Origin: Actinomycetes bacterium
GTDB taxonomy: Bacteria > Actinomycetota > Acidimicrobiia > Acidimicrobiales > RAAP-2
Assembly: GCA_021815645.1 (NCBI GenBank)
Contig: JAKBAB010000003.1
Span: 1 to 53,048, forward strand
Direction: 5' to 3'
DNA: 53,048 nucleotides
The translations under genes and the position numbers were made by a program. Shown piece by piece: positions 1 through 53,048 of the stretch. The notes beneath the pieces are model-generated. The model had not been told where the DNA came from and did not search any database. It saw only the letters and a program-made list of their open reading frames with translations. The stretch's first letter is position 1, and each line of letters starts with the position of its first letter.

Positions 1-328
1 CTGGGAAACCGGACGGTGAGCAAGCACCGCTGAGCCACTTCGCTCAGTTGGTCAAGGCGAACCGGTGGGTCCAAATAGGACACACGCTGTTAGGGCAAAC
101 CGGTCAAAAGTGGCTGGACGTCGCCGGAGAGAGACTCCGACAAAACTTACGCCCGGCGTTCGCGGCGCCGTACGCGAACGGTTCGCTGCACCAGTATTGC
201 GCGACGCCAACTGAGTCGGCCGTCACATCGACGATACGCGCCAGACACCAAACGCCGTGTCGACGGGTGGCCATAGCTGCGGAAACGACGCATTATGTGG
301 GCGTCGCCCCAGGAGTCAGGAGTGGAGC
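1..328. other. Left-edge stretch without a recognised gene
   Basis: No convincing coding sequence is visible here. The ORFs called in this stretch (plus strand at 48, minus strand at 147) overlap each other in different frames and show no family motif. The stretch lies downstream of the terminator hairpin of the Liv operon and may hold the promoter or end of a gene outside the window. Confidence 0.4.
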
Positions 329-364
329 GTGCATCGGCCCGGTTAGTCAACCGGGCCGATGCAC
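329..364 (-). terminator. Strong hairpin after the Liv operon
   Basis: A perfect 16-bp inverted repeat (GTGCATCGGCCCGGTT / AACCGGGCCGATGCAC) encloses the tetraloop AGTC. It starts 9 bp beyond the stop codon of the substrate-binding protein, the last gene of the minus-strand Liv operon. No U-tract follows on the minus strand, which is common for actinobacterial terminators. Its position and stem strength support a terminator. Confidence 0.75.
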
Positions 365-372
365 GCCGCTCT

Positions 373-1722
373 TTACTTCAGCCAGCTCGGTATTCCAGTG
401 CTCAGCTTCTTAGCCTTGACCACGTTATTGAGACTGCTGGAGTCGGTAACGTACACCGTTCCGTTAACGGGCTTGGTCTGAGTTGGTGAGATGACGGTAG
501 TTATGTATCCCCCATTTAGACCTTGGTGATTCGTCGGTGTGTACACGAGCGGCACCAGAGACGGGGTCTGGGAGAAGGTCGTGTGCGTAAGGGTCTTGAG
601 GAAACTAGCCCGCGTAAAGGTGCGGCCCGCGGCCTTTAGCGCTTCGACGAACGCTACGCCCCAGCCGATTCCGTACGCCATGTTTCCGTCGAGGGTCGTC
701 GTGGAACTAAACGTCGGGAAGTCGGCCTTATCCTTGGACAGAACCATTCGCATCCACGCGATCCAAGGGCTCGACGTCGTCGTAGTGGGCAGGTAACTAA
801 AGGTCGTGGCCCCGACTTCGGGGTCGATCGGTAGACCCTTGGCGGCGAAGGGTGCGTCGACCGTCGAGGGGTCGGCCCCCACACTGGAAATCACCCAGTG
901 GGGCGAGTAGCCCGCGACCAGCGCCGCGCCGAGCGCGGCGTCGGTGGCGCCGGGAATAGTGTCCAGCACTACGACCGTGCACTTATCACTCTGAAAACGC
1001 GCTATGTAGGGAGCGATCGATGCGCCCGACGTCGCGACGAGGGCGTTCACGCTGTAGAGCTGCTCGTCGGAGGGCGTTACGCCCCCCGCAACCAATCCGG
1101 CGAGGCCGTCGGTGCCGAAGTCGTCACCTTGACCCAAGAAGCAAACGTTCGCGCCGGGGTAAGTCGCGTTTATGTAGTTCGCGAAGATCTTGCTCTCCTC
1201 GTTGTAACTAGTCTGCCAACCGAAAAGGCCCGGGTACTGGGAGGGATTGTTCCAGTCTCGCGAACCTGAATTGACGAAGAGTTGCGGCACACCGTTGGCC
1301 TTTAACAGAGCCCGGACCGAGTCCTGGGTGGGCGTACCGAGCGATCCGACCGTGGCGAAAACGGGTATGGAGAGTAGGGCGTGAGTCTGGGCCGGTGTAC
1401 TGGGGTTGCCCGTGCAGCCAAAGCCCGGCGTCCCGTAGCAGTCGTCCTTAAGGATGTAACGAATCTTGCGTCCGTTCACTCCCCCGCGGGAGTTCACGAA
1501 GTCAAAAACGGCGCGGGCCGCCTTGGCGACCTCGTTGTAACCCGACGACGCGATGCCCGTGAGGGGCACCGTGGCCCCGATGGTTACCTGTTTCGCCGTA
1601 ACACCGGGTGTTCCCCGAGTTGCTCCGCCCGAAACTACGGCGCTGCCGTAAGTAATTAGTCCCACACTCAGCAAAAGTGCCGTGCCCGACGCCGCGACGC
1701 GGCGCCACTGGGTACTCTTCAT
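373..1722 (-). CDS. Liv-type ABC transporter substrate-binding protein
   Basis: Extracytoplasmic binding protein of the branched-chain amino acid/amide (LivK-like, periplasmic-binding fold I) family. The ORF track begins 20 codons too early; the internal ATG at 1722 has a strong Shine-Dalgarno (GGGGGAG, 3 nt away) and opens a clear signal peptide: MKSTQWRR, then a hydrophobic stretch with small residues (VAASGTALLLSVGL). The mature part begins with VTIGATVPLTG, typical of this family's first strand. No lipobox cysteine is evident, so it may be anchored another way or released. It is the last gene of a five-gene operon, 61 bp after the LivM-like permease. The exact ligand (branched-chain amino acid, amide, urea or short acid) cannot be read from sequence. 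Confidence 0.88.
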   Translation of the reverse strand: MKSTQWRRVAASGTALLLSVGLITYGSAVVSGGATRGTPGVTAKQVTIGATVPLTGIASSGYNEVAKAARAVFDFVNSRGGVNGRKIRYILKDDCYGTPGFGCTGNPSTPAQTHALLSIPVFATVGSLGTPTQDSVRALLKANGVPQLFVNSGSRDWNNPSQYPGLFGWQTSYNEESKIFANYINATYPGANVCFLGQGDDFGTDGLAGLVAGGVTPSDEQLYSVNALVATSGASIAPYIARFQSDKCTVVVLDTIPGATDAALGAALVAGYSPHWVISSVGADPSTVDAPFAAKGLPIDPEVGATTFSYLPTTTTSSPWIAWMRMVLSKDKADFPTFSSTTTLDGNMAYGIGWGVAFVEALKAAGRTFTRASFLKTLTHTTFSQTPSLVPLVYTPTNHQGLNGGYITTVISPTQTKPVNGTVYVTDSSSLNNVVKAKKLSTGIPSWLK

Positions 1723-1783
1723 TGTCTCCCCCTTAACTAATACCTTCAGCGCGAGCGTAGAGCGGATTAGTGGCGTTTGCAAT

Positions 1784-2986
1784 TCACCCCGGCAACTTTG
1801 ACGCTAAGCGGCGATGGAGGCGTCGAATGAGTCCCACGATTCCGAGAGGAGCGAAGAGCATGACCAACACCAAAAGGGCGCCAAAAATGATTCCATTGAG
1901 TTGGCTCGCCAAATTGCCTTGGGGGTTAAGACCCGTCTGAGTCGTGATCCACGAGATGACCGACGCCGAATAGGCGTAAATCACGCCCCCGAGTAACGCG
2001 CCCGAAACAGTACCGATACCGCCGATTACTACGAGGGACAAAATCGTGATGGAGAGCGCAAAGGAGTACGCCGGTGGCGAGACGGAGTTGTTGATGAGCG
2101 TCCACAGCCCTCCCCCGAGGGCGGCGTAGGCCGAAGAAACTACGAAGGCCAGAACGCGGGATCGGGCCAGGGAAACCCCGACGATCTCCGCGGCCACGTC
2201 GTTGTCTCGAAGGAGGCGCATAGCTCGGCCGGCTCGACTGTGAATGAGATTGGCCATCAGAAAGAAACTCACCCCGGCCGCGACGATGGTCACGTCGGCC
2301 AGCCACGCGGAGTTGAGGGCGAGCGGGGAGCTTTGGGAGTCAAATAATGTCGCCATCCAACGCGGCGCCGTAACCGCGTTCGGTAGTTGGAGGCCCGCGT
2401 CTCCACCCGTCCAGGACGTAAACGAGTTGACGATGGCGGTGAAAGCCACCGCGAAGGCCAGCGTCATTCCCGCTAGGTAGGGGCCGCGAAGACGGGCGGC
2501 GGGCAGGCCGAGCAACAGTCCCGCCACCGCGCCGCACGCCACCGCGATGAGCAGCGTAACCACGAGCGGGGTGCTCGCGTGGTGATTGGCCCATATCGCG
2601 ACGGCCAGGGCGCCCACGCCCATGAAAGCACTGTTGCCGAGTGATATCTGGCCCGATATCCCGGTCAAGAACGACAGTCCAAGTAGCACGATCGCCATGG
2701 CCGCACCGATCGCCAAGTTGTAATTGGTGTTGGCCGAGAAGAAGAACGTCGCCCCCAGGGCGACGTCCACGACGACCACACTCCCCAGAGCCCGCGCCAA
2801 CGTAGGTCGCCGTTTTCGCAGATCTCTCGACGAGAGAACGGACAGTGAAGCTAACGCCCCGTCCAGCGCCAATCCCAGAACCACCCCATTACGCGTAGTG
2901 GGCGCCGCGAGGATTGACGACACGAATACGACCACCAGCGTCAGCGCCGCCACCGCGATGCGACTACGGGGAGCGAGAGTTCTCAC
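1784..2986 (-). CDS. livM: Branched-chain amino acid-type ABC permease (LivM-like)
   Basis: Integral membrane permease with about ten hydrophobic segments. The sequence LSFLTGISGQISLGNSAF is the LivM signature, and GLLLGLPAARLRGPYLAGMTLAFA is the EAA-like loop that contacts the ATPases. It would pair with the LivH-like protein to form the membrane channel of the importer. The GTG start overlaps the stop of the LivH gene by 4 nt, so translation is probably coupled. At 400 residues it is slightly longer than many LivM proteins because of extra N-terminal hydrophobic segments. Substrate is not predictable. Confidence 0.88.
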   Translation of the reverse strand: MRTLAPRSRIAVAALTLVVVFVSSILAAPTTRNGVVLGLALDGALASLSVLSSRDLRKRRPTLARALGSVVVVDVALGATFFFSANTNYNLAIGAAMAIVLLGLSFLTGISGQISLGNSAFMGVGALAVAIWANHHASTPLVVTLLIAVACGAVAGLLLGLPAARLRGPYLAGMTLAFAVAFTAIVNSFTSWTGGDAGLQLPNAVTAPRWMATLFDSQSSPLALNSAWLADVTIVAAGVSFFLMANLIHSRAGRAMRLLRDNDVAAEIVGVSLARSRVLAFVVSSAYAALGGGLWTLINNSVSPPAYSFALSITILSLVVIGGIGTVSGALLGGVIYAYSASVISWITTQTGLNPQGNLASQLNGIIFGALLVLVMLFAPLGIVGLIRRLHRRLASKLPG

Positions 2987-3882
2987 ACTCGCCTCGCGGA
3001 ATTGCGAGTGAAAATTCCGTTGGGCCGAACCATGAGCGAAACGACCAATATCACCAGCGCGACCAAGATAATGGCGTTCGAGTTGATGTAGTCCCCTACG
3101 AACTGCAGAACGATTCCGAGCGCGACGCCCGAGACGATTGCGCCCACCGGACTTTCCAGACCCCCCACCGCGGCCGCAATGAAGCCAAAAGCGAAGATGC
3201 CGTCCATTACTTGGGGCGTCAGCCCGGTAAAGAAGTTGGAAGCAACCAACACGGTGGTGATGGTGCCCACCCCCGTCGACAACGCCCAGCCCAACGTCAA
3301 CATGCGACCCACGCGTACGCCCAGGAGGCGCGACACCTCGGGCGCCAGTGCGGACGCGCGTAGTTGAAGACCGAGTTTGGTGAAGCGAAATAGCGCCGCC
3401 ACCGCCGACATGACCACGAGGGCCGTGACGATCTCGTAGAGACTAAAGCTCGACAGCGCGATCGGCTTGCCCGCTAGTTGCCAGTCGATCGGTGAAAAGG
3501 GATTGGGAATCCCCCGAGGGACCGTTGACCAAATCGCCGCGGCGACGCCTTCGAGGACGATGAGAATCCCCACCATAACCACGACGGGATTGATCGGGGG
3601 TTTACCGTAGAGTCGCCGCACGACCACCCGCTCGGTCAAAGCGCCAATGGTGAGCCCCGTGATGATCGCGATAACCACGCTGGGCCAATACCCCAGGGTA
3701 CTGACGAAAATCACCATGCCGACGTAGGTGGCAACCATCGGCATGGCTCCAGCCGCGAAGTTCAAAATTCCCGCCGAACGCCAAATCAACACGAGACTCA
3801 GCGCCACGAGGCCGTAAATCATGCCGTTCGTCAAACCGCCCAAAACGTCACTCATAATCCGCGAAGTCAAAAAGGCGTCCAC
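2983..3882 (-). CDS. livH: Branched-chain amino acid-type ABC permease (LivH-like)
   Basis: Second membrane permease of the importer, 299 residues, the usual LivH length. It opens with GLTNGMIYGLVALSLVLIWRS followed by GILNFAAGAMPM, both characteristic of LivH, and has about eight hydrophobic segments. The GTG start overlaps the end of the LivF-like gene by one base, and its own end overlaps the LivM gene by 4 nt. Together with LivM it would form the translocation pore for a ligand delivered by the binding protein at 373-1722. Confidence 0.88.
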   Translation of the reverse strand: MDAFLTSRIMSDVLGGLTNGMIYGLVALSLVLIWRSAGILNFAAGAMPMVATYVGMVIFVSTLGYWPSVVIAIITGLTIGALTERVVVRRLYGKPPINPVVVMVGILIVLEGVAAAIWSTVPRGIPNPFSPIDWQLAGKPIALSSFSLYEIVTALVVMSAVAALFRFTKLGLQLRASALAPEVSRLLGVRVGRMLTLGWALSTGVGTITTVLVASNFFTGLTPQVMDGIFAFGFIAAAVGGLESPVGAIVSGVALGIVLQFVGDYINSNAIILVALVILVVSLMVRPNGIFTRNSARRV

Positions 3883-4589
3883 TACGACGACATCCCTAAG
3901 TAGTACTGACGAAGGTTCTCGTCTTCACCGATAACGGACGCGTCGTCGTCGGCCACTACCCGACCTAGGTTAAGCACTACGGCGTGAGACGAGATCCTTA
4001 GGGCCGTCACCGCGTTTTGTTCTACGAGGATCACGGTCAATTTCTTCTTTTCGCAGAGATCCTTGATCGTTTTCATCAGTTGCGCTGTGACCAGCGGCGC
4101 CAGGCCGAGCGACGGCTCATCGAGGAGCAGCACCGTGGGTTCAGCGATGAGCGCTCGGGCCATGGCGAGCATCTGCCGCTCGCCCCCCGAAAGTTTGGCG
4201 GCGTGTTGTTTGCGCCGTTCCCCCAAGGCCGGAAATAGCTCGTACTGCTCGGCGAGACCTTTAGCTAGTGGCGTCTTGTTGAACATCGATCCGAGGCGCA
4301 GATTCTCTTCTACGGTGAACTCACTAATAACGCCGCGACCCTCGGGAACGTGGCCGACGCCTAGTCGGGCAATCTCTTCGGCCCTCCTCCCAACGAGGGC
4401 CGTTGAACCAAAGTCGACCCGCCCCTGCGTGGGCGTCACGAGGCCACTGATGGTGCGAAGCAGCGTCGTCTTTCCGGCCCCGTTGGCCCCCAGCACTGCG
4501 GTTATCTGACCGGCGCCCGCTTGAAAACTAACGTCACGCAGCGCCTGGACGGCGCCGTAAGCGACCGAGAGTGACGTGACCGTTATCAC
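3882..4589 (-). CDS. livF: ABC transporter ATPase (LivF-like)
   Basis: Cytoplasmic ATPase of the Liv importer, 235 residues as expected for LivF. Visible motifs are Walker A GANGAGKTTLL (about residues 33-43), the ABC signature LSGGERQMLAMARAL, Walker B VLLLDEPSLGLAP and the switch histidine region (here ILVEQN, the LivF-typical Q/N form). The sequence HVPEGRGVISEFTVEENLRLG is diagnostic for LivF rather than LivG. The GTG start overlaps the stop of the LivG-like gene by 4 nt. Confidence 0.92.
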   Translation of the reverse strand: MITVTSLSVAYGAVQALRDVSFQAGAGQITAVLGANGAGKTTLLRTISGLVTPTQGRVDFGSTALVGRRAEEIARLGVGHVPEGRGVISEFTVEENLRLGSMFNKTPLAKGLAEQYELFPALGERRKQHAAKLSGGERQMLAMARALIAEPTVLLLDEPSLGLAPLVTAQLMKTIKDLCEKKKLTVILVEQNAVTALRISSHAVVLNLGRVVADDDASVIGEDENLRQYYLGMSS

Positions 4590-5362
4590 TGGTCTACTCC
4601 GAGGTAGGCCGCGACGACGTCGGGATTGCGTCGTACGTCCTCGGGCGCACCCGAAGCGATGACTTCGCCGAAGTTCAGTACGACCAAGCGATCGACGAGG
4701 GGCATCACAAAATCCATGTCGTGTTCTACGAGCAAGACGCCCATCGACGAACGCAGCGTGGTGATCAAGTGCGCGAAATCATCCAGCTCCGCACCGTCGA
4801 GTCCGGACGCCGGCTCGTCCAAGAGGAGAAGTGAGGGATCGCACATGAGTGCTCGGGCGATCGAGACTTTCTTCGCCGTTCCGTAGGGGATCTCCGAAGG
4901 AAGTCGAGGCGCGACGGCAGCGATATTGAGTCGCTCGAGTACCGCCAGCGCGTCATCTCGAAGGGACCTCTCGGCCCGAACGCTCGCCGGCGAGGAAAAT
5001 ATTCCAGCGAAGAAGCCGCCGTGAGGTCTGATTTGTCCTCCGGCCATGACGTTTTCCAAAACGGTGCAGTGAGGAAACAGACCCACGCCTTGAAGCGTTC
5101 GCGCTATCCCACTGCGCGCCAGCTGGTCGGGTCGAAGTCCGTGGCGCTTACTAACTGGGTAGGTCACCGCGCCGCTCGACGGCTTGACGAAACCGCACGC
5201 GACGTTGAATGCGGTAGTTTTACCGGCGCCGTTCGGGCCGATCAGTCCGACAATCTCTCCCGACGACACTGAAAAAGAGACCGAACTGAGGGCTTGGAGC
5301 CCACCGAAGTTGACGGACACCTCTTCGAAGGCAATCGCGGTCGAGGTGGTCGCAGGCTCCAT
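4586..5362 (-). CDS. livG: ABC transporter ATPase (LivG-like)
   Basis: First gene of the Liv operon and partner ATPase of LivF; 258 residues. Motifs: Walker A GPNGAGKTTAFN, Walker B LLLLDEPASGLDG, H-loop LLVEHDMDFVMPL and the LivG-style ending (EVIASGAPEDVRRNPDVVAAYLG). The signature motif is degenerate: where LSGGQ-like sequence is expected it reads IPYGTAKKVSIARAL, a form known in LivG proteins. The ATG at 5362 is preceded by an AGGGGAAG ribosome-binding site. Confidence 0.9.
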   Translation of the reverse strand: MEPATTSTAIAFEEVSVNFGGLQALSSVSFSVSSGEIVGLIGPNGAGKTTAFNVACGFVKPSSGAVTYPVSKRHGLRPDQLARSGIARTLQGVGLFPHCTVLENVMAGGQIRPHGGFFAGIFSSPASVRAERSLRDDALAVLERLNIAAVAPRLPSEIPYGTAKKVSIARALMCDPSLLLLDEPASGLDGAELDDFAHLITTLRSSMGVLLVEHDMDFVMPLVDRLVVLNFGEVIASGAPEDVRRNPDVVAAYLGVDQ

Positions 5363-5375
5363 GACTTCCCCTAAG

Positions 5376-5594
5376 TTATCCCCATCTCAGTGCGTCGAAG
5401 AGTTGGGCGCGAGTTCCCCAGTGGACCATCGAGGTCGCCCAGGCGCTCTTGACTGGATAGTCCGGGCACCACGCCCCCCGGCCAGAACGATCGGCCAACT
5501 CCCTTGGACGAATAGTCGTTAACGCCGTACGACTCAGAGACTGGGCGTAAGTAGCGCCATACTCAGCGGCCGTGGCGATCACTCGCTCGTCCAT
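5376..5594 (-). CDS. Possible small hypothetical protein
   Basis: A 72-residue ORF fills most of the gap between the guanylate-kinase-like gene and the Liv operon, on the same strand as both. I do not recognise a family. It has an ATG start but only a weak ribosome-binding site. There is no competing gene in the gap, so it may be real, but it could equally be leader DNA of the Liv operon. Confidence 0.25.
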   Translation of the reverse strand: MDERVIATAAEYGATYAQSLSRTALTTIRPRELADRSGRGAWCPDYPVKSAWATSMVHWGTRAQLFDALRWG

Positions 5595-5636
5595 GATCCC
5601 ATTGAGTTCGGCGCTCCTGCGCCCATTTTGCGAGTA

Positions 5637-6281
5637 CTACTTGGCGGGGTTATCGAGGCGCAGCCCTTCGAGTCGTATTCGGGCCATTAGTTGTTCTAGG
5701 TCGTCACGCCCCCTGGAGTCCGAAGTCACTCCCGCGACAACTGTCGTTACGTCCCCGAGAAACGTCACCAACTCACGATTTGAGATCACGTAGTCGTACT
5801 GCCAGGCACTGGCGATTTGCTGATGCGCCGCTACGAGACGGGCCTCTCGGTCAACGTCGTCGGAACGCAAAGTAATGCGAAGATCAATCTCCTCAATGGA
5901 GGGGGGGAGCAAAAAGATGCCGACCACGCGTCGCGAAGAATGGCTCTTTAGGAAGAAGAAACCCTCGGGATCAAGTTCCACGACCTGGGCGGTCGTGGCG
6001 TCGTCGTAGTCGAGTAGTTCAAAGGGGGACGCGTAGGCGGAACTACCGTAGGTCCGATTGAACTCTAAAAAGCGACCCGCGGTGTGATACTCCCGAAAGG
6101 TCTCTTCGGAGATGAAGCGGTAGTCGACACCCTCAACTTCGTCCGCTCGAGGGGCGCGCGTGGTGTAAGTGACTACCTTGGTGAGTCCCTCCGCCAGCAA
6201 GTGATTCATTGCCGTCTTCTTGCCCGAACCACTCGGACCGGATATGACGAAGAGGAGCGGAGGGTTTCGAAGGGTCTTCAC
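5637..6281 (-). CDS. Guanylate kinase-like P-loop kinase
   Basis: Guanylate kinase fold: P-loop GPSGSGKKT near the N-terminus, the GMP-binding TYTTRAPRADEVEGVDYRF segment (compare TTRxPRxGExxGxDYxF), FLEFNRTYGSSAYASP in place of the usual nucleotide-binding NxYGT segment, and a lid-like LRSDDVDREARL region. Length 214 residues fits guanylate kinase, which converts GMP (or dGMP) to GDP using ATP. Two points leave room for a paralogue: the residue after the P-loop lysine is Lys, and the NYYGT motif is replaced by YGSSAYAS. GTG start with GGGG upstream. It stands alone, not beside the rpoZ/coaBC genes that often accompany gmk. Confidence 0.7.
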   Translation of the reverse strand: MKTLRNPPLLFVISGPSGSGKKTAMNHLLAEGLTKVVTYTTRAPRADEVEGVDYRFISEETFREYHTAGRFLEFNRTYGSSAYASPFELLDYDDATTAQVVELDPEGFFFLKSHSSRRVVGIFLLPPSIEEIDLRITLRSDDVDREARLVAAHQQIASAWQYDYVISNRELVTFLGDVTTVVAGVTSDSRGRDDLEQLMARIRLEGLRLDNPAK

Positions 6282-6692
6282 GTCCCCAAATTAACCGAAG
6301 TCGCTGTAGCGGGGAGAGTTGTAATCCGCCGTTGCTGGTGGCGAATCCCACGCGGGCTTTCTGTGCGCGTCGTCCAGGGAAACACGTTTTACGCGGGTGA
6401 AGGTTGACGAGAAGCCCGAACTCTAAATACGAGCATGAGAAACAGTTCAGGAGTTATTCGGCGCCCCGACCGCACGAAACTACCGAGGAACGAAGTCGGC
6501 GCACGCCACGAGTCGTACGCGGCGCGAGGTGCAAGAGGGAACGCCGATACTCGGTCGATAGCCCTTGGTGGCTGCGAATACGCTCCTTCGGCCACGCGAA
6601 GCGAAGGGACCGAGAGCCAGTCACCCGTCTAACTGCCAAACTAGCCAAGAGGATCGGCCCGTGGATAGGTGCGAAGGTGAGGCGTGAGATAA
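6282..6692. other. Divergent intergenic region without a recognised gene
   Basis: This 411-bp gap separates the minus-strand guanylate-kinase-like gene from the plus-strand dehydrogenase. Several overlapping ORFs exist on both strands (plus 6404 and 6435, minus 6389 and 6454), but they conflict with one another and show no motif. It presumably carries promoters for both flanking genes. No RNA gene or clear repeat was seen. Confidence 0.4.
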
Positions 6693-7547
6693 ATGGCGGT
6701 AGTTCTCATTACCGGGTGCAGTAGTGGACTGGGCGCGTCGACCGCGCTCGCCTTTGCGAAAAAAGGCGACACGGTCATCGCGACGATGCGAAGGATGGAC
6801 CGCGCTAGCGCACTTAGGGCACGCGTCCTCGACGCGGGAGTGAGTTTGGAGATCATCGAACTCGACGTCTCGAGCGCGCAGTCCGTCGGCGTTGCCGTTA
6901 CGGATGTACTAAAGCGTCATCGCGCCATAGACGTCCTAGTTAACAATGCGGGGGTCGCCCACGTTGGGGCGATAGAAACGACCCCACTCGAATTCGCTCA
7001 AGAGGTCGTGGACACCAACTTTTGGGGCGCGGTGCGGATGATTCAGGCCGTGCTGCCAACGATGCGCGCGAGAGACGCTGGGGTTGTAATCAACGTTTCG
7101 TCAGTTGCGGGACGCATCGCACCTCTACCATTTTCCAGCTGGTACTCCGTGAGTAAGCACGCCGTATGTCTACTGAGTGAAGCACTCCACATGGAGTTAT
7201 TAGGTACGAACGTGCGAGTGGTCAGCGTCGAGCCGGGCTTTTTTAAGACGTCACTCGTAGCTCGAACCGCGCCCCCGGCGCCAGAGGGAAACGACTACAC
7301 CGCCGAGGAGGAGTGGGTGGCGAGCTTTTACGAGGCGGGAACCCAAAATGGCGGTGACCCGAACGAAGTCGCGGTCGCCATCATCGCGGCCGCTACAGAT
7401 CCCGCTACGCCACTGCACTTAGCCGTGCCCGCTTTTCGTGTTGGAGTAATTCCCGCTGGCGCACCCTCATTCGAAGAGACCGTGGCTAGACAAATTGCCA
7501 CTTTGGAGGCGGTATCGGGTCCCCGCCCGAGTCGTAACACTCCGTAA
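6693..7547 (+). CDS. Short-chain dehydrogenase/reductase (classical SDR)
   Basis: NAD(P)-dependent oxidoreductase of the classical SDR family. It has the cofactor motif TGCSSGLG (residues 7-14), the NNAG motif (about 84-87) and the catalytic triad Ser137, Tyr151, Lys155 (SSVAG...YSVSK). The sequence after the active site (VEPGFFKTSL) and the 284-residue length recall 17beta-hydroxysteroid or retinol dehydrogenase-like SDRs, but substrate cannot be assigned. ATG at 6693 with GAGGCGTGAG upstream. It is monocistronic: the next gene is a converging toxin-antitoxin remnant. Confidence 0.85.
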   Translation: MAVVLITGCSSGLGASTALAFAKKGDTVIATMRRMDRASALRARVLDAGVSLEIIELDVSSAQSVGVAVTDVLKRHRAIDVLVNNAGVAHVGAIETTPLEFAQEVVDTNFWGAVRMIQAVLPTMRARDAGVVINVSSVAGRIAPLPFSSWYSVSKHAVCLLSEALHMELLGTNVRVVSVEPGFFKTSLVARTAPPAPEGNDYTAEEEWVASFYEAGTQNGGDPNEVAVAIIAAATDPATPLHLAVPAFRVGVIPAGAPSFEETVARQIATLEAVSGPRPSRNTP

Positions 7548-7638
7548 GCGACGTTCGGACCAATTCGCGAGACAGCCGCGCGCACGGTTAGGGCGACCGC
7601 AGCCATTCTTCGAGCGAACCTATATCAGACCTGGACCC

Positions 7639-8019
7639 CTAAATACGGTTCGGGGCGCGACTGATCGGTTCGCGCACCCGCAAAATGTGGACTTTGAGTG
7701 TGTCAGTCAAAACACCTACCAAAAACGTCCGGCGGGTCTGCACCCAGTTTCCCTGACACCGGAGTTGAATCCGATGCGCGACAACGGTCTTAGGGTTGTC
7801 AATTATTTCGTAGTTGATCCAACCGTCGCCTCGGCGCGCCGAGTAGAGGCCGTCCAGTTCCCCGACCAACTTCTTGCCGAGTCGTTATGGGTTTTCTCTA
7901 ATCGCCCCCATCAGCGCGCTGAGCGCCGCTTCACGAATTTTGATAGCGAGGCGGTCGAGGCGTAGAAGCCCTTCGGGCGTGATTCTTACTTCCTACACTG
8001 GGCCGTGTTGTTCAGCCAT
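7639..8019 (-). pseudogene. Broken RelE-type toxin gene
   Basis: Read in one frame from the ATG at 8019, the minus strand gives MAEQHGPV, a stop, EVRITPEGLLRLDRLAIKI..IRENP, a second stop, then RLGKKLVGELDGLYSARRG..INYEIIDNPKTVVAHRI. This is a recognisable RelE/ParE toxin (GLYSARRG and KTV..HRI are family hallmarks) carrying an in-frame TAG (7993-7995) and TAA (7885-7887). The usual C-terminal HRADVYR is lost in divergent sequence. The start overlaps the antitoxin stop (ATGGCTGA), the normal layout of an antitoxin-toxin operon. The ORF track only shows the last 76 codons. The 3' limit is approximate. Confidence 0.75.
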
Positions 8020-8263
8020 CGGGAAGGGGAAGAGTCTCACCGCGCGCTGATTCAGATCGTGATATCTGGAGTGAAGCGTAAAGTTCGGCGTCCTTTAAAA
8101 TGTCGAGTGTCTCTTCGAGCGAGTCAAGATCATTCGGGATGACGAGAACGAACGACCTTCGTCCGTTGCGTGTCACCAAGAACCGTTCGTGTTCGCGTTC
8201 TACCCGTTCGACCAGTACCGACAAGTGCGCTTTCGTCTCAGAAAATGCCATTGACTCCGTCAT
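8012..8263 (-). CDS. Phd/YefM family antitoxin
   Basis: An 83-residue antitoxin: FSETKAHLSVLVERVEREHERFLVTRNGRRSFVLV is the Phd/YefM DNA-binding fold, and DLDSLEETLDILKDAELYASL is the toxin-neutralising helix typical of RelB/YefM partners of RelE. An alternative start is Met5, preceded by GGAG. The antitoxin frame is intact while the toxin frame just downstream is interrupted by two stop codons, so it may act as an orphan repressor or protect against a related toxin elsewhere. Confidence 0.8.
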   Translation of the reverse strand: MTESMAFSETKAHLSVLVERVEREHERFLVTRNGRRSFVLVIPNDLDSLEETLDILKDAELYASLQISRSESARGETLPLPDG

Positions 8264-8484
8264 TGGTCAAACTTTTAACGTACCCAGAGTCAGTTGGCAA
8301 GCACATGCAGTGGACTAGGAGCATCGCCGAGCAATCGAGGCCACGAGCCGAACCGGCGAAGTCGAAAGACCTGCGTTATTTACTCGAAATCGTGGCGCCC
8401 CGCTCGCGTTCTTTTGAGAGGGCCCGATAGTTAGGGGAGATAACGCGAAGGAGACGATATTCGCGGGAAGCCATTTCAGCGCCG

Positions 8485-9051
8485 TCATGATGAGGGGCGG
8501 AATGATCCGGGCGACTCCTGCGTGACGTGGTAGTCGAGCAGCAGTGATCCCGTCGGAGAAGTGACACCACTGATTAACTCCAACTGCCTCGGAATCGATT
8601 CCGGGAAGAGTCGTCGACCGCGCCCCTGCAGGGCGGGGGCGACGATAAGGCGTAACTCGTCAACGGCGCCGCTCGCAATAAAGGACTGGGTCAAAGTGAT
8701 ACTTCCGTGAATCCCGATGTCACCTCCGGACTCTTGCTTCAGTGCCGCGAGAAACTCGAGTGGTTCGTTTCCCACGACGGTAGTGTTCGTCCAGATCGCC
8801 CCCAACTTGGAAGATGTCACTACAAATTTCTTCACCGAATTAATGAAGGTGGCGAAGGGCTCTATGTCGCTCTGCGGCCAAAATTCCGCCCACTCGTCGT
8901 ACGTGCGGCGTCCCAGGAACACTGCGTCTTGAGTCGCGATGACGCGGCCACCAAACTCATCCATCTCCTCATCGAAGTTGGTTAGAAATGTGTCGGGTCT
9001 CTCCGCTACTCCGTCGAGTGAAATAAATGCCGAAGCGACTACTTTGCGCAT
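8485..9051 (-). CDS. Dihydrofolate reductase-like (RibD C-terminal domain) protein
   Basis: Member of the DHFR/RibD_C reductase family as found in YwjB/YyaP-type proteins, 188 residues. Motifs: KVVASAFISLDGVAE at the N-terminus, LGRRTYDEWAEFWP, VVTSSKL, the nucleotide-binding GDIGIHGSITLTQSFI (compare GGxxLxxxLL) and DELRLIVAPALQGRGRRLFP. It probably reduces a small substrate with NADPH, but such proteins are not true DHFRs and the substrate is unknown. ATG at 9051 after a purine-rich GGGGAAG. Confidence 0.85.
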   Translation of the reverse strand: MRKVVASAFISLDGVAERPDTFLTNFDEEMDEFGGRVIATQDAVFLGRRTYDEWAEFWPQSDIEPFATFINSVKKFVVTSSKLGAIWTNTTVVGNEPLEFLAALKQESGGDIGIHGSITLTQSFIASGAVDELRLIVAPALQGRGRRLFPESIPRQLELISGVTSPTGSLLLDYHVTQESPGSFRPSS

Positions 9052-9383
9052 ACTTCCCCTCCCGCGTGTCGAAAAGCGACAATCTTACGCACGTGACTCG
9101 CAGTATGCGGCCAAAGGCGGATTTCGAATGCGCGTGTTACGACAGCTTAAGCTACCCCCAACCCTCGAGAACGTTCGATGGACGTTGAACCTCTCAACTA
9201 GCGAATCTCGCGTGGCGTGCGTCGGAGTAGGCGACGAATGCTCGCGCACGACTTGAATACGTAAAGCAAGTTCTCGCACGCTCGACCGTGTGATGAAAGC
9301 GACCCCGACGGAGACCGAAGGCTTTCGGCGGGGTCGCTACTTTGTCCTCAAACTGCAATAAAGAGTATTAACACAGGTCAGCG
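9052..9383. other. Gene-poor stretch
   Basis: Between the DHFR-like gene and a doubtful minus-strand ORF I see no convincing gene. It includes the orphan hairpin at 9298-9338. The ORF at 9085-9279 (minus) has no motif and no ribosome-binding site. This begins about 1.2 kb of lower-density DNA that ends at the first cyclase gene. Confidence 0.4.
9298..9338 (+). terminator. Orphan terminator-like hairpin
   Basis: AGCGACCCCG and CGGGGTCGCT form a perfect 10-bp stem; inside it CCGAA and TTCGG form a second short stem around GGCT. It is followed by TACTTTGTCC on the plus strand. No intact gene ends here, so it may be the surviving terminator of a deleted gene at the edge of the accessory region. 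Strand is uncertain. Confidence 0.5.
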
Positions 9384-9803
9384 TTAATATTCCGTCGGAG
9401 TTCGCCGGATTTCGTCTTCTGGCTTCGTCCAAATTTGCGTGTCGACTTCACTCGCAACCCAGGCCCCATAAGTATTTTCCATTGTCCAATGTCTCAGAAC
9501 TATGTGAATCCAGTTGCCGCGATAGTTATTTTGCGCCCCAATGGACTTGCTTCTTTTGGTCTTTCGTCTGGGGATGGTGCGAACCTTCAGCGGGGACACG
9601 CGTAGTTGTCCGAGGGTTATTGCAAGGCAACCCGACTCGAGGTCTCGGCGAGCGGAGGTCCGACTCGAAATTTGCGTTTGAAGAACAACATCGATGTCAA
9701 CCGCGCTGGATTCGAGTTCGGGGCAACCCCAATTGAACAGGGTGCTCAGCCACAAGGGTCTGTTAGCCCCTGAGAAACTGACGGTTCTCCGCTTGCCGGA
9801 CAT
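9384..9803 (-). CDS. Doubtful hypothetical protein
   Basis: A 139-residue ORF starting MSGKRRTV. I do not recognise it. The base composition appears lower in GC than the neighbouring genes, and no other gene competes for this stretch. The C-terminal part (WIHIVLRHWTMENTYGAWVASE) reads like protein rather than a shadow frame, but no clear ribosome-binding site or family supports it. It may be a remnant of imported DNA. Confidence 0.3.
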   Translation of the reverse strand: MSGKRRTVSFSGANRPLWLSTLFNWGCPELESSAVDIDVVLQTQISSRTSARRDLESGCLAITLGQLRVSPLKVRTIPRRKTKRSKSIGAQNNYRGNWIHIVLRHWTMENTYGAWVASEVDTQIWTKPEDEIRRTPTEY

Positions 9804-9924
9804 CTCACATAGTTGGTAGTTGCGGCAGTTATGAATGCAGATTCATAGCGTCCAACGGGACGTCGAAATCGCTATCCAAAGCCATTCGGACGTCTCTGCT
9901 GCTCCATTCATTACTCACCACCGC

Positions 9925-10083
9925 ACGATGAACGACGTGGCCCGAGAGTTGGGGATCGTCGAAGGGAATCTCGGCCGCTGGGTCCGCCAGGAGCGCGTCG
10001 AGCGAGCTGATCGATAAGGTCTTGCCAGTGCGGAATATTCAAAGATCTTTCAGTCGCGTCGTAAGCTGCACCAGGTCAGCTGA
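9925..10083 (+). pseudogene. Decayed IS3-type OrfA (transposase) remnant
   Basis: The frame reads MNDVARELGIVEGNLGRWVRQERVERADR, a helix-turn-helix segment typical of IS3-family OrfA (VARELGxxxGTLxxWVRQ). It then meets TAA at 10015-10017, and the same frame continues as GLASAEYSKIFQSRRKLHQVS before TGA at 10081-10083; the continuation also resembles OrfA (GLTxAExxEIxxLRRxxxxL). The frame is thus interrupted and no OrfB or terminal repeats are visible. It marks past insertion activity at the left side of the island. Confidence 0.6.
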
Positions 10084-10331
10084 GAATTCGACAATTTAGA
10101 TCGATCGCAGCGACCGGCAAATCGGGTTCTCATTAGCGACGAGTTCCGTCGAAGTGAACCATTGCCGAGCGTCGCAATTTCCGACGGTTCGTGGATCTCA
10201 CGTCAGCAGCGACGAGTTTCGACTCCACCGCTCTTCTGGCTCCACTAGAAATCCACTGGGGCTGCGATGCGCGTGGCGTATTCTGAGCCCTGGGTCGGAA
10301 TCTTTGAACCTCGAGGAAATGAGGGCGTACG

Positions 10332-13300
10332 TTGTCGTGCCAGGTGTGCTCAGGGGAGAACCCAGTCGGCAAGCGATTCTGCGGGGACTGCGGCGCGCCT
10401 CTCGCGCGAACCTGCCCTTCGTGCGGCGCTGAGGCCCGACCTGACAAGAGATTCTGCGCTGACTGCGGCGCCCTATTGGATAGCGCCACCGACGTAACGG
10501 CGTCGAACATGACCCAGCCCGTGTCACCTACCGGCGGCGCCGTGGTTGGGGCAGCACCGAGCACTGAGATTCGACATGTCTCGGTACTGTTCTGTGATCT
10601 CGTGGGCTTCACGGGGCTTTCGGAGTCTCGCGATCCGGCGGACGTCCGCGAACTGCTCTCGGGTTACTTCGATCTCGCCCGAGTGATCGTCGGTCGTTAC
10701 GGTGGGCTGGTCGAGAAGTTCATTGGAGACGCCGTCATGGCGGTGTGGGGCGCTCCGGTCGCCAACGAGGACGACGCCGAGCGTGCCGTGCGAGCCGCAC
10801 TCGAGCTCATCTCCGCGGTCGCCGCCTTCGGCCGTGACCACCGCGTCGATCTCGCAGCGCGCGTGGGGGTGGTGACGGGTGACGCGGCGACCACCGAGAC
10901 GCCAGAGGAGGGCATGGTGATTGGCGATCGGGTGAACACCGCCGCTCGCATTCAGTCCATCGCGCGGGTGGGTTCTTGTTACGTGGATGAGATGACGCGC
11001 ACCGCTACCGCCGCAGCCATTGAGTACAACGACATCGGTGAGCACGAGTTAAAGGGAAAAGTTGAGCCGCTGCGTCTCTTCGAGGCGACGCGGGTGATTG
11101 CCGCGACGGCTGGATCGCAACGATCGACCGTGCTCGAAGCACCCTTCCTCGGCCGCGACCATGAACTGCGCCTACTCAAAGATCTGTTTCACGTCGCGGC
11201 CGAGCGGCACTCGGCGCGCCTCGTGCTCGTGTCGGGCGTCGCTGGCGTCGGCAAGTCCCGACTGGCCTGGGAGTTCTACAAATACGTTGATGGGCTAGCC
11301 GTAGACGTGCTCTGGCACAGTGGACGCTGCCTGTCTTACGGCGATGGCGTGAGTTACTGGGCACTGTCGGAGATGATTCGCGCCCGGTTGCAGATCGGGG
11401 AAGAGGACTCCCTCGATCTCATCGGCGCTCGCCTTCGTTCCGGGCTCGAGCGCTGGATCCTCGATCCCAACGAGCGTTCCTTCATCGAACCCCGCCTGGC
11501 CCAACTCCTCGGACTTTCGACGGGCCTCGTCCTCGAGCGTGAGGAACTCTTCGCTGGATGGCGCCTATTCTTCGAACGCTTAGCCGAACACCTGCCGGTC
11601 GTCATGGTCGTTGAGGACCTGCAGTGGGCCGACGCTGGACTGACCGACTTCCTGGATTACCTACTCGACTGGTCGGCCGACCACGCCATCTACCTCTTGA
11701 TCCTCACCCGACCCGAAGGAGCGAGGCGCCGTGGCCTCGTGCTCAGCCGCCGCAACCTCACCAGCCTGACGCTCGATCCCTTGCCCGAAGAAGTGATGGG
11801 CGAGATACTTGACGCACTGGTGGTGGAGCTTCCCGCCGAAGCGCGCCACCGCATCATCGAGCGGGCCGAAGGCATCCCGCTCTACGCCGTGGAGACGGTG
11901 CGCAGTTTGATGGACCGGGGCACTCTGCTTCGTGAACTTGACGGGACCCTGCGCCTGATCGGCGAGCTCGGAGCCCTGGAGATCCCACCGGGGCTCAAGG
12001 CCCTCATCGCCTCACGCCTTGATTCCCTCACTGATGACGAGCGACGGTTGATCAAAGAGTGCGCCGTTTTGGGGGACTCCTTTCCCCGTCAGGCCATCGA
12101 AGCGCTCACCGACGCCGATCCCGCGATACTCGACGGACTCCTGGCTTCACTGGTGCGCAAAGAGGTGCTGACCGTGCGAGCTGACAAGCTCTCACCGGAG
12201 CGGGGCAATTACGCCTTTACCCAATCGTTGATTCGTTCCGTGGCGTACGACTCCTTGACCCGCTCCGAACGCAAGGCCCGACACGTGAGGACCGCGGCCC
12301 ACCTGCGCCGAGTCTTCCCCGACGAGGGTGCCGACGTCATAGAGATCATCGCCTCCCACCTGAGGGACGCTTACCAAGCGGCCAGCGGCGACTCGGACGT
12401 CGAGGAGCTGCGGGCCCTGGCGGTCACGGCCTACATTGGCGCTGGCGAGCGGGCGGAGTCGGTCGGCGCGCCGGCCGCGGCCGAGGCGGCCTTCGTCACC
12501 GCTTTGGCACTGAGTACCAACGAGGTCGGTCGGGCGACTCTATTGGAGAAGGCGGGCTCAATGGCCAGCCTGGTTGGGGCCAGTGATCGGGCGAAGGCTC
12601 ATCTCGAGGCGGCGGTGACTATCCACGTGGAAAATGGACGGGTAGTCGAAGCAGCGAGGGTGACCCAGAAGCTGGCCGCGGTGGTGGCGAACCTGGGCCG
12701 CGTCGAGGAGTCGGTTGCCCTGCTGCGCTCGGCACTCTCCTCACTCGATCCAGACAGTGCCCCCCCAACGGTGATCGCGGATCTCAATTATCAACTGGGG
12801 TGGAACCTTTGGTTCGCTGGGCGCCCCGCTGAATTGGCTGAGAGCATTGACCACGTCTTGACCCTGGCGCAGCACTTCGAACTGGCCGAGACCTTGGCCC
12901 GCGCACTGCGGGCCAAGGGATATCTCCTCTCCGGCGAAGGTCGTATGGCCGAAGCGTTCCTTTACATGGAAGCCAGCCTCGCGATCGCACGCGACAATGG
13001 TCTGGTGAGCGTCGAGTTGCTCACGGAGAACGCATTATCTGATCTCTCGATGTGCTTTGACCGTTCGGGATCCGAAGAGCACTGCCTGGCCGGCCTAGCC
13101 CTGGCGAGGCGTCGGGGGGCTCGCAGGGCCGAACAGGAACTGACTAACAACTTGATGTACATATTGACCGTCGCCGGCCGATTTGATGAGGCGGAGCAAC
13201 GCGCAAACGAGTTCCTGGAGTCGAGTTCCGGTGACGCCTTATTTGATTTAAACATTCTGCACTCGCGTCTGTGTTTCGTCGCCGCACTTCGCGGAGACAC

Positions 13301-13886
13301 GGAGGGAGCGAGACTCCACTTCGCGCATTGTCACGACTTCGCCGATACCGACGACATCCAGGATGCGGCAATGTACGCGTCGTTAGTGACGGCGATCGCC
13401 CTGGCCGAAGGAGACCATCGACGGGCTCTCGAGGCGGCTACTCAAACCTTGGACATCTGTATGAACCAAGCTCGGCTTCCCTCACACGAATCAGTGCGCG
13501 CCGCATACCCAGATGGCGTAGACGCCGCCCTCGCCCTCGGCGATCTCGACGCCGTCGATCGAATGGTGGCCCTCTTCGCCGGCCGGCCACCTGGGGCGGT
13601 GCCCCCGTTTCTTCGTATACACGTGCGTCGGGCACGGGCGCTGGCGGCGTCGGCGCGAGGTGACGACACCGAGGTGGAGACGGATCTCCGCGACGCGGAG
13701 GCGGACGTGGCCAACCTCGGGTACCGGTACTGGCAGGCTCGTTTCCAACTCGACTTAGCGGAGTGGTTGGCGCGTCAGGGCCGATCCGAGGAGGCCCGGG
13801 GGGTCGCCAAATCAGCGGCGGCGACTTTTGAGGACCTGCGCGTCGCTCCCATGCTTCTTCGAGCCCGTTCGATTTCCATCGCGTAG
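10332..13886 (+). CDS. Zinc-ribbon / class III cyclase / ATPase / TPR protein
   Basis: A 1184-residue multidomain regulator. Residues 3-49 form two zinc ribbons (CQVC..CGDC, CPSC..CADC). About 75-250 is a class III nucleotidyl cyclase domain: metal-binding Asp in VLFCDLVGFTG (about 86) and in GDAVMAVWG (about 131), and the NTAAR motif with Asn and Arg. About 260-600 is an AAA_16-like ATPase with Walker A GVAGVGKS (about 301) and Walker B VVEDLQWAD (about 424). The remainder is alpha-helical TPR-like repeats. It likely makes a cyclic nucleotide (cAMP or cGMP not resolved) under control of the sensor/ATPase part. The TTG start fits the zinc ribbon and has AGGG seven bases upstream. It precedes the dioxygenase operon by 371 bp. 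Confidence 0.88.
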   Translation: MSCQVCSGENPVGKRFCGDCGAPLARTCPSCGAEARPDKRFCADCGALLDSATDVTASNMTQPVSPTGGAVVGAAPSTEIRHVSVLFCDLVGFTGLSESRDPADVRELLSGYFDLARVIVGRYGGLVEKFIGDAVMAVWGAPVANEDDAERAVRAALELISAVAAFGRDHRVDLAARVGVVTGDAATTETPEEGMVIGDRVNTAARIQSIARVGSCYVDEMTRTATAAAIEYNDIGEHELKGKVEPLRLFEATRVIAATAGSQRSTVLEAPFLGRDHELRLLKDLFHVAAERHSARLVLVSGVAGVGKSRLAWEFYKYVDGLAVDVLWHSGRCLSYGDGVSYWALSEMIRARLQIGEEDSLDLIGARLRSGLERWILDPNERSFIEPRLAQLLGLSTGLVLEREELFAGWRLFFERLAEHLPVVMVVEDLQWADAGLTDFLDYLLDWSADHAIYLLILTRPEGARRRGLVLSRRNLTSLTLDPLPEEVMGEILDALVVELPAEARHRIIERAEGIPLYAVETVRSLMDRGTLLRELDGTLRLIGELGALEIPPGLKALIASRLDSLTDDERRLIKECAVLGDSFPRQAIEALTDADPAILDGLLASLVRKEVLTVRADKLSPERGNYAFTQSLIRSVAYDSLTRSERKARHVRTAAHLRRVFPDEGADVIEIIASHLRDAYQAASGDSDVEELRALAVTAYIGAGERAESVGAPAAAEAAFVTALALSTNEVGRATLLEKAGSMASLVGASDRAKAHLEAAVTIHVENGRVVEAARVTQKLAAVVANLGRVEESVALLRSALSSLDPDSAPPTVIADLNYQLGWNLWFAGRPAELAESIDHVLTLAQHFELAETLARALRAKGYLLSGEGRMAEAFLYMEASLAIARDNGLVSVELLTENALSDLSMCFDRSGSEEHCLAGLALARRRGARRAEQELTNNLMYILTVAGRFDEAEQRANEFLESSSGDALFDLNILHSRLCFVAALRGDTEGARLHFAHCHDFADTDDIQDAAMYASLVTAIALAEGDHRRALEAATQTLDICMNQARLPSHESVRAAYPDGVDAALALGDLDAVDRMVALFAGRPPGAVPPFLRIHVRRARALAASARGDDTEVETDLRDAEADVANLGYRYWQARFQLDLAEWLARQGRSEEARGVAKSAAATFEDLRVAPMLLRARSISIA

Positions 13887-13984
13887 TGCGGCGGTCACCG
13901 GCGACATGCAAGCACGCAAAAGTCCACGAGTGCAAGTTCGATAGCGCCCGCCGGAGAACGTGAGTAATCACCGAGGAGGTCGCT

Positions 13985-14068
13985 GTGAACGCGATCGTCG
14001 CTCCCGAGACGATGACCGGTCGCGACGGGGTCACCGTTCACCGTTTACCCCATCAGCGAGTGAGCTAA
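13985..14068 (+). CDS. Possible 27-residue leader peptide
   Basis: A GTG codon sits five bases after GAGGAGG, one of the best ribosome-binding sites in the window, and opens a 27-codon frame (starting MNAIVAPETMTG) ending in TAA just before the hairpin at 14082. No family is recognised. It may be a leader peptide, the start of a decayed gene, or chance. Confidence 0.25.
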   Translation: MNAIVAPETMTGRDGVTVHRLPHQRVS

Positions 14069-14081
14069 CGCATGAATGGGC

Positions 14082-14115
14082 GCGTTCCTGCGAACTTACG
14101 TCTCCGTAGGAACGC
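14082..14115 (+). terminator. Hairpin between first cyclase and dioxygenase genes
   Basis: GCGTTCCTGCG and CGTAGGAACGC pair over 11 positions (one G-T wobble) with a 12-nt loop. It could terminate the first cyclase transcript or act as a leader structure of the downstream operon. No U-tract follows on either strand. Confidence 0.4.
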
Positions 14116-14257
14116 TCAGGATTGACGGCTTCGTTGGAGTATTCGATGATGCCCGTCGCAGTAGCTCAGAAACCGCGGGCATACGCAAATTGGGAGAGCG
14201 ACGGCTAGTATCACGAGTCAATAGACCCGGTTGGTCTTGGTTTGGGGGTAGCCGCTA

Positions 14258-16048
14258 TTGCGTGACGGACTCATCAAACGCCGCTTCATGAGTGTGACGA
14301 GTTATCTCGACTACAACCGGGGCTGGGACCGTCTCCCTAAACCCTTGGCGTTGCTCACCTTGTTCGGCCTTCGCATGGTGCTTCGTAGAAATAATCTCTT
14401 CGACACCAGCGGTCAGCCGGTCCCGTGGGGACCAGAGGTGCCCACGGGACCTCGGAGTTTTTCGCGATCGTCGGATGGGAGAGGGACGGATCCCATCTAT
14501 CCCGACATCGGCAGTGCGGGAGCCCGGTTTGGGCGCAACGTGCCCATTGAAGGAACCTACCCAAATGATGTATTGAATCCCAATCCGCGAACGATCGCCA
14601 ACGAACTGCTGGCCCGACGTCGCTTTATCCCGGCCACGACGCTCAATCTCCTCGCCGCCGCCTGGATTCAGTTCGAAGTGCATGACTGGATGAGTCACGG
14701 CACGAACCTGGCCGACGATCCCTGGGAAGTGGAGCTAGACGAAGATGATCCGTGGCCCGTGCATCCCATGAAGATCCAGCGCACGAAAGTCGACGCGACC
14801 TCCGACGGCGGACCACCGACTTATCGCAACACCGAGACGCACTGGTGGGACGCATCACAGGTGTACGGGAGCAGTCTCATCTTCGAAGCGACGCTCCGGA
14901 CGTATCACCGAGGTCGGGTGAAGTTGACGTCCAACGGCGAGTTGACCTTCGACCCGCCGAATATGCCGCCGCTTCCCGGAGTCGACCTCGCCGCGATGAC
15001 CAACAACTGGTGGCTGGGTCTCGCCATGATGCACACGTTATTCATGCGCGAACACAACGCCATCTGCGAACTGCTCGCCTCCCTGCACCCCGATTGGGAC
15101 GACCAACAACTCTTCGATCACGCTCGACTGATAAACGCCGCCCTGATCGCGCGAATCCACACCGTGGAGTGGACTCCGGCGCTGCTGGCCGACTCGGACA
15201 TGGAGACGGGCATGAATTTCAACTGGTGGGGAATCCAGGGTAAGTGGCTGTGGAAGCACGTTGGGCGCCTTACCAAGAGTGAGGAGTTCAGTGGCGTCCC
15301 CGGATCGGACCTGTACTACCACGGCACGCCGTACTCCATGACCGAGGAGTTCATGTCCGTCTACCGCATGCATCCGCTCATCCCGGACGATTACAGCCTC
15401 CGCGAGAGCGCGAGCAACCAACTCATTGGCAACTTCAACTTCACCCAACTGTCGGGCACTTACACCCACGACGTGCTCGACGACGGTCGATTCCGAATGA
15501 AGGACCTCTTTTACTCATTCGGGACGAGCCACCCGGGGGCCATCGCACTGCACAACTATCCCGAGGGATTGCGACATTTCGCGCAACCCGACGGCACGCT
15601 CCTCGACCTGGCCGCAATCGACATTCTGCGCAATCGTGAACGCGGCGTGCCGCGCTACAACGAGTTCCGACGCAAGTTTCACTTGCGGCCCGCCGCCACA
15701 TTCGAGGAGTTCAGCGACGACGCCCAAGTGGTTGGCGACCTCCGGCGGATCTATCGCGACGTGGAGGAAGTCGACCTGATGGTGGGCCTGTACGCGGAGC
15801 GGCTTCCCGAGGGCTTCGCCTTCAGCGACACCGCCTTTAGGGTCTTCATCCTCATGGCGACTCGACGACTCAAGAGCGACCGTTTCTTCACCTACGACTA
15901 CACATCCGAGGTGTACACGAAAGAGGGCATTCAGTGGATCGAGAACAACACTATGAAGTCCGTCCTCCTTCGCCACTACCCGGCACTGCACACCGCTCTT
16001 TCCGGCGTGGAGAACGCCTTCAAGCCGTGGCGTACGGCGCAGAGCTGA
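14258..16048 (+). CDS. Heme fatty-acid alpha-dioxygenase-like protein
   Basis: Animal-heme-peroxidase/cyclooxygenase superfamily, alpha-dioxygenase branch. The distal heme His is H142 in FEVHDWMSHG; TETHWWDASQVYGSS matches the alpha-DOX/peroxidase core; the proximal His is H372 in EFMSVYRMHPLIPDDY, three residues after Tyr369. That Tyr-x-x-His arrangement is the catalytic tyrosyl-radical site of COX and alpha-DOX and is absent from simple peroxidases. The C-terminus (LLRHYPALHTALSG) also resembles alpha-DOX. Length 596 is near plant enzymes (about 620-640). Alpha-DOX turns fatty acids into 2-hydroperoxy acids with O2. TTG start with GGGGG upstream; ATG at 14288 is an alternative. No signal peptide. 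The lipoxygenase-like gene follows by 9 bp. Confidence 0.85.
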   Translation: MRDGLIKRRFMSVTSYLDYNRGWDRLPKPLALLTLFGLRMVLRRNNLFDTSGQPVPWGPEVPTGPRSFSRSSDGRGTDPIYPDIGSAGARFGRNVPIEGTYPNDVLNPNPRTIANELLARRRFIPATTLNLLAAAWIQFEVHDWMSHGTNLADDPWEVELDEDDPWPVHPMKIQRTKVDATSDGGPPTYRNTETHWWDASQVYGSSLIFEATLRTYHRGRVKLTSNGELTFDPPNMPPLPGVDLAAMTNNWWLGLAMMHTLFMREHNAICELLASLHPDWDDQQLFDHARLINAALIARIHTVEWTPALLADSDMETGMNFNWWGIQGKWLWKHVGRLTKSEEFSGVPGSDLYYHGTPYSMTEEFMSVYRMHPLIPDDYSLRESASNQLIGNFNFTQLSGTYTHDVLDDGRFRMKDLFYSFGTSHPGAIALHNYPEGLRHFAQPDGTLLDLAAIDILRNRERGVPRYNEFRRKFHLRPAATFEEFSDDAQVVGDLRRIYRDVEEVDLMVGLYAERLPEGFAFSDTAFRVFILMATRRLKSDRFFTYDYTSEVYTKEGIQWIENNTMKSVLLRHYPALHTALSGVENAFKPWRTAQS

Positions 16049-16057
16049 GGTCGGACG

Positions 16058-17566
16058 ATGTGGCGCTGGCGTCGGGCATTCTGGAACTTCTTCATGGAGT
16101 TCAAGTTTCGCCACGCCAAGCCGATGGTGATTCCAGCGCCGATGATCCAGATCCGTCCGATCGTCCCGGTGCCCCTGGCCTCCCAGTTTCCCCGAATTCC
16201 GATTACGGGTGTCATGGTGGCCGACCACATCCCTGGCGACGAAGCCCAACTCCCGGCGCGGCTGTTCTGCCGGTTGCAGCTCGCCCTGGATCGAGTGTTC
16301 TCACCGATGCAAGTCGGTCTAGTGCCAATCGACGCCGACCCGGAGGTGGCCCTCGCACTCGCCTATCCCGCGAGCCACCGACGCAGTTTTCCGGCGCCGA
16401 CCCGGCCGACCGGCTTCGATCCGGTGCCGGACCTCGGTCGTTTGGCCGTAGACGGACCGTACTCGTGCTACGTGGAGAGAAGTGCTGCGGGCGTTTACAA
16501 ATGGGACGTCAGCGCGCTCGAGGGATTCGAGATACATCCGGGACTTCGCTCTCCGGCCGCGGTCGTGGAGTTCGCGCTGGAAGCCGGTTCGCGTTCCTTG
16601 CGAGCGACGCGGATCGACTCCGAGCTGGGTTCGTGCACGCCAGGCGACCACGACTGGGAACTCGCGCAACGCCTCGCGTTGTGCGGCGTGACTACGCACC
16701 TCTCATTGGTGCGCCACTTCAACTGGCTGCATCTCATGTCCGGTGGCCCGTTGTCGTTTACGACGAGGAACTGCCTACTCGCGACCCATCCCCTCCGTCG
16801 ACTACTCCAACCCCACGTCTACGCCACGCATTCGAGCAACCATATGGTGACGCTCGACCAGATGGCGCCGGGAGGCGACTTCGAGAACATCTTCAGCTTC
16901 ACCCACGCCGGCGTGTGCGATCTCTTCCAACAGTCCTGCGCCGACTCGGACCTGCGCCGGTTCAATCCCAACTTCGACGTGCGACTACGCGGCGTGGACG
17001 CCAGTGAGTTGGACTTGCCGGCGCACGAGAATTTCCGGGCGATATTCGACGTGATCCGCGCCCACGTGGAGCGCTATCTGAGGTTGTATTACGACTCCGG
17101 TGAGGCGATCGCCGCCGACGAGCAACTTGCGGCGTGGCTGGAGTCATTGGAGGCGTATATCCCTCACGGCGTCGCCGAGTTGGTGGGTGCGCCGTTCACG
17201 ATATCGGGCGCGTCGGAACTACTCGCGACGCTCGTCTACTTCACGACCGTCGAACACGAGGTACTCGGTTCGGGGGTGTGGAATTACCAACTTTGGCCGG
17301 ACGTACAGCCTCCGCGCGTCTACGCGAGTGGTCAGCGAATACCCCTCGACGTGTACGCGCGACTGGTCAACGCCAACTTCACCCTCAACGTACGGCGCAC
17401 ACCGTTGATGAGCGACTTCTCGTCGCTCGCGCTCGACGTTCGGGGCGCACAGGCGTTTCGGACGTTCCACGAAGACCTGACCCGACTGCAAGCAGCCATG
17501 GACGGGGCACCGACCACCGGCTGGCGTATTGAGCCGCGAATGCTGAAGGCGAACATCAACGCATGA
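16058..17566 (+). CDS. Lipoxygenase-like protein with altered iron ligands
   Basis: The central region matches the lipoxygenase catalytic core: DWELAQRL, then H220-x4-H225 (RHFNWLHLMSGGPLSF), THPLRRLLQPHVYAT, and a later helix with H400 (LVYFTTVEHEVLGSG). These three His correspond to the iron ligands. The fourth ligand, four residues after H400 (usually Asn, His or Ser), is Gly404, and the protein ends in ..NINA rather than a terminal Ile. It lacks an N-terminal PLAT domain; 502 residues suit a compact bacterial form. Lipoxygenases insert O2 into polyunsaturated fatty acids; here activity is uncertain. It lies 9 bp after the dioxygenase gene and overlaps the next gene by ATGA. Confidence 0.78.
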   Translation: MWRWRRAFWNFFMEFKFRHAKPMVIPAPMIQIRPIVPVPLASQFPRIPITGVMVADHIPGDEAQLPARLFCRLQLALDRVFSPMQVGLVPIDADPEVALALAYPASHRRSFPAPTRPTGFDPVPDLGRLAVDGPYSCYVERSAAGVYKWDVSALEGFEIHPGLRSPAAVVEFALEAGSRSLRATRIDSELGSCTPGDHDWELAQRLALCGVTTHLSLVRHFNWLHLMSGGPLSFTTRNCLLATHPLRRLLQPHVYATHSSNHMVTLDQMAPGGDFENIFSFTHAGVCDLFQQSCADSDLRRFNPNFDVRLRGVDASELDLPAHENFRAIFDVIRAHVERYLRLYYDSGEAIAADEQLAAWLESLEAYIPHGVAELVGAPFTISGASELLATLVYFTTVEHEVLGSGVWNYQLWPDVQPPRVYASGQRIPLDVYARLVNANFTLNVRRTPLMSDFSSLALDVRGAQAFRTFHEDLTRLQAAMDGAPTTGWRIEPRMLKANINA

Positions 17567-20500
17567 CCGGAATCTCCGCTGAGACCATGAACGTCACGAT
17601 CCTCTTCACGGATCTGGTGGGTTCGACCGAACTCTCGTCAAGGCTATCCGCGGAAGAAGCGGACGACTTGAGGCGGCGACACTTCTCGATTCTGCGTCAG
17701 TCGATCCTCAAGTCCGGCGGAACCGAGGTGAAGAACTTGGGTGACGGGCTGATGGTGGCCTTCAACTCCGCGTCGTCGGCCCTGTCGTGCAGCGTGTCCA
17801 TGCAACAGGGCGTCGAAAGGGACAACAACGTGCGCGGTCGCTCGATGGGTCTGCGGATCGGTCTGAGTGGTGGTGAAGTCAACGCCGAGAACGGTGACTA
17901 CTTTGGCGATCCGGTCATCGAGGCGGCGCGGTTGTGTGCATTGAGCGAGCCCGGTCAGATCCTGAGTGCGGAACTCGTGCGGGCCATGGCCGGTCGCCGT
18001 AATCGCTTCGCGTCGCGGCCCTTGGGCGCACTCTCGTTGAAGGGCCTGCCCGAGCCGATCGACGTCGTCGAGATCCTGTGGGAACCCATCGACGGTACCG
18101 ACATCCCCCTCTCCAGTCGCCTGGAGGTGCGACCGAGCGTGGGGACCGTCGGTCGAGAGTCTGAGATCTCCACGATCAACGACGTGTTTAAACGCGTCGC
18201 GGCCGACGGTGGGCGTGAGTTGGTCATCGTGTCGGGCGAAGCGGGAATGGGAAAGTCGACACTGGTGAGTGAGTTCGCGCGGTCGGCGGCGAGCACCGGG
18301 ACGCTCGTACTCTTCGGTCACTGCGAGGAAGACCTCGCCACGCCCTACCAGCTCTTCTACGAGGCGCTCGATCACTACGTCACCCACGCGCCCGAGGAGA
18401 CCTTGCGCGAGCACGTGGCAGTTCACGGTTCGGAGTTGGCCCGACTGGTGCCGGCAATGTCGAGCCGCGTGCCCGACCTCCCGCCTTCGAGAGCGACGGA
18501 CGCCGACACTGAGCGATTCTTGCTCTTCGCCGCAGTTGTCGGTCTCCTCTCGAAGTTGTCTGCGCAGCGCCCGGTCATCCTCGTCTTCGAGGACCTGCAG
18601 TGGGCAGACCGAGGGAGCCTTCTGTTGCTGCGCCATCTCGCGGCCGCGGAGCAGTCGACGCGCATTCTCGTACTCGGTACCTTCCGCGACTCCGAACTGG
18701 CCCGGGCCAGCGCGTTGCGCGAGACCCTCGGCGCGCTGCACCGCCACGGCAATTTGCACCGTATTGAGTTGAAGGGCCTAAGCGACCTCGGCGTGATCAT
18801 CTTCATGGAAGCCGCGGCCGGCCGATCCCTGGAGGACGCAGAAGTGCCGCTCGCGCAGGCGGTTTATCGCGAGACCGACGGTAATCCGTTCTTCGTGAGC
18901 GAGGTCCTTCGCCACCTGATCGAGACGGGCACCGTGCTTCAAGACGAGAACGGTCGTTGGTCGGCGCAGGACCTGGATCAGATGACCTTGCCCGACAGTG
19001 TGCGTGAAGTCATCGGCGGGCGTGTCGTGCGTCTCGGACCGGACGCTGCACGAGTGTTGTCAGTCGCGTCGGTGATCGGGCGCGACTTTGACCTGGACCT
19101 CCTGGCTAAGGCCACGGGCGCGCCGGAGGACGAACTGCTCGATACGCTCGACGCCGCCACGTCGGTCGCCCTGATCCGCGAGGTGGCCGACGCGTCCGGC
19201 CGCTTCAGCTTCGCCCACGCGCTTATTCAGCACACGCTGTACGCGGACCTGGGCCGCGCGCGCCGCGCCCAAATCCATCGACAGGTCGCAGTCGCGCTCG
19301 AGCAACTCCTCGCCGACCAGCCCGACGTGCGTATCGGCGAACTCGCCCGGCACTGGACCAACGCCACGCAGCCGGTGAACCTGTTCAAGGCCATTAACTA
19401 CTCCCAGCGCGCCGGTGACGCGGCTCTTCGAGCGTTGGCGCCTGCCGACGCTCTCACCTACTTCGTTAAGGCCCTCGACCTCGACGCGCAGTCCGACGTC
19501 GCCGACCCGATACTGCGCGTCGATCTGATGATTGGACTCGGAACGGCCCAACGTCAGACCGGGGACCCCGCCTTTCACGCCACGCTAATTAAGGCCGCGC
19601 ATTTAGCCGCCGACCTGAATGAAACGAGCCGGCTGGTTGCGGCCTGTTTGGCCACCGACCGGGGGTTCTTCAGCGCCATTGGCGCCGTCGATAAGGAGAA
19701 GGTCGAGATCCTTACCATCGCCCTCGAACGCCTTTCGAAGAGTGAACCGTCAAGGGCACTGGTCCTAGCGACGCTCTGCGCCGAACTGGCTGTGGGCACG
19801 TCCCTCGACTATCGCCTCGCGTTGGCGCGCGAGGCACTGTCGATCGCCGACACCCACGGCGACAACGCCGTGACGGTGCGCGTACTCAATAGCCTGGCGT
19901 TCCCTCTGATGGTCCCCGAACTAAGCCAGGACTCGCTCGAGCGCACCCAGCGCGCTATGACCCTCGCCGAAAACGTGGGCGATCCCCTCCAGATCCTTTT
20001 TGCCGCCCACTGGCGTGAGGAGGCCGCCATTTTGGCCGGCGATGTCGACGAAATGGACCGTGCGTTAGAGATGGTACACGAACTGGTCGAGCGTTTCGAC
20101 CAGCCGGGGCTTCGCTGGACCTATCTCTTCACCAAAGCGTGGCGCGCCATGGTGGCCGGTGACACCGACGTCGCCGAAGAGTTGGCCTTGGCGTCGTTCC
20201 AGATTGGCTCGGACAGCGGTCAACCAGACGCCACCGTGATGTACGGCGGCCAGTTGATCACCATCGGTCTGCAGCGCGGCACGCTGGGTGACCTAGTGGA
20301 GATCTTGATGCAGATGACCGTCGACGCGCCCGACGTGGGCGCCGCCGTGACCGCGGCCCTGACGTTGGCCCACGCGGAGGCGGGCAATCTCGACGCTGTG
20401 CGCGAGCTCCTCACCGAGATGTCCGCGAGGAACTTCGAGTCACCGATGGATGCCACGTGGCTCACGGCGATGGTCTGGCTCGCCGATGCGGCGATCGCTT

Positions 20501-20877
20501 TGGGCGATACCGCGATCATCGAGAAGATATATGACCTGTTGATGCCGTGGGCCGATCTGTGGCCGAGTAACGGCGCCGAATGCGAGAGTCCGGTGTGCCA
20601 ATACCTCGGTGCCTTGGCCACCTGCCTCGGTCGCTACGACGACGCCGAATCTTACTTTGCGCAAGCCATGTCCGAATGCGATCGCACCGGCGCCAAGTTC
20701 TTCGCCGCGCGGACCAATCTCATGTGGGGTGAGATGCTCGCGCAACGGTGCCGGGGTGCTGACCTCGACCGAGCGAGAGTGTTGCTCGAGGTGGCACGCG
20801 AACTCGCGGCGAAGAACCGCTATGCGAAGGTCGAACAACGGGCCGCCGTGGCGCTCGAGGCCCTCGCCGATGCGTAG
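17563..20877 (+). CDS. Class III cyclase / ATPase / TPR protein
   Basis: A 1104-residue regulator. The N-terminal cyclase domain (about 8-185) shows metal-binding Asp in LFTDLVGSTELS (about 15) and in NLGDGLMVAF (about 60) with the substrate Lys (VKNLGDG). The transition-state Asn is replaced: YFGDPVIEAARLC has Glu where most have Asn, although the Arg is kept. An AAA_16-like ATPase follows (Walker A GEAGMGKS about 224, Walker B VFEDLQWAD about 341) and then TPR-like helices. Unlike the first cyclase it has no zinc ribbons. Its start overlaps the lipoxygenase-like stop (ATGA), so it is translationally coupled to the oxygenase genes. No DNA-binding domain is visible. Confidence 0.87.
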   Translation: MTGISAETMNVTILFTDLVGSTELSSRLSAEEADDLRRRHFSILRQSILKSGGTEVKNLGDGLMVAFNSASSALSCSVSMQQGVERDNNVRGRSMGLRIGLSGGEVNAENGDYFGDPVIEAARLCALSEPGQILSAELVRAMAGRRNRFASRPLGALSLKGLPEPIDVVEILWEPIDGTDIPLSSRLEVRPSVGTVGRESEISTINDVFKRVAADGGRELVIVSGEAGMGKSTLVSEFARSAASTGTLVLFGHCEEDLATPYQLFYEALDHYVTHAPEETLREHVAVHGSELARLVPAMSSRVPDLPPSRATDADTERFLLFAAVVGLLSKLSAQRPVILVFEDLQWADRGSLLLLRHLAAAEQSTRILVLGTFRDSELARASALRETLGALHRHGNLHRIELKGLSDLGVIIFMEAAAGRSLEDAEVPLAQAVYRETDGNPFFVSEVLRHLIETGTVLQDENGRWSAQDLDQMTLPDSVREVIGGRVVRLGPDAARVLSVASVIGRDFDLDLLAKATGAPEDELLDTLDAATSVALIREVADASGRFSFAHALIQHTLYADLGRARRAQIHRQVAVALEQLLADQPDVRIGELARHWTNATQPVNLFKAINYSQRAGDAALRALAPADALTYFVKALDLDAQSDVADPILRVDLMIGLGTAQRQTGDPAFHATLIKAAHLAADLNETSRLVAACLATDRGFFSAIGAVDKEKVEILTIALERLSKSEPSRALVLATLCAELAVGTSLDYRLALAREALSIADTHGDNAVTVRVLNSLAFPLMVPELSQDSLERTQRAMTLAENVGDPLQILFAAHWREEAAILAGDVDEMDRALEMVHELVERFDQPGLRWTYLFTKAWRAMVAGDTDVAEELALASFQIGSDSGQPDATVMYGGQLITIGLQRGTLGDLVEILMQMTVDAPDVGAAVTAALTLAHAEAGNLDAVRELLTEMSARNFESPMDATWLTAMVWLADAAIALGDTAIIEKIYDLLMPWADLWPSNGAECESPVCQYLGALATCLGRYDDAESYFAQAMSECDRTGAKFFAARTNLMWGEMLAQRCRGADLDRARVLLEVARELAAKNRYAKVEQRAAVALEALADA

Positions 20878-20941
20878 TCCTTGGTCGAACGGCTCAACGG
20901 TCAACCGGTCGTTGGACGACCTCGACCAGAGAGAGGGGTAA

Positions 20942-22144
20942 ATGACCGAACCAATTTCACTGTCAGACGCGCCGTGCGGCTACAAACGCGATCAAAAGTT
21001 GCAACGCCAATTCCTCGACGCAGCCGAACATCTTCGCGAGGTGGACGGCTGGCCCAACCCGGCGAACGCGAATCGACGGGAGCTTCGCGCCGACCTGGTC
21101 TTAGAGGGTGGTGGCGTCAAGGGGCTGGGTCTCGTGGGGGCCATCTTGGTCCTGGACGAGGCCGGGTACTCGTTTCGCGGCGTCGCCGGCACCAGCGCCG
21201 GCGCGATTGCCGCCACGCTCGTCGCGGGACTGACGCGCACGCAGCGAACGATGACCGATCTGCTCGGATTCATCCGCTCACTCGACTTCACCCAATTCAT
21301 GCCCGAGAGCAAGTTGCACAAGTTCCTGGACCACGTCGGCGGTCACGTCGTGGAGGCCGCGTCCGATGCGTCGATCCTCCTGCGTCACGAGGGCGTGTAT
21401 TCCGGTAACTACCTCGAGAACTGGTTGCGCCCAATCCTGCACGACCAGCTCGGCGTAAAGACGTTCAACGATTTGAGGCTCTCGACCGAAACAGACCCCG
21501 AACTAAGTGTGGCCCCGGGCCACGACTACAGCCTGGTGGTACACACGTCGGACATCACCCGTGGTCAACTGGTGCGCCTGCCGTGGGACTTCCCGTACTA
21601 CGGAAAAGACCCCGGTGTGCAGGATCCGGTCGACACGGTGCGCGCGTCGATGTCGATCCCCTTCTTCTTCGAGCCGGTACACCACGTCTCGCAGGAGGCC
21701 ATCGTGGAGATAGCCGCACCCAGCGGCGGTACGATCACGTTGCGCTACGAAGCCGGTTCCCAGACGTGGGTCGACGGGGGATTACTGGCCAACTTCCCGA
21801 TCCACGCCTTCGACCGCACCGACGGCAAGCCGTCGCGCTGGCCCACGATCGGGATAAGGCTCTCCCAGTTGCAAACCGATTTCCCGGCGACAGAAGCCTG
21901 CACGTCGACGTTGGAGGTGGCCCTGCGCACGCTCAAGACAATGTCCAATGAGTGGGACTCCTACGCCGTGACCGAGTCGACGGCTGCCAAGACGATCTTC
22001 GTCGACAACGCCGGACTGACCGCAACCGACTTCGGCCTCACCAAAGGTCAACAAGACACGCTCTTTCTAAACGGCGTACGATCGGCGACCGCGTTCATCA
22101 TCGCCAAGGCCCAGGCCGGCGGCGTACCCCGTTCGTCACCGTAG
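20942..22144 (+). CDS. Patatin-like phospholipase
   Basis: Patatin family lipid acyl hydrolase, 400 residues. The oxyanion-hole motif LEGGGVKGLG (54-63), the nucleophile motif GTSAG with Ser85, and the catalytic Asp278 in VDGGLLANFP form the complete Ser-Asp dyad. A long insertion lies between the two catalytic motifs. It would cleave fatty acids from phospholipids or other lipids. No signal peptide or transmembrane segment. It lies 64 bp after the second cyclase gene with GAGAGAGGGGTAA before the ATG, so it is probably the last gene of the dioxygenase operon. Supplying free fatty acids to the two oxygenases is an inferred role. Confidence 0.87.
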   Translation: MTEPISLSDAPCGYKRDQKLQRQFLDAAEHLREVDGWPNPANANRRELRADLVLEGGGVKGLGLVGAILVLDEAGYSFRGVAGTSAGAIAATLVAGLTRTQRTMTDLLGFIRSLDFTQFMPESKLHKFLDHVGGHVVEAASDASILLRHEGVYSGNYLENWLRPILHDQLGVKTFNDLRLSTETDPELSVAPGHDYSLVVHTSDITRGQLVRLPWDFPYYGKDPGVQDPVDTVRASMSIPFFFEPVHHVSQEAIVEIAAPSGGTITLRYEAGSQTWVDGGLLANFPIHAFDRTDGKPSRWPTIGIRLSQLQTDFPATEACTSTLEVALRTLKTMSNEWDSYAVTESTAAKTIFVDNAGLTATDFGLTKGQQDTLFLNGVRSATAFIIAKAQAGGVPRSSP

Positions 22145-22231
22145 AAGAGTCCTGCCGTAAATGGCCGCTACCACAAGAGGCCTTGACAGCGTCGGACTAT
22201 TCCGCGGACGTTCTCCCGCTCGAGTTGCTTG

Positions 22232-22258
22232 AACCCTGCGCCGCAGTCGTACAGGGTT
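22232..22258 (+). terminator. Weak hairpin after the patatin-like gene
   Basis: AACCCTG and CAGGGTT form a 7-bp stem with a 13-nt loop, followed by TTGAGAG. It lies about 90 bp after the lipase stop codon and before the VapBC operator. It is a candidate terminator only. Confidence 0.3.
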
Positions 22259-22364
22259 TGAGAGAGGAGACGATGGTGGACCTTGGGTCGCACAATACGA
22301 ACCGCAACGAATTCGTTTGGGCATGCCAAAACATCAGTAGGCGCATCGAAAACCACGTTCAATC

Positions 22365-22393
22365 TTGCAACCAAGGATTGTAGCACTCATTAT
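22365..22393 (+). promoter_or_regulatory. Probable vapBC promoter
   Basis: A -35-like TTGCAA (22365-22370) and a -10-like CATTAT (22388-22393) are 17 bp apart, just before the antitoxin start at 22408. A second -10 candidate, TACAAT at 22396-22401, would give a leaderless message. Both overlap the inverted repeat at 22375-22403, consistent with autorepression. Confidence 0.45.
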
Positions 22394-22403
22394 GCTACAA
22401 TCC
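22375..22403. promoter_or_regulatory. Inverted-repeat operator of vapBC
   Basis: GGATTGTAGCA and TGCTACAATCC are perfect 11-bp inverted repeats separated by 7 nt (CTCATTA), ending 4 bp before the antitoxin GTG. Toxin-antitoxin modules are usually repressed by binding of the antitoxin complex to such a palindrome; the site also covers the putative -10 boxes. Confidence 0.75.
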
Positions 22404-22407
22404 TGAG

Positions 22408-22686
22408 GTGACCAGAATTGGGATAAGAGAGCTTCGCCAGCACGCCAGCCGCTACCTCGAGCAAGTTAAGGCGGGCGAAGTTGTCGAAGTCACCGAACGA
22501 GGAAAACTGATCGCCTTATTGGTGTCACCTACCCCGGCCGTCGCCTCAAGGGACCGACTCATTGCCTCGGGTCGGCTCATTGCGGCGAGAAATGCACTTG
22601 GAATACCAACACACCGACACGCCGCACGCACCAATAACACCGCATCGAACGCGCTCACTGAACTGCGCGAGGATCGGTTGGCGTGA
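22408..22686 (+). CDS. vapB: Antitoxin of VapBC module (Phd/YefM type)
   Basis: A 92-residue antitoxin. The N-terminus IGIRELRQHASRYLEQVKAGEVVEVTERGKLIALLV is the Phd/YefM DNA-binding fold common in VapB partners of PIN toxins; the C-terminal part would wrap the toxin. GTG start at 22408, four bases after a perfect palindrome. Its stop overlaps the toxin start (GTGA), the usual coupled layout. Confidence 0.85.
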   Translation: MTRIGIRELRQHASRYLEQVKAGEVVEVTERGKLIALLVSPTPAVASRDRLIASGRLIAARNALGIPTHRHAARTNNTASNALTELREDRLA

Positions 22687-23075
22687 TCTATATCGACACC
22701 TCAGCCCTCGTGAAGCTGCTGTTCGACGAGCCCGAGAGCTCGGCGCTCGCGAACTGGCTAACCCTAAAGGCCGACATTCCAAAGGTCAGCAGCGATCTGT
22801 CAACCGTTGAGCTACTTCGTACGTGCCAGCGAATCGATGAATCACTGGTTGGTGACGCCCGACGGCTACTCGATGGGGTCGACCTCGTGCCCATTGATCA
22901 CGTAATCGTTGAGCAAGCCGCAACCCTGATCCCCCACGAACTACGGAGTCTTGATGCTATCCACCTCGCAAGCGCGTTGTCTCTGAGCGACGAACTCACC
23001 GATTTCGTCGCCTATGACGTTCGCCTCTGCTCGGCTGCCAAGAATGCGGGGCTGCCCGTGATGTCGCCTACGTAG
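22683..23075 (+). CDS. vapC: VapC toxin (PIN-domain ribonuclease)
   Basis: A 130-residue PIN-domain protein with the acidic active site in order: D5 in YIDTSALVKL, Glu in STVELLR, Asp in LRSLDAIHLASAL and Asp in FVAYDVRL. These coordinate Mg for RNA cleavage, commonly of tRNA or rRNA. The frame looks complete. Starts with GTG overlapping the antitoxin stop. Confidence 0.87.
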   Translation: MIYIDTSALVKLLFDEPESSALANWLTLKADIPKVSSDLSTVELLRTCQRIDESLVGDARRLLDGVDLVPIDHVIVEQAATLIPHELRSLDAIHLASALSLSDELTDFVAYDVRLCSAAKNAGLPVMSPT

Positions 23076-23191
23076 CGCAAATTCCTACTCAACTCAAGAA
23101 CATCCAATGCCACTAGCGGGAGGCTAACCCCTCCGACCAGAGTCAAGAAGGAATGTCCGTGCGAGATGCGATTAGCGCGTTCAATACTCGT

Positions 23192-23264
23192 GGGCGCTGG
23201 GGGACTCGAACCCTCGACCTCAGCCGTGTGAAGGCTGCGCTCTAACCAGCTGAGCTAAGCGCCC
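23192..23264 (-). tRNA. tRNA-Val (anticodon CAC)
   Basis: The minus strand folds as a 73-nt tRNA: acceptor GGGCGCT/AGCGCCC, D-arm GCTC/GAGC, anticodon stem CAGCC/GGCTG with loop TTCACAC giving anticodon CAC, and T-arm loop TTCGAGT. One T-stem pair (A-C) is mismatched. CCA is not encoded. Its 3' end faces the VapBC module and the putative island. Confidence 0.93.
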
Positions 23265-23326
23265 GCTCGTTCAATCTAGTCGGTGACCGGAACTTCGCCC
23301 CAAGGTGCGAGTTGTAGCCTTCAACT

Positions 23327-23995
23327 GTGCCAGAGAAAGTTGAACCACCCGTAGAGAGCGGGCGGCGCCGGCGACGCACATCCGTGGCTCCGCGTGAAGT
23401 GGTTCTCGGCTTAGATCGAATTGAAAGGCGCCTGAGTATCGCCGGTGCCGGCCTGGCCGTGCTGCTCGCCCTTGTGACCCTGGCGCAATGGATTCGCAAT
23501 ATCCCCAATACCACCACTCAGTCCCCTACTCACGCTCACTCGTGCGCAAATGGATTTCACTACGTAACGAGTTCGAAACTCTGTGAGATGACTTCGCACG
23601 CATCGCGCGGCGAGTGGGAAATCCGCTTCTCGTTCATTTTTGTGATCGCGCTTTGCATCTTGTACTTCGCGCTGCGCCGCAAGCGCGCCGGGGTCGTATG
23701 CTTCTCCGTTTTTTTGGGTTTAGGTCTCGGCGTCGGGACCGGCCTCGTCTTTTTGTTCCTAGGTGTCTGGCTCATAATTCGTGCGTACCGACTCCAAAAG
23801 TACGGCGAGGCATCGTTCTCGTCCTCTACGCGTGTCGCCAAAGAGCGCGGTCGTTCGCGACGAGCGGACCTTTCGACATCCAAATCCCCGTCCACTCGAG
23901 CAAAATCGGTGTCCCCGTCTTCGGGCACGACCCGGACGGTGGCGCCCGAGCCATCAAAGCGTTATACGCCGAAGAAGCCGCGGCGACGCCGCTGA
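23327..23995 (+). CDS. Hypothetical membrane protein with basic tail
   Basis: A 222-residue protein of unknown function. An Arg-rich N-terminus (GRRRRRTS) is followed by a hydrophobic helix (IAGAGLAVLLALVTLAQWI, about 38-56), an exposed segment with two Cys (SCANGF, KLCEM), then two more hydrophobic helices (FSFIFVIALCILYFAL and CFSVFLGLGLGVGTGLVFLFLGVWLII). The last 60 residues are Ser/Thr/Arg/Lys-rich and probably disordered. GTG start. The acyltransferase gene follows by 3 bp, suggesting co-transcription. Confidence 0.65.
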   Translation: MPEKVEPPVESGRRRRRTSVAPREVVLGLDRIERRLSIAGAGLAVLLALVTLAQWIRNIPNTTTQSPTHAHSCANGFHYVTSSKLCEMTSHASRGEWEIRFSFIFVIALCILYFALRRKRAGVVCFSVFLGLGLGVGTGLVFLFLGVWLIIRAYRLQKYGEASFSSSTRVAKERGRSRRADLSTSKSPSTRAKSVSPSSGTTRTVAPEPSKRYTPKKPRRRR

Positions 23996-23998
23996 CTC

Positions 23999-24733
23999 AT
24001 GTTCAAGCTCGGCATGGATTTTCCGACAAAGTGGGCGCGTGGTTACCTTGCGCGGGCCGCTCGAAACATAATCCATTCGTGCTTTTTTGGCCCTTACGTC
24101 CGGTTCCTCACGAGCTTAGAAGTCAGAGGCGCGGAAAACATTTCCGGCAAGGGCCCATTCATTTTCGCAGCGAATCACGCCAGTCACGCTGACACGATCA
24201 TCGTGCTCACCGCACTTCCCCACGATCGACGGCGACGAACAATCGTGGCCGCGGCGATGGACAGCTTCTTTATGAAGGCTGGGCAGGCATTTCGAACCGT
24301 CCTCGTCTTTAACGCGATACCCGTCGACCGACACAAGGTGAACCGCCGTAGCGCCCAGTTAGCCCTTGAACTCGTTGAAGACGGTTGGAATCTACTGATC
24401 TACCCCGAAGGAGGACGCACGCCCACCGGGCAGCCCCAAGAGTTCAAGGGCGGTGCCGCTTACCTAGCGGAACGTTCTCGTGCGGCGGTGGTACCAACGT
24501 ACATACACGAGTCGGGCTACCTGATGGGGCCGAAATACGCCAAGGCCCCAATTTACGTCGACCGTCCCTCGCAACGACGTCATCACGTCGTCGTCGCATT
24601 TGGTGTACCCCTGCACTGCGGCCCCGAGGAGAACATGCGCCGATTTGGCGCGCGCATTGAAGAAGCGGTGCTTCAGCTAGGCCGAGAGACGAGCGGCGAT
24701 CCTCTCTACGGTGTTACCCCACCCGCGCCCTAG
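23999..24733 (+). CDS. 1-acyl-glycerol-3-phosphate acyltransferase-like (PlsC family)
   Basis: Membrane-associated acyltransferase, 244 residues. It has the catalytic HX4D motif (NHASHADT, H60-D65), and block III YPEGGRTPTG (compare FPEGTRS) with the following KGGAAYLAERSRAAVVPTYI. Such enzymes add an acyl chain to lysophosphatidic acid or a related acceptor in phospholipid synthesis. Its stop codon overlaps that of the converging GatD gene. Confidence 0.85.
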   Translation: MFKLGMDFPTKWARGYLARAARNIIHSCFFGPYVRFLTSLEVRGAENISGKGPFIFAANHASHADTIIVLTALPHDRRRRTIVAAAMDSFFMKAGQAFRTVLVFNAIPVDRHKVNRRSAQLALELVEDGWNLLIYPEGGRTPTGQPQEFKGGAAYLAERSRAAVVPTYIHESGYLMGPKYAKAPIYVDRPSQRRHHVVVAFGVPLHCGPEENMRRFGARIEEAVLQLGRETSGDPLYGVTPPAP

Positions 24734-25428
24734 ACCTTTAACGCCCCACGGCGCTCTTCGTACAGATCGTCGGCCACGGTCACCAGGGGTTCGAGGCTGA
24801 CGCCCAGAACCGCCCCGAGAATCTCATCGGCCCACCAAGGATTAAGGGCGAGAACCGGTCCGTGGGCGTAGGTCGCCCAAACTCTCTCGGCAACGAAACC
24901 GTCTACTTTCCCGTCATTGCCTCGACCCCGCAGTACTTCGCCCAACGGCGTTACGCCCGCGCCCAGAGTCGTCGTGCCACCGTGGTTCTCGAATCCGACG
25001 AGAGCTCTCCCCTTCACGCGAACCGCCAGTTCACCGACGGCGCGCTTTTTAGCGCGGCGGGTCACCGCGTCAACGAGGTTGAGCCCGGGGTAGTCGTCTC
25101 GACCCTCAACGCAAAAAGTCGTGCCCAGGATCTGGAGTCCGGCGCACACCGCGACAACGAAGCTACCGTCTTCGACCCTGCTCGCGAACGAAGAGACGCG
25201 AAGTTGGTCGGCCGCTAATCCCTGGGGTCCGTCTTCACCCCCACCCAGAACAAAAAGCGTCGCGGATGGCACTTCCTCGCCGACGCCGACTACCACGAGG
25301 TTGGCGTCGATTCCCCGCTGCCGAGCCCGTTCAACGAGTACGCGTGCGTTGCCTCCGTCGCCGTAAGTTCCCAAGAGTTCCGGAAAGATAAGGGCTACGG
25401 TCAACACTCGACTGTCCTCTGTCGCCAC
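24730..25428 (-). CDS. gatD: Lipid II isoglutaminyl synthase, glutaminase subunit GatD
   Basis: Class I glutamine amidotransferase-like subunit of the MurT-GatD complex, which amidates the D-Glu of lipid II. Nucleophile Cys95 in VAVCAGLQILG and His189 in TYAHGPVLALNPWWAD agree closely in position with C94 and H189 of Staphylococcus aureus GatD. The N-terminus LTVALIFPELLGTYGDGGN is also GatD-typical. The start overlaps the end of the MurT gene by 28 nt (a downstream GTG would shorten this to 7), so the two are coupled, as in other Gram-positives. Confidence 0.93.
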   Translation of the reverse strand: MATEDSRVLTVALIFPELLGTYGDGGNARVLVERARQRGIDANLVVVGVGEEVPSATLFVLGGGEDGPQGLAADQLRVSSFASRVEDGSFVVAVCAGLQILGTTFCVEGRDDYPGLNLVDAVTRRAKKRAVGELAVRVKGRALVGFENHGGTTTLGAGVTPLGEVLRGRGNDGKVDGFVAERVWATYAHGPVLALNPWWADEILGAVLGVSLEPLVTVADDLYEERRGALKV

Positions 25429-26597
25429 TGTTCAAACGCCGTGTAATTCGCGACCACGGTAACTGGCGCTCCCGGTACCGCGAGCGAGTCGAGTTCGTCC
25501 ACTACCGTCGCATCGACTCCCGCGTAGAAGAGGCGAGTCGCCAAATCGAGCCGGCGCTCGCCCAAGCAGATCACCTTTCTTCCCGTGAGTTGCTCGAAGG
25601 GCACGTCGTAGAGCCACGAAGGATCCCGGCCATCGGCCACGCGCGCGTTTATTGCGATCCATAACTCTCCGGCGCCGATCAGGGGAAGTGCCGCACTGAA
25701 TCCGGCGGGGTTTTTGGCGAGAATAAGTCGAAGGTCACGGGGACCCCACTTTCGTATTGCGTAACGACCGGCGACACTGGTTAGTCCATTCAGTCGCGCG
25801 AGTGCGCTAGGTACGTCGGCGCCGAGGACCGACAGAGCGGTGAGCGCGACGGCGGCGTTAGCGACGTTGAACTCACCGGGAAGTGCGAGGTCTAGCGAGA
25901 GAGGGTGACCTCGCACCGTGAGTCCACCATCGGTGAACGTATCGACGGTGCTCGGTTTGGCGAACCCACACTCGCACTCCCACGACGTCTGCGAAAATCG
26001 AAGTGATTGCGCACACCGAGGGCACGACGCCGCGTCCAAACGCCACGGCGTAGGGACGTCGCACCACACCACTCGTGCCCCGTCGCGTGTCGCGTAGACC
26101 ACGAGCGGATCGTTGGCGTTGGCGACGAACGTCACTTCCGGACTGTTCTTAACCGCCTCACGCCAAAGTTCGGCGAGATGGCGAACTTCGCTGGCCCGAT
26201 CGAGCTGGTCGCGAGATAGGTTGAGCAGTGTCACAACGCTGGGGCGTGTCGCGACGATCGTTTCGGGCAGCCACGACTCATCGACCTCGAGCACCGCGCG
26301 ATTTCCCAGAGAGTCCGCCAGTGCGGCCACGTGGCCCTGGACCATATTGGAGCCGGTGGCGTTGGTGGCGACGTTCCCTCCCCAGCCCGCCGTAATCATG
26401 GCCGTCGTGGTCGTCTTACCGTTCGTCCCACTCACCAAGACGACGGTCCGGTCCCTAGTCAAGTCCGTTAGTAAATTGCCCGAAATCGCGAGACCGACTC
26501 GGCCACCGATGACCGTCCCCGACCCACGCCCGATTCGCCGGGCGAGGCGGTTAACGAAAATAACCGCCCCGCGGGCCACTTTGTAACGCCAGGTCAC
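25401..26597 (-). CDS. murT: Lipid II isoglutaminyl synthase, ligase subunit MurT
   Basis: Mur-ligase-like ATPase that activates the D-Glu carboxylate of lipid II for amidation. Motifs: ATP-binding SGTNGKTTTTAM (about 56-67), LEVDES (compare MurT acid motif), LLNLSRDQLDR, and a zinc ribbon in the central domain (C192-x2-C195...C208, C210: CPRC, CEC), which distinguishes MurT from other Mur ligases. The C-terminal DUF1727 region (RYAIRKWGPRDLRLILAKNPAGF) is also MurT-specific. GTG start with GGTGGTGAG upstream. First gene of the murT-gatD operon. Confidence 0.93.
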   Translation of the reverse strand: MTWRYKVARGAVIFVNRLARRIGRGSGTVIGGRVGLAISGNLLTDLTRDRTVVLVSGTNGKTTTTAMITAGWGGNVATNATGSNMVQGHVAALADSLGNRAVLEVDESWLPETIVATRPSVVTLLNLSRDQLDRASEVRHLAELWREAVKNSPEVTFVANANDPLVVYATRDGARVVWCDVPTPWRLDAASCPRCAQSLRFSQTSWECECGFAKPSTVDTFTDGGLTVRGHPLSLDLALPGEFNVANAAVALTALSVLGADVPSALARLNGLTSVAGRYAIRKWGPRDLRLILAKNPAGFSAALPLIGAGELWIAINARVADGRDPSWLYDVPFEQLTGRKVICLGERRLDLATRLFYAGVDATVVDELDSLAVPGAPVTVVANYTAFEQWRQRTVEC

Positions 26598-26639
26598 CTC
26601 ACCACCATGACGGCCACGCTAACAACCTCGAAAAGGCAA

Positions 26640-26669
26640 AAGGACCAACCAGGGGGGTGGTTGGTCCTT
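26640..26669 (-). terminator. Terminator-like hairpin with G/C-tract loop, upstream of murT
   Basis: AAGGACCAACCA and TGGTTGGTCCTT form a perfect 12-bp stem around six G (six C on the minus strand). On the minus strand it is followed by TTTTGCCTTTT, so it looks like an intrinsic terminator reading toward murT, although no gene lies upstream on that strand. It could be an attenuator in a murT leader or block antisense transcription from the lysR side. Confidence 0.55.
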
Positions 26670-26685
26670 CTGCAAAACCTTCGTA

Positions 26686-26709
26686 TTACTCAACGGGGGG
26701 GTTGAGTAA
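26686..26709. repeat. Second hairpin with G-tract loop
   Basis: TTACTCAAC and GTTGAGTAA are perfect 9-bp inverted repeats around six G. It lies 16 bp from the previous hairpin and shares the same design: CAAC/GTTG next to a G6 loop. Function unknown; see findings. Confidence 0.55.
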
Positions 26710-26770
26710 GGCAGGCTCCATCAAGTATGACCTTCCGGCCTCTATCTCGCAAGCGCATAGTTTAGATAGT

Positions 26771-26797
26771 TTCCATCTGTATAATAGATTGATGGAA
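26771..26797 (+). promoter_or_regulatory. Leaderless lysR promoter with palindrome over the start codon
   Basis: A perfect -10 box TATAAT (26780-26785) lies 6 nt before the ATG at 26792, which would give a leaderless mRNA. TTCCATC (26771-26777) and GATGGAA (26791-26797) are inverted repeats enclosing the -10 box, with inner ATCT/AGAT also paired. This fits an autoregulatory LysR-type binding site. No good -35 box was seen. Confidence 0.6.
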
Positions 26798-27733
26798 GTG
26801 CGACAACTCGAGGCCCTGGTAGGGATTGCGGAAAACGGAACTTTCTCCCGGACGGCCGACGCGCTCGGTACCGTCCAGTCCAACATCTCAACTCGAATTG
26901 CGCGCCTGGAGTCGGAGCTCGGTACCGAACTCGTTAACCGATCATCTGGAACCGTGACCGAATCTGGCCAAGTCGTGGTCGAGCGGGCCCGGCGCATTTT
27001 GTTAGAGATTCGCGCGATAGCTTCGGACGTTTCGGAACTGAACGCGGACGTTTCCGGCGTCGTTACCCTCGGCATGATCGGGACGGCTGGTCGATGGGTC
27101 GTTCCCCTGCTCCTCGACCACCTCCGCCAGCGCTACACGAAAATCAACTTACGCATCAGTGAGGGTACTAACTCGGCGCTCGAACCGCGACTGGTAAACG
27201 GTCAACTCGATATCGCCGTACTCGCGTGGCCGGTCGCCAAAAAGGAGTTGACCGCCGTCGACCTGTTTACCGAAGATTTGGTTGTAATCGCGTCCCGCGA
27301 GCACCCACTAGCGGCCGTTAACGGCCCACTACCTTTTTCCCTACTCGCTCAACACGAGTTACTCTTGCCCATGCGCGGCACGCCAATTCGTCGTGAAATT
27401 GACGACGCGGCCCACGGCGCCGGGGTCGAACTCAATGCGTTGGTCGAGTTAGACGGCCTGCGGACCATCGCGTCGATGACTTTCGACGGGCACGGGCCCT
27501 CCATATTGCCGGCCACGATGCTCTCGCCACACTTAAGGAGCAACTTCGTCGCGCTACCCATCGAAGGCATAGCGAAACGTCGCGTCGTCCTCGCTAGCCG
27601 TCGCTTCGGGTTCCCGGCGGCGCCAGTTCGCGCCATTCACGCACTCCTTCGAGAGGTGGTGGCTCACGCGTCGGCGACGCCCGACGGGGTATACCTCCCG
27701 GGGCGCGAGACATCGGTGCACACTACGTCGTGA
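26792..27733 (+). CDS. LysR-family transcriptional regulator
   Basis: A 313-residue regulator. The ORF track starts 45 codons too early, inside the hairpin region; the family begins at MEVRQLEALVGIAENGTFSRTADALGTVQSNISTRIARLE, the LysR helix-turn-helix. The rest is a periplasmic-binding-like effector domain (VTLGMIGTAGRWVVPLL, LDIAVLAWPV, LVVIASREHPLA). The effector is unknown. It is followed with GTGA overlap by a DNA glycosylase, then by the M20 peptidase and DsbA-like genes; which of these it controls is not evident. Confidence 0.88.
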   Translation: MEVRQLEALVGIAENGTFSRTADALGTVQSNISTRIARLESELGTELVNRSSGTVTESGQVVVERARRILLEIRAIASDVSELNADVSGVVTLGMIGTAGRWVVPLLLDHLRQRYTKINLRISEGTNSALEPRLVNGQLDIAVLAWPVAKKELTAVDLFTEDLVVIASREHPLAAVNGPLPFSLLAQHELLLPMRGTPIRREIDDAAHGAGVELNALVELDGLRTIASMTFDGHGPSILPATMLSPHLRSNFVALPIEGIAKRRVVLASRRFGFPAAPVRAIHALLREVVAHASATPDGVYLPGRETSVHTTS

Positions 27734-28359
27734 GTGAACCGAGGAACGCCCAGCAACGCGCTGACGTTATCGCGCGACTCGACCGCGCCTTTTCACCCCT
27801 CATAACGGCCCTGGGGCCGGCGCCCGAGCGCCGTAGCGCTCCGGTGTCCACACGCTTCTCGGCCCTAGTGAACTCGATAACTCACCAACTCCTCGCAACG
27901 AAAGCGGCGGCTACGATTCACCGACGAGTGATCGACGCGTGCGGCGGTGACGTCAACCCGTTCACTCTTAGTGAAATCGGGCCCGACGGATTGCGCGCGC
28001 TCGGTCTGTCGCGCGCTAAGGCGGCGGCCATGGTCGACCTAGCGGATCGGGTCCGCGACGGACGACTGGACCTCCGTCGGCACGGACGCATGGACGACCT
28101 CGACGTCATCAGTGAAGTCGTAGCGGTCCGCGGCGTCGGACCTTGGACGGCGCAGATATACCTCATGCACACTTTAGGTCGCCACGACGTGTGGCCCGCG
28201 AGCGACTTGGGTGTTCGTCGCGGTTGGTCAATTCTCCACGGCGACGTTGAGATGGTGGCGATCAACAACCTGAGGGAGGCGGGCGGTATCTTCCAGGGCT
28301 TTCGCTCCGACGTCGCGTGGTACTGCTGGCGCGCGATCGACTTTACGCTCATTAAGTAA
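27730..28359 (+). CDS. DNA-3-methyladenine glycosylase family protein (AlkA-like)
   Basis: Helix-hairpin-helix base-excision glycosylase, 209 residues. The HhH-GPD motif reads VVAVRGVGPWTAQIYLMHTLGR, followed by the catalytic Asp in VWPASDLGVRRG. The N-terminal part (FSALVNSITHQLLATKAAATIHRRV) matches the AlkA/MAG fold. It would remove alkylated purines from DNA. It lacks the N-terminal beta domain of E. coli AlkA. The GTG start overlaps the lysR stop by 4 nt. Confidence 0.87.
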   Translation: MSEPRNAQQRADVIARLDRAFSPLITALGPAPERRSAPVSTRFSALVNSITHQLLATKAAATIHRRVIDACGGDVNPFTLSEIGPDGLRALGLSRAKAAAMVDLADRVRDGRLDLRRHGRMDDLDVISEVVAVRGVGPWTAQIYLMHTLGRHDVWPASDLGVRRGWSILHGDVEMVAINNLREAGGIFQGFRSDVAWYCWRAIDFTLIK

Positions 28360-28360
28360 A

Positions 28361-29794
28361 GTGGCGAGGGTGACTCTTTTCACGTTGTCCAACTTCGAGC
28401 AAGACGCGCTCAGTGCGTTGATGGAGTTCGCTACCATTCCGTCACTCTCTCCATCTTTTGACGAAAACTGGTCTTTGAACGGTCACCTCGACGACGCGGC
28501 CGAACTACTCGCGCAGTGGGCCCGCGGACGCCACTTGACCGACTTCGACGTCGCGGTGCATCGACTGGAAGGTCGCACTCCCACACTGGTGGTAACCGTG
28601 GGGGCCACGTGCGAGACGGCCGGTACCGTCGTGCTCTACGGCCACTTGGACAAACAACCCCCCCTCGGCGACTGGTCCGAGGGGCTAGGACCCTTTACTC
28701 CGGTGCGGCGCGGCGATCGACTCTACGCTCGGGGAGTCGCCGACGACGGGTACGCGCTCTTTAGCGCGCTCAGCGCGCTCGAATCGATGGAGGCCAATGG
28801 CGTCGCCCACGCCCGGTGCGTCGTGCTCATCGAAGCGAGCGAGGAGAGTGGGAGCCCCGACCTCGAGGCGTACCTCGACGCCCTACGCGTGGAGTTAGGA
28901 GAGGTCGACCTGCTCATCTGCCTCGACTCGGGCGCCCTCACGTACGATCGACTTTGGGTCACGACGTCCCTGCGTGGGGTCATCAACCTCGAAGTCACGG
29001 TATCGGTTCTCACCCAGGGCCAGCACAGCGGATCAGTGAGCGGCGTGGTCCCCTCCTCTTTTCGGGTGCTGCGTCAACTGCTCGATCGCGTCGAAGACGC
29101 GTCAACGGGACGGATTCTCGTCGACGAAATGTACGCCGAGATTCCCCCAATCCACCGCGACGCGGCCGAGGCCATCGCCCAGGAGTTCGGCGACGTCGCC
29201 GCGCGAGACCTGCCCGTCGTTGCGGGACTTGAACTCATGGGCGACAGTGACGCGGACCGAATCCTACGCAGTACGTGGCACCCCACTTTGTCACTCATCG
29301 GCGTCGGCGGGGTTCCCACCCCCGAGACTGCCGGTAACGTGTTGCGACCCTACACGAGCGCCGTTCTCTCCTTTCGACTGCCACCGACGGTGGAGGCCGC
29401 GCGAGCGCGCGCGAGGATCGAGGAGTTGTTAACTAGGGACCCCCCCTCGCACGCGCAGGTGACGGTCACCGGTACGCACGACGCCGACGGATGGCTCGCC
29501 CCGCCCAGCGAACGGTGGCTCTCCGACGCCGTAAACCGGGCCTCTACGGAGGCCTTCGGGCGACCCGTGGGCTACACCGGCGTAGGGGGCTCTATCCCCT
29601 TTTTGGCGTCGTTGGCGAGCCGATACCCCGGTGTTCAGTTCGTAGCTACGGGCGCCGCGGGGCCGCACTCGAACGCCCACGCAATCGACGAGATGCTCGA
29701 TTTGCCAACGATGGTGGGAGTCACTAACGCAGTCACGACGATTTTGGCGGCCCACGCGCAACGGCCGGGCGCCTCGACGGAGCGCCAACCATGA
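28361..29794 (+). CDS. M20 family metallopeptidase (dipeptidase/deacylase-like)
   Basis: Zinc-dependent hydrolase of the ArgE/DapE/carnosinase type, 477 residues. Metal and catalytic residues are visible in order: His and Asp in YGHLDKQP, Asp in GVADDGYALFS, the Glu pair in EASEESGS, Asp in CLDSGAL and the late His in GPHSNAHAIDE. A dimerisation domain sits between (LRGVINLEVTVSVLTQGQHSGSVSG). Substrate (dipeptides or N-acylated amino acids) is not predictable. GTG start; its end overlaps the DsbA-like gene by ATGA. Confidence 0.85.
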   Translation: MARVTLFTLSNFEQDALSALMEFATIPSLSPSFDENWSLNGHLDDAAELLAQWARGRHLTDFDVAVHRLEGRTPTLVVTVGATCETAGTVVLYGHLDKQPPLGDWSEGLGPFTPVRRGDRLYARGVADDGYALFSALSALESMEANGVAHARCVVLIEASEESGSPDLEAYLDALRVELGEVDLLICLDSGALTYDRLWVTTSLRGVINLEVTVSVLTQGQHSGSVSGVVPSSFRVLRQLLDRVEDASTGRILVDEMYAEIPPIHRDAAEAIAQEFGDVAARDLPVVAGLELMGDSDADRILRSTWHPTLSLIGVGGVPTPETAGNVLRPYTSAVLSFRLPPTVEAARARARIEELLTRDPPSHAQVTVTGTHDADGWLAPPSERWLSDAVNRASTEAFGRPVGYTGVGGSIPFLASLASRYPGVQFVATGAAGPHSNAHAIDEMLDLPTMVGVTNAVTTILAAHAQRPGASTERQP

Positions 29795-30393
29795 GCCAAC
29801 GGGTCGACCTTTGGGTCGACCCCGTCTGTCCCTGGGCGTGGGTGACCTCTCGCTGGCTAAAAGAAGCGGCGCTCGTTCGCGACCTAACGCTCTCTTTCCA
29901 CGTAATGAGCCTCGCGCTCCTCAACGAGGACCGCGAGGTCTCAAAGGAGTACGCCGCGCTACTCGCGCGAGCCATCGGACCGGTGCGCGTGCTCATCGCG
30001 GCGGCCGAACGATACGGCGACGACACGCTCGAGCCCCTCTACAGTGCTCTAGGACTTCGCTACCACGTCGGGGGCGACCACGACCTTGAGCGCGTGGTGG
30101 CGGGCGCGCTGGCCGACGTCAACCTCGACCCCGATTTAGCGAACGCAGCGCACAGCGGCGAATTCGACGTTGCGCTCGCTGCGAGCCACCACGCCGGGAT
30201 GGACCCCGTCGGACTCGACGTCGGCACGCCCGTCATCCACGTCGGCGACGTGGCGTTTTTCGGGCCCGTTGTTACGCCCGCGCCGCGAGGCGAGGCGGCC
30301 GGCCGGCTCTTCGACGGCGTGATGGCGGTCGCCGGAACTCCCGGCTTCTACGAACTAAAACGTACTCGTCACGACGGCCCGAGCTTCGACTGA
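29791..30393 (+). CDS. DsbA-family protein, mycothiol-dependent nitroreductase-like
   Basis: A 200-residue thioredoxin-fold protein of the actinobacterial Rv2466c-type family: WVDPVCPWAWVTSRWLKE at the N-terminus, an all-helical insertion, and TPVIHVGDVAFFGPVVTPAPRGE with the cis-Pro (TPVI). The active site is CPWA instead of CPWC, so only one Cys is present and a dithiol mechanism is impossible; a mycothiol-linked mono-thiol role would fit. Last gene of the lysR-glycosylase-peptidase set, converging on the acyl-CoA dehydrogenase gene. Confidence 0.8.
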   Translation: MSQRVDLWVDPVCPWAWVTSRWLKEAALVRDLTLSFHVMSLALLNEDREVSKEYAALLARAIGPVRVLIAAAERYGDDTLEPLYSALGLRYHVGGDHDLERVVAGALADVNLDPDLANAAHSGEFDVALAASHHAGMDPVGLDVGTPVIHVGDVAFFGPVVTPAPRGEAAGRLFDGVMAVAGTPGFYELKRTRHDGPSFD

Positions 30394-30419
30394 ACCGGAC
30401 CCCTTAGCGAGCCCGAACT

Positions 30420-31619
30420 CTAACTTCGCGGTACGTCCTTCCAGGGCACCGCTTTGTCGCTCCTCGGTTCTCCGGCCAAGCCCAGGACCCTTTCGCCGAT
30501 GATATTACGCATCACTTCGCTCGTTCCCCCTTCGATGGAATTCGCGCGCATCCGAATGAACACCTTGCGCATATCCCCACTAGCCATGGCGACCTCACTC
30601 GGACGTACGTGGGGATAGTGCGAACCGTAGAGCATTCCGTCAGCGCCCAGCAGGTCAACGCAGAGCTCGCTCGTGCGCTGGTTCTCCTCGGCGAAGGCCA
30701 ATTTCGCCACCGAACCCTCCGGTCCGGGAGTGCCCGCTCGGCGCAGATCACTCGCGCGCCAGTTCGTTAGCCGCCCGACTTCGTTTCGAACCCAGGCGCG
30801 CATTAGTTCCGCTCGCATCGCAACGGCGTGAGCGTCACTGCGATGGGCCCAACGGTCGTTCCAGATTTTAACGGCCTCCCCAATGAGACCCGAACTCCTC
30901 GCGGGTACGGATCCGCCAATGGAGACTCGCTCGTTCATAAGCGTCGTAATCGAAACGTTCCAACCCTCCCCGACCCCACCGAGCCGCTGGACGTCGGGAA
31001 CACGCACGTCGTTAAAGAAGCACTCGTTAAACTCCGCCTCCCCGGTCGCTTGGTAGAGGGGTCGAACCTCGACCCCGGGCGCGCGCATGTCCACTAGAAA
31101 CGCGGTAATTCCTCGGTGCTTAGGCACGTCGGGGTTCGTTCGCGCGATCAAGAGGCCGAAGGCCGATTCGTGCGCCAGGGTCGTCCAGACCTTTTGACCG
31201 GTCACGACCCACTCGTCGCCGTCTCGCTCGGCTCGGGTCGCCAACGTCGCGACGTCCGATCCGGCGCCGGGCTCGGAGAACAGTTGACACCAAATCTCCT
31301 CGCCGGTAAAGAGGGGCCGCAGATAACGACGACGCTGCTCATCGGTGCCGTGGGCCACCAAAGTAGGTGCGACCATTCCGTAGCCGATCACGTTTCGCCC
31401 CGTCGCCGAGGGCGCGCGGTAATGGGCCAGTCGGCTCATCACCACCTGGTGACGGGCCGGCTCTAGTCCGAGACCCCCACTGCCCACCGGGAAGTGGACC
31501 CACGCCAAGCCCCGGTCGAACTGTCGCCCGAGAAACGTCACTGCGTCGCATTGGCTAGGGGGATGCTCCGCCACCAATTCGTCGACCAACGCAACGAGTT
31601 CCTCATCCGTGACGCTCAT
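30420..31619 (-). CDS. Acyl-CoA dehydrogenase
   Basis: FAD-dependent acyl-CoA dehydrogenase, about 399 residues, with the flavin-binding region LFSEPGAGSDVATLATRAERDGDEWVVTGQKVWTT and the C-terminal region FIRMRANSIEGGTSEVMRNIIGERVLGLAGEP, where the Glu of IEGGTSE aligns with the usual catalytic base. It oxidises acyl-CoA to enoyl-CoA in fatty acid or related degradation. The ORF track starts at a GTG at 31622, but AAGGAG is too close to it; the ATG at 31619 has better spacing. Gene is divergent from peptidase E. Confidence 0.88.
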   Translation of the reverse strand: MSVTDEELVALVDELVAEHPPSQCDAVTFLGRQFDRGLAWVHFPVGSGGLGLEPARHQVVMSRLAHYRAPSATGRNVIGYGMVAPTLVAHGTDEQRRRYLRPLFTGEEIWCQLFSEPGAGSDVATLATRAERDGDEWVVTGQKVWTTLAHESAFGLLIARTNPDVPKHRGITAFLVDMRAPGVEVRPLYQATGEAEFNECFFNDVRVPDVQRLGGVGEGWNVSITTLMNERVSIGGSVPARSSGLIGEAVKIWNDRWAHRSDAHAVAMRAELMRAWVRNEVGRLTNWRASDLRRAGTPGPEGSVAKLAFAEENQRTSELCVDLLGADGMLYGSHYPHVRPSEVAMASGDMRKVFIRMRANSIEGGTSEVMRNIIGERVLGLAGEPRSDKAVPWKDVPRS

Positions 31620-31689
31620 CACACTCCTTAGTTGCCCGGTAAGGAAATACTAGGCAGTCAATCCAACGCGGGCGCAACGCGACCTCGAC

Positions 31690-31695
31690 TATAAA
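31690..31695 (+). promoter_or_regulatory. -10 box for a leaderless peptidase E mRNA
   Basis: TATAAA lies 6 nt before the GTG start at 31702. With this spacing transcription would begin at or next to the start codon. No clear -35 box is present and there is no ribosome-binding site, in line with leaderless translation. Confidence 0.5.
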
Positions 31696-31701
31696 GGTCG
31701 G

Positions 31702-32439
31702 GTGGTGCGACGCAGAATCTTGGCCACGTCGGGTGGGTCGATTCCCGGTCCCGTTATCCGCTCGGTGCGCATTGGGTCCATGGTGCTCGACGCCCTCGCG
31801 CGCACGAAAAAAGATCGGCCTCGCGTCTGTCTCGTCGAAACCGCACGGGGCGACTCGGAGTCCGCCTACGCCACGTACTACGAAGCCTTTAACGCGGCCG
31901 GCTGTGACGTAACCGAACTTAGACTCTTCACGCAACCGTCGGCTAACCCCCACGAACGACTGGGCTCGAGCGACTTCGTGTGGGTGGGTGGTGGATCGGT
32001 GGCAAACCTCCTGGCGCTATGGCGCCTGCACGGCGTGGACGACGCGATGCTCAGCGCCTGGGACTCGGGGGTCATTTTGGGGGGCGTCTCGGCCGGCAGC
32101 ATCTGCTGGCACATAGGGGGCACCACTGACTCCTTCGGGCCAATATTGACGCCAGTAACGAACGCTCTCGGATTTCTGCCCTACGCCAACTCGGTGCACT
32201 ACGACTCCGAGCCCCAGCGGCGACCGCTTATGCACCAACTCATGCGCGAACGGGTACTGCCCGCCTTAGCGGTCGCCACCGACGACCACGTCGGGGTATG
32301 GTACGACGGCACCGACGCAACTGAGGTCGTATCGGACTCCCCCGTGGACCCGCGAACTGGCCCCGCCGCTTATTGGGTGGAACTGATAAACGGGGAACCG
32401 GTCGAAACCCGCGTCGGTGTAGGGGAACGTTTCGCCTAG
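31702..32439 (+). CDS. Peptidase E-like (S51 family)
   Basis: Serine peptidase of the S51 family, 245 residues. The nucleophile is Ser130 in GGVSAGSICW, and His166 in YANSVHYDSE follows at the spacing expected for PepE. The family includes alpha-aspartyl dipeptidase and cyanophycinase; the length and the motifs favour a PepE-type dipeptidase. The gene converges on trpG with only 4 bp between stops. Confidence 0.83.
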   Translation: MVRRRILATSGGSIPGPVIRSVRIGSMVLDALARTKKDRPRVCLVETARGDSESAYATYYEAFNAAGCDVTELRLFTQPSANPHERLGSSDFVWVGGGSVANLLALWRLHGVDDAMLSAWDSGVILGGVSAGSICWHIGGTTDSFGPILTPVTNALGFLPYANSVHYDSEPQRRPLMHQLMRERVLPALAVATDDHVGVWYDGTDATEVVSDSPVDPRTGPAAYWVELINGEPVETRVGVGERFA

Positions 32440-32443
32440 GCGC

Positions 32444-33109
32444 TCACGATGTCGGCGTCGGTAGCGAGACCCGCAGTTCGTGCGCTCGCCGACCGAGAAC
32501 CTCCGAACGCGCGACGGCCCCGGCCACCCCACAACGTTCCAGCCAGTTCGCCATCATCAGGTGACCGTCCTGGGTTAAAACCGATTCGGGGTGGAACTGC
32601 ACCCCCTCCATCTCCAAGCTTCGGTGGCGCAGTCCCATGATCAGACCGTTAGATCGCGCGGTCACGACGAACTCTTCGGGCACGGCGTCGTTCTCTACGA
32701 CTAGTGAGTGGTAGCGCCCGACAATTAGCGGGTTCGAGACGCCGCTAAAGATGCCCAGACCGTCGTGTTCGACCAGGCTCGCGCGTCCGTGTAGTAGTTC
32801 GGGCGCTCGCCCGACCCGACCCCCGAAGGCCTCCGCCAGGGCCTGGTGACCGAGACAAACCCCCAGAAGCGGAACCTCGCGGTCACGGCAGTGGCGCACC
32901 AACTCGACGCAGTTTCCCGCGTCACGGGGGTGTCCCGGTCCGGGCGAGATCAGAACGCCGCACGGACTGAGGGTGGCGACATCTCGCGGTCCCACGCAGT
33001 CGTTGCGGCGCACCGTCGTCGACGCGCCCAACTCTTCGACGTATTGCACCAAGTTGTAAACGAAGGAGTCGTAGTTATCGACGACGAGAATGAGGGGGCC
33101 TTCGGGCAT
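32444..33109 (-). CDS. trpG: Anthranilate/aminodeoxychorismate synthase glutaminase subunit
   Basis: Class I glutamine amidotransferase that supplies ammonia to TrpE (or PabB). Motifs: VVDNYDSFVYNLVQY at the N-terminus, LISPGPGHPRDAG, nucleophile Cys in LLGVCLGHQALA and the His-Glu pair in GVQFHPESVLTQDGHLMMANWL. The ORF track uses a TTG at 33118, but that codon touches the -10 box; the ATG at 33109 fits a near-leaderless mRNA. It is divergent from trpE. It may also serve folate synthesis, as TrpG/PabA often do. Confidence 0.9.
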   Translation of the reverse strand: MPEGPLILVVDNYDSFVYNLVQYVEELGASTTVRRNDCVGPRDVATLSPCGVLISPGPGHPRDAGNCVELVRHCRDREVPLLGVCLGHQALAEAFGGRVGRAPELLHGRASLVEHDGLGIFSGVSNPLIVGRYHSLVVENDAVPEEFVVTARSNGLIMGLRHRSLEMEGVQFHPESVLTQDGHLMMANWLERCGVAGAVARSEVLGRRAHELRVSLPTPTS

Positions 33110-33117
33110 GTGACTCA

Positions 33118-33147
33118 ATCATACGGCCGGGCTAACTAACCTCTCAA
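33118..33147 (-). promoter_or_regulatory. Promoter of trpG
   Basis: On the minus strand TTGAGA (33142-33147) and TATGAT (33118-33123) are separated by 18 bp, close to the sigma-70 consensus. Transcription would start about at the trpG ATG (33109). The -35 box lies immediately beside the trpE start codon (33149), so the two divergent genes must share overlapping control DNA. Confidence 0.6.
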
Positions 33148-33148
33148 C

Positions 33149-34657
33149 ATGGAGATCCTCGACCTCGACGCTTTCTTACACCTCGTCGAACGGGGCTTCA
33201 ACCTCGTCCCACTTACGACGACGTTGCAGTTGGACCGAGAGACTCCCGTCACGTTGTACCAAAGACTAGGCGCGCGCGCGATCTACCTCCTCGAAAGTGC
33301 CGCTGTCGGTGAAGCGACCGGGCGATACTCATTTATCGGCTTCGATCGTCGGTGGCGCCTGACGACGAGCGGTCCTTCGACCGTCGTCAGTGGAGCTCTT
33401 AACTACGAGAGCGAGCGACCCCCGCTAGAGGAGCTGCGCTCACTATTGTCGTCATACCGTACGGCCGTCCCGGCCGACCTACCTGACTTCGTGGGGGGAG
33501 CCGTCGGCTACGTCGCCTTCGACTACGTACGACGTTTGGAGAAGCTCCCGGGCCGGCCCGCGCCTTCCACCTGGCCAGACGTTGACTTCTCCTTCGCCGA
33601 CTCGATTTTGATTTGTGACCACCTTCGTCACTCGACCACGATTGTCGTCTTGGCGCACGTCCCCGACGGCGGTGGCCGCGAAGAGTACGGCGCGAGTCGC
33701 CAGCGACTCGAAGAGATTGAGTCGGTACTTTTGGGTCCGGGGCCGACTCGCGACGAGACGACCGAGCGCCTCGTCTCCACCGCGCCCCAGCAGCGATCCA
33801 CCATCGACGTCGGAACACTGGCGCGCGATCTGTCGAACTTCACGGCCGCCGGTTACGAAGACGTCGTGCGCCGGGCGAAGGAGTACGTCGTGGCCGGCGA
33901 CGTGTTCCAGGTCGTGCCGAGTCAACAGTTCACCAGGGCGAGCCGGGTCGATCCGTTAACGTTGTACCGAGTTCTGCGCGCCCTGAATCCCTCGCCGTAC
34001 ATGTACCTCCTCGACTCGGGCGTCAGCCAGATCGTAGGGGCGTCGCCCGAGATGCTGATTCGGGTTCACGACGGAGTCGTCAGTACCCGACCGATTGCCG
34101 GTACGCGGCCTCGCGGCGCAACCGACGCCGACGACCTCGCCCTAGAGGCCGAGATGAGGCAGGACGTGAAGGAGGTCGCCGAGCACGTCATGCTCGTGGA
34201 CCTCGGCCGCAATGATATTGGTCGAGTGGCCCGGGCCGGTACCGTGCGCGTCGCGCAGTTAGCCCACGTCGAACGTTTTTCCCACCTCATGCACCTCGTG
34301 AGCCACGTAGACGGCGAGTTACGTGAAGGTCTCGACGCCTTCGACGCCTTCGACGCACTTTTTCCGGCGGGAACGCTCACGGGCGCGCCCAAGGTCCGCG
34401 CCATGGAACTCATCGACGAATTTGAATCGCGCTATCGCGGACCCTACGGTGGCGCCGTCGGTTACTTCTCCCTTTCGGGTAACGCCGACTTCGCGATTAC
34501 CATCCGAACCGTCAGCCTCTCGAACGGTACGGCGACGGTACAGGCCGGCGGTGGTGTCGTCGCCGACAGCGACGGCGCGCGCGAGTTCCAGGAGTGCCTC
34601 AACAAGGCCTCCGCGCCGCTGCTGGCCCTGGAGATCGCCGACCCGAGCGGACGCTGA
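33149..34657 (+). CDS. trpE: Anthranilate synthase component I
   Basis: Chorismate-utilising enzyme, 502 residues, that makes anthranilate for tryptophan. The N-terminal domain includes the Trp-binding region (IYLLESAAVGEATGRYSFIGF). The catalytic domain shows DVFQVVPSQQF, PSPYMYLLD, PIAGTRPRGATDADD, EMRQDVKEVAEHVMLVDLGRNDIGRVA and GTLTGAPKVRAMELI, all TrpE-typical. The ATG follows a short TAACTAACCTCTCAAC leader without a ribosome-binding site. PabB is less likely given the N-terminal LLES motif. Confidence 0.92.
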   Translation: MEILDLDAFLHLVERGFNLVPLTTTLQLDRETPVTLYQRLGARAIYLLESAAVGEATGRYSFIGFDRRWRLTTSGPSTVVSGALNYESERPPLEELRSLLSSYRTAVPADLPDFVGGAVGYVAFDYVRRLEKLPGRPAPSTWPDVDFSFADSILICDHLRHSTTIVVLAHVPDGGGREEYGASRQRLEEIESVLLGPGPTRDETTERLVSTAPQQRSTIDVGTLARDLSNFTAAGYEDVVRRAKEYVVAGDVFQVVPSQQFTRASRVDPLTLYRVLRALNPSPYMYLLDSGVSQIVGASPEMLIRVHDGVVSTRPIAGTRPRGATDADDLALEAEMRQDVKEVAEHVMLVDLGRNDIGRVARAGTVRVAQLAHVERFSHLMHLVSHVDGELREGLDAFDAFDALFPAGTLTGAPKVRAMELIDEFESRYRGPYGGAVGYFSLSGNADFAITIRTVSLSNGTATVQAGGGVVADSDGAREFQECLNKASAPLLALEIADPSGR

Positions 34658-34855
34658 CGTGCTTAGCGGCGCATCGCACCTCTCGTCTTCAGTTACCGTA
34701 GTTGGCCCGAGCGCGAGCCGTGGGCGCGTGCGCCGTCGACGGGTCTCGCTGGGGCACTATTAGGGTGGGCCCTGTCGGCCACGGGAGTAATCCGGCAAAT
34801 TAAACGGTGTAGGGGGTGTGCGTGGACGTAGGAAATGTGATGGCACACATTCTCG

Positions 34856-35638
34856 GTGCGTCCCACGGCGCCACCGCGCGAAGTGCCTCCCGTGCGTAAC
34901 GGGCAACGAGTCGCGAAGTCCCGTACCTCTCCCAACGAAACGGCCCAAGAACTCTTCGCGCCGCTGCCGTCGCGCTATAACCGCTTGGCCGCGATTCTCA
35001 GTTTCGGACAAGATCGCCGGTGGCGTCGAACCATGATTGACCACGTAGCGGGTTCGCGGCCGAACTTGGTGCTCGACGTCGCCAGTGGCCCCGGCGCAGT
35101 CGTCCGAGTGCTCACGCGGCGCACCGACGCTTACGTGGTGGGACTGGACTTAAGCGAGGAGATGTTAAGCGCCGGGGCGCACAACATATCGCGGTGGGGG
35201 TTGAAGGATCGAGTGAGCCTCGTTCGCGGTCGTGCCGAACGGCTGCCCTTCGCCGACGCGACCTTCGACGCCCTCACCTTCACCTATTTGCTGCGTTACG
35301 TGCAAGACCCCGCGGCCACGTTGCGCGAACTAGTTCGAGTGGTCAAACCGGGCGGAGCGATCGCTTCCGTCGAGTTCGCGGTCCCCGCAAACCCCTTCGC
35401 CCACCTCGCGTGGTGGCTCTACACGCGCGTAGGACTGCCCGGCGCCGGATACCTACTGGGCGGGCGCCCGTGGTGGACCGTCGGACGCTTTCTCGGTCCC
35501 AGCATCGGCGCGCACTACCGCGCTTACCCACTCGAATGGACCCTCGACGCGTGGCGGCGCGCGGGAGTAGAACACGTTGAGTACCGTTCGCTGAGTGCGG
35601 GTGGGGGCGTGGTGGTCTGGGGCTACCGCAACTCTTGA
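34856..35638 (+). CDS. UbiE/MenG-type methyltransferase
   Basis: Class I SAM-dependent methyltransferase, 260 residues. NETAQELFAPLPSRYNRLAAILSFGQDRRWRR is the UbiE/MenG N-terminal signature, followed by SAM motif I LDVASGPGAVV, VVGLDLSEEML, RAERLPFADATFD and LRELVRVVKPGG. It probably methylates demethylmenaquinone, but the C-terminal half departs from the canonical form. GTG start is uncertain; the first 25 residues are not conserved-looking. The next gene overlaps by TTGA. Confidence 0.8.
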   Translation: MRPTAPPREVPPVRNGQRVAKSRTSPNETAQELFAPLPSRYNRLAAILSFGQDRRWRRTMIDHVAGSRPNLVLDVASGPGAVVRVLTRRTDAYVVGLDLSEEMLSAGAHNISRWGLKDRVSLVRGRAERLPFADATFDALTFTYLLRYVQDPAATLRELVRVVKPGGAIASVEFAVPANPFAHLAWWLYTRVGLPGAGYLLGGRPWWTVGRFLGPSIGAHYRAYPLEWTLDAWRRAGVEHVEYRSLSAGGGVVVWGYRNS

Positions 35639-36408
35639 CGCTCTTTCGCTCACCACCCAAACGTTCGAACGCCGTGGCGCCAGCGTTTTACGCCACGCCG
35701 CGCCTGCTACGTCAAAAGCGTGCGCGAGAGTGGTGGACGCTGTTGCACCCGCCCTACACCGCTATGCACCTATCCTTCGTCGTTATCGGCGGGTGCCTCG
35801 TGGGCCCGGTAAGCGCGACGCGCCTCGCGGCGTCGCTCGGGGCATTCTTTCTCGCCGTGGGCGTCGGTGCTCACGCCCTGGACGAACTGCACGGTCGGCC
35901 CCTCGCCACGAAGCTGGCGACGTGGCAACTTACTGCGGCGGCCGTGGCCGGTCTCGGGGGGGCCGTAGCCCTGGGCGTGGTGGGCGCCACCGTAGTGGGC
36001 GCCAACCTCTTAATCTTTGTCGCCGCCGGCGTCACGCTCGCGCTTGGTTACAATCTCGAACTCTTCGGTGGTCGACTTCACCGTGACCTCATCTTCGCCT
36101 TAAGTTGGGGGGCCTTTCCCGTCTTGACCGCCTACTTCGCCCAACACTCGCGGCTCTCGCTCACCAGCGCGCTGGCCGCACTCTTCGCCGCGTTCGCCTC
36201 CCTGACGCAACGCCGTCTCTCCTCCCCGGCCCGAGAACTGCGGCGGCGAACGCGCACTCTAGACGGAGTACGAACCCTCAGTGATGGCACCGAAATGACG
36301 ATCACGCGCGCTTCGGTGCTCGAGCCGCTCGAAAGGGCGCTGCGCTCACTGTGCTGGATGAGTGTCGCCCTGGCGTGCACGTTTTTACTTCTGCGATTTC
36401 ACCCTTAG
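35635..36408 (+). CDS. Polytopic membrane protein (possibly UbiA-like)
   Basis: A 257-residue protein with about seven hydrophobic segments. HPPYTAMHLSFVVIGGCLV near the N-terminus and VGAHALDELHGRP recall prenyltransferase-like (UbiA-superfamily) membrane proteins, although the classic NDxxDxxxD motif is not present. TTG start overlapping the UbiE-type stop implies a shared role, plausibly in quinone or isoprenoid metabolism. Function is inferred from context only. Confidence 0.55.
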   Translation: MTLFRSPPKRSNAVAPAFYATPRLLRQKRAREWWTLLHPPYTAMHLSFVVIGGCLVGPVSATRLAASLGAFFLAVGVGAHALDELHGRPLATKLATWQLTAAAVAGLGGAVALGVVGATVVGANLLIFVAAGVTLALGYNLELFGGRLHRDLIFALSWGAFPVLTAYFAQHSRLSLTSALAALFAAFASLTQRRLSSPARELRRRTRTLDGVRTLSDGTEMTITRASVLEPLERALRSLCWMSVALACTFLLLRFHP

Positions 36409-36499
36409 CCGGCCCCAGCGACCACTTTCTTTGGGGGGCACGCCCTCGGGAGCCGAACTCGTCGACGCCTATGCTCGGGTTGGTACGAAGAGGGGTGAC

Positions 36500-38137
36500 G
36501 TGTCCACAGAGAGTGCCCGTGACATCTGGCGTCGCCAGTTCGACGGGGCCGAGTTACGATCGGGTCCCTTCACGACCATGTCGGGAATACCCCTAGAGCC
36601 GGTGTACGGGCCGCCCGAGGGAGAGTTTCCGGGACTCTTTCCCTACACCCGAGGCGTCCACGCGTCGATGTACCGAACCAAGTTGTGGACTATGAGAATG
36701 TTCGCCGGCTTCGGCACGGCCCTAGACACCAACGCCCGATTTCGCCAAATAGTCGGAGCGGGGGCGACCGGACTGTCAACCGCGTTCGATATGCCCACGC
36801 TCTTAGGCCTCGACTCGGACGACCCGCTCGCGCGCGGCGAGGTGGGTCGCTGCGGCGTCGCCATCGACTCGCTCGCCGACGTCGACGACCTTTTCCGCGA
36901 CATAGACCTCGGCGAAATATCGACGTCGATGACGATTAATTCCCCGGCGGCGGTCATGCTCGCGCTCTTCGTCGCCCACGCCGAGAAGTCCGGCGTCGCG
37001 CGCCGCCGCCTCTCCGGGACACTGCAAAACGACATACTCAAGGAGTACCAGGCCCAAAAGGAGTTCGTCTTCCCACCGCGTGCGTCGATGCGCCTCGTGC
37101 GCGACACTATGGCGTTCGCCGCTTCGGACATGCCCAGGTGGAACTCGATCTCGGTGTCGGGCTATCACATCCGCGAAGCGGGGTCCACGGCGGTGGAGGA
37201 GTTGGCCTTCACGTTGGCCAACGGTTTCGCGTACGTAGAGCTCGCCGTTCGCGCGGGGCTCGCCGTCGACGACGTTGCACCGCGACTGTCGTTCTTTTTC
37301 AATGCGCACATTGACTTCTTCGAAGAGATCGCGAAGTATCGAGCGGCCCGACGTCTGTGGGCCACGTGGCTACGCGATCGATACTCAGCGCGCGACCCCC
37401 GTTCGTGGCAACTGCGCTTTCATACTCAAACCGCGGGTGTTTCGCTCACCGCACAGCAACCCGACGTCAATACGGCGCGCACCGCCATCGAAGCGCTGGC
37501 GGGCGTCCTGGGTGGTACGCAATCGCTCCACACCAACGCCATGGACGAAGCCCTCGCACTGCCTTCGAAGAAGGCGGCTCGTATTGCCCTGCGCACGCAA
37601 CAAGTTATCGCGCACGAAACCAACGTAACGAACGTCGCGGACCCCCTAGGGGGTTCTTGGTACGTCGAAGCGTTAACCGACGAAGTCGCTCGCGAGGCCG
37701 AGGTGATCTTCGCCACGATTGACGAGATGGGTGAAGGATCCATGCTCGACGGGTGCATCCGGGGAATAGAGGAGAACTGGTTTCAAAGACGCATCGCGGA
37801 CTCCGCGTACGACCTCGAACGGTCCTTTAATCGCGGTGAAAGAATCGTGGTCGGGGTTAACGAATTTCTAGAAGGTAACGACGACGAAGTGGCGACGTTG
37901 CGCATCACCGACGACGACGAGCGTCTTCAGGTCGCTCGCCTCGACGCCGTCAAACGGGCCCGTAGTAGCGAGAGCGTCGCCGAGACGCTCCATCACCTTA
38001 GGGTTGACGCCTCGGACCCCGAAGTCAACCTGATGCCCCCACTCATTGACGCGGCGAGGGCCCACGCGACCGTAGGCGAGATGATGTCGGCCCTGGTAGA
38101 CGTGTTCGGCCGCCACGTGGAAGTACCCACCCTGTGA
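36500..38137 (+). CDS. Methylmalonyl-CoA mutase-type large subunit
   Basis: Catalytic TIM-barrel subunit of a B12-dependent acyl-CoA mutase, 545 residues. Motifs: [59 protein letters not shown] and [47 protein letters not shown]. The split large/small layout is shared by archaeal-type methylmalonyl-CoA, isobutyryl-CoA and 2-hydroxyisobutyryl-CoA mutases. At the position of the MCM substrate Tyr (RGPYATMY) this has His (RGVHASMY), so the substrate is uncertain. The ORF track start is 46 codons early; GTG at 36500 has AGGGG upstream. Small subunit overlaps by GTGA. Confidence 0.85.
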
Positions 38138-38514
38138 GTACTCGCGTCCTCGTGGCCAAAGTTGGCCTCGACGGGCACGACCGGGGCGTCAAGGTAGTCG
38201 CTCGGCTCCTGCGCGACGCCGGCATGGAAGTGATCTACACGGGACTCTTTCAAACCCCGGAGACGGTCGCGGCCACGGCCGTCGACGAAGACGTAGACGT
38301 CGTGGGGATTTCGATGTTAAGTGGAGCCCATATGACGCTCGCCCCCCTGGTGGTAAGGGCTTTGCGCGAGCGCGGTTCGAGCGCTCCGCTCGTGCTGGGC
38401 GGTATCGTTCCCCCGGGCGACGAAGCGGAGCTACTTACCCTCGGCGTCGCGGCGGTCTTCGGACCTGGAGCCAGCGGTGGCGACATTGTGAGAATCATCG
38501 AATCGCTCGCCTAG
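38134..38514 (+). CDS. Methylmalonyl-CoA mutase-type B12-binding small subunit
   Basis: Cobalamin-binding subunit, 126 residues. It carries the lower-ligand motif DxHxxG (LDGHDRG, about residues 13-18), plus [10 protein letters not shown] and LGGIVPPGD of the Rossmann-like B12 fold. It partners with the large subunit encoded just upstream; the start codon overlaps that gene's stop, so stoichiometric production is expected. Confidence 0.92.
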
Positions 38515-38602
38515 GGAATCCGATGGGTCACCGCGCCGACGTAGCGCGACGGCACGGCCTCGAAACTCTAGGTAGAGTCGATCCGGAGAGGGAGGGGAGA
38601 GC

Positions 38603-39022
38603 ATGTTAAAAGGATTCAAGACGTTTCTCATGCGTGGGGAGCTGATCGTCATTGCCGTGGGTTTGGTCGTGGCCCTCGCCTTTAGTACGTTGATTGCTTC
38701 GTTCACGACCAACGTCATCGAACCGCTAATAAACGCCCTCGCCGGATCGACTTCGAAGGGCCCGGGGCTCGGTTGGCACCTCAACGGACAGTTCATCGCT
38801 CTGGGGGCCTTTATCGCGTCCATCGTCTACTTCTTGGTCTTCATGGCCGTGGTCTACTTCGTTTTGGTGGTCCCGTACCGTAGGTATATGGCGCGACAGG
38901 GCACGGCCGTGTTCGCCGCCCCCACGCCGCCCCCCGCGACTCAGACGTGCCCCCACTGCCTGAGCGCGGACCTGCCCGCGGGTGCGACCAAATGTTTGCA
39001 CTGCGCCAGCGAACTCGGCTAA
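38603..39022 (+). CDS. mscL: MscL-type mechanosensitive channel with C-terminal zinc ribbon
   Basis: The N-terminal MLKGFKTFLMRGELIVIAVGLVVALAFSTLIASF and second helix AFIASIVYFLVFMAVVYFVLVVPYRRY are the two membrane helices of MscL, which opens on hypo-osmotic shock. After a Pro-rich linker (residues 105-113) there is a CxxC-x11-CxxC zinc ribbon (C116, C119, C131, C134), not part of canonical MscL. Total 139 residues. It is preceded by GGAGAGGGAGGGGAGAGC, a rich ribosome-binding region. Confidence 0.82.
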   Translation: MLKGFKTFLMRGELIVIAVGLVVALAFSTLIASFTTNVIEPLINALAGSTSKGPGLGWHLNGQFIALGAFIASIVYFLVFMAVVYFVLVVPYRRYMARQGTAVFAAPTPPPATQTCPHCLSADLPAGATKCLHCASELG

Positions 39023-39207
39023 AGGGGTTTGATGCCCTCGCGGCGGGGCTACGGTGCTAAAGCACGAAGAGTACTGCTGGGCTAGCGACCTGCGGACTAG
39101 ATAGATCTCGTCGTCGGCCCGTGGTGCGAAGCCGTGTGTAGGGTGAGCGTAATGGTCGACCACAATCGGTATTCTGTCGCGCCCGACACCACCGCTGAGT
39201 ATCAGTT

Positions 39208-41706
39208 ATGAACGGGCCAAGGAAATCGCACGACGGACCCGCCTTCGCTGGCGAAACCGAACCGGGAGTTGCGGCCCCCGCGCTCTATCGCGCCGCGCTA
39301 CTCGACGCACTGCTCAACAACGAACACGTGGGGGTCGCCCTGCTCGACCGGGAGTACCGCTACCTCTTAATCAATGACACCCTGGCGGAGGCTCACGGTC
39401 TCTCGGTGGCCGCGCACCTAGGTCGTGAGATGAGTGAGGTCGTGCCCGAACTATGGCTTACGGTGAGAGACGCCGTTCACGGTGCCCTCGAGGGGCGCCC
39501 AACGACGGACTTAAACGTAACCGAGGTGCCGCTCGACCAGCGCCGTGGCGAAAGAAGTTGGCGCGCGAACTACTACCCCATCTTCGTGGACGGCGCGGTC
39601 GCCGCGATTGGTTGCGTCACCCACGAAACGACGGACATCTTCGCGACGGAGAGGGCCCTGCGCCAACGCAACAATCTCTACCGGATGTTGGCCGAGACGA
39701 GTCGGGTCGCCACGAGCGCCCCTTCGACCAAAGAACTTTTCCGCGAAGTCTGCGATATCGCCGTCGACGTGTGCGGCTTCGCCATGGCTTGGGTCGGGGT
39801 TCGCCACGATCTTCGAGTCGACGTGGCCACCTACGCCGGGGCCGGGGCCTCCTACCTGAACGACCTCGAACTGTCGTTGGCCACCAGTTCCCCGCACTCT
39901 CGCGGCCCCGTCGGTCAGACGTTTCTAACCGGACACCACGTGGTGGTCAATGACTTTTTGACGTCGGCGGCGACGGCGCCGTGGCGAGAGTTAGCGACGC
40001 GCGTCGGCTTCGAGGCGGCGGCCAGTTTTCCTATACGCGAACGGGGCGTCGTGGTGGCGGCCCTGACGGTTTACTCCGCGCAGTCGGACTATTTTTCTCC
40101 CGACGTCGTCGAGACGCTTTCGGAGATGATGCCCGCGCTGTCGCGCGCGCTCGACAATTTCGCCGACGCGAGCCGACGTCGCGAGGACGAAGCGCAGTTA
40201 CGAATAAGGGACCGGGCCTTGGCCGCCATTACCCAAGGAATCGTCCTGTGTGACGCGACCGATCCCGAACTGCCCATCACCTACGCCAGTTCAAGTTTTC
40301 GCCACCTCACGGGCTACGAATACGACGAGGTCGTCGGTAGAAACTGTCGCTTTCTTCAGGGGCCCGACACCGACCGAAACGTCGTCGCGCGCCTTAGAAC
40401 GGCCCTCGAACTCGGGCGGGCGTGCTCGGTGGAACTCCTCAACTACCGCAAGGATGGCTCCACCTTTTGGAACAGCCTGAGCCTCTCACCGGTGAGGGAC
40501 CCCACGGGTCGCGTTACTCACTTCGTCGGCGTTCAAACCGACGTGACAGCTCGCCGTACCCTCGAGCGCCAACTGGTCCAGTCCCAACGACTCGAAGCCC
40601 TCGGGACACTGGCGGGGGGCATCGCGCACGACTTCAACAATATGTTGATGGTTATCCGCGGGTACAACCAAATTTTATCTCGACGACACCTCGACGACGA
40701 CCTTAGTGACGTAACGCGCCGCATTGACGACGCGGTTCAGCGGGCCGCTGACTTCACCCGACGGCTCCTCGCCTTCAGTCACACCCAAGTCCTCAATCTC
40801 GAAGTCACCAACGTCAACGACCTCGTGCGCGACGTCGTTCGTCTTCTCGAGGGCGTCATCGGCGCTGACGTGAGGCTCGAACTCGACCTCGCCGATCAGA
40901 TACCCACCTTGATGATCGACCGCGTCCAGCTCGAACAGGCGGTCCTCAATCTCGTGACCAACGCCCGCGAAGCGATGCCGTCGGGAGGGACACTGCGCGT
41001 CACTACCCAGGTCGTGGAACGAAACGGCGACGACGACCAAGTAAATCCCGCTTTTGGCACCTGTTTGAAACTGGCGGTTTCGGACACGGGAATTGGCATT
41101 AGTGACGCCGCCCGGGACCGCGTCTTCGAACCGTTCTTCACGACGAAGGCGATGGGCTCAGGTCTCGGACTTTCGGCCGTCTATGGTTTAGTTCGCCAGA
41201 GCGGCGGAGAAGTGTCGCTAGAGAGCCGGCGCAACGAAGGCACGACGTTCTCCCTCTTCTTCCCCGTGGCTCCACTCCCGGAAACTATTCCCGAACCACC
41301 GATGGCGCCGGTTACCTCCTTACTGGGCAGTGAGGTCGTCCTAGTCGTCGAAGACGTCGACGAAGCGCGGTCCCTGTTGGCCCAATACCTGCGCGAACTG
41401 GGCTACGTCGTGTTCGACGCGCCCAGCGGCTGGGACGCACTTAAGTTCGCCAAGGATACACCCCGAGTCGACTTCCTGGTCACCGACGTGATCATGCCCC
41501 TCATGAGTGGCCCCGAACTCGCCGAGAGCGTGATGGAGCTATTTCCCGACCTCCGCATTGTCTTCACCTCGGGGCTGCCCTCGTACGACCTGACGCACCG
41601 GCGACGTTTCGAAGGTCGCTCTTCCTTCATCGAAAAACCCTTCCTCTTCGCCGCGCTGGCGAGCTCTCTGAGGCGGCTCGTGCCGGCCGACGACGCGACG
41701 CCGTGA
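39208..41706 (+). CDS. LOV-domain hybrid histidine kinase with receiver
   Basis: An 832-residue sensor. Residues about 30-150 form a PAS domain, 160-320 a GAF domain, and 340-450 a LOV-type PAS with GRNCRFLQGPDTD (photoactive Cys380), NYRKDGSTFWN and GVQTDVT, the FMN-binding residues. A HisKA domain follows (GGIAHDFNN, His474), then the ATPase (NLVTNAREAMP, DTGIGIS, GSGLGLSAVYG) and a receiver domain (VVEDVDEAR, Asp in LVTDVIMPLMSG, Lys in IEKPF). It should sense blue light, via flavin-Cys adduct formation, and phosphorylate its own receiver. No transmembrane segments. No partner regulator is adjacent. Confidence 0.9.
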   Translation: MNGPRKSHDGPAFAGETEPGVAAPALYRAALLDALLNNEHVGVALLDREYRYLLINDTLAEAHGLSVAAHLGREMSEVVPELWLTVRDAVHGALEGRPTTDLNVTEVPLDQRRGERSWRANYYPIFVDGAVAAIGCVTHETTDIFATERALRQRNNLYRMLAETSRVATSAPSTKELFREVCDIAVDVCGFAMAWVGVRHDLRVDVATYAGAGASYLNDLELSLATSSPHSRGPVGQTFLTGHHVVVNDFLTSAATAPWRELATRVGFEAAASFPIRERGVVVAALTVYSAQSDYFSPDVVETLSEMMPALSRALDNFADASRRREDEAQLRIRDRALAAITQGIVLCDATDPELPITYASSSFRHLTGYEYDEVVGRNCRFLQGPDTDRNVVARLRTALELGRACSVELLNYRKDGSTFWNSLSLSPVRDPTGRVTHFVGVQTDVTARRTLERQLVQSQRLEALGTLAGGIAHDFNNMLMVIRGYNQILSRRHLDDDLSDVTRRIDDAVQRAADFTRRLLAFSHTQVLNLEVTNVNDLVRDVVRLLEGVIGADVRLELDLADQIPTLMIDRVQLEQAVLNLVTNAREAMPSGGTLRVTTQVVERNGDDDQVNPAFGTCLKLAVSDTGIGISDAARDRVFEPFFTTKAMGSGLGLSAVYGLVRQSGGEVSLESRRNEGTTFSLFFPVAPLPETIPEPPMAPVTSLLGSEVVLVVEDVDEARSLLAQYLRELGYVVFDAPSGWDALKFAKDTPRVDFLVTDVIMPLMSGPELAESVMELFPDLRIVFTSGLPSYDLTHRRRFEGRSSFIEKPFLFAALASSLRRLVPADDATP

Positions 41707-41796
41707 GCAATAGTGGCCCCGAAGCGATGACCTCGCTGGCGTCTAGCGAGCGAATCACCCCGCACCGATGGCGAACTCGACGGCGAGGGTAGTTGC

Positions 41797-43107
41797 GTGA
41801 TTCCCCTCCTGCGCGCCGACGAGATGCGCGACGCGGACCGCGACGCGGCCGCCAAAAGTAGCGTCGACGCCCTGGTGCGTCGCGCCGGCACGGCCGTCGC
41901 CCTCGAAGTCAAACGACTGCTGGGAACTTGCTACGGCGCTCGGGTCGCCGTGCTCGCGGGCCCGGGTCTCAACGGCGCCGACGGACGGGTGGCCGCCGAG
42001 TGGTTACGTGAACGCGGTAGCCAGGTCTCGGTCGTCGACGTTCGCGCCCAACCCGCGAGCCTGTCGGGCTACGATCTCGTCGTCGACGCCGCCTACGCGC
42101 TGGGTTGCTCGCGCGATTACCTTGCCCCCGACGTAGGCGACTGCCCGATAGTGGCCGTAGACCTCCCTTCGGGAGTGGAGGCTGACTCGGGCCGACTAAT
42201 GGGCGCACCCCTTCGCGCCACCGTCACCGTAGCGCTGGGTGCCCTTAAGTACGCCCACGTCACGGGCCCGAGCGTGTCCCACGTCGGCGAGATTCGCTTC
42301 CGAGGACTGGGCATCGTAGCTTCTAGTGCGAGCGGATTGGTGGAGGACGGAGACCTGAGCGCAGTGACGTGGCCCGAGCGCAACGACCACAAGTGGCGTC
42401 ACGCCGTCGCCGTATTCGCGGGGTCCCCGTCAATGCCCGGCGCTGCGTCCCTCGTCGCGGCCGGCGCCGCCAGCGCCGGGGCGTCCATGATTCGGCTAAA
42501 GAATCGGGGCTCGACACGCGACGTGGTGAACCTGGCCCCCGAGGTCGTGCGCGAAACCGGTGAGTTGGACTCACGCGTGCGTGCGGTCGTGGCTGGTCCC
42601 GGCCTCGGTGCGGGAGCGCCGCAGTGGCTCAAAGGGCAGTTCTCGACGCTACGCAGCCCCACCGTGCTCGACGCCGACGCCCTCGACCGCGACTTAATCA
42701 CCGAGTTAGTCACGCGCGCGGTGACGGTCGTGGTAACACCCCACGACGGAGAGTTCGTTCGTCTAACCGGGGGCCCGTTACCCGAAAACCGCCTAGAGGC
42801 GACGAGAGCGCTCGCGAGAGAGTTGGGGTGCGTGGTACTGCTCAAGGGACCGCACACGATCGTCGCGGCCCCCGGGGGTGAAGTAAGGGTCGTCACGTCC
42901 GGGACGGCCGCACTCGCGACGGCTGGAACCGGCGACGTCCTCGCGGGTATGATCGGGGGGCTTCTAGCCCGAGGGCACGACGCGCTGAGTGCCGCGGGCC
43001 TAGCGGCGCACCTGCACGGCCGCGCGGGGTCCCAACTGGCGCCCTTCTCGGGCGCGTCTGCCCTCGCGGGCGCGGTGCGCGACTTCCTAGCGGGGTCGCG
43101 ACTTTAA
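41797..43107 (+). CDS. nnr: Bifunctional NAD(P)H-hydrate epimerase/dehydratase
   Basis: NAD(P)HX repair enzyme. The N-terminal YjeF_N epimerase domain includes VAVLAGPGLNGADGRVAAEWL and AVDLPSGVEADSG; the C-terminal ADP/ATP-dependent dehydratase domain has AVFAGSPSMPGAASLVA, VVAGPGLG, VVTPHDGEFVRLTG and TAGTGDVLAGMIGGLLA. Length 436 is slightly short for the fusion (about 480-500). The N-terminal domain has shrunk in places: the usual GxGNNGGDG motif reads GPGLNGADG, so epimerase activity may be altered. GTG start. Confidence 0.87.
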   Translation: MIPLLRADEMRDADRDAAAKSSVDALVRRAGTAVALEVKRLLGTCYGARVAVLAGPGLNGADGRVAAEWLRERGSQVSVVDVRAQPASLSGYDLVVDAAYALGCSRDYLAPDVGDCPIVAVDLPSGVEADSGRLMGAPLRATVTVALGALKYAHVTGPSVSHVGEIRFRGLGIVASSASGLVEDGDLSAVTWPERNDHKWRHAVAVFAGSPSMPGAASLVAAGAASAGASMIRLKNRGSTRDVVNLAPEVVRETGELDSRVRAVVAGPGLGAGAPQWLKGQFSTLRSPTVLDADALDRDLITELVTRAVTVVVTPHDGEFVRLTGGPLPENRLEATRALARELGCVVLLKGPHTIVAAPGGEVRVVTSGTAALATAGTGDVLAGMIGGLLARGHDALSAAGLAAHLHGRAGSQLAPFSGASALAGAVRDFLAGSRL

Positions 43108-43186
43108 CGGGCGTGCCGGCGTTATTTTTGTTAGGTCCGCTGCGCCGCGTTCTAACCGGAGAAAGCCCACTGCCGGGGGGATGAAA

Positions 43187-43954
43187 CTATATGACTGGCG
43201 AGAGCCCGCCGTCCAAGCTAATACCCACTCCGGTTACGTAACTAGCTCGCGGCGAAAGGAGGAACGACGCGAGATCGGCGAACTCTTCCGCCCGCCCGAC
43301 TCTTCCGAGTGGAATGCGCGCGTCGTCGGCCAACTGCCGGTAGAAGGTTCCGCGAGGCACGCCCGCGTCGTGGGCGCGCCTCTCCCATTGACCCGACTCA
43401 ATGAGCCCCACGAGCACCGCGTTAGCCCGAACACCCAGCGGACCCAATTCGGCCGCCATTGATTTCGTTAGGGCCAATCCGGCGGCGCGCGACGCCGACG
43501 TCGGTGTCGTATTGGCACCCGGCGCACGCGCCGTTACCGAAAGAACGTTCAGAACCGCACCGCGCGAGCTCGCCAGCGCATCTAGGGATCGTCGAACCGT
43601 CCGCAGGGCCGCGACGACCTTCAACTCGTAGTCCTCGCGCCACTGGTCGTCGAAGGAGTTGGCAACGGCGCTCGCGGCGCTGCGACCGGCGTTGTTAACG
43701 ACACCGTCGAGGCGGTGAAACTGCTCTATCGTGCGCTCGACGAACTTCTCGACGCCGTCGGGTTCCGTTACGTCGACGCGCACACAGAGAGCGTCGTCGC
43801 CGAGATGCCGCTGAGCTCGCTCCAGTCGGTCCCGGTCGCGCCCACAGACCGCCACCAGCGCCCGTTCGTCCACTAACTTGCGAGCGAGGCTCAATCCCAA
43901 ACCGTCCGTGCCCCCGGTAATCAAAAAAACGCGGTCCGCGAGTTCGAGGTCCAC
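43187..43954 (-). CDS. SDR-family protein lacking the canonical Tyr-Lys pair
   Basis: Short-chain dehydrogenase fold of 255 residues: cofactor motif TGGTDGLG (13-20), DVTEPDG, NNAG (87-90) and the C-terminal VTGVGISLDGG. The active-site serine is near 139, but where classical SDRs have YSASKAA this has TSASRAA: Tyr is Thr152 and Lys is Arg156. It may bind NAD(P) without classical catalysis, or use other residues. GTG start with AGGGGAG upstream. Converges on the nnr gene. Confidence 0.82.
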   Translation of the reverse strand: MDLELADRVFLITGGTDGLGLSLARKLVDERALVAVCGRDRDRLERAQRHLGDDALCVRVDVTEPDGVEKFVERTIEQFHRLDGVVNNAGRSAASAVANSFDDQWREDYELKVVAALRTVRRSLDALASSRGAVLNVLSVTARAPGANTTPTSASRAAGLALTKSMAAELGPLGVRANAVLVGLIESGQWERRAHDAGVPRGTFYRQLADDARIPLGRVGRAEEFADLASFLLSPRASYVTGVGISLDGGLSPVI

Positions 43955-44051
43955 CGGCTCCCCTAGCGCCGAAGTCGCAAGGGGGCCGTCGCGTGGGAGC
44001 TACGCCTGGCGTGGTCCACACCAGGGCGACTCCCCAAGGCGCACCAACGAG

Positions 44052-44294
44052 TCACTGGAGGTAGTTCTCCACAACGTCGGGTTGGCGAAGTCCGGCTCCT
44101 TCGGGGTCGAGACCAGCGCTTCGGCGAGCGCGACGTTGGCGCAACAGGTCGTAACACTGGTCGAGCTGGACTTCGATCGTCCGCAGGCGCTTTCGTTGTT
44201 GTTCAGACAGGGCGGCGCCGTGGTGGGACTCCTCGAGCTCGAACTCCTCCAACGAAAGCTCCTCGATTCTCGCTAATACACCCTCGTCGTCCAC
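44052..44294 (-). CDS. DUF2630 family protein
   Basis: An 80-residue acidic, helical protein. VLARIEELSLEEFELEE, LSEQQRKRLRTIEVQLDQCYDLLRQRRARRSAGLDPEGA and the ending VVENYLQ match DUF2630, a small family of actinobacteria with unknown function. The ORF track starts 51 codons early; GTG at 44294 is preceded by AAGGGG at good spacing. It lies upstream of the degenerate SDR on the same strand (97-bp gap). Confidence 0.82.
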   Translation of the reverse strand: MDDEGVLARIEELSLEEFELEESHHGAALSEQQRKRLRTIEVQLDQCYDLLRQRRARRSAGLDPEGAGLRQPDVVENYLQ

Positions 44295-44492
44295 GGTTCC
44301 CCTTTCGCCCCTGCGCTGAACACTAGTCATTAGCGGGCGGCCCCTCGGAACCGAGAAAACTTCGGACCACCGCGCCGCGGGCCCACAAATAGTCCCCACG
44401 ACCAAACGAATCGCCGACGCGTACATCATCTTCGACACCATCAGCACGTCCTCAGAGATTTCACAGACGGCCCTAATGGATTTCTCAAACTA

Positions 44493-44514
44493 GTCCGACA
44501 CAATTAGGTCGGAC
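44493..44514. promoter_or_regulatory. Inverted repeat upstream of the DUF5666-like gene
   Basis: GTCCGAC and GTCGGAC are perfect 7-bp inverted repeats with an 8-nt spacer, about 40 bp before the secreted-protein ATG. It could be an operator for that gene or the divergent DUF2630 gene, or an mRNA hairpin. Confidence 0.4.
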
Positions 44515-44551
44515 CGGTTCCCAAGGTCGCTTTCACTAGTTAGGAGCATTC

Positions 44552-45691
44552 ATGCGCACCCCAACCCTAAAGACCATCGCTCAGTCGCTCACCGCAGTGG
44601 CCATGGGCGTAACGATGATTTCAGGCGGAGCGGCGCTAGCGTCAGCCGCGCCGGGCCGCGGTCACGGTTTCGACCGGAACGTGGCGAGTGGACGACTCTC
44701 GCGCTTTGACTACTCACTCGAAGGACGTGGCGGCTACGTCACCGCCGTAACGGGGACGTCGGTCACCGTAGAGTCCCTGAGCGGACTCACGACGACCTTC
44801 GCACTCACGCCCACGACCACCTATCGCGAGGGTGACTCCCCCACGTCCATCGGCTCGCTGGTCGTCGGCGACCGCATTCACGTAGCCGTGAGTGCAACCG
44901 CTCCCCAGACGGCGACGGCGGTGACCATTGAGTTGGCCGAACTCATGGGCGTCGTCACCGGCGTCAACGCCAACACCGTATCGATCCGGTCCGACCAGGG
45001 ATTCACCCGTACGATCATCGTTAGCCCGACGACTACCTACCGCGAAGGCGGCTCTTCCACCACGCTCAGCAGCGTTGCGGTGGGTTCTCGGATTGAGGCT
45101 CAGGGCACCATCGACGCCAACGGAGTCTCCCTCGACGCACTGAACGTATTGATAGACGCCAACATCCATCGAGAGACTTTCCGTGGCGTCGTTCAGTCAT
45201 TCACGAGCTCCTCGGTAACGGTGCTGAGCTCTGGTGGCGTTATCGAGACCTTCGCGTTCACAACGACCACGACGTTTAAGAGCGGTGACGTCACCTTGAC
45301 CGCGGGCTCACTCGCCGCGGGCCAACACGTGACGGTATCGTTCGACTCGGCGGCCGCTACGACGGCCCTCAACGTCAGCATCGAGCTCGCCAAAGTAACA
45401 GGGACCGTGGCGAGTATCGCCGGCGACCTCATCACATTAAGTGGTGGGGAGGGCTTTAGCCGCCCCGTCTTGGTTAGTGGACAGACCACTTACGTTGAGA
45501 AGGGCAAGAGTGCGACCTTGGCCAACATCAGCGTCGGAACACGTATCCGGGCCGAAGGTACCGTGGCCGCCGACCTCATTACCTTGGACGCGCTGCGAGT
45601 TACGATAAGTCCTTCGCGTGACCGAAACACTCCCGCGAAGGGATCGAATTCGAATCACTCGAACCGAAAGTCCCCCGACCGCACTCGCTAA
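44552..45691 (+). CDS. Secreted protein with four DUF5666-like repeats
   Basis: A 379-residue exported protein. The signal peptide is MRTPTLKTIAQSLTAVAMGVTMISGGAALASAAP. Four beta-rich repeats of about 65-75 residues follow, each with the pattern G-x-V..V(T/S)(V/I)...TTTY/F..G......L..G..V/I, as in DUF5666 proteins. Repeats 1 and 3 end alike (VTIELAE, VSIELAK) and repeats 2 and 4 end alike (SLDALNVLID, TLDALRVTIS). The tail is basic and Ser/Asn-rich. Thr-rich and Cys-free. Function unknown; probably surface or extracellular. AGGAG upstream of the ATG. Confidence 0.78.
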   Translation: MRTPTLKTIAQSLTAVAMGVTMISGGAALASAAPGRGHGFDRNVASGRLSRFDYSLEGRGGYVTAVTGTSVTVESLSGLTTTFALTPTTTYREGDSPTSIGSLVVGDRIHVAVSATAPQTATAVTIELAELMGVVTGVNANTVSIRSDQGFTRTIIVSPTTTYREGGSSTTLSSVAVGSRIEAQGTIDANGVSLDALNVLIDANIHRETFRGVVQSFTSSSVTVLSSGGVIETFAFTTTTTFKSGDVTLTAGSLAAGQHVTVSFDSAAATTALNVSIELAKVTGTVASIAGDLITLSGGEGFSRPVLVSGQTTYVEKGKSATLANISVGTRIRAEGTVAADLITLDALRVTISPSRDRNTPAKGSNSNHSNRKSPDRTR

Positions 45692-45707
45692 CCCCCAGCC
45701 CGCGGTC

Positions 45708-45755
45708 ATCACCGCCGCCCTGCGAGTCGATTGAGACTCGAGGGGCGGCGGTGAT
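45708..45755 (+). terminator. Terminator after the DUF5666-like gene
   Basis: ATCACCGCCGCCC and GGGCGGCGGTGAT form a perfect 13-bp stem, with an inner CGAGTC/GACTCG hairpin in the loop. It follows the stop codon by 16 bp and precedes CGCTTTGAG. Its strength and position support a terminator. Confidence 0.75.
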
Positions 45756-45830
45756 CGCTTTGAGCGCCAAAGTGGATCTAACTCAAGGATCTAAGCCCGC
45801 GCGGTAAGAAGTAAGCGGCGTGACAGACTG

Positions 45831-46610
45831 GTGAGCGTGCGTGCGGCGTCTAACTGGCTATGTGACATGGACGGCGTACTGATTCGAGACGGATCCATGG
45901 TCCCGGGCGCCGATCGCTTCCTCGCGTGGCTACGCTCGACCGATCGCCACTTCCTGGTCCTGACCAACAACTCACTCTTTACCCCCGACGTTCTCAGCCA
46001 ACGACTCAGGTCGATGGGTCTCGACGTCGGCCGGGACCAGCTCTGGACGTCGGCGCTCGCGACCGCTCGATTCGTTCGCGACCAGCGTCCCGAGGGTCGC
46101 GCCTTCGTCATCGGTGAATCAAGTATGCACGACGCCCTCAGCGACGTCGGGTACCGCGAAGCAACTCACTCCGTGGACTACGTCGTGCTCGGCGAAACGT
46201 GGCACTACTCCTTCGAAGAGTTGACGACCGCGATTCGTCTAGTGGAGTCGGGCAGCGCCTTCGTCGCGACGAATCCCGAAACCACGGGCACGTCGCCCGA
46301 AGGACCGCTACCGGGCTGCGGCGCCCTGGCCGCCCTGATCGAGAGCGCCACGGGCGTGACGCCCTACTACGTGGGTAAACCCAACGCGGTGATGATCCGT
46401 GACGCTCTAAAAATCCTCGGGGCGCACTCGAGCGAAACGGTGGTCGTCGGCGACCGAATGGATACCGACATTCACGCCGGCACCGAGGCGGGAATTGAAA
46501 CCGTACTGGTTCTGACCGGCGTCGCCCAGGCCGGCGACGCGGAAAAGTACGCTTTTCGCCCCACCCGCGTCGTCGCGAGCGTGGTGGACCTCATTGAAGT
46601 TGCTAAATAG
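45831..46610 (+). CDS. HAD-family sugar/nucleotide phosphatase (NagD-like)
   Basis: HAD-IIA phosphatase, 259 residues. Motif I DMDGVLIRDG (nucleophile Asp12 and Asp14), motif II LTNNS, the Lys of motif III in VGKPN and motif IV GDRMDTDIHAG are all present. A C2-type cap lies between motifs II and III. NagD-like enzymes dephosphorylate nucleoside monophosphates or sugar phosphates. The cap type differs from trehalose-6-phosphate phosphatase (OtsB), so it should not be taken as OtsB despite the neighbouring otsA. GTG start. Confidence 0.86.
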   Translation: MSVRAASNWLCDMDGVLIRDGSMVPGADRFLAWLRSTDRHFLVLTNNSLFTPDVLSQRLRSMGLDVGRDQLWTSALATARFVRDQRPEGRAFVIGESSMHDALSDVGYREATHSVDYVVLGETWHYSFEELTTAIRLVESGSAFVATNPETTGTSPEGPLPGCGALAALIESATGVTPYYVGKPNAVMIRDALKILGAHSSETVVVGDRMDTDIHAGTEAGIETVLVLTGVAQAGDAEKYAFRPTRVVASVVDLIEVAK

Positions 46611-46616
46611 CCCGTG

Positions 46617-46635
46617 GCGCCCGAGGGCCGGGCGC
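46617..46635. terminator. Bidirectional hairpin between converging genes
   Basis: GCGCCCG and CGGGCGC form a 7-bp GC stem with a 5-nt loop in the 24-bp gap between the converging HAD gene and otsA. It can serve both directions. Confidence 0.5.
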
Positions 46636-48089
46636 TAGAGACTGGTCTGTCGAAGGGCCGCGAGAAACGACTCGGCCCAGTCGTAGACGTCGCGCCGCGA
46701 CGTGCGTCGACGCATACGCGACATCCGGTCCCGTTCCTCTTTGGGCGCGACGTCCACCGCTAGACGAATCGCCTCTTTGATTCCCTCGAGATCGTGGGGG
46801 TTCACCATAAAGGCTCCGCCGAGCTCCCCGGCGGCACCGGCGAACTCACTGAGCACCAGCCGTCCGCGCAGGTCACCTCGACACATAACGTACTCTTTGG
46901 CGACAAGGTTCATTCCGTCACGAAATGGCGTCACGATCATTACGTCCGCCGCCAAATATAGAGCAACGAGTTCGGCGAATGGCAGATTCTGGTGAAGGTA
47001 GTGAACGACGGGCCGTCCCACGAGTCCGTAGTCACCGTTTACTTCACTGACGACCTGCTCGAGATCGTGACGCTCCCGCTCGTAGTGGGCGTCGGTCTCG
47101 CGGCTAGGGACCGCCACTTGAACCATGACGTGGCGTCCAGCGACGAGCGACCCTTCTTCGAAAAGCTCCGAAACGGCCTTAATTCTCTGCTGAATACCCT
47201 TGGTGTAGTCGAGTCGGTCCACGCCGAGCAGGACCACCTCGGGCTCTCCGAGGTCGGCGCGCAGTGACTGGGCGCGTTCACGGGTAGCCCGGTCGTTGGC
47301 CAGTGCGACGATCTGGCGACAGTCGACTGAAATGGGAAAGGCGCCGACGCGAACGGTGCGGCCCTCGTACTCAAGAATCGAATCGGTTCCCGTAGCGAGG
47401 GACTGTCGTCGGGCCATGCGCGAGAAGTTCGACGCGGCGTGTCGAACTTGGAAACCGATGAGGTCCGCGCCCAAGAGACCGGCCAGAATCTCGCGACGCC
47501 AGGGCAGTTGCATAAACAGTTCAATCGGCGGAAAGGGAATATGCAGGAAGAAGCCGATTCGAACGTCGGGCCGCAGTTGACGGAGCATGCGCGGCACCAA
47601 CTGCAGTTGGTAGTCGTGAATCCACACCGTTGCCCCGGGCGCCGCGGCCTCGGCCGCGGCTTCGGCGAAACGTCGGTTGACGTCGACGTACGTCTGCCAC
47701 CACACTCGGTGAAAGGTCGGAGCGCGAATTGCGTCGTGGTAGAGCGGCCACAAGGTGGCGTTAGAAAATCCCAAATAGAAGTTCTCGTACTCCTCTTTGC
47801 CCATCTCCACCGCCACCAGGCGAATTCCCTCGTAGACCTTCGGGGCCTCGCGCCGCTCGGTCGAACCGGACCAACCAATCCACAGTCCGTTGCGACTCTG
47901 GAGAACCGAGGTCAAAGCCGACACGAGCCCGCCCGGACTGGGCCGCCAACCCTTCGAACCGTGATTAGAGGTGTGATGAACGGGCAGACGATTCGCAACC
48001 ACAATGAGGTCGGCGCGCCGCGCGTCCCGGGGACTCGCGGCAGCGGCGCGCGCCCGTGGTGGATTGGGTGGGGCCTCGAAGGTGGTCAC
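46635..48089 (-). CDS. otsA: Alpha,alpha-trehalose-phosphate synthase
   Basis: GT20 glycosyltransferase that joins a nucleotide glucose donor and glucose-6-phosphate to trehalose-6-phosphate. Motifs: VVANRLPVHHTSN, GWRPSPGGLVSAL (nucleotide-sugar loop), WIGWSGS, VWIHDYQLQLVPRMLRQ, FFLHIPFPP, LGVDRLDYTKGIQQR and TPFRDGMNLVAKEYV. Length 484 is typical. GTG start. It lies 86 bp after a GH15 gene on the same strand, indicating a shared trehalose/alpha-glucan role. No OtsB is visible in the window. Confidence 0.94.
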   Translation of the reverse strand: MTTFEAPPNPPRARAAAASPRDARRADLIVVANRLPVHHTSNHGSKGWRPSPGGLVSALTSVLQSRNGLWIGWSGSTERREAPKVYEGIRLVAVEMGKEEYENFYLGFSNATLWPLYHDAIRAPTFHRVWWQTYVDVNRRFAEAAAEAAAPGATVWIHDYQLQLVPRMLRQLRPDVRIGFFLHIPFPPIELFMQLPWRREILAGLLGADLIGFQVRHAASNFSRMARRQSLATGTDSILEYEGRTVRVGAFPISVDCRQIVALANDRATRERAQSLRADLGEPEVVLLGVDRLDYTKGIQQRIKAVSELFEEGSLVAGRHVMVQVAVPSRETDAHYERERHDLEQVVSEVNGDYGLVGRPVVHYLHQNLPFAELVALYLAADVMIVTPFRDGMNLVAKEYVMCRGDLRGRLVLSEFAGAAGELGGAFMVNPHDLEGIKEAIRLAVDVAPKEERDRMSRMRRRTSRRDVYDWAESFLAALRQTSL

Positions 48090-48175
48090 GATTAGGTACC
48101 TGGTCGCGAGCCTAATGCGCGGTGTCGCGAACCGGTCGGGCGCGGTGATTCGTTACGCTTTCGACACGTAGTTCG

Positions 48176-50158
48176 TTAGGGGACCGTCGACGGTCGATCG
48201 TCCTTGCCGGCGGCGTTCCACCAACTCGGTGAGATGGCGGCCCCCCGAACGGCCTCATTCGCCCGCTGCTCCGCTTGAATCACCTGGAGTATGGCGTTGA
48301 TCAGTGAGAGGTGCGTCAACGCCTGAGGAAAGTTGCCGAGGTGCCGCGCCGTGAGGGGGTCCAACTCTTCACCAAACAGTCCGAGCGCGCTCGCTGAGCC
48401 GACCAATTTTTCACAGTGCGTACGGGCCCGCTCGAGTTCACCGATCTCCACTAGAGCCGACACCAACCAGAACGAGCAGACCGTGAAGGACCCCTCACCT
48501 TCCCCCTTCATACCATCGTCGGTAGTGTCGGGTTGATAGCGATAGACGAAGGGCCCCTCACTGAGGTCGTCGGCGATGGCTAAGACCGTGCGACGAATGC
48601 GTTCGTCCGAAGCGGGCAAGAAACCCACCTGCGCCAACAGTAGGAGCGACGCGTCTAGTTCTTCCGATCCGTACGCCTGGGTGAAACAGCCGTTCTTCAA
48701 TCCCCGAGCGCACACGTCGGCGTGGATCTCCTGGGCCACCGACCACCACTGATCGGCCCGGCTCTTCTCGCCGCGCAGCGCGGCCAAGCGCGCTCCCCGG
48801 TCTAGCGCAACCCAGCACATCACCTTGGAAAACGTGAAGTGCCGTGGTTCGCCGCGAACCTCCCAGATACCTCGGTCGGTCTCGCGCCAACAGCCCAGCA
48901 CCACCTCGACGGCCTGAACGACGATGCGCCAAGAACGCTCACTGAGCGCGTCGCGTGATCGGGTGTGTTCGAAAACGCAGTCCACGATCGCGCCGAGAAT
49001 GTCGAACTGGACTTGATCGAAGGCGGCGTTGCCGTCGCGGACCGGGCGGCTGCCGCCGTAACCGGTTAAGTGGTCGAGCTCCATCTCCACCGGGGCGCTG
49101 GCGCCGTCGACCGGGTAAAGAACCTGGAGGGTGCGCCGAGACTTCTTCGCCCCGCTGGGGTGTGAACCCACCGGTTCCAAAACGTCGCCCAAAAAGGCCA
49201 AAAAGTCGTCGGCCTCGGTGTCGAAGCCCAAGGAGTGCAAGGCGCGCAAGGTGAAGGCGGCGTCGCGCACCCACGTGTAGCGATAGTCCCAGTTGCGCCC
49301 GCCACCCATGGACTCGGGTAACGAAGTCGTCGGGGCCGCGAGGAGGGCACCCGTCGGCGCGTAGGTGAGCCCCTTCAAAGTGAGCGCACTGCGCTGAAGA
49401 AACTCCCGCCACGGGTGGTCGGGGAAACGTCCGCCGTCAATCCAGTCGCGCCAGAACCGACTCGTTTCAGCGCGAGACCGGTCGACTTCGTCACGGTTCG
49501 ACGGCGCCTCCGCGTCCGTCCACCCCAGCACCACGAAGGATGATTCACCCTCGCGTAGCCGGTGACGCGCGCGAACCGCACGCCCTTCGATGCCGAAGCG
49601 CATATCCCCCGAGAGGCGCAGCCGGGGGTAGTCGGGGTTCGTCGTCTCGACTTGGTCGTAACTCGAACCACTAAAGACCCACTCCGCGTCGACGCGCCCG
49701 TAGTCGAAGGACGGCTCGCAGTTAAGGACAATGTCGACACTGCCGTGCAGGCAAGTTGCGGTCCTCACGAGAACGTGTTTGGCGTCGAAGTCACCGGGGG
49801 TTCGTCGGTGGTGACCGGATCGTTCCGTCGTTTGGTACCACGGAGCGACGGCCAGAAAGTCGTTCACGATCAGCCACCCGCTGCGCGTCTGCCAGGTCGT
49901 AGCGAGCACCATCGTGCCGGGAACGTACTGACGGTGGGCCGGGACGGCACTATCGGCGGGGGCGAGGCGGAACGACCCGGCCGCGCGGTCAAGGAGTGTC
50001 CCAAAGACGCTGGGGTCGTGGGGCTTGGGAATGCAGAACCACTCAATAGTTCCCGTTGGGGCCACGAGGCAGGAGTTCTCGCAGTCGGACAAAAATGCGT
50101 AATCGGCAATCGGCGGAAATATCGCTTCGAGGGAGTCCTGGTTCGTCGGACCCCTCAT
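48176..50158 (-). CDS. GH15 glycoside hydrolase (glucoamylase/trehalase type)
   Basis: Family 15 hydrolase of about 660 residues. N-terminal FPPIADYAFLSDCENSCLVAPTGTIEWFCIP is the actinobacterial GH15 signature. Core motifs: GGGRNWDYRYTWVRDAAFTL, DRGIWEVRGEPRHFTFSKVMCWVALDR (general acid Glu in WEVRGE) and ELDPLTARHLGNFPQALTHLSL (second acidic site). GH15 enzymes hydrolyse alpha-glucans or, in actinobacteria, trehalose; the adjacent otsA favours trehalose. The ORF track start is 34 codons early; ATG at 50158 has GAGGTGGGG upstream and precedes the conserved part. Confidence 0.88.
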   Translation of the reverse strand: MRGPTNQDSLEAIFPPIADYAFLSDCENSCLVAPTGTIEWFCIPKPHDPSVFGTLLDRAAGSFRLAPADSAVPAHRQYVPGTMVLATTWQTRSGWLIVNDFLAVAPWYQTTERSGHHRRTPGDFDAKHVLVRTATCLHGSVDIVLNCEPSFDYGRVDAEWVFSGSSYDQVETTNPDYPRLRLSGDMRFGIEGRAVRARHRLREGESSFVVLGWTDAEAPSNRDEVDRSRAETSRFWRDWIDGGRFPDHPWREFLQRSALTLKGLTYAPTGALLAAPTTSLPESMGGGRNWDYRYTWVRDAAFTLRALHSLGFDTEADDFLAFLGDVLEPVGSHPSGAKKSRRTLQVLYPVDGASAPVEMELDHLTGYGGSRPVRDGNAAFDQVQFDILGAIVDCVFEHTRSRDALSERSWRIVVQAVEVVLGCWRETDRGIWEVRGEPRHFTFSKVMCWVALDRGARLAALRGEKSRADQWWSVAQEIHADVCARGLKNGCFTQAYGSEELDASLLLLAQVGFLPASDERIRRTVLAIADDLSEGPFVYRYQPDTTDDGMKGEGEGSFTVCSFWLVSALVEIGELERARTHCEKLVGSASALGLFGEELDPLTARHLGNFPQALTHLSLINAILQVIQAEQRANEAVRGAAISPSWWNAAGKDDRPSTVP

Positions 50159-50505
50159 CCCCACCTCGCCGAGAGAGGACCGGCCTGTGAAGTCACCGCG
50201 GCGCGCCGGTACTCCACTCGCACCCATTGGCGTACCGAATGGCCCCCTCGTACCGCTCACCGCTGGACCTCAATCATCTCACCGTTCCCGTCTCTCGCGT
50301 AGCTGGGCACCACTTGTCGTACGCACACTTCAATCTACGGCCCGGGCTCGACCCAGTACGGTCGGGACTCCCGAGTCACTGCGCCCACCACACTCTCCCC
50401 ACGACCGCGCGTTCCGGCGGTCTAAACTAGCGAAACTTTTATGGCCACCTTACGAGCCGCCGGGCGCCGCCGCGGAACTCATCCGAGCGCTGGGTTGATA
50501 GCACC

Positions 50506-51594
50506 GTGAGCGTTACGTTACGAGTCGCCGCCGGAGTACTCGCGCTAGTCCTTCAACTCGTCGTTCTCGACGCGGCCATTCGCACCTTTCTGCTACCGCG
50601 CGTCGCCCAAGTACGACTGAGCCGCTTCGTCGCGAGAGTGGTGTCGATGGTTTTCCACGCCCTAACTCGGCGGGCGCGTACCTACCGTCTTCGAGATCGC
50701 GTTTTATCCCTCTACCCGTCTATCGTCCTGCTCTCTTACCAAACCACGTGGCTGGCCCTGAGCGCCGTCGCGTTCGCCCTCGCGTTCTTTTCGGCGGGCG
50801 TCCGAAACTTTCTGGCCGCGCTTCGAATATCGGGGTCGTCACTCTTTACCCTCGGCACCTCCCCCGCCCACGGCGGTAGCCAGAGCGTGCTGCAGTTTGT
50901 CGAAGCGGGTGTGGGCCTAACGCTACTGGCGTTATTGATCGCGTTCATACCGACGCTCTACTCGGGCTTCCAACGACGCGAAGTGTCCGTGTCGCGTCTC
51001 TCGGTGCGCTCGGGCATACCGGCCACACCCTGGGGCATCCTCGAGATCGCGAAGAGCGTCGAGTCTTTCGAACTCCTCGACGAACTGTGGCGTGAATGGG
51101 AGCAGTGGTTCATTGAACTCGGTGAGACCCACACGACGTTGCCGATACTGAACTACTACCGCTCCCCCGACCGCAATCAGACCTGGTTTAGTGCCGCGGT
51201 CTCGGTACTGGACGCCGCCGCGCTCTATAACGCGGCCGTCGACATGGCGGTCTCGCCCACGGCCGGGCTGTGCATACGCTCCGGTTGGCTGACTCTTCGC
51301 CAGTTGGCGCAGTACTTTCGTATCCCTTACCCCGAGACCTTCGACGGCACCGAGTCAATTCGGATTAGTCGCGAGGAGTTTGAACAGGTCCTGGCGCGCT
51401 TGGAACGAGGTGGCGTGCCGATACTGGCGGACCACGAAGTGGCGTGGCGTGACTTCGTGGGGTGGCGCGTTAACTACGACGCGATCGTAGAATCCGGATA
51501 CCAGCTCTTCGATTGCCCACGCGTCGCGTGGCGCGACGCCGTCAACCTGCCCCTCGTGAAGCCGTCGAATCGCCGCGGCCACTCGGAACGTTAA
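50506..51594 (+). CDS. Channel-like membrane protein
   Basis: A 362-residue protein with an N-terminal hydrophobic helix (VLALVLQLVVLDAAIRTFLLP), a second (LYPSIVLLSYQTTWLALSAVAFALAFF), a short re-entrant-like SGSSLFTLGTSPA and a third helix (GVGLTLLALLIAFIPTLYSGFQRRE). This resembles the two-helix ion-channel pore with filter TLGT in place of TVGYG. The C-terminal half is cytoplasmic and helical. I cannot assign ion selectivity; the altered filter may abolish it. GTG start; converges on the CHAD gene. Confidence 0.6.
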   Translation: MSVTLRVAAGVLALVLQLVVLDAAIRTFLLPRVAQVRLSRFVARVVSMVFHALTRRARTYRLRDRVLSLYPSIVLLSYQTTWLALSAVAFALAFFSAGVRNFLAALRISGSSLFTLGTSPAHGGSQSVLQFVEAGVGLTLLALLIAFIPTLYSGFQRREVSVSRLSVRSGIPATPWGILEIAKSVESFELLDELWREWEQWFIELGETHTTLPILNYYRSPDRNQTWFSAAVSVLDAAALYNAAVDMAVSPTAGLCIRSGWLTLRQLAQYFRIPYPETFDGTESIRISREEFEQVLARLERGGVPILADHEVAWRDFVGWRVNYDAIVESGYQLFDCPRVAWRDAVNLPLVKPSNRRGHSER

Positions 51595-51653
51595 CTCCCA
51601 CCAGCTGAGCGGGCCCGTGGTCGCTCGAGAGGCCTCTCGCCACCCCTTGGCCG

Positions 51654-52694
51654 CTACGGCCGTACTTCGGCCCCCGCACCACTACCGGGCGCCAGCGGAG
51701 CGCCATCGCCGAGTGGGAAGTCGGGCCCACTCGGTCCGGGAAAATCGCCGGCGCGATCGCGTAACTCCCGCCAAAGACGCGCCCACCGGCGACGGCGTTT
51801 CTGCGCCCGTCGTTCCTCCGACTGCGCCAGAGTGATCGCGACCTTGACCAACTCGCCGTCACGACTCGCTTCTCTACGAAGCCAGTTCGCCACCAGAGAG
51901 CTATCACGTTGCTGGCCGAGGTTTCTCTGGAAGGCGTCGAGGTGCTCGCTCACCGTGTCGACACTGGGGTCTAGGGTCAGCGAAAACGTGCGCAGCAGTA
52001 CGGCCAGACGCTTTGCCGCCCGGCGGGCGCGGTGAAGATTGTCGTCATTGGGGTCCCCCTTCGCGCGCGCGACCGATCGCTCGAGGTCCCCCCAAGACCG
52101 AATCAGTACATCGTGGGCTATGGGTCGAAGTACGTTGAGCGACAGTGGCGCCTCGCGTAACCCGACACGGTATAAGCGCATGGACTGAAGGAGCGAGTGA
52201 AAATCCGAGGAGTCGAGCCCACAATGCGCGACTTCCCCCGCCGCCTCTCGGTACTTTGTCGCAGCCGAGCGCAGCCGCAGCGCCCGAGGAGACGGGGCAC
52301 CTACCTCTAGGGCCGACGCGACCCGACTCTCGACGACTTCAGCGTCACGCAGGCCACCCAGGGGTCGCACGACGCACTTTACTTGTTGCGCCATCGTGGA
52401 AGTTGCCCACGAACCCTCCAGGGGAGCGAGGCCCTCGACGAGATACTGCACTCGGCGCAACGCTAGTCGTAACGACCGAATTGACGCGACGCCCTCGGAC
52501 GCACCCTCTCGACGGGCGAAGGGTGCGGCGACTTCGCTAATCTCTTCGAGCGCGTCGCGTAGGAGGGCTCGCAGGAACGTTCCGGTGACCTCCCGACTAG
52601 AGCACTGGTCGACGTTGCTATCCCCGCGCACCCACCCGACACCGGAGGGGCGCGGGGAACTGTGGTGACCACGACGTAGGGCCTCGTCGCTCAC
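51654..52694 (-). CDS. CHAD-domain protein
   Basis: A 346-residue helical protein with a CHAD (conserved histidine alpha-helical) domain. His and basic residues recur along helices: IRSLRLALRRVQYLVEGL, DAEVVESRV, NLHRARRAAKRLAVLLRTF and LDAFQRNLGQQRDSSLVANWL. CHAD domains bind polyphosphate. The first CHAD His is not kept at the usual place (VASIRSLRL instead of HxxR). No CYTH domain is fused. It overlaps the HAD gene by 4 nt and should share its transcript. Confidence 0.82.
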   Translation of the reverse strand: MSDEALRRGHHSSPRPSGVGWVRGDSNVDQCSSREVTGTFLRALLRDALEEISEVAAPFARREGASEGVASIRSLRLALRRVQYLVEGLAPLEGSWATSTMAQQVKCVVRPLGGLRDAEVVESRVASALEVGAPSPRALRLRSAATKYREAAGEVAHCGLDSSDFHSLLQSMRLYRVGLREAPLSLNVLRPIAHDVLIRSWGDLERSVARAKGDPNDDNLHRARRAAKRLAVLLRTFSLTLDPSVDTVSEHLDAFQRNLGQQRDSSLVANWLRREASRDGELVKVAITLAQSEERRAQKRRRRWARLWRELRDRAGDFPGPSGPDFPLGDGAPLAPGSGAGAEVRP

Positions 52695-53048
52695 GCGTGG
52701 CCACCCCCGATCAGTTGCGCGAGACTGGAAACCACGACGTCGGCTCCGTGAGCGCGTAGTTGGTCAGCGTAGGAACTTTCGCCCGCACCGTCGTGGTGAT
52801 CAACGCCAATGACCAGCGAGAAATGGCCGGCCCGCCCGGCCGCGACACCGGCCAACGCGTCTTCGAGGACCACCGCCTTATCCGGAGAGGTGTTCAACAG
52901 TCGGGCACCTTCTAGGTAGCTATCGGGCGCGGGCTTACCGGCGAGACCGCGGCTCTTTAACACGTTGCCGTCCACGATCGCGTCGAACAGCGAGACGAGA
53001 CCGGCCGCCCCGAGAGCGGCCTTCGTGTTCTCACTTGCCGACACCACC
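52691..53048 (-). CDS. Beta-phosphoglucomutase-like HAD hydrolase (partial)
   Basis: The C-terminal part of a HAD-IA protein; the N-terminus lies beyond the right edge. VVSASENTKAALGAAGLVSLFDAIVDG includes motif II, GLAGKPAPDSYLEGARLL gives the motif III Lys, and AVVLEDALAGVAAGRAGHFSLVIGVD is motif IV as in beta-phosphoglucomutase-type proteins. In actinobacteria such genes often pair with a GH65 disaccharide phosphorylase, which would fit the nearby trehalose genes but is outside the window. The first Met in the ORF track is internal. Confidence 0.85.
   Translation of the reverse strand, partial: VVSASENTKAALGAAGLVSLFDAIVDGNVLKSRGLAGKPAPDSYLEGARLLNTSPDKAVVLEDALAGVAAGRAGHFSLVIGVDHHDGAGESSYADQLRAHGADVVVSSLAQLIGGGHA

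Follow-up and report, generated by a model that had tools for sequence, protein, structure and literature searches.

A five-helix bundle closes the cytosolic side of the E. coli and M. tuberculosis MscL channels. The mscL gene carried by the window, by which we mean the whole 53,048-nucleotide stretch of DNA that was analysed, encodes a short tail with four cysteines at the corresponding place. The question raised by this locus is what the tail is, whether it stands in for the bundle and what it might do there.

An MscL channel with a Cys4 tail

The features of the gene are listed in the table. Residues 1-99 of the protein matched the Pfam MscL profile PF01741 with 79.1 bits against a cut-off of 27.4 and are predicted to fold into the expected N-terminal helix and two transmembrane helices, which makes the protein a member of the MscL family. 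The NCBIfam MscL models also matched (best E 1.2e-22), yet under their equivalog cut-offs. The body has the same N-terminal helix, TM1, loop and TM2 as M. tuberculosis and E. coli MscL, and Foldseek matched it to solved MscL structures, with M. tuberculosis MscL 2oar at the top (E 2.6e-5). An earlier note, made from the DNA letters, had described two MscL helices followed by a Pro-rich linker, and this is borne out by the Pfam match and by a linker that contains APTPPPATQ. It had also placed cysteines at 116, 119, 131 and 134, where the translation has them. This gene is the one MscL in the window's genome, which is 86.5% complete.

Features of the mscL locus, with positions in the window
Feature	Position	Strand	Basis or remark
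MscL gene with zinc-ribbon tail	38603..39022	+	ORF, 139 aa plus stop; Pfam MscL E 4.6e-22
Likely ribosome binding site, purine-rich gagagggaggggag	about 38587-38600	+	directly 5' of mscL
MscL channel body, residues 1-99: N-terminal helix, TM1, periplasmic loop, TM2	38603..38899	+	Pfam, AF2 helices, Foldseek
Pro/Ala-rich linker, residues 100-115 (GTAVFAAPTPPPATQT)	38900..38947	+	translation
Predicted Cys4 zinc ribbon, residues 116-134 (CPHCLSADLPAGATKCLHC)	38948..39004	+	Cys conservation, pLDDT, Foldseek
Changed TM1 gate region, residues 16-24	38648-38674	+	D16V, V21L, G24A vs M. tuberculosis MscL

The tail reads C116-X2-C119-X11-C131-X2-C134, that is, the two CX2C knuckles with four conserved cysteines of a Cys4 zinc ribbon. 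The earlier note's reading depended on the tail being present in homologues and on its cysteines being conserved; both were checked, and all four cysteines are invariant across 28 homologues of 50-69% identity. Within the window's own clade, A128 and S121 likewise never vary, and P117 and K130 hardly do. The cysteine pattern is also rare by chance. A CX2C-X8-16-CX2C pattern within the last 45 residues occurs in one of the 189 stop-to-stop frames of at least 100 codons in the window, mscL alone, and it arose in 8 of 200,000 shufflings of the tail nucleotides. The cysteines after TM2 were counted in 228 distinct MscL proteins, a set enriched for ribbons: there are none in 92 proteins and four or five in 136, and no protein has one to three; the missing class is independent of having searched for four. 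The channel body is free of cysteine in 194 of the 228, and the spacing between the knuckles in ribbon MscL is 10 residues in 105 proteins and 11 in 31. A chance origin of the cysteine pattern was rejected on the homologue conservation, these all-or-none counts and the frame and shuffle tests.

The Pfam zinc-ribbon models remain under their curated cut-offs for the window protein alone because the tail is too short, with Zn_Ribbon_1 giving an E of 1.2 for the whole protein and 0.013 for the tail. Among 75 relatives, matches at an E of 1 or less were found to UPF0547 in 65, DZR in 51 and Zn_Ribbon_1 in 23, and these families have the CPxC...CxxC spacing in common with ribbon MscL. An NCBIfam scan of the same 75 relatives returned general MscL models only and none separating the ribbon form. 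The open-licence literature yielded no account of MscL carrying a zinc ribbon; subscription papers may have one.

A single-chain AF2 model, run on 75 ribbon MscL sequences with a predictor that places no metal, gave helices at residues 2-9, 12-46 and 67-99 of the window protein. The ribbon was modelled with a pLDDT of 89-91 (90 for the tail alone), while the loop and the linker were less confident (pLDDT 66 for the block 101-110). The Foldseek PDB matches of the ribbon were Cys4 zinc ribbons or knuckles, among them RadD, NZF/RanBP2 fingers, ribosomal L40e and MetRS. Single E-values were about 1 because the 28-residue fold is tiny, and the match thus rests on the consistency of the hits. The RadD zinc ribbon (7r7j) and the RanBP2/NZF fingers have the same 28-residue Cys4 fold, at an rmsd of 1.1-1.8 A to the model. 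RadD is a DNA-repair helicase and the RanBP2/NZF fingers are eukaryotic, and we claim no sequence homology between them and the MscL ribbon. The tail is therefore predicted to have a ribbon fold.

Two neighbours of mscL can be recorded. Directly upstream (36362-38514, + strand) lie genes for a methylmalonyl-CoA mutase large subunit and a separate B12-binding subunit, for which no tie to the channel was seen. Just downstream (39208-41706, + strand) is a hybrid histidine kinase with GAF, PAS, HATPase and receiver domains. Its PAS has a LOV-like GRNCRFLQGP motif, and thus the kinase may be a blue-light sensor.

Replacement of the helix tail and its history

The C-terminal helix of MscL has been called generally conserved (PMC6167328). 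Its LTEIRDLL motif, present in M. tuberculosis and E. coli MscL, is absent from the window protein, which has the Cys4 ribbon there. No protein among the 228 combines the ribbon with the helix motif, and only 8 have neither. The two kinds of tail are also similarly placed, with a median linker of 15 residues before the ribbon and 18 before the helix, and a similar median of 8 residues after the module. The LTEIRDLL helix is usual for the family rather than defining: Methanosarcina acetivorans MscL is without the bundle, like the window protein, but is described as lacking the domain wholly (PMC6167328), whereas the window protein has a substitute module.

The history of the exchange was followed on a quick tree of MscL bodies, with the tail left out (95 columns). 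On this tree, ribbon and helix must have switched 28 times, which is far below the 67 obtained with shuffled labels but still many; strongly supported branches force just 5 of these switches. A tree with all ribbons together was rejected in an AU test (p-AU 0.005). On this basis, and within the limits of the model used and of a quick 95-column tree, we rejected the view that MscL gained the ribbon once and never exchanged it afterwards. From these counts and the AU result, the ribbon tail has been inherited within clades yet exchanged several times. MscL bodies that differ greatly, from two phyla, carry the same ribbon tail. The mutual exclusion, the similar linker length and the interchange on the tree give strong support to the earlier note's claim that the C-terminal helix bundle has been replaced by the ribbon. 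This substitution is genuine and old, and it occurs commonly in at least two large phyla of bacteria.

Distribution and the TM1 gate region

For the prevalence of the ribbon, matches to PF01741 and to a tail profile in one and the same set of genomes were joined by position. In a sample of species representatives, where some MscL matches are contig-end fragments, the ribbon is present in 39 of the 90 MscL genes of the window's order (about 43%) and in 90 of the 131 (69%) of a second phylum, that of genome G530 (putatively Acidobacteriota). A curiosity restricted to one clade was rejected, as the ribbon is common in both groups. A general membrane tag was rejected as well, strong matches to the ribbon profile in the window's genome and its kin being nearly all on MscL. 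The 28 relatives of 50-69% identity came from a genome-wide protein search and belong to Acidimicrobiaceae, other Actinomycetes, Streptomyces, Streptacidiphilus and Mycobacterium. In 18 of their 28 genomes (Acidimicrobiaceae and other actinobacterial MAGs, and several Mycobacterium) the ribbon form is the only MscL found with PF01741, and it can thus serve as the only channel of its kind. Streptomyces and Streptacidiphilus have both a ribbon MscL and a helix-tailed one, and Streptacidiphilus also a third MscL; keeping both forms together hints at non-identical roles. Carriage on plasmids or phages was rejected, with one case on a Kitasatospora plasmid and none on a phage.

Some unusual cases were encountered. 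A 3.6-kb contig (L037:1-3625) of a genome labelled Acidobacteriota carries an actinobacterial-type ribbon MscL. That genome has a ribbon MscL of its own as well (L175), and the gene on the 3.6-kb contig may reflect transfer or a misbinned contig. Two very divergent MscL-like proteins with the ribbon (L230 and L232) have the loop TFAYWLRETQWEKWTYWQ. Their genomes encode an ordinary ribbon MscL too, and the two proteins possibly form a further MscL subfamily. In two more loci (L146:1-1401 and L150:1-1401) the MscL tail is of a third type, weakly DUF4177-like (E 0.005 and 0.05, under cut-off).

The window protein lies within a supported clade (98) of 37 proteins, all of which have the ribbon. This clade also differs in TM1, at positions 16, 21 and 24, which correspond to D16, V21 and G24 of M. 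tuberculosis MscL in an ungapped alignment of this part of TM1. At position 24 all 37 have Ala, compared with Gly in 167 of the 183 other proteins with a ribbon or a helix; residue 21 is Leu in 36 of 37 and elsewhere mostly Val or Ile; and residue 16 is mostly Val, otherwise Thr, in place of Asp. V21 is the hydrophobic gate residue of M. tuberculosis MscL (PMC10244533), and the substitutions suggest that the window's clade has a changed channel gate. Other ribbon MscL proteins mostly keep the ordinary TM1 residues at these positions, therefore the ribbon does not require the gate change. Both the window-type MscL and the general ribbon type occur in the window's own genus, in different species.

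Possible roles of the ribbon

With the sequence, its conservation, the exchange with the helix tail and the predicted fold established, we infer the pentamer, the zinc occupancy, the position under the pore and the role as follows. The reading to which we give slightly better than an even chance is an ordinary tension-gated valve in which the C-terminal bundle has been replaced in place by a permanently zinc-loaded ribbon. The channel would be the cell's tension-gated emergency release, a putative pentamer in which TM2 of each of the five subunits would lead through a short flexible linker to a small cytosolic Cys4 zinc ribbon. Zinc would most likely be held permanently as a structural ion, and the ribbon would form a compact knob near the cytosolic pore mouth. 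There it would do the presumed job of the bundle, stabilising or tuning the channel and limiting what passes. The bundle has been proposed to be a sieve and stabiliser (PMC5722894); when it is truncated, MscL still works, with tension sensitivity and conductance altered and with an effect that differs between species (PMC6167328). By this analogy, tuning or filtering is a likelier task of the ribbon than gating. Since the ribbon is globular and the same coiled bundle is impossible, an equal position need not mean an equal role.

That MscL works without its C-terminal domain (PMC6167328) would also suit a stability or folding cap, in which the ribbon shields the C-terminus from proteases or aids folding and leaves the channel properties unaffected. 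The ribbon does sit at the extreme C-terminus, but the strict retention of four cysteines over a large divergence, and the alternation of the tail with one specific module rather than its loss, make a cap quite unlikely. The main rival, unlikely as it is in our estimate, is a docking module: by binding a protein or RNA partner in the cytosol or the membrane, the ribbon would tether the channel, localise it or regulate it. The nearest folds in Foldseek include small binding fingers. NZF/RanBP2 fingers bind ubiquitin, Ran or RNA. The invariant A128 and S121 and the near-invariant P117 and K130 exceed the needs of a bare zinc site, and docking is also favoured by the paralogues of both kinds in Streptomyces. 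Against this, a conserved operon partner was rejected, none being evident in the window-type loci compared (a noisy output that included shadow ORFs), and since the same tail is on very different bodies in two phyla, a docking partner would have to be equally widespread.

The earlier note had further supposed that the tail couples gating to zinc, redox state or a partner, and for this we found no support, with neither a conserved neighbour nor a signature of metal regulation. In a zinc- or redox-regulated gate, loss of zinc or oxidation of the cysteines would change opening. Four conserved cysteines in the cytosolic part of a channel with a mostly Cys-free body are what such a gate would call for, but the all-or-none cysteine pattern suits a structural zinc site equally well or better. 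Cys4 ribbons as a rule hold zinc very tightly. No recurrent metal transport or redox gene was seen near mscL, no experiment on such a gate was found in the open-licence literature, and we regard it as very improbable.

The structural ribbon thus remains our preferred reading. A broader one, which we hold tentatively and as the less probable, is that ribbon MscL is a differently regulated channel: there would be two widespread and repeatedly exchanged forms of MscL, with the tail recruiting a partner or setting the gating tension, and the window's clade would add a changed TM1 gate. If this were true, the textbook architecture would cover only part of natural MscL diversity. In nature the bundle has been swapped several times for an unrelated zinc ribbon, and these natural tail swaps, together with genomes that hold both forms, such as those of Streptomyces, offer a direct test of the role of the cytosolic domain.
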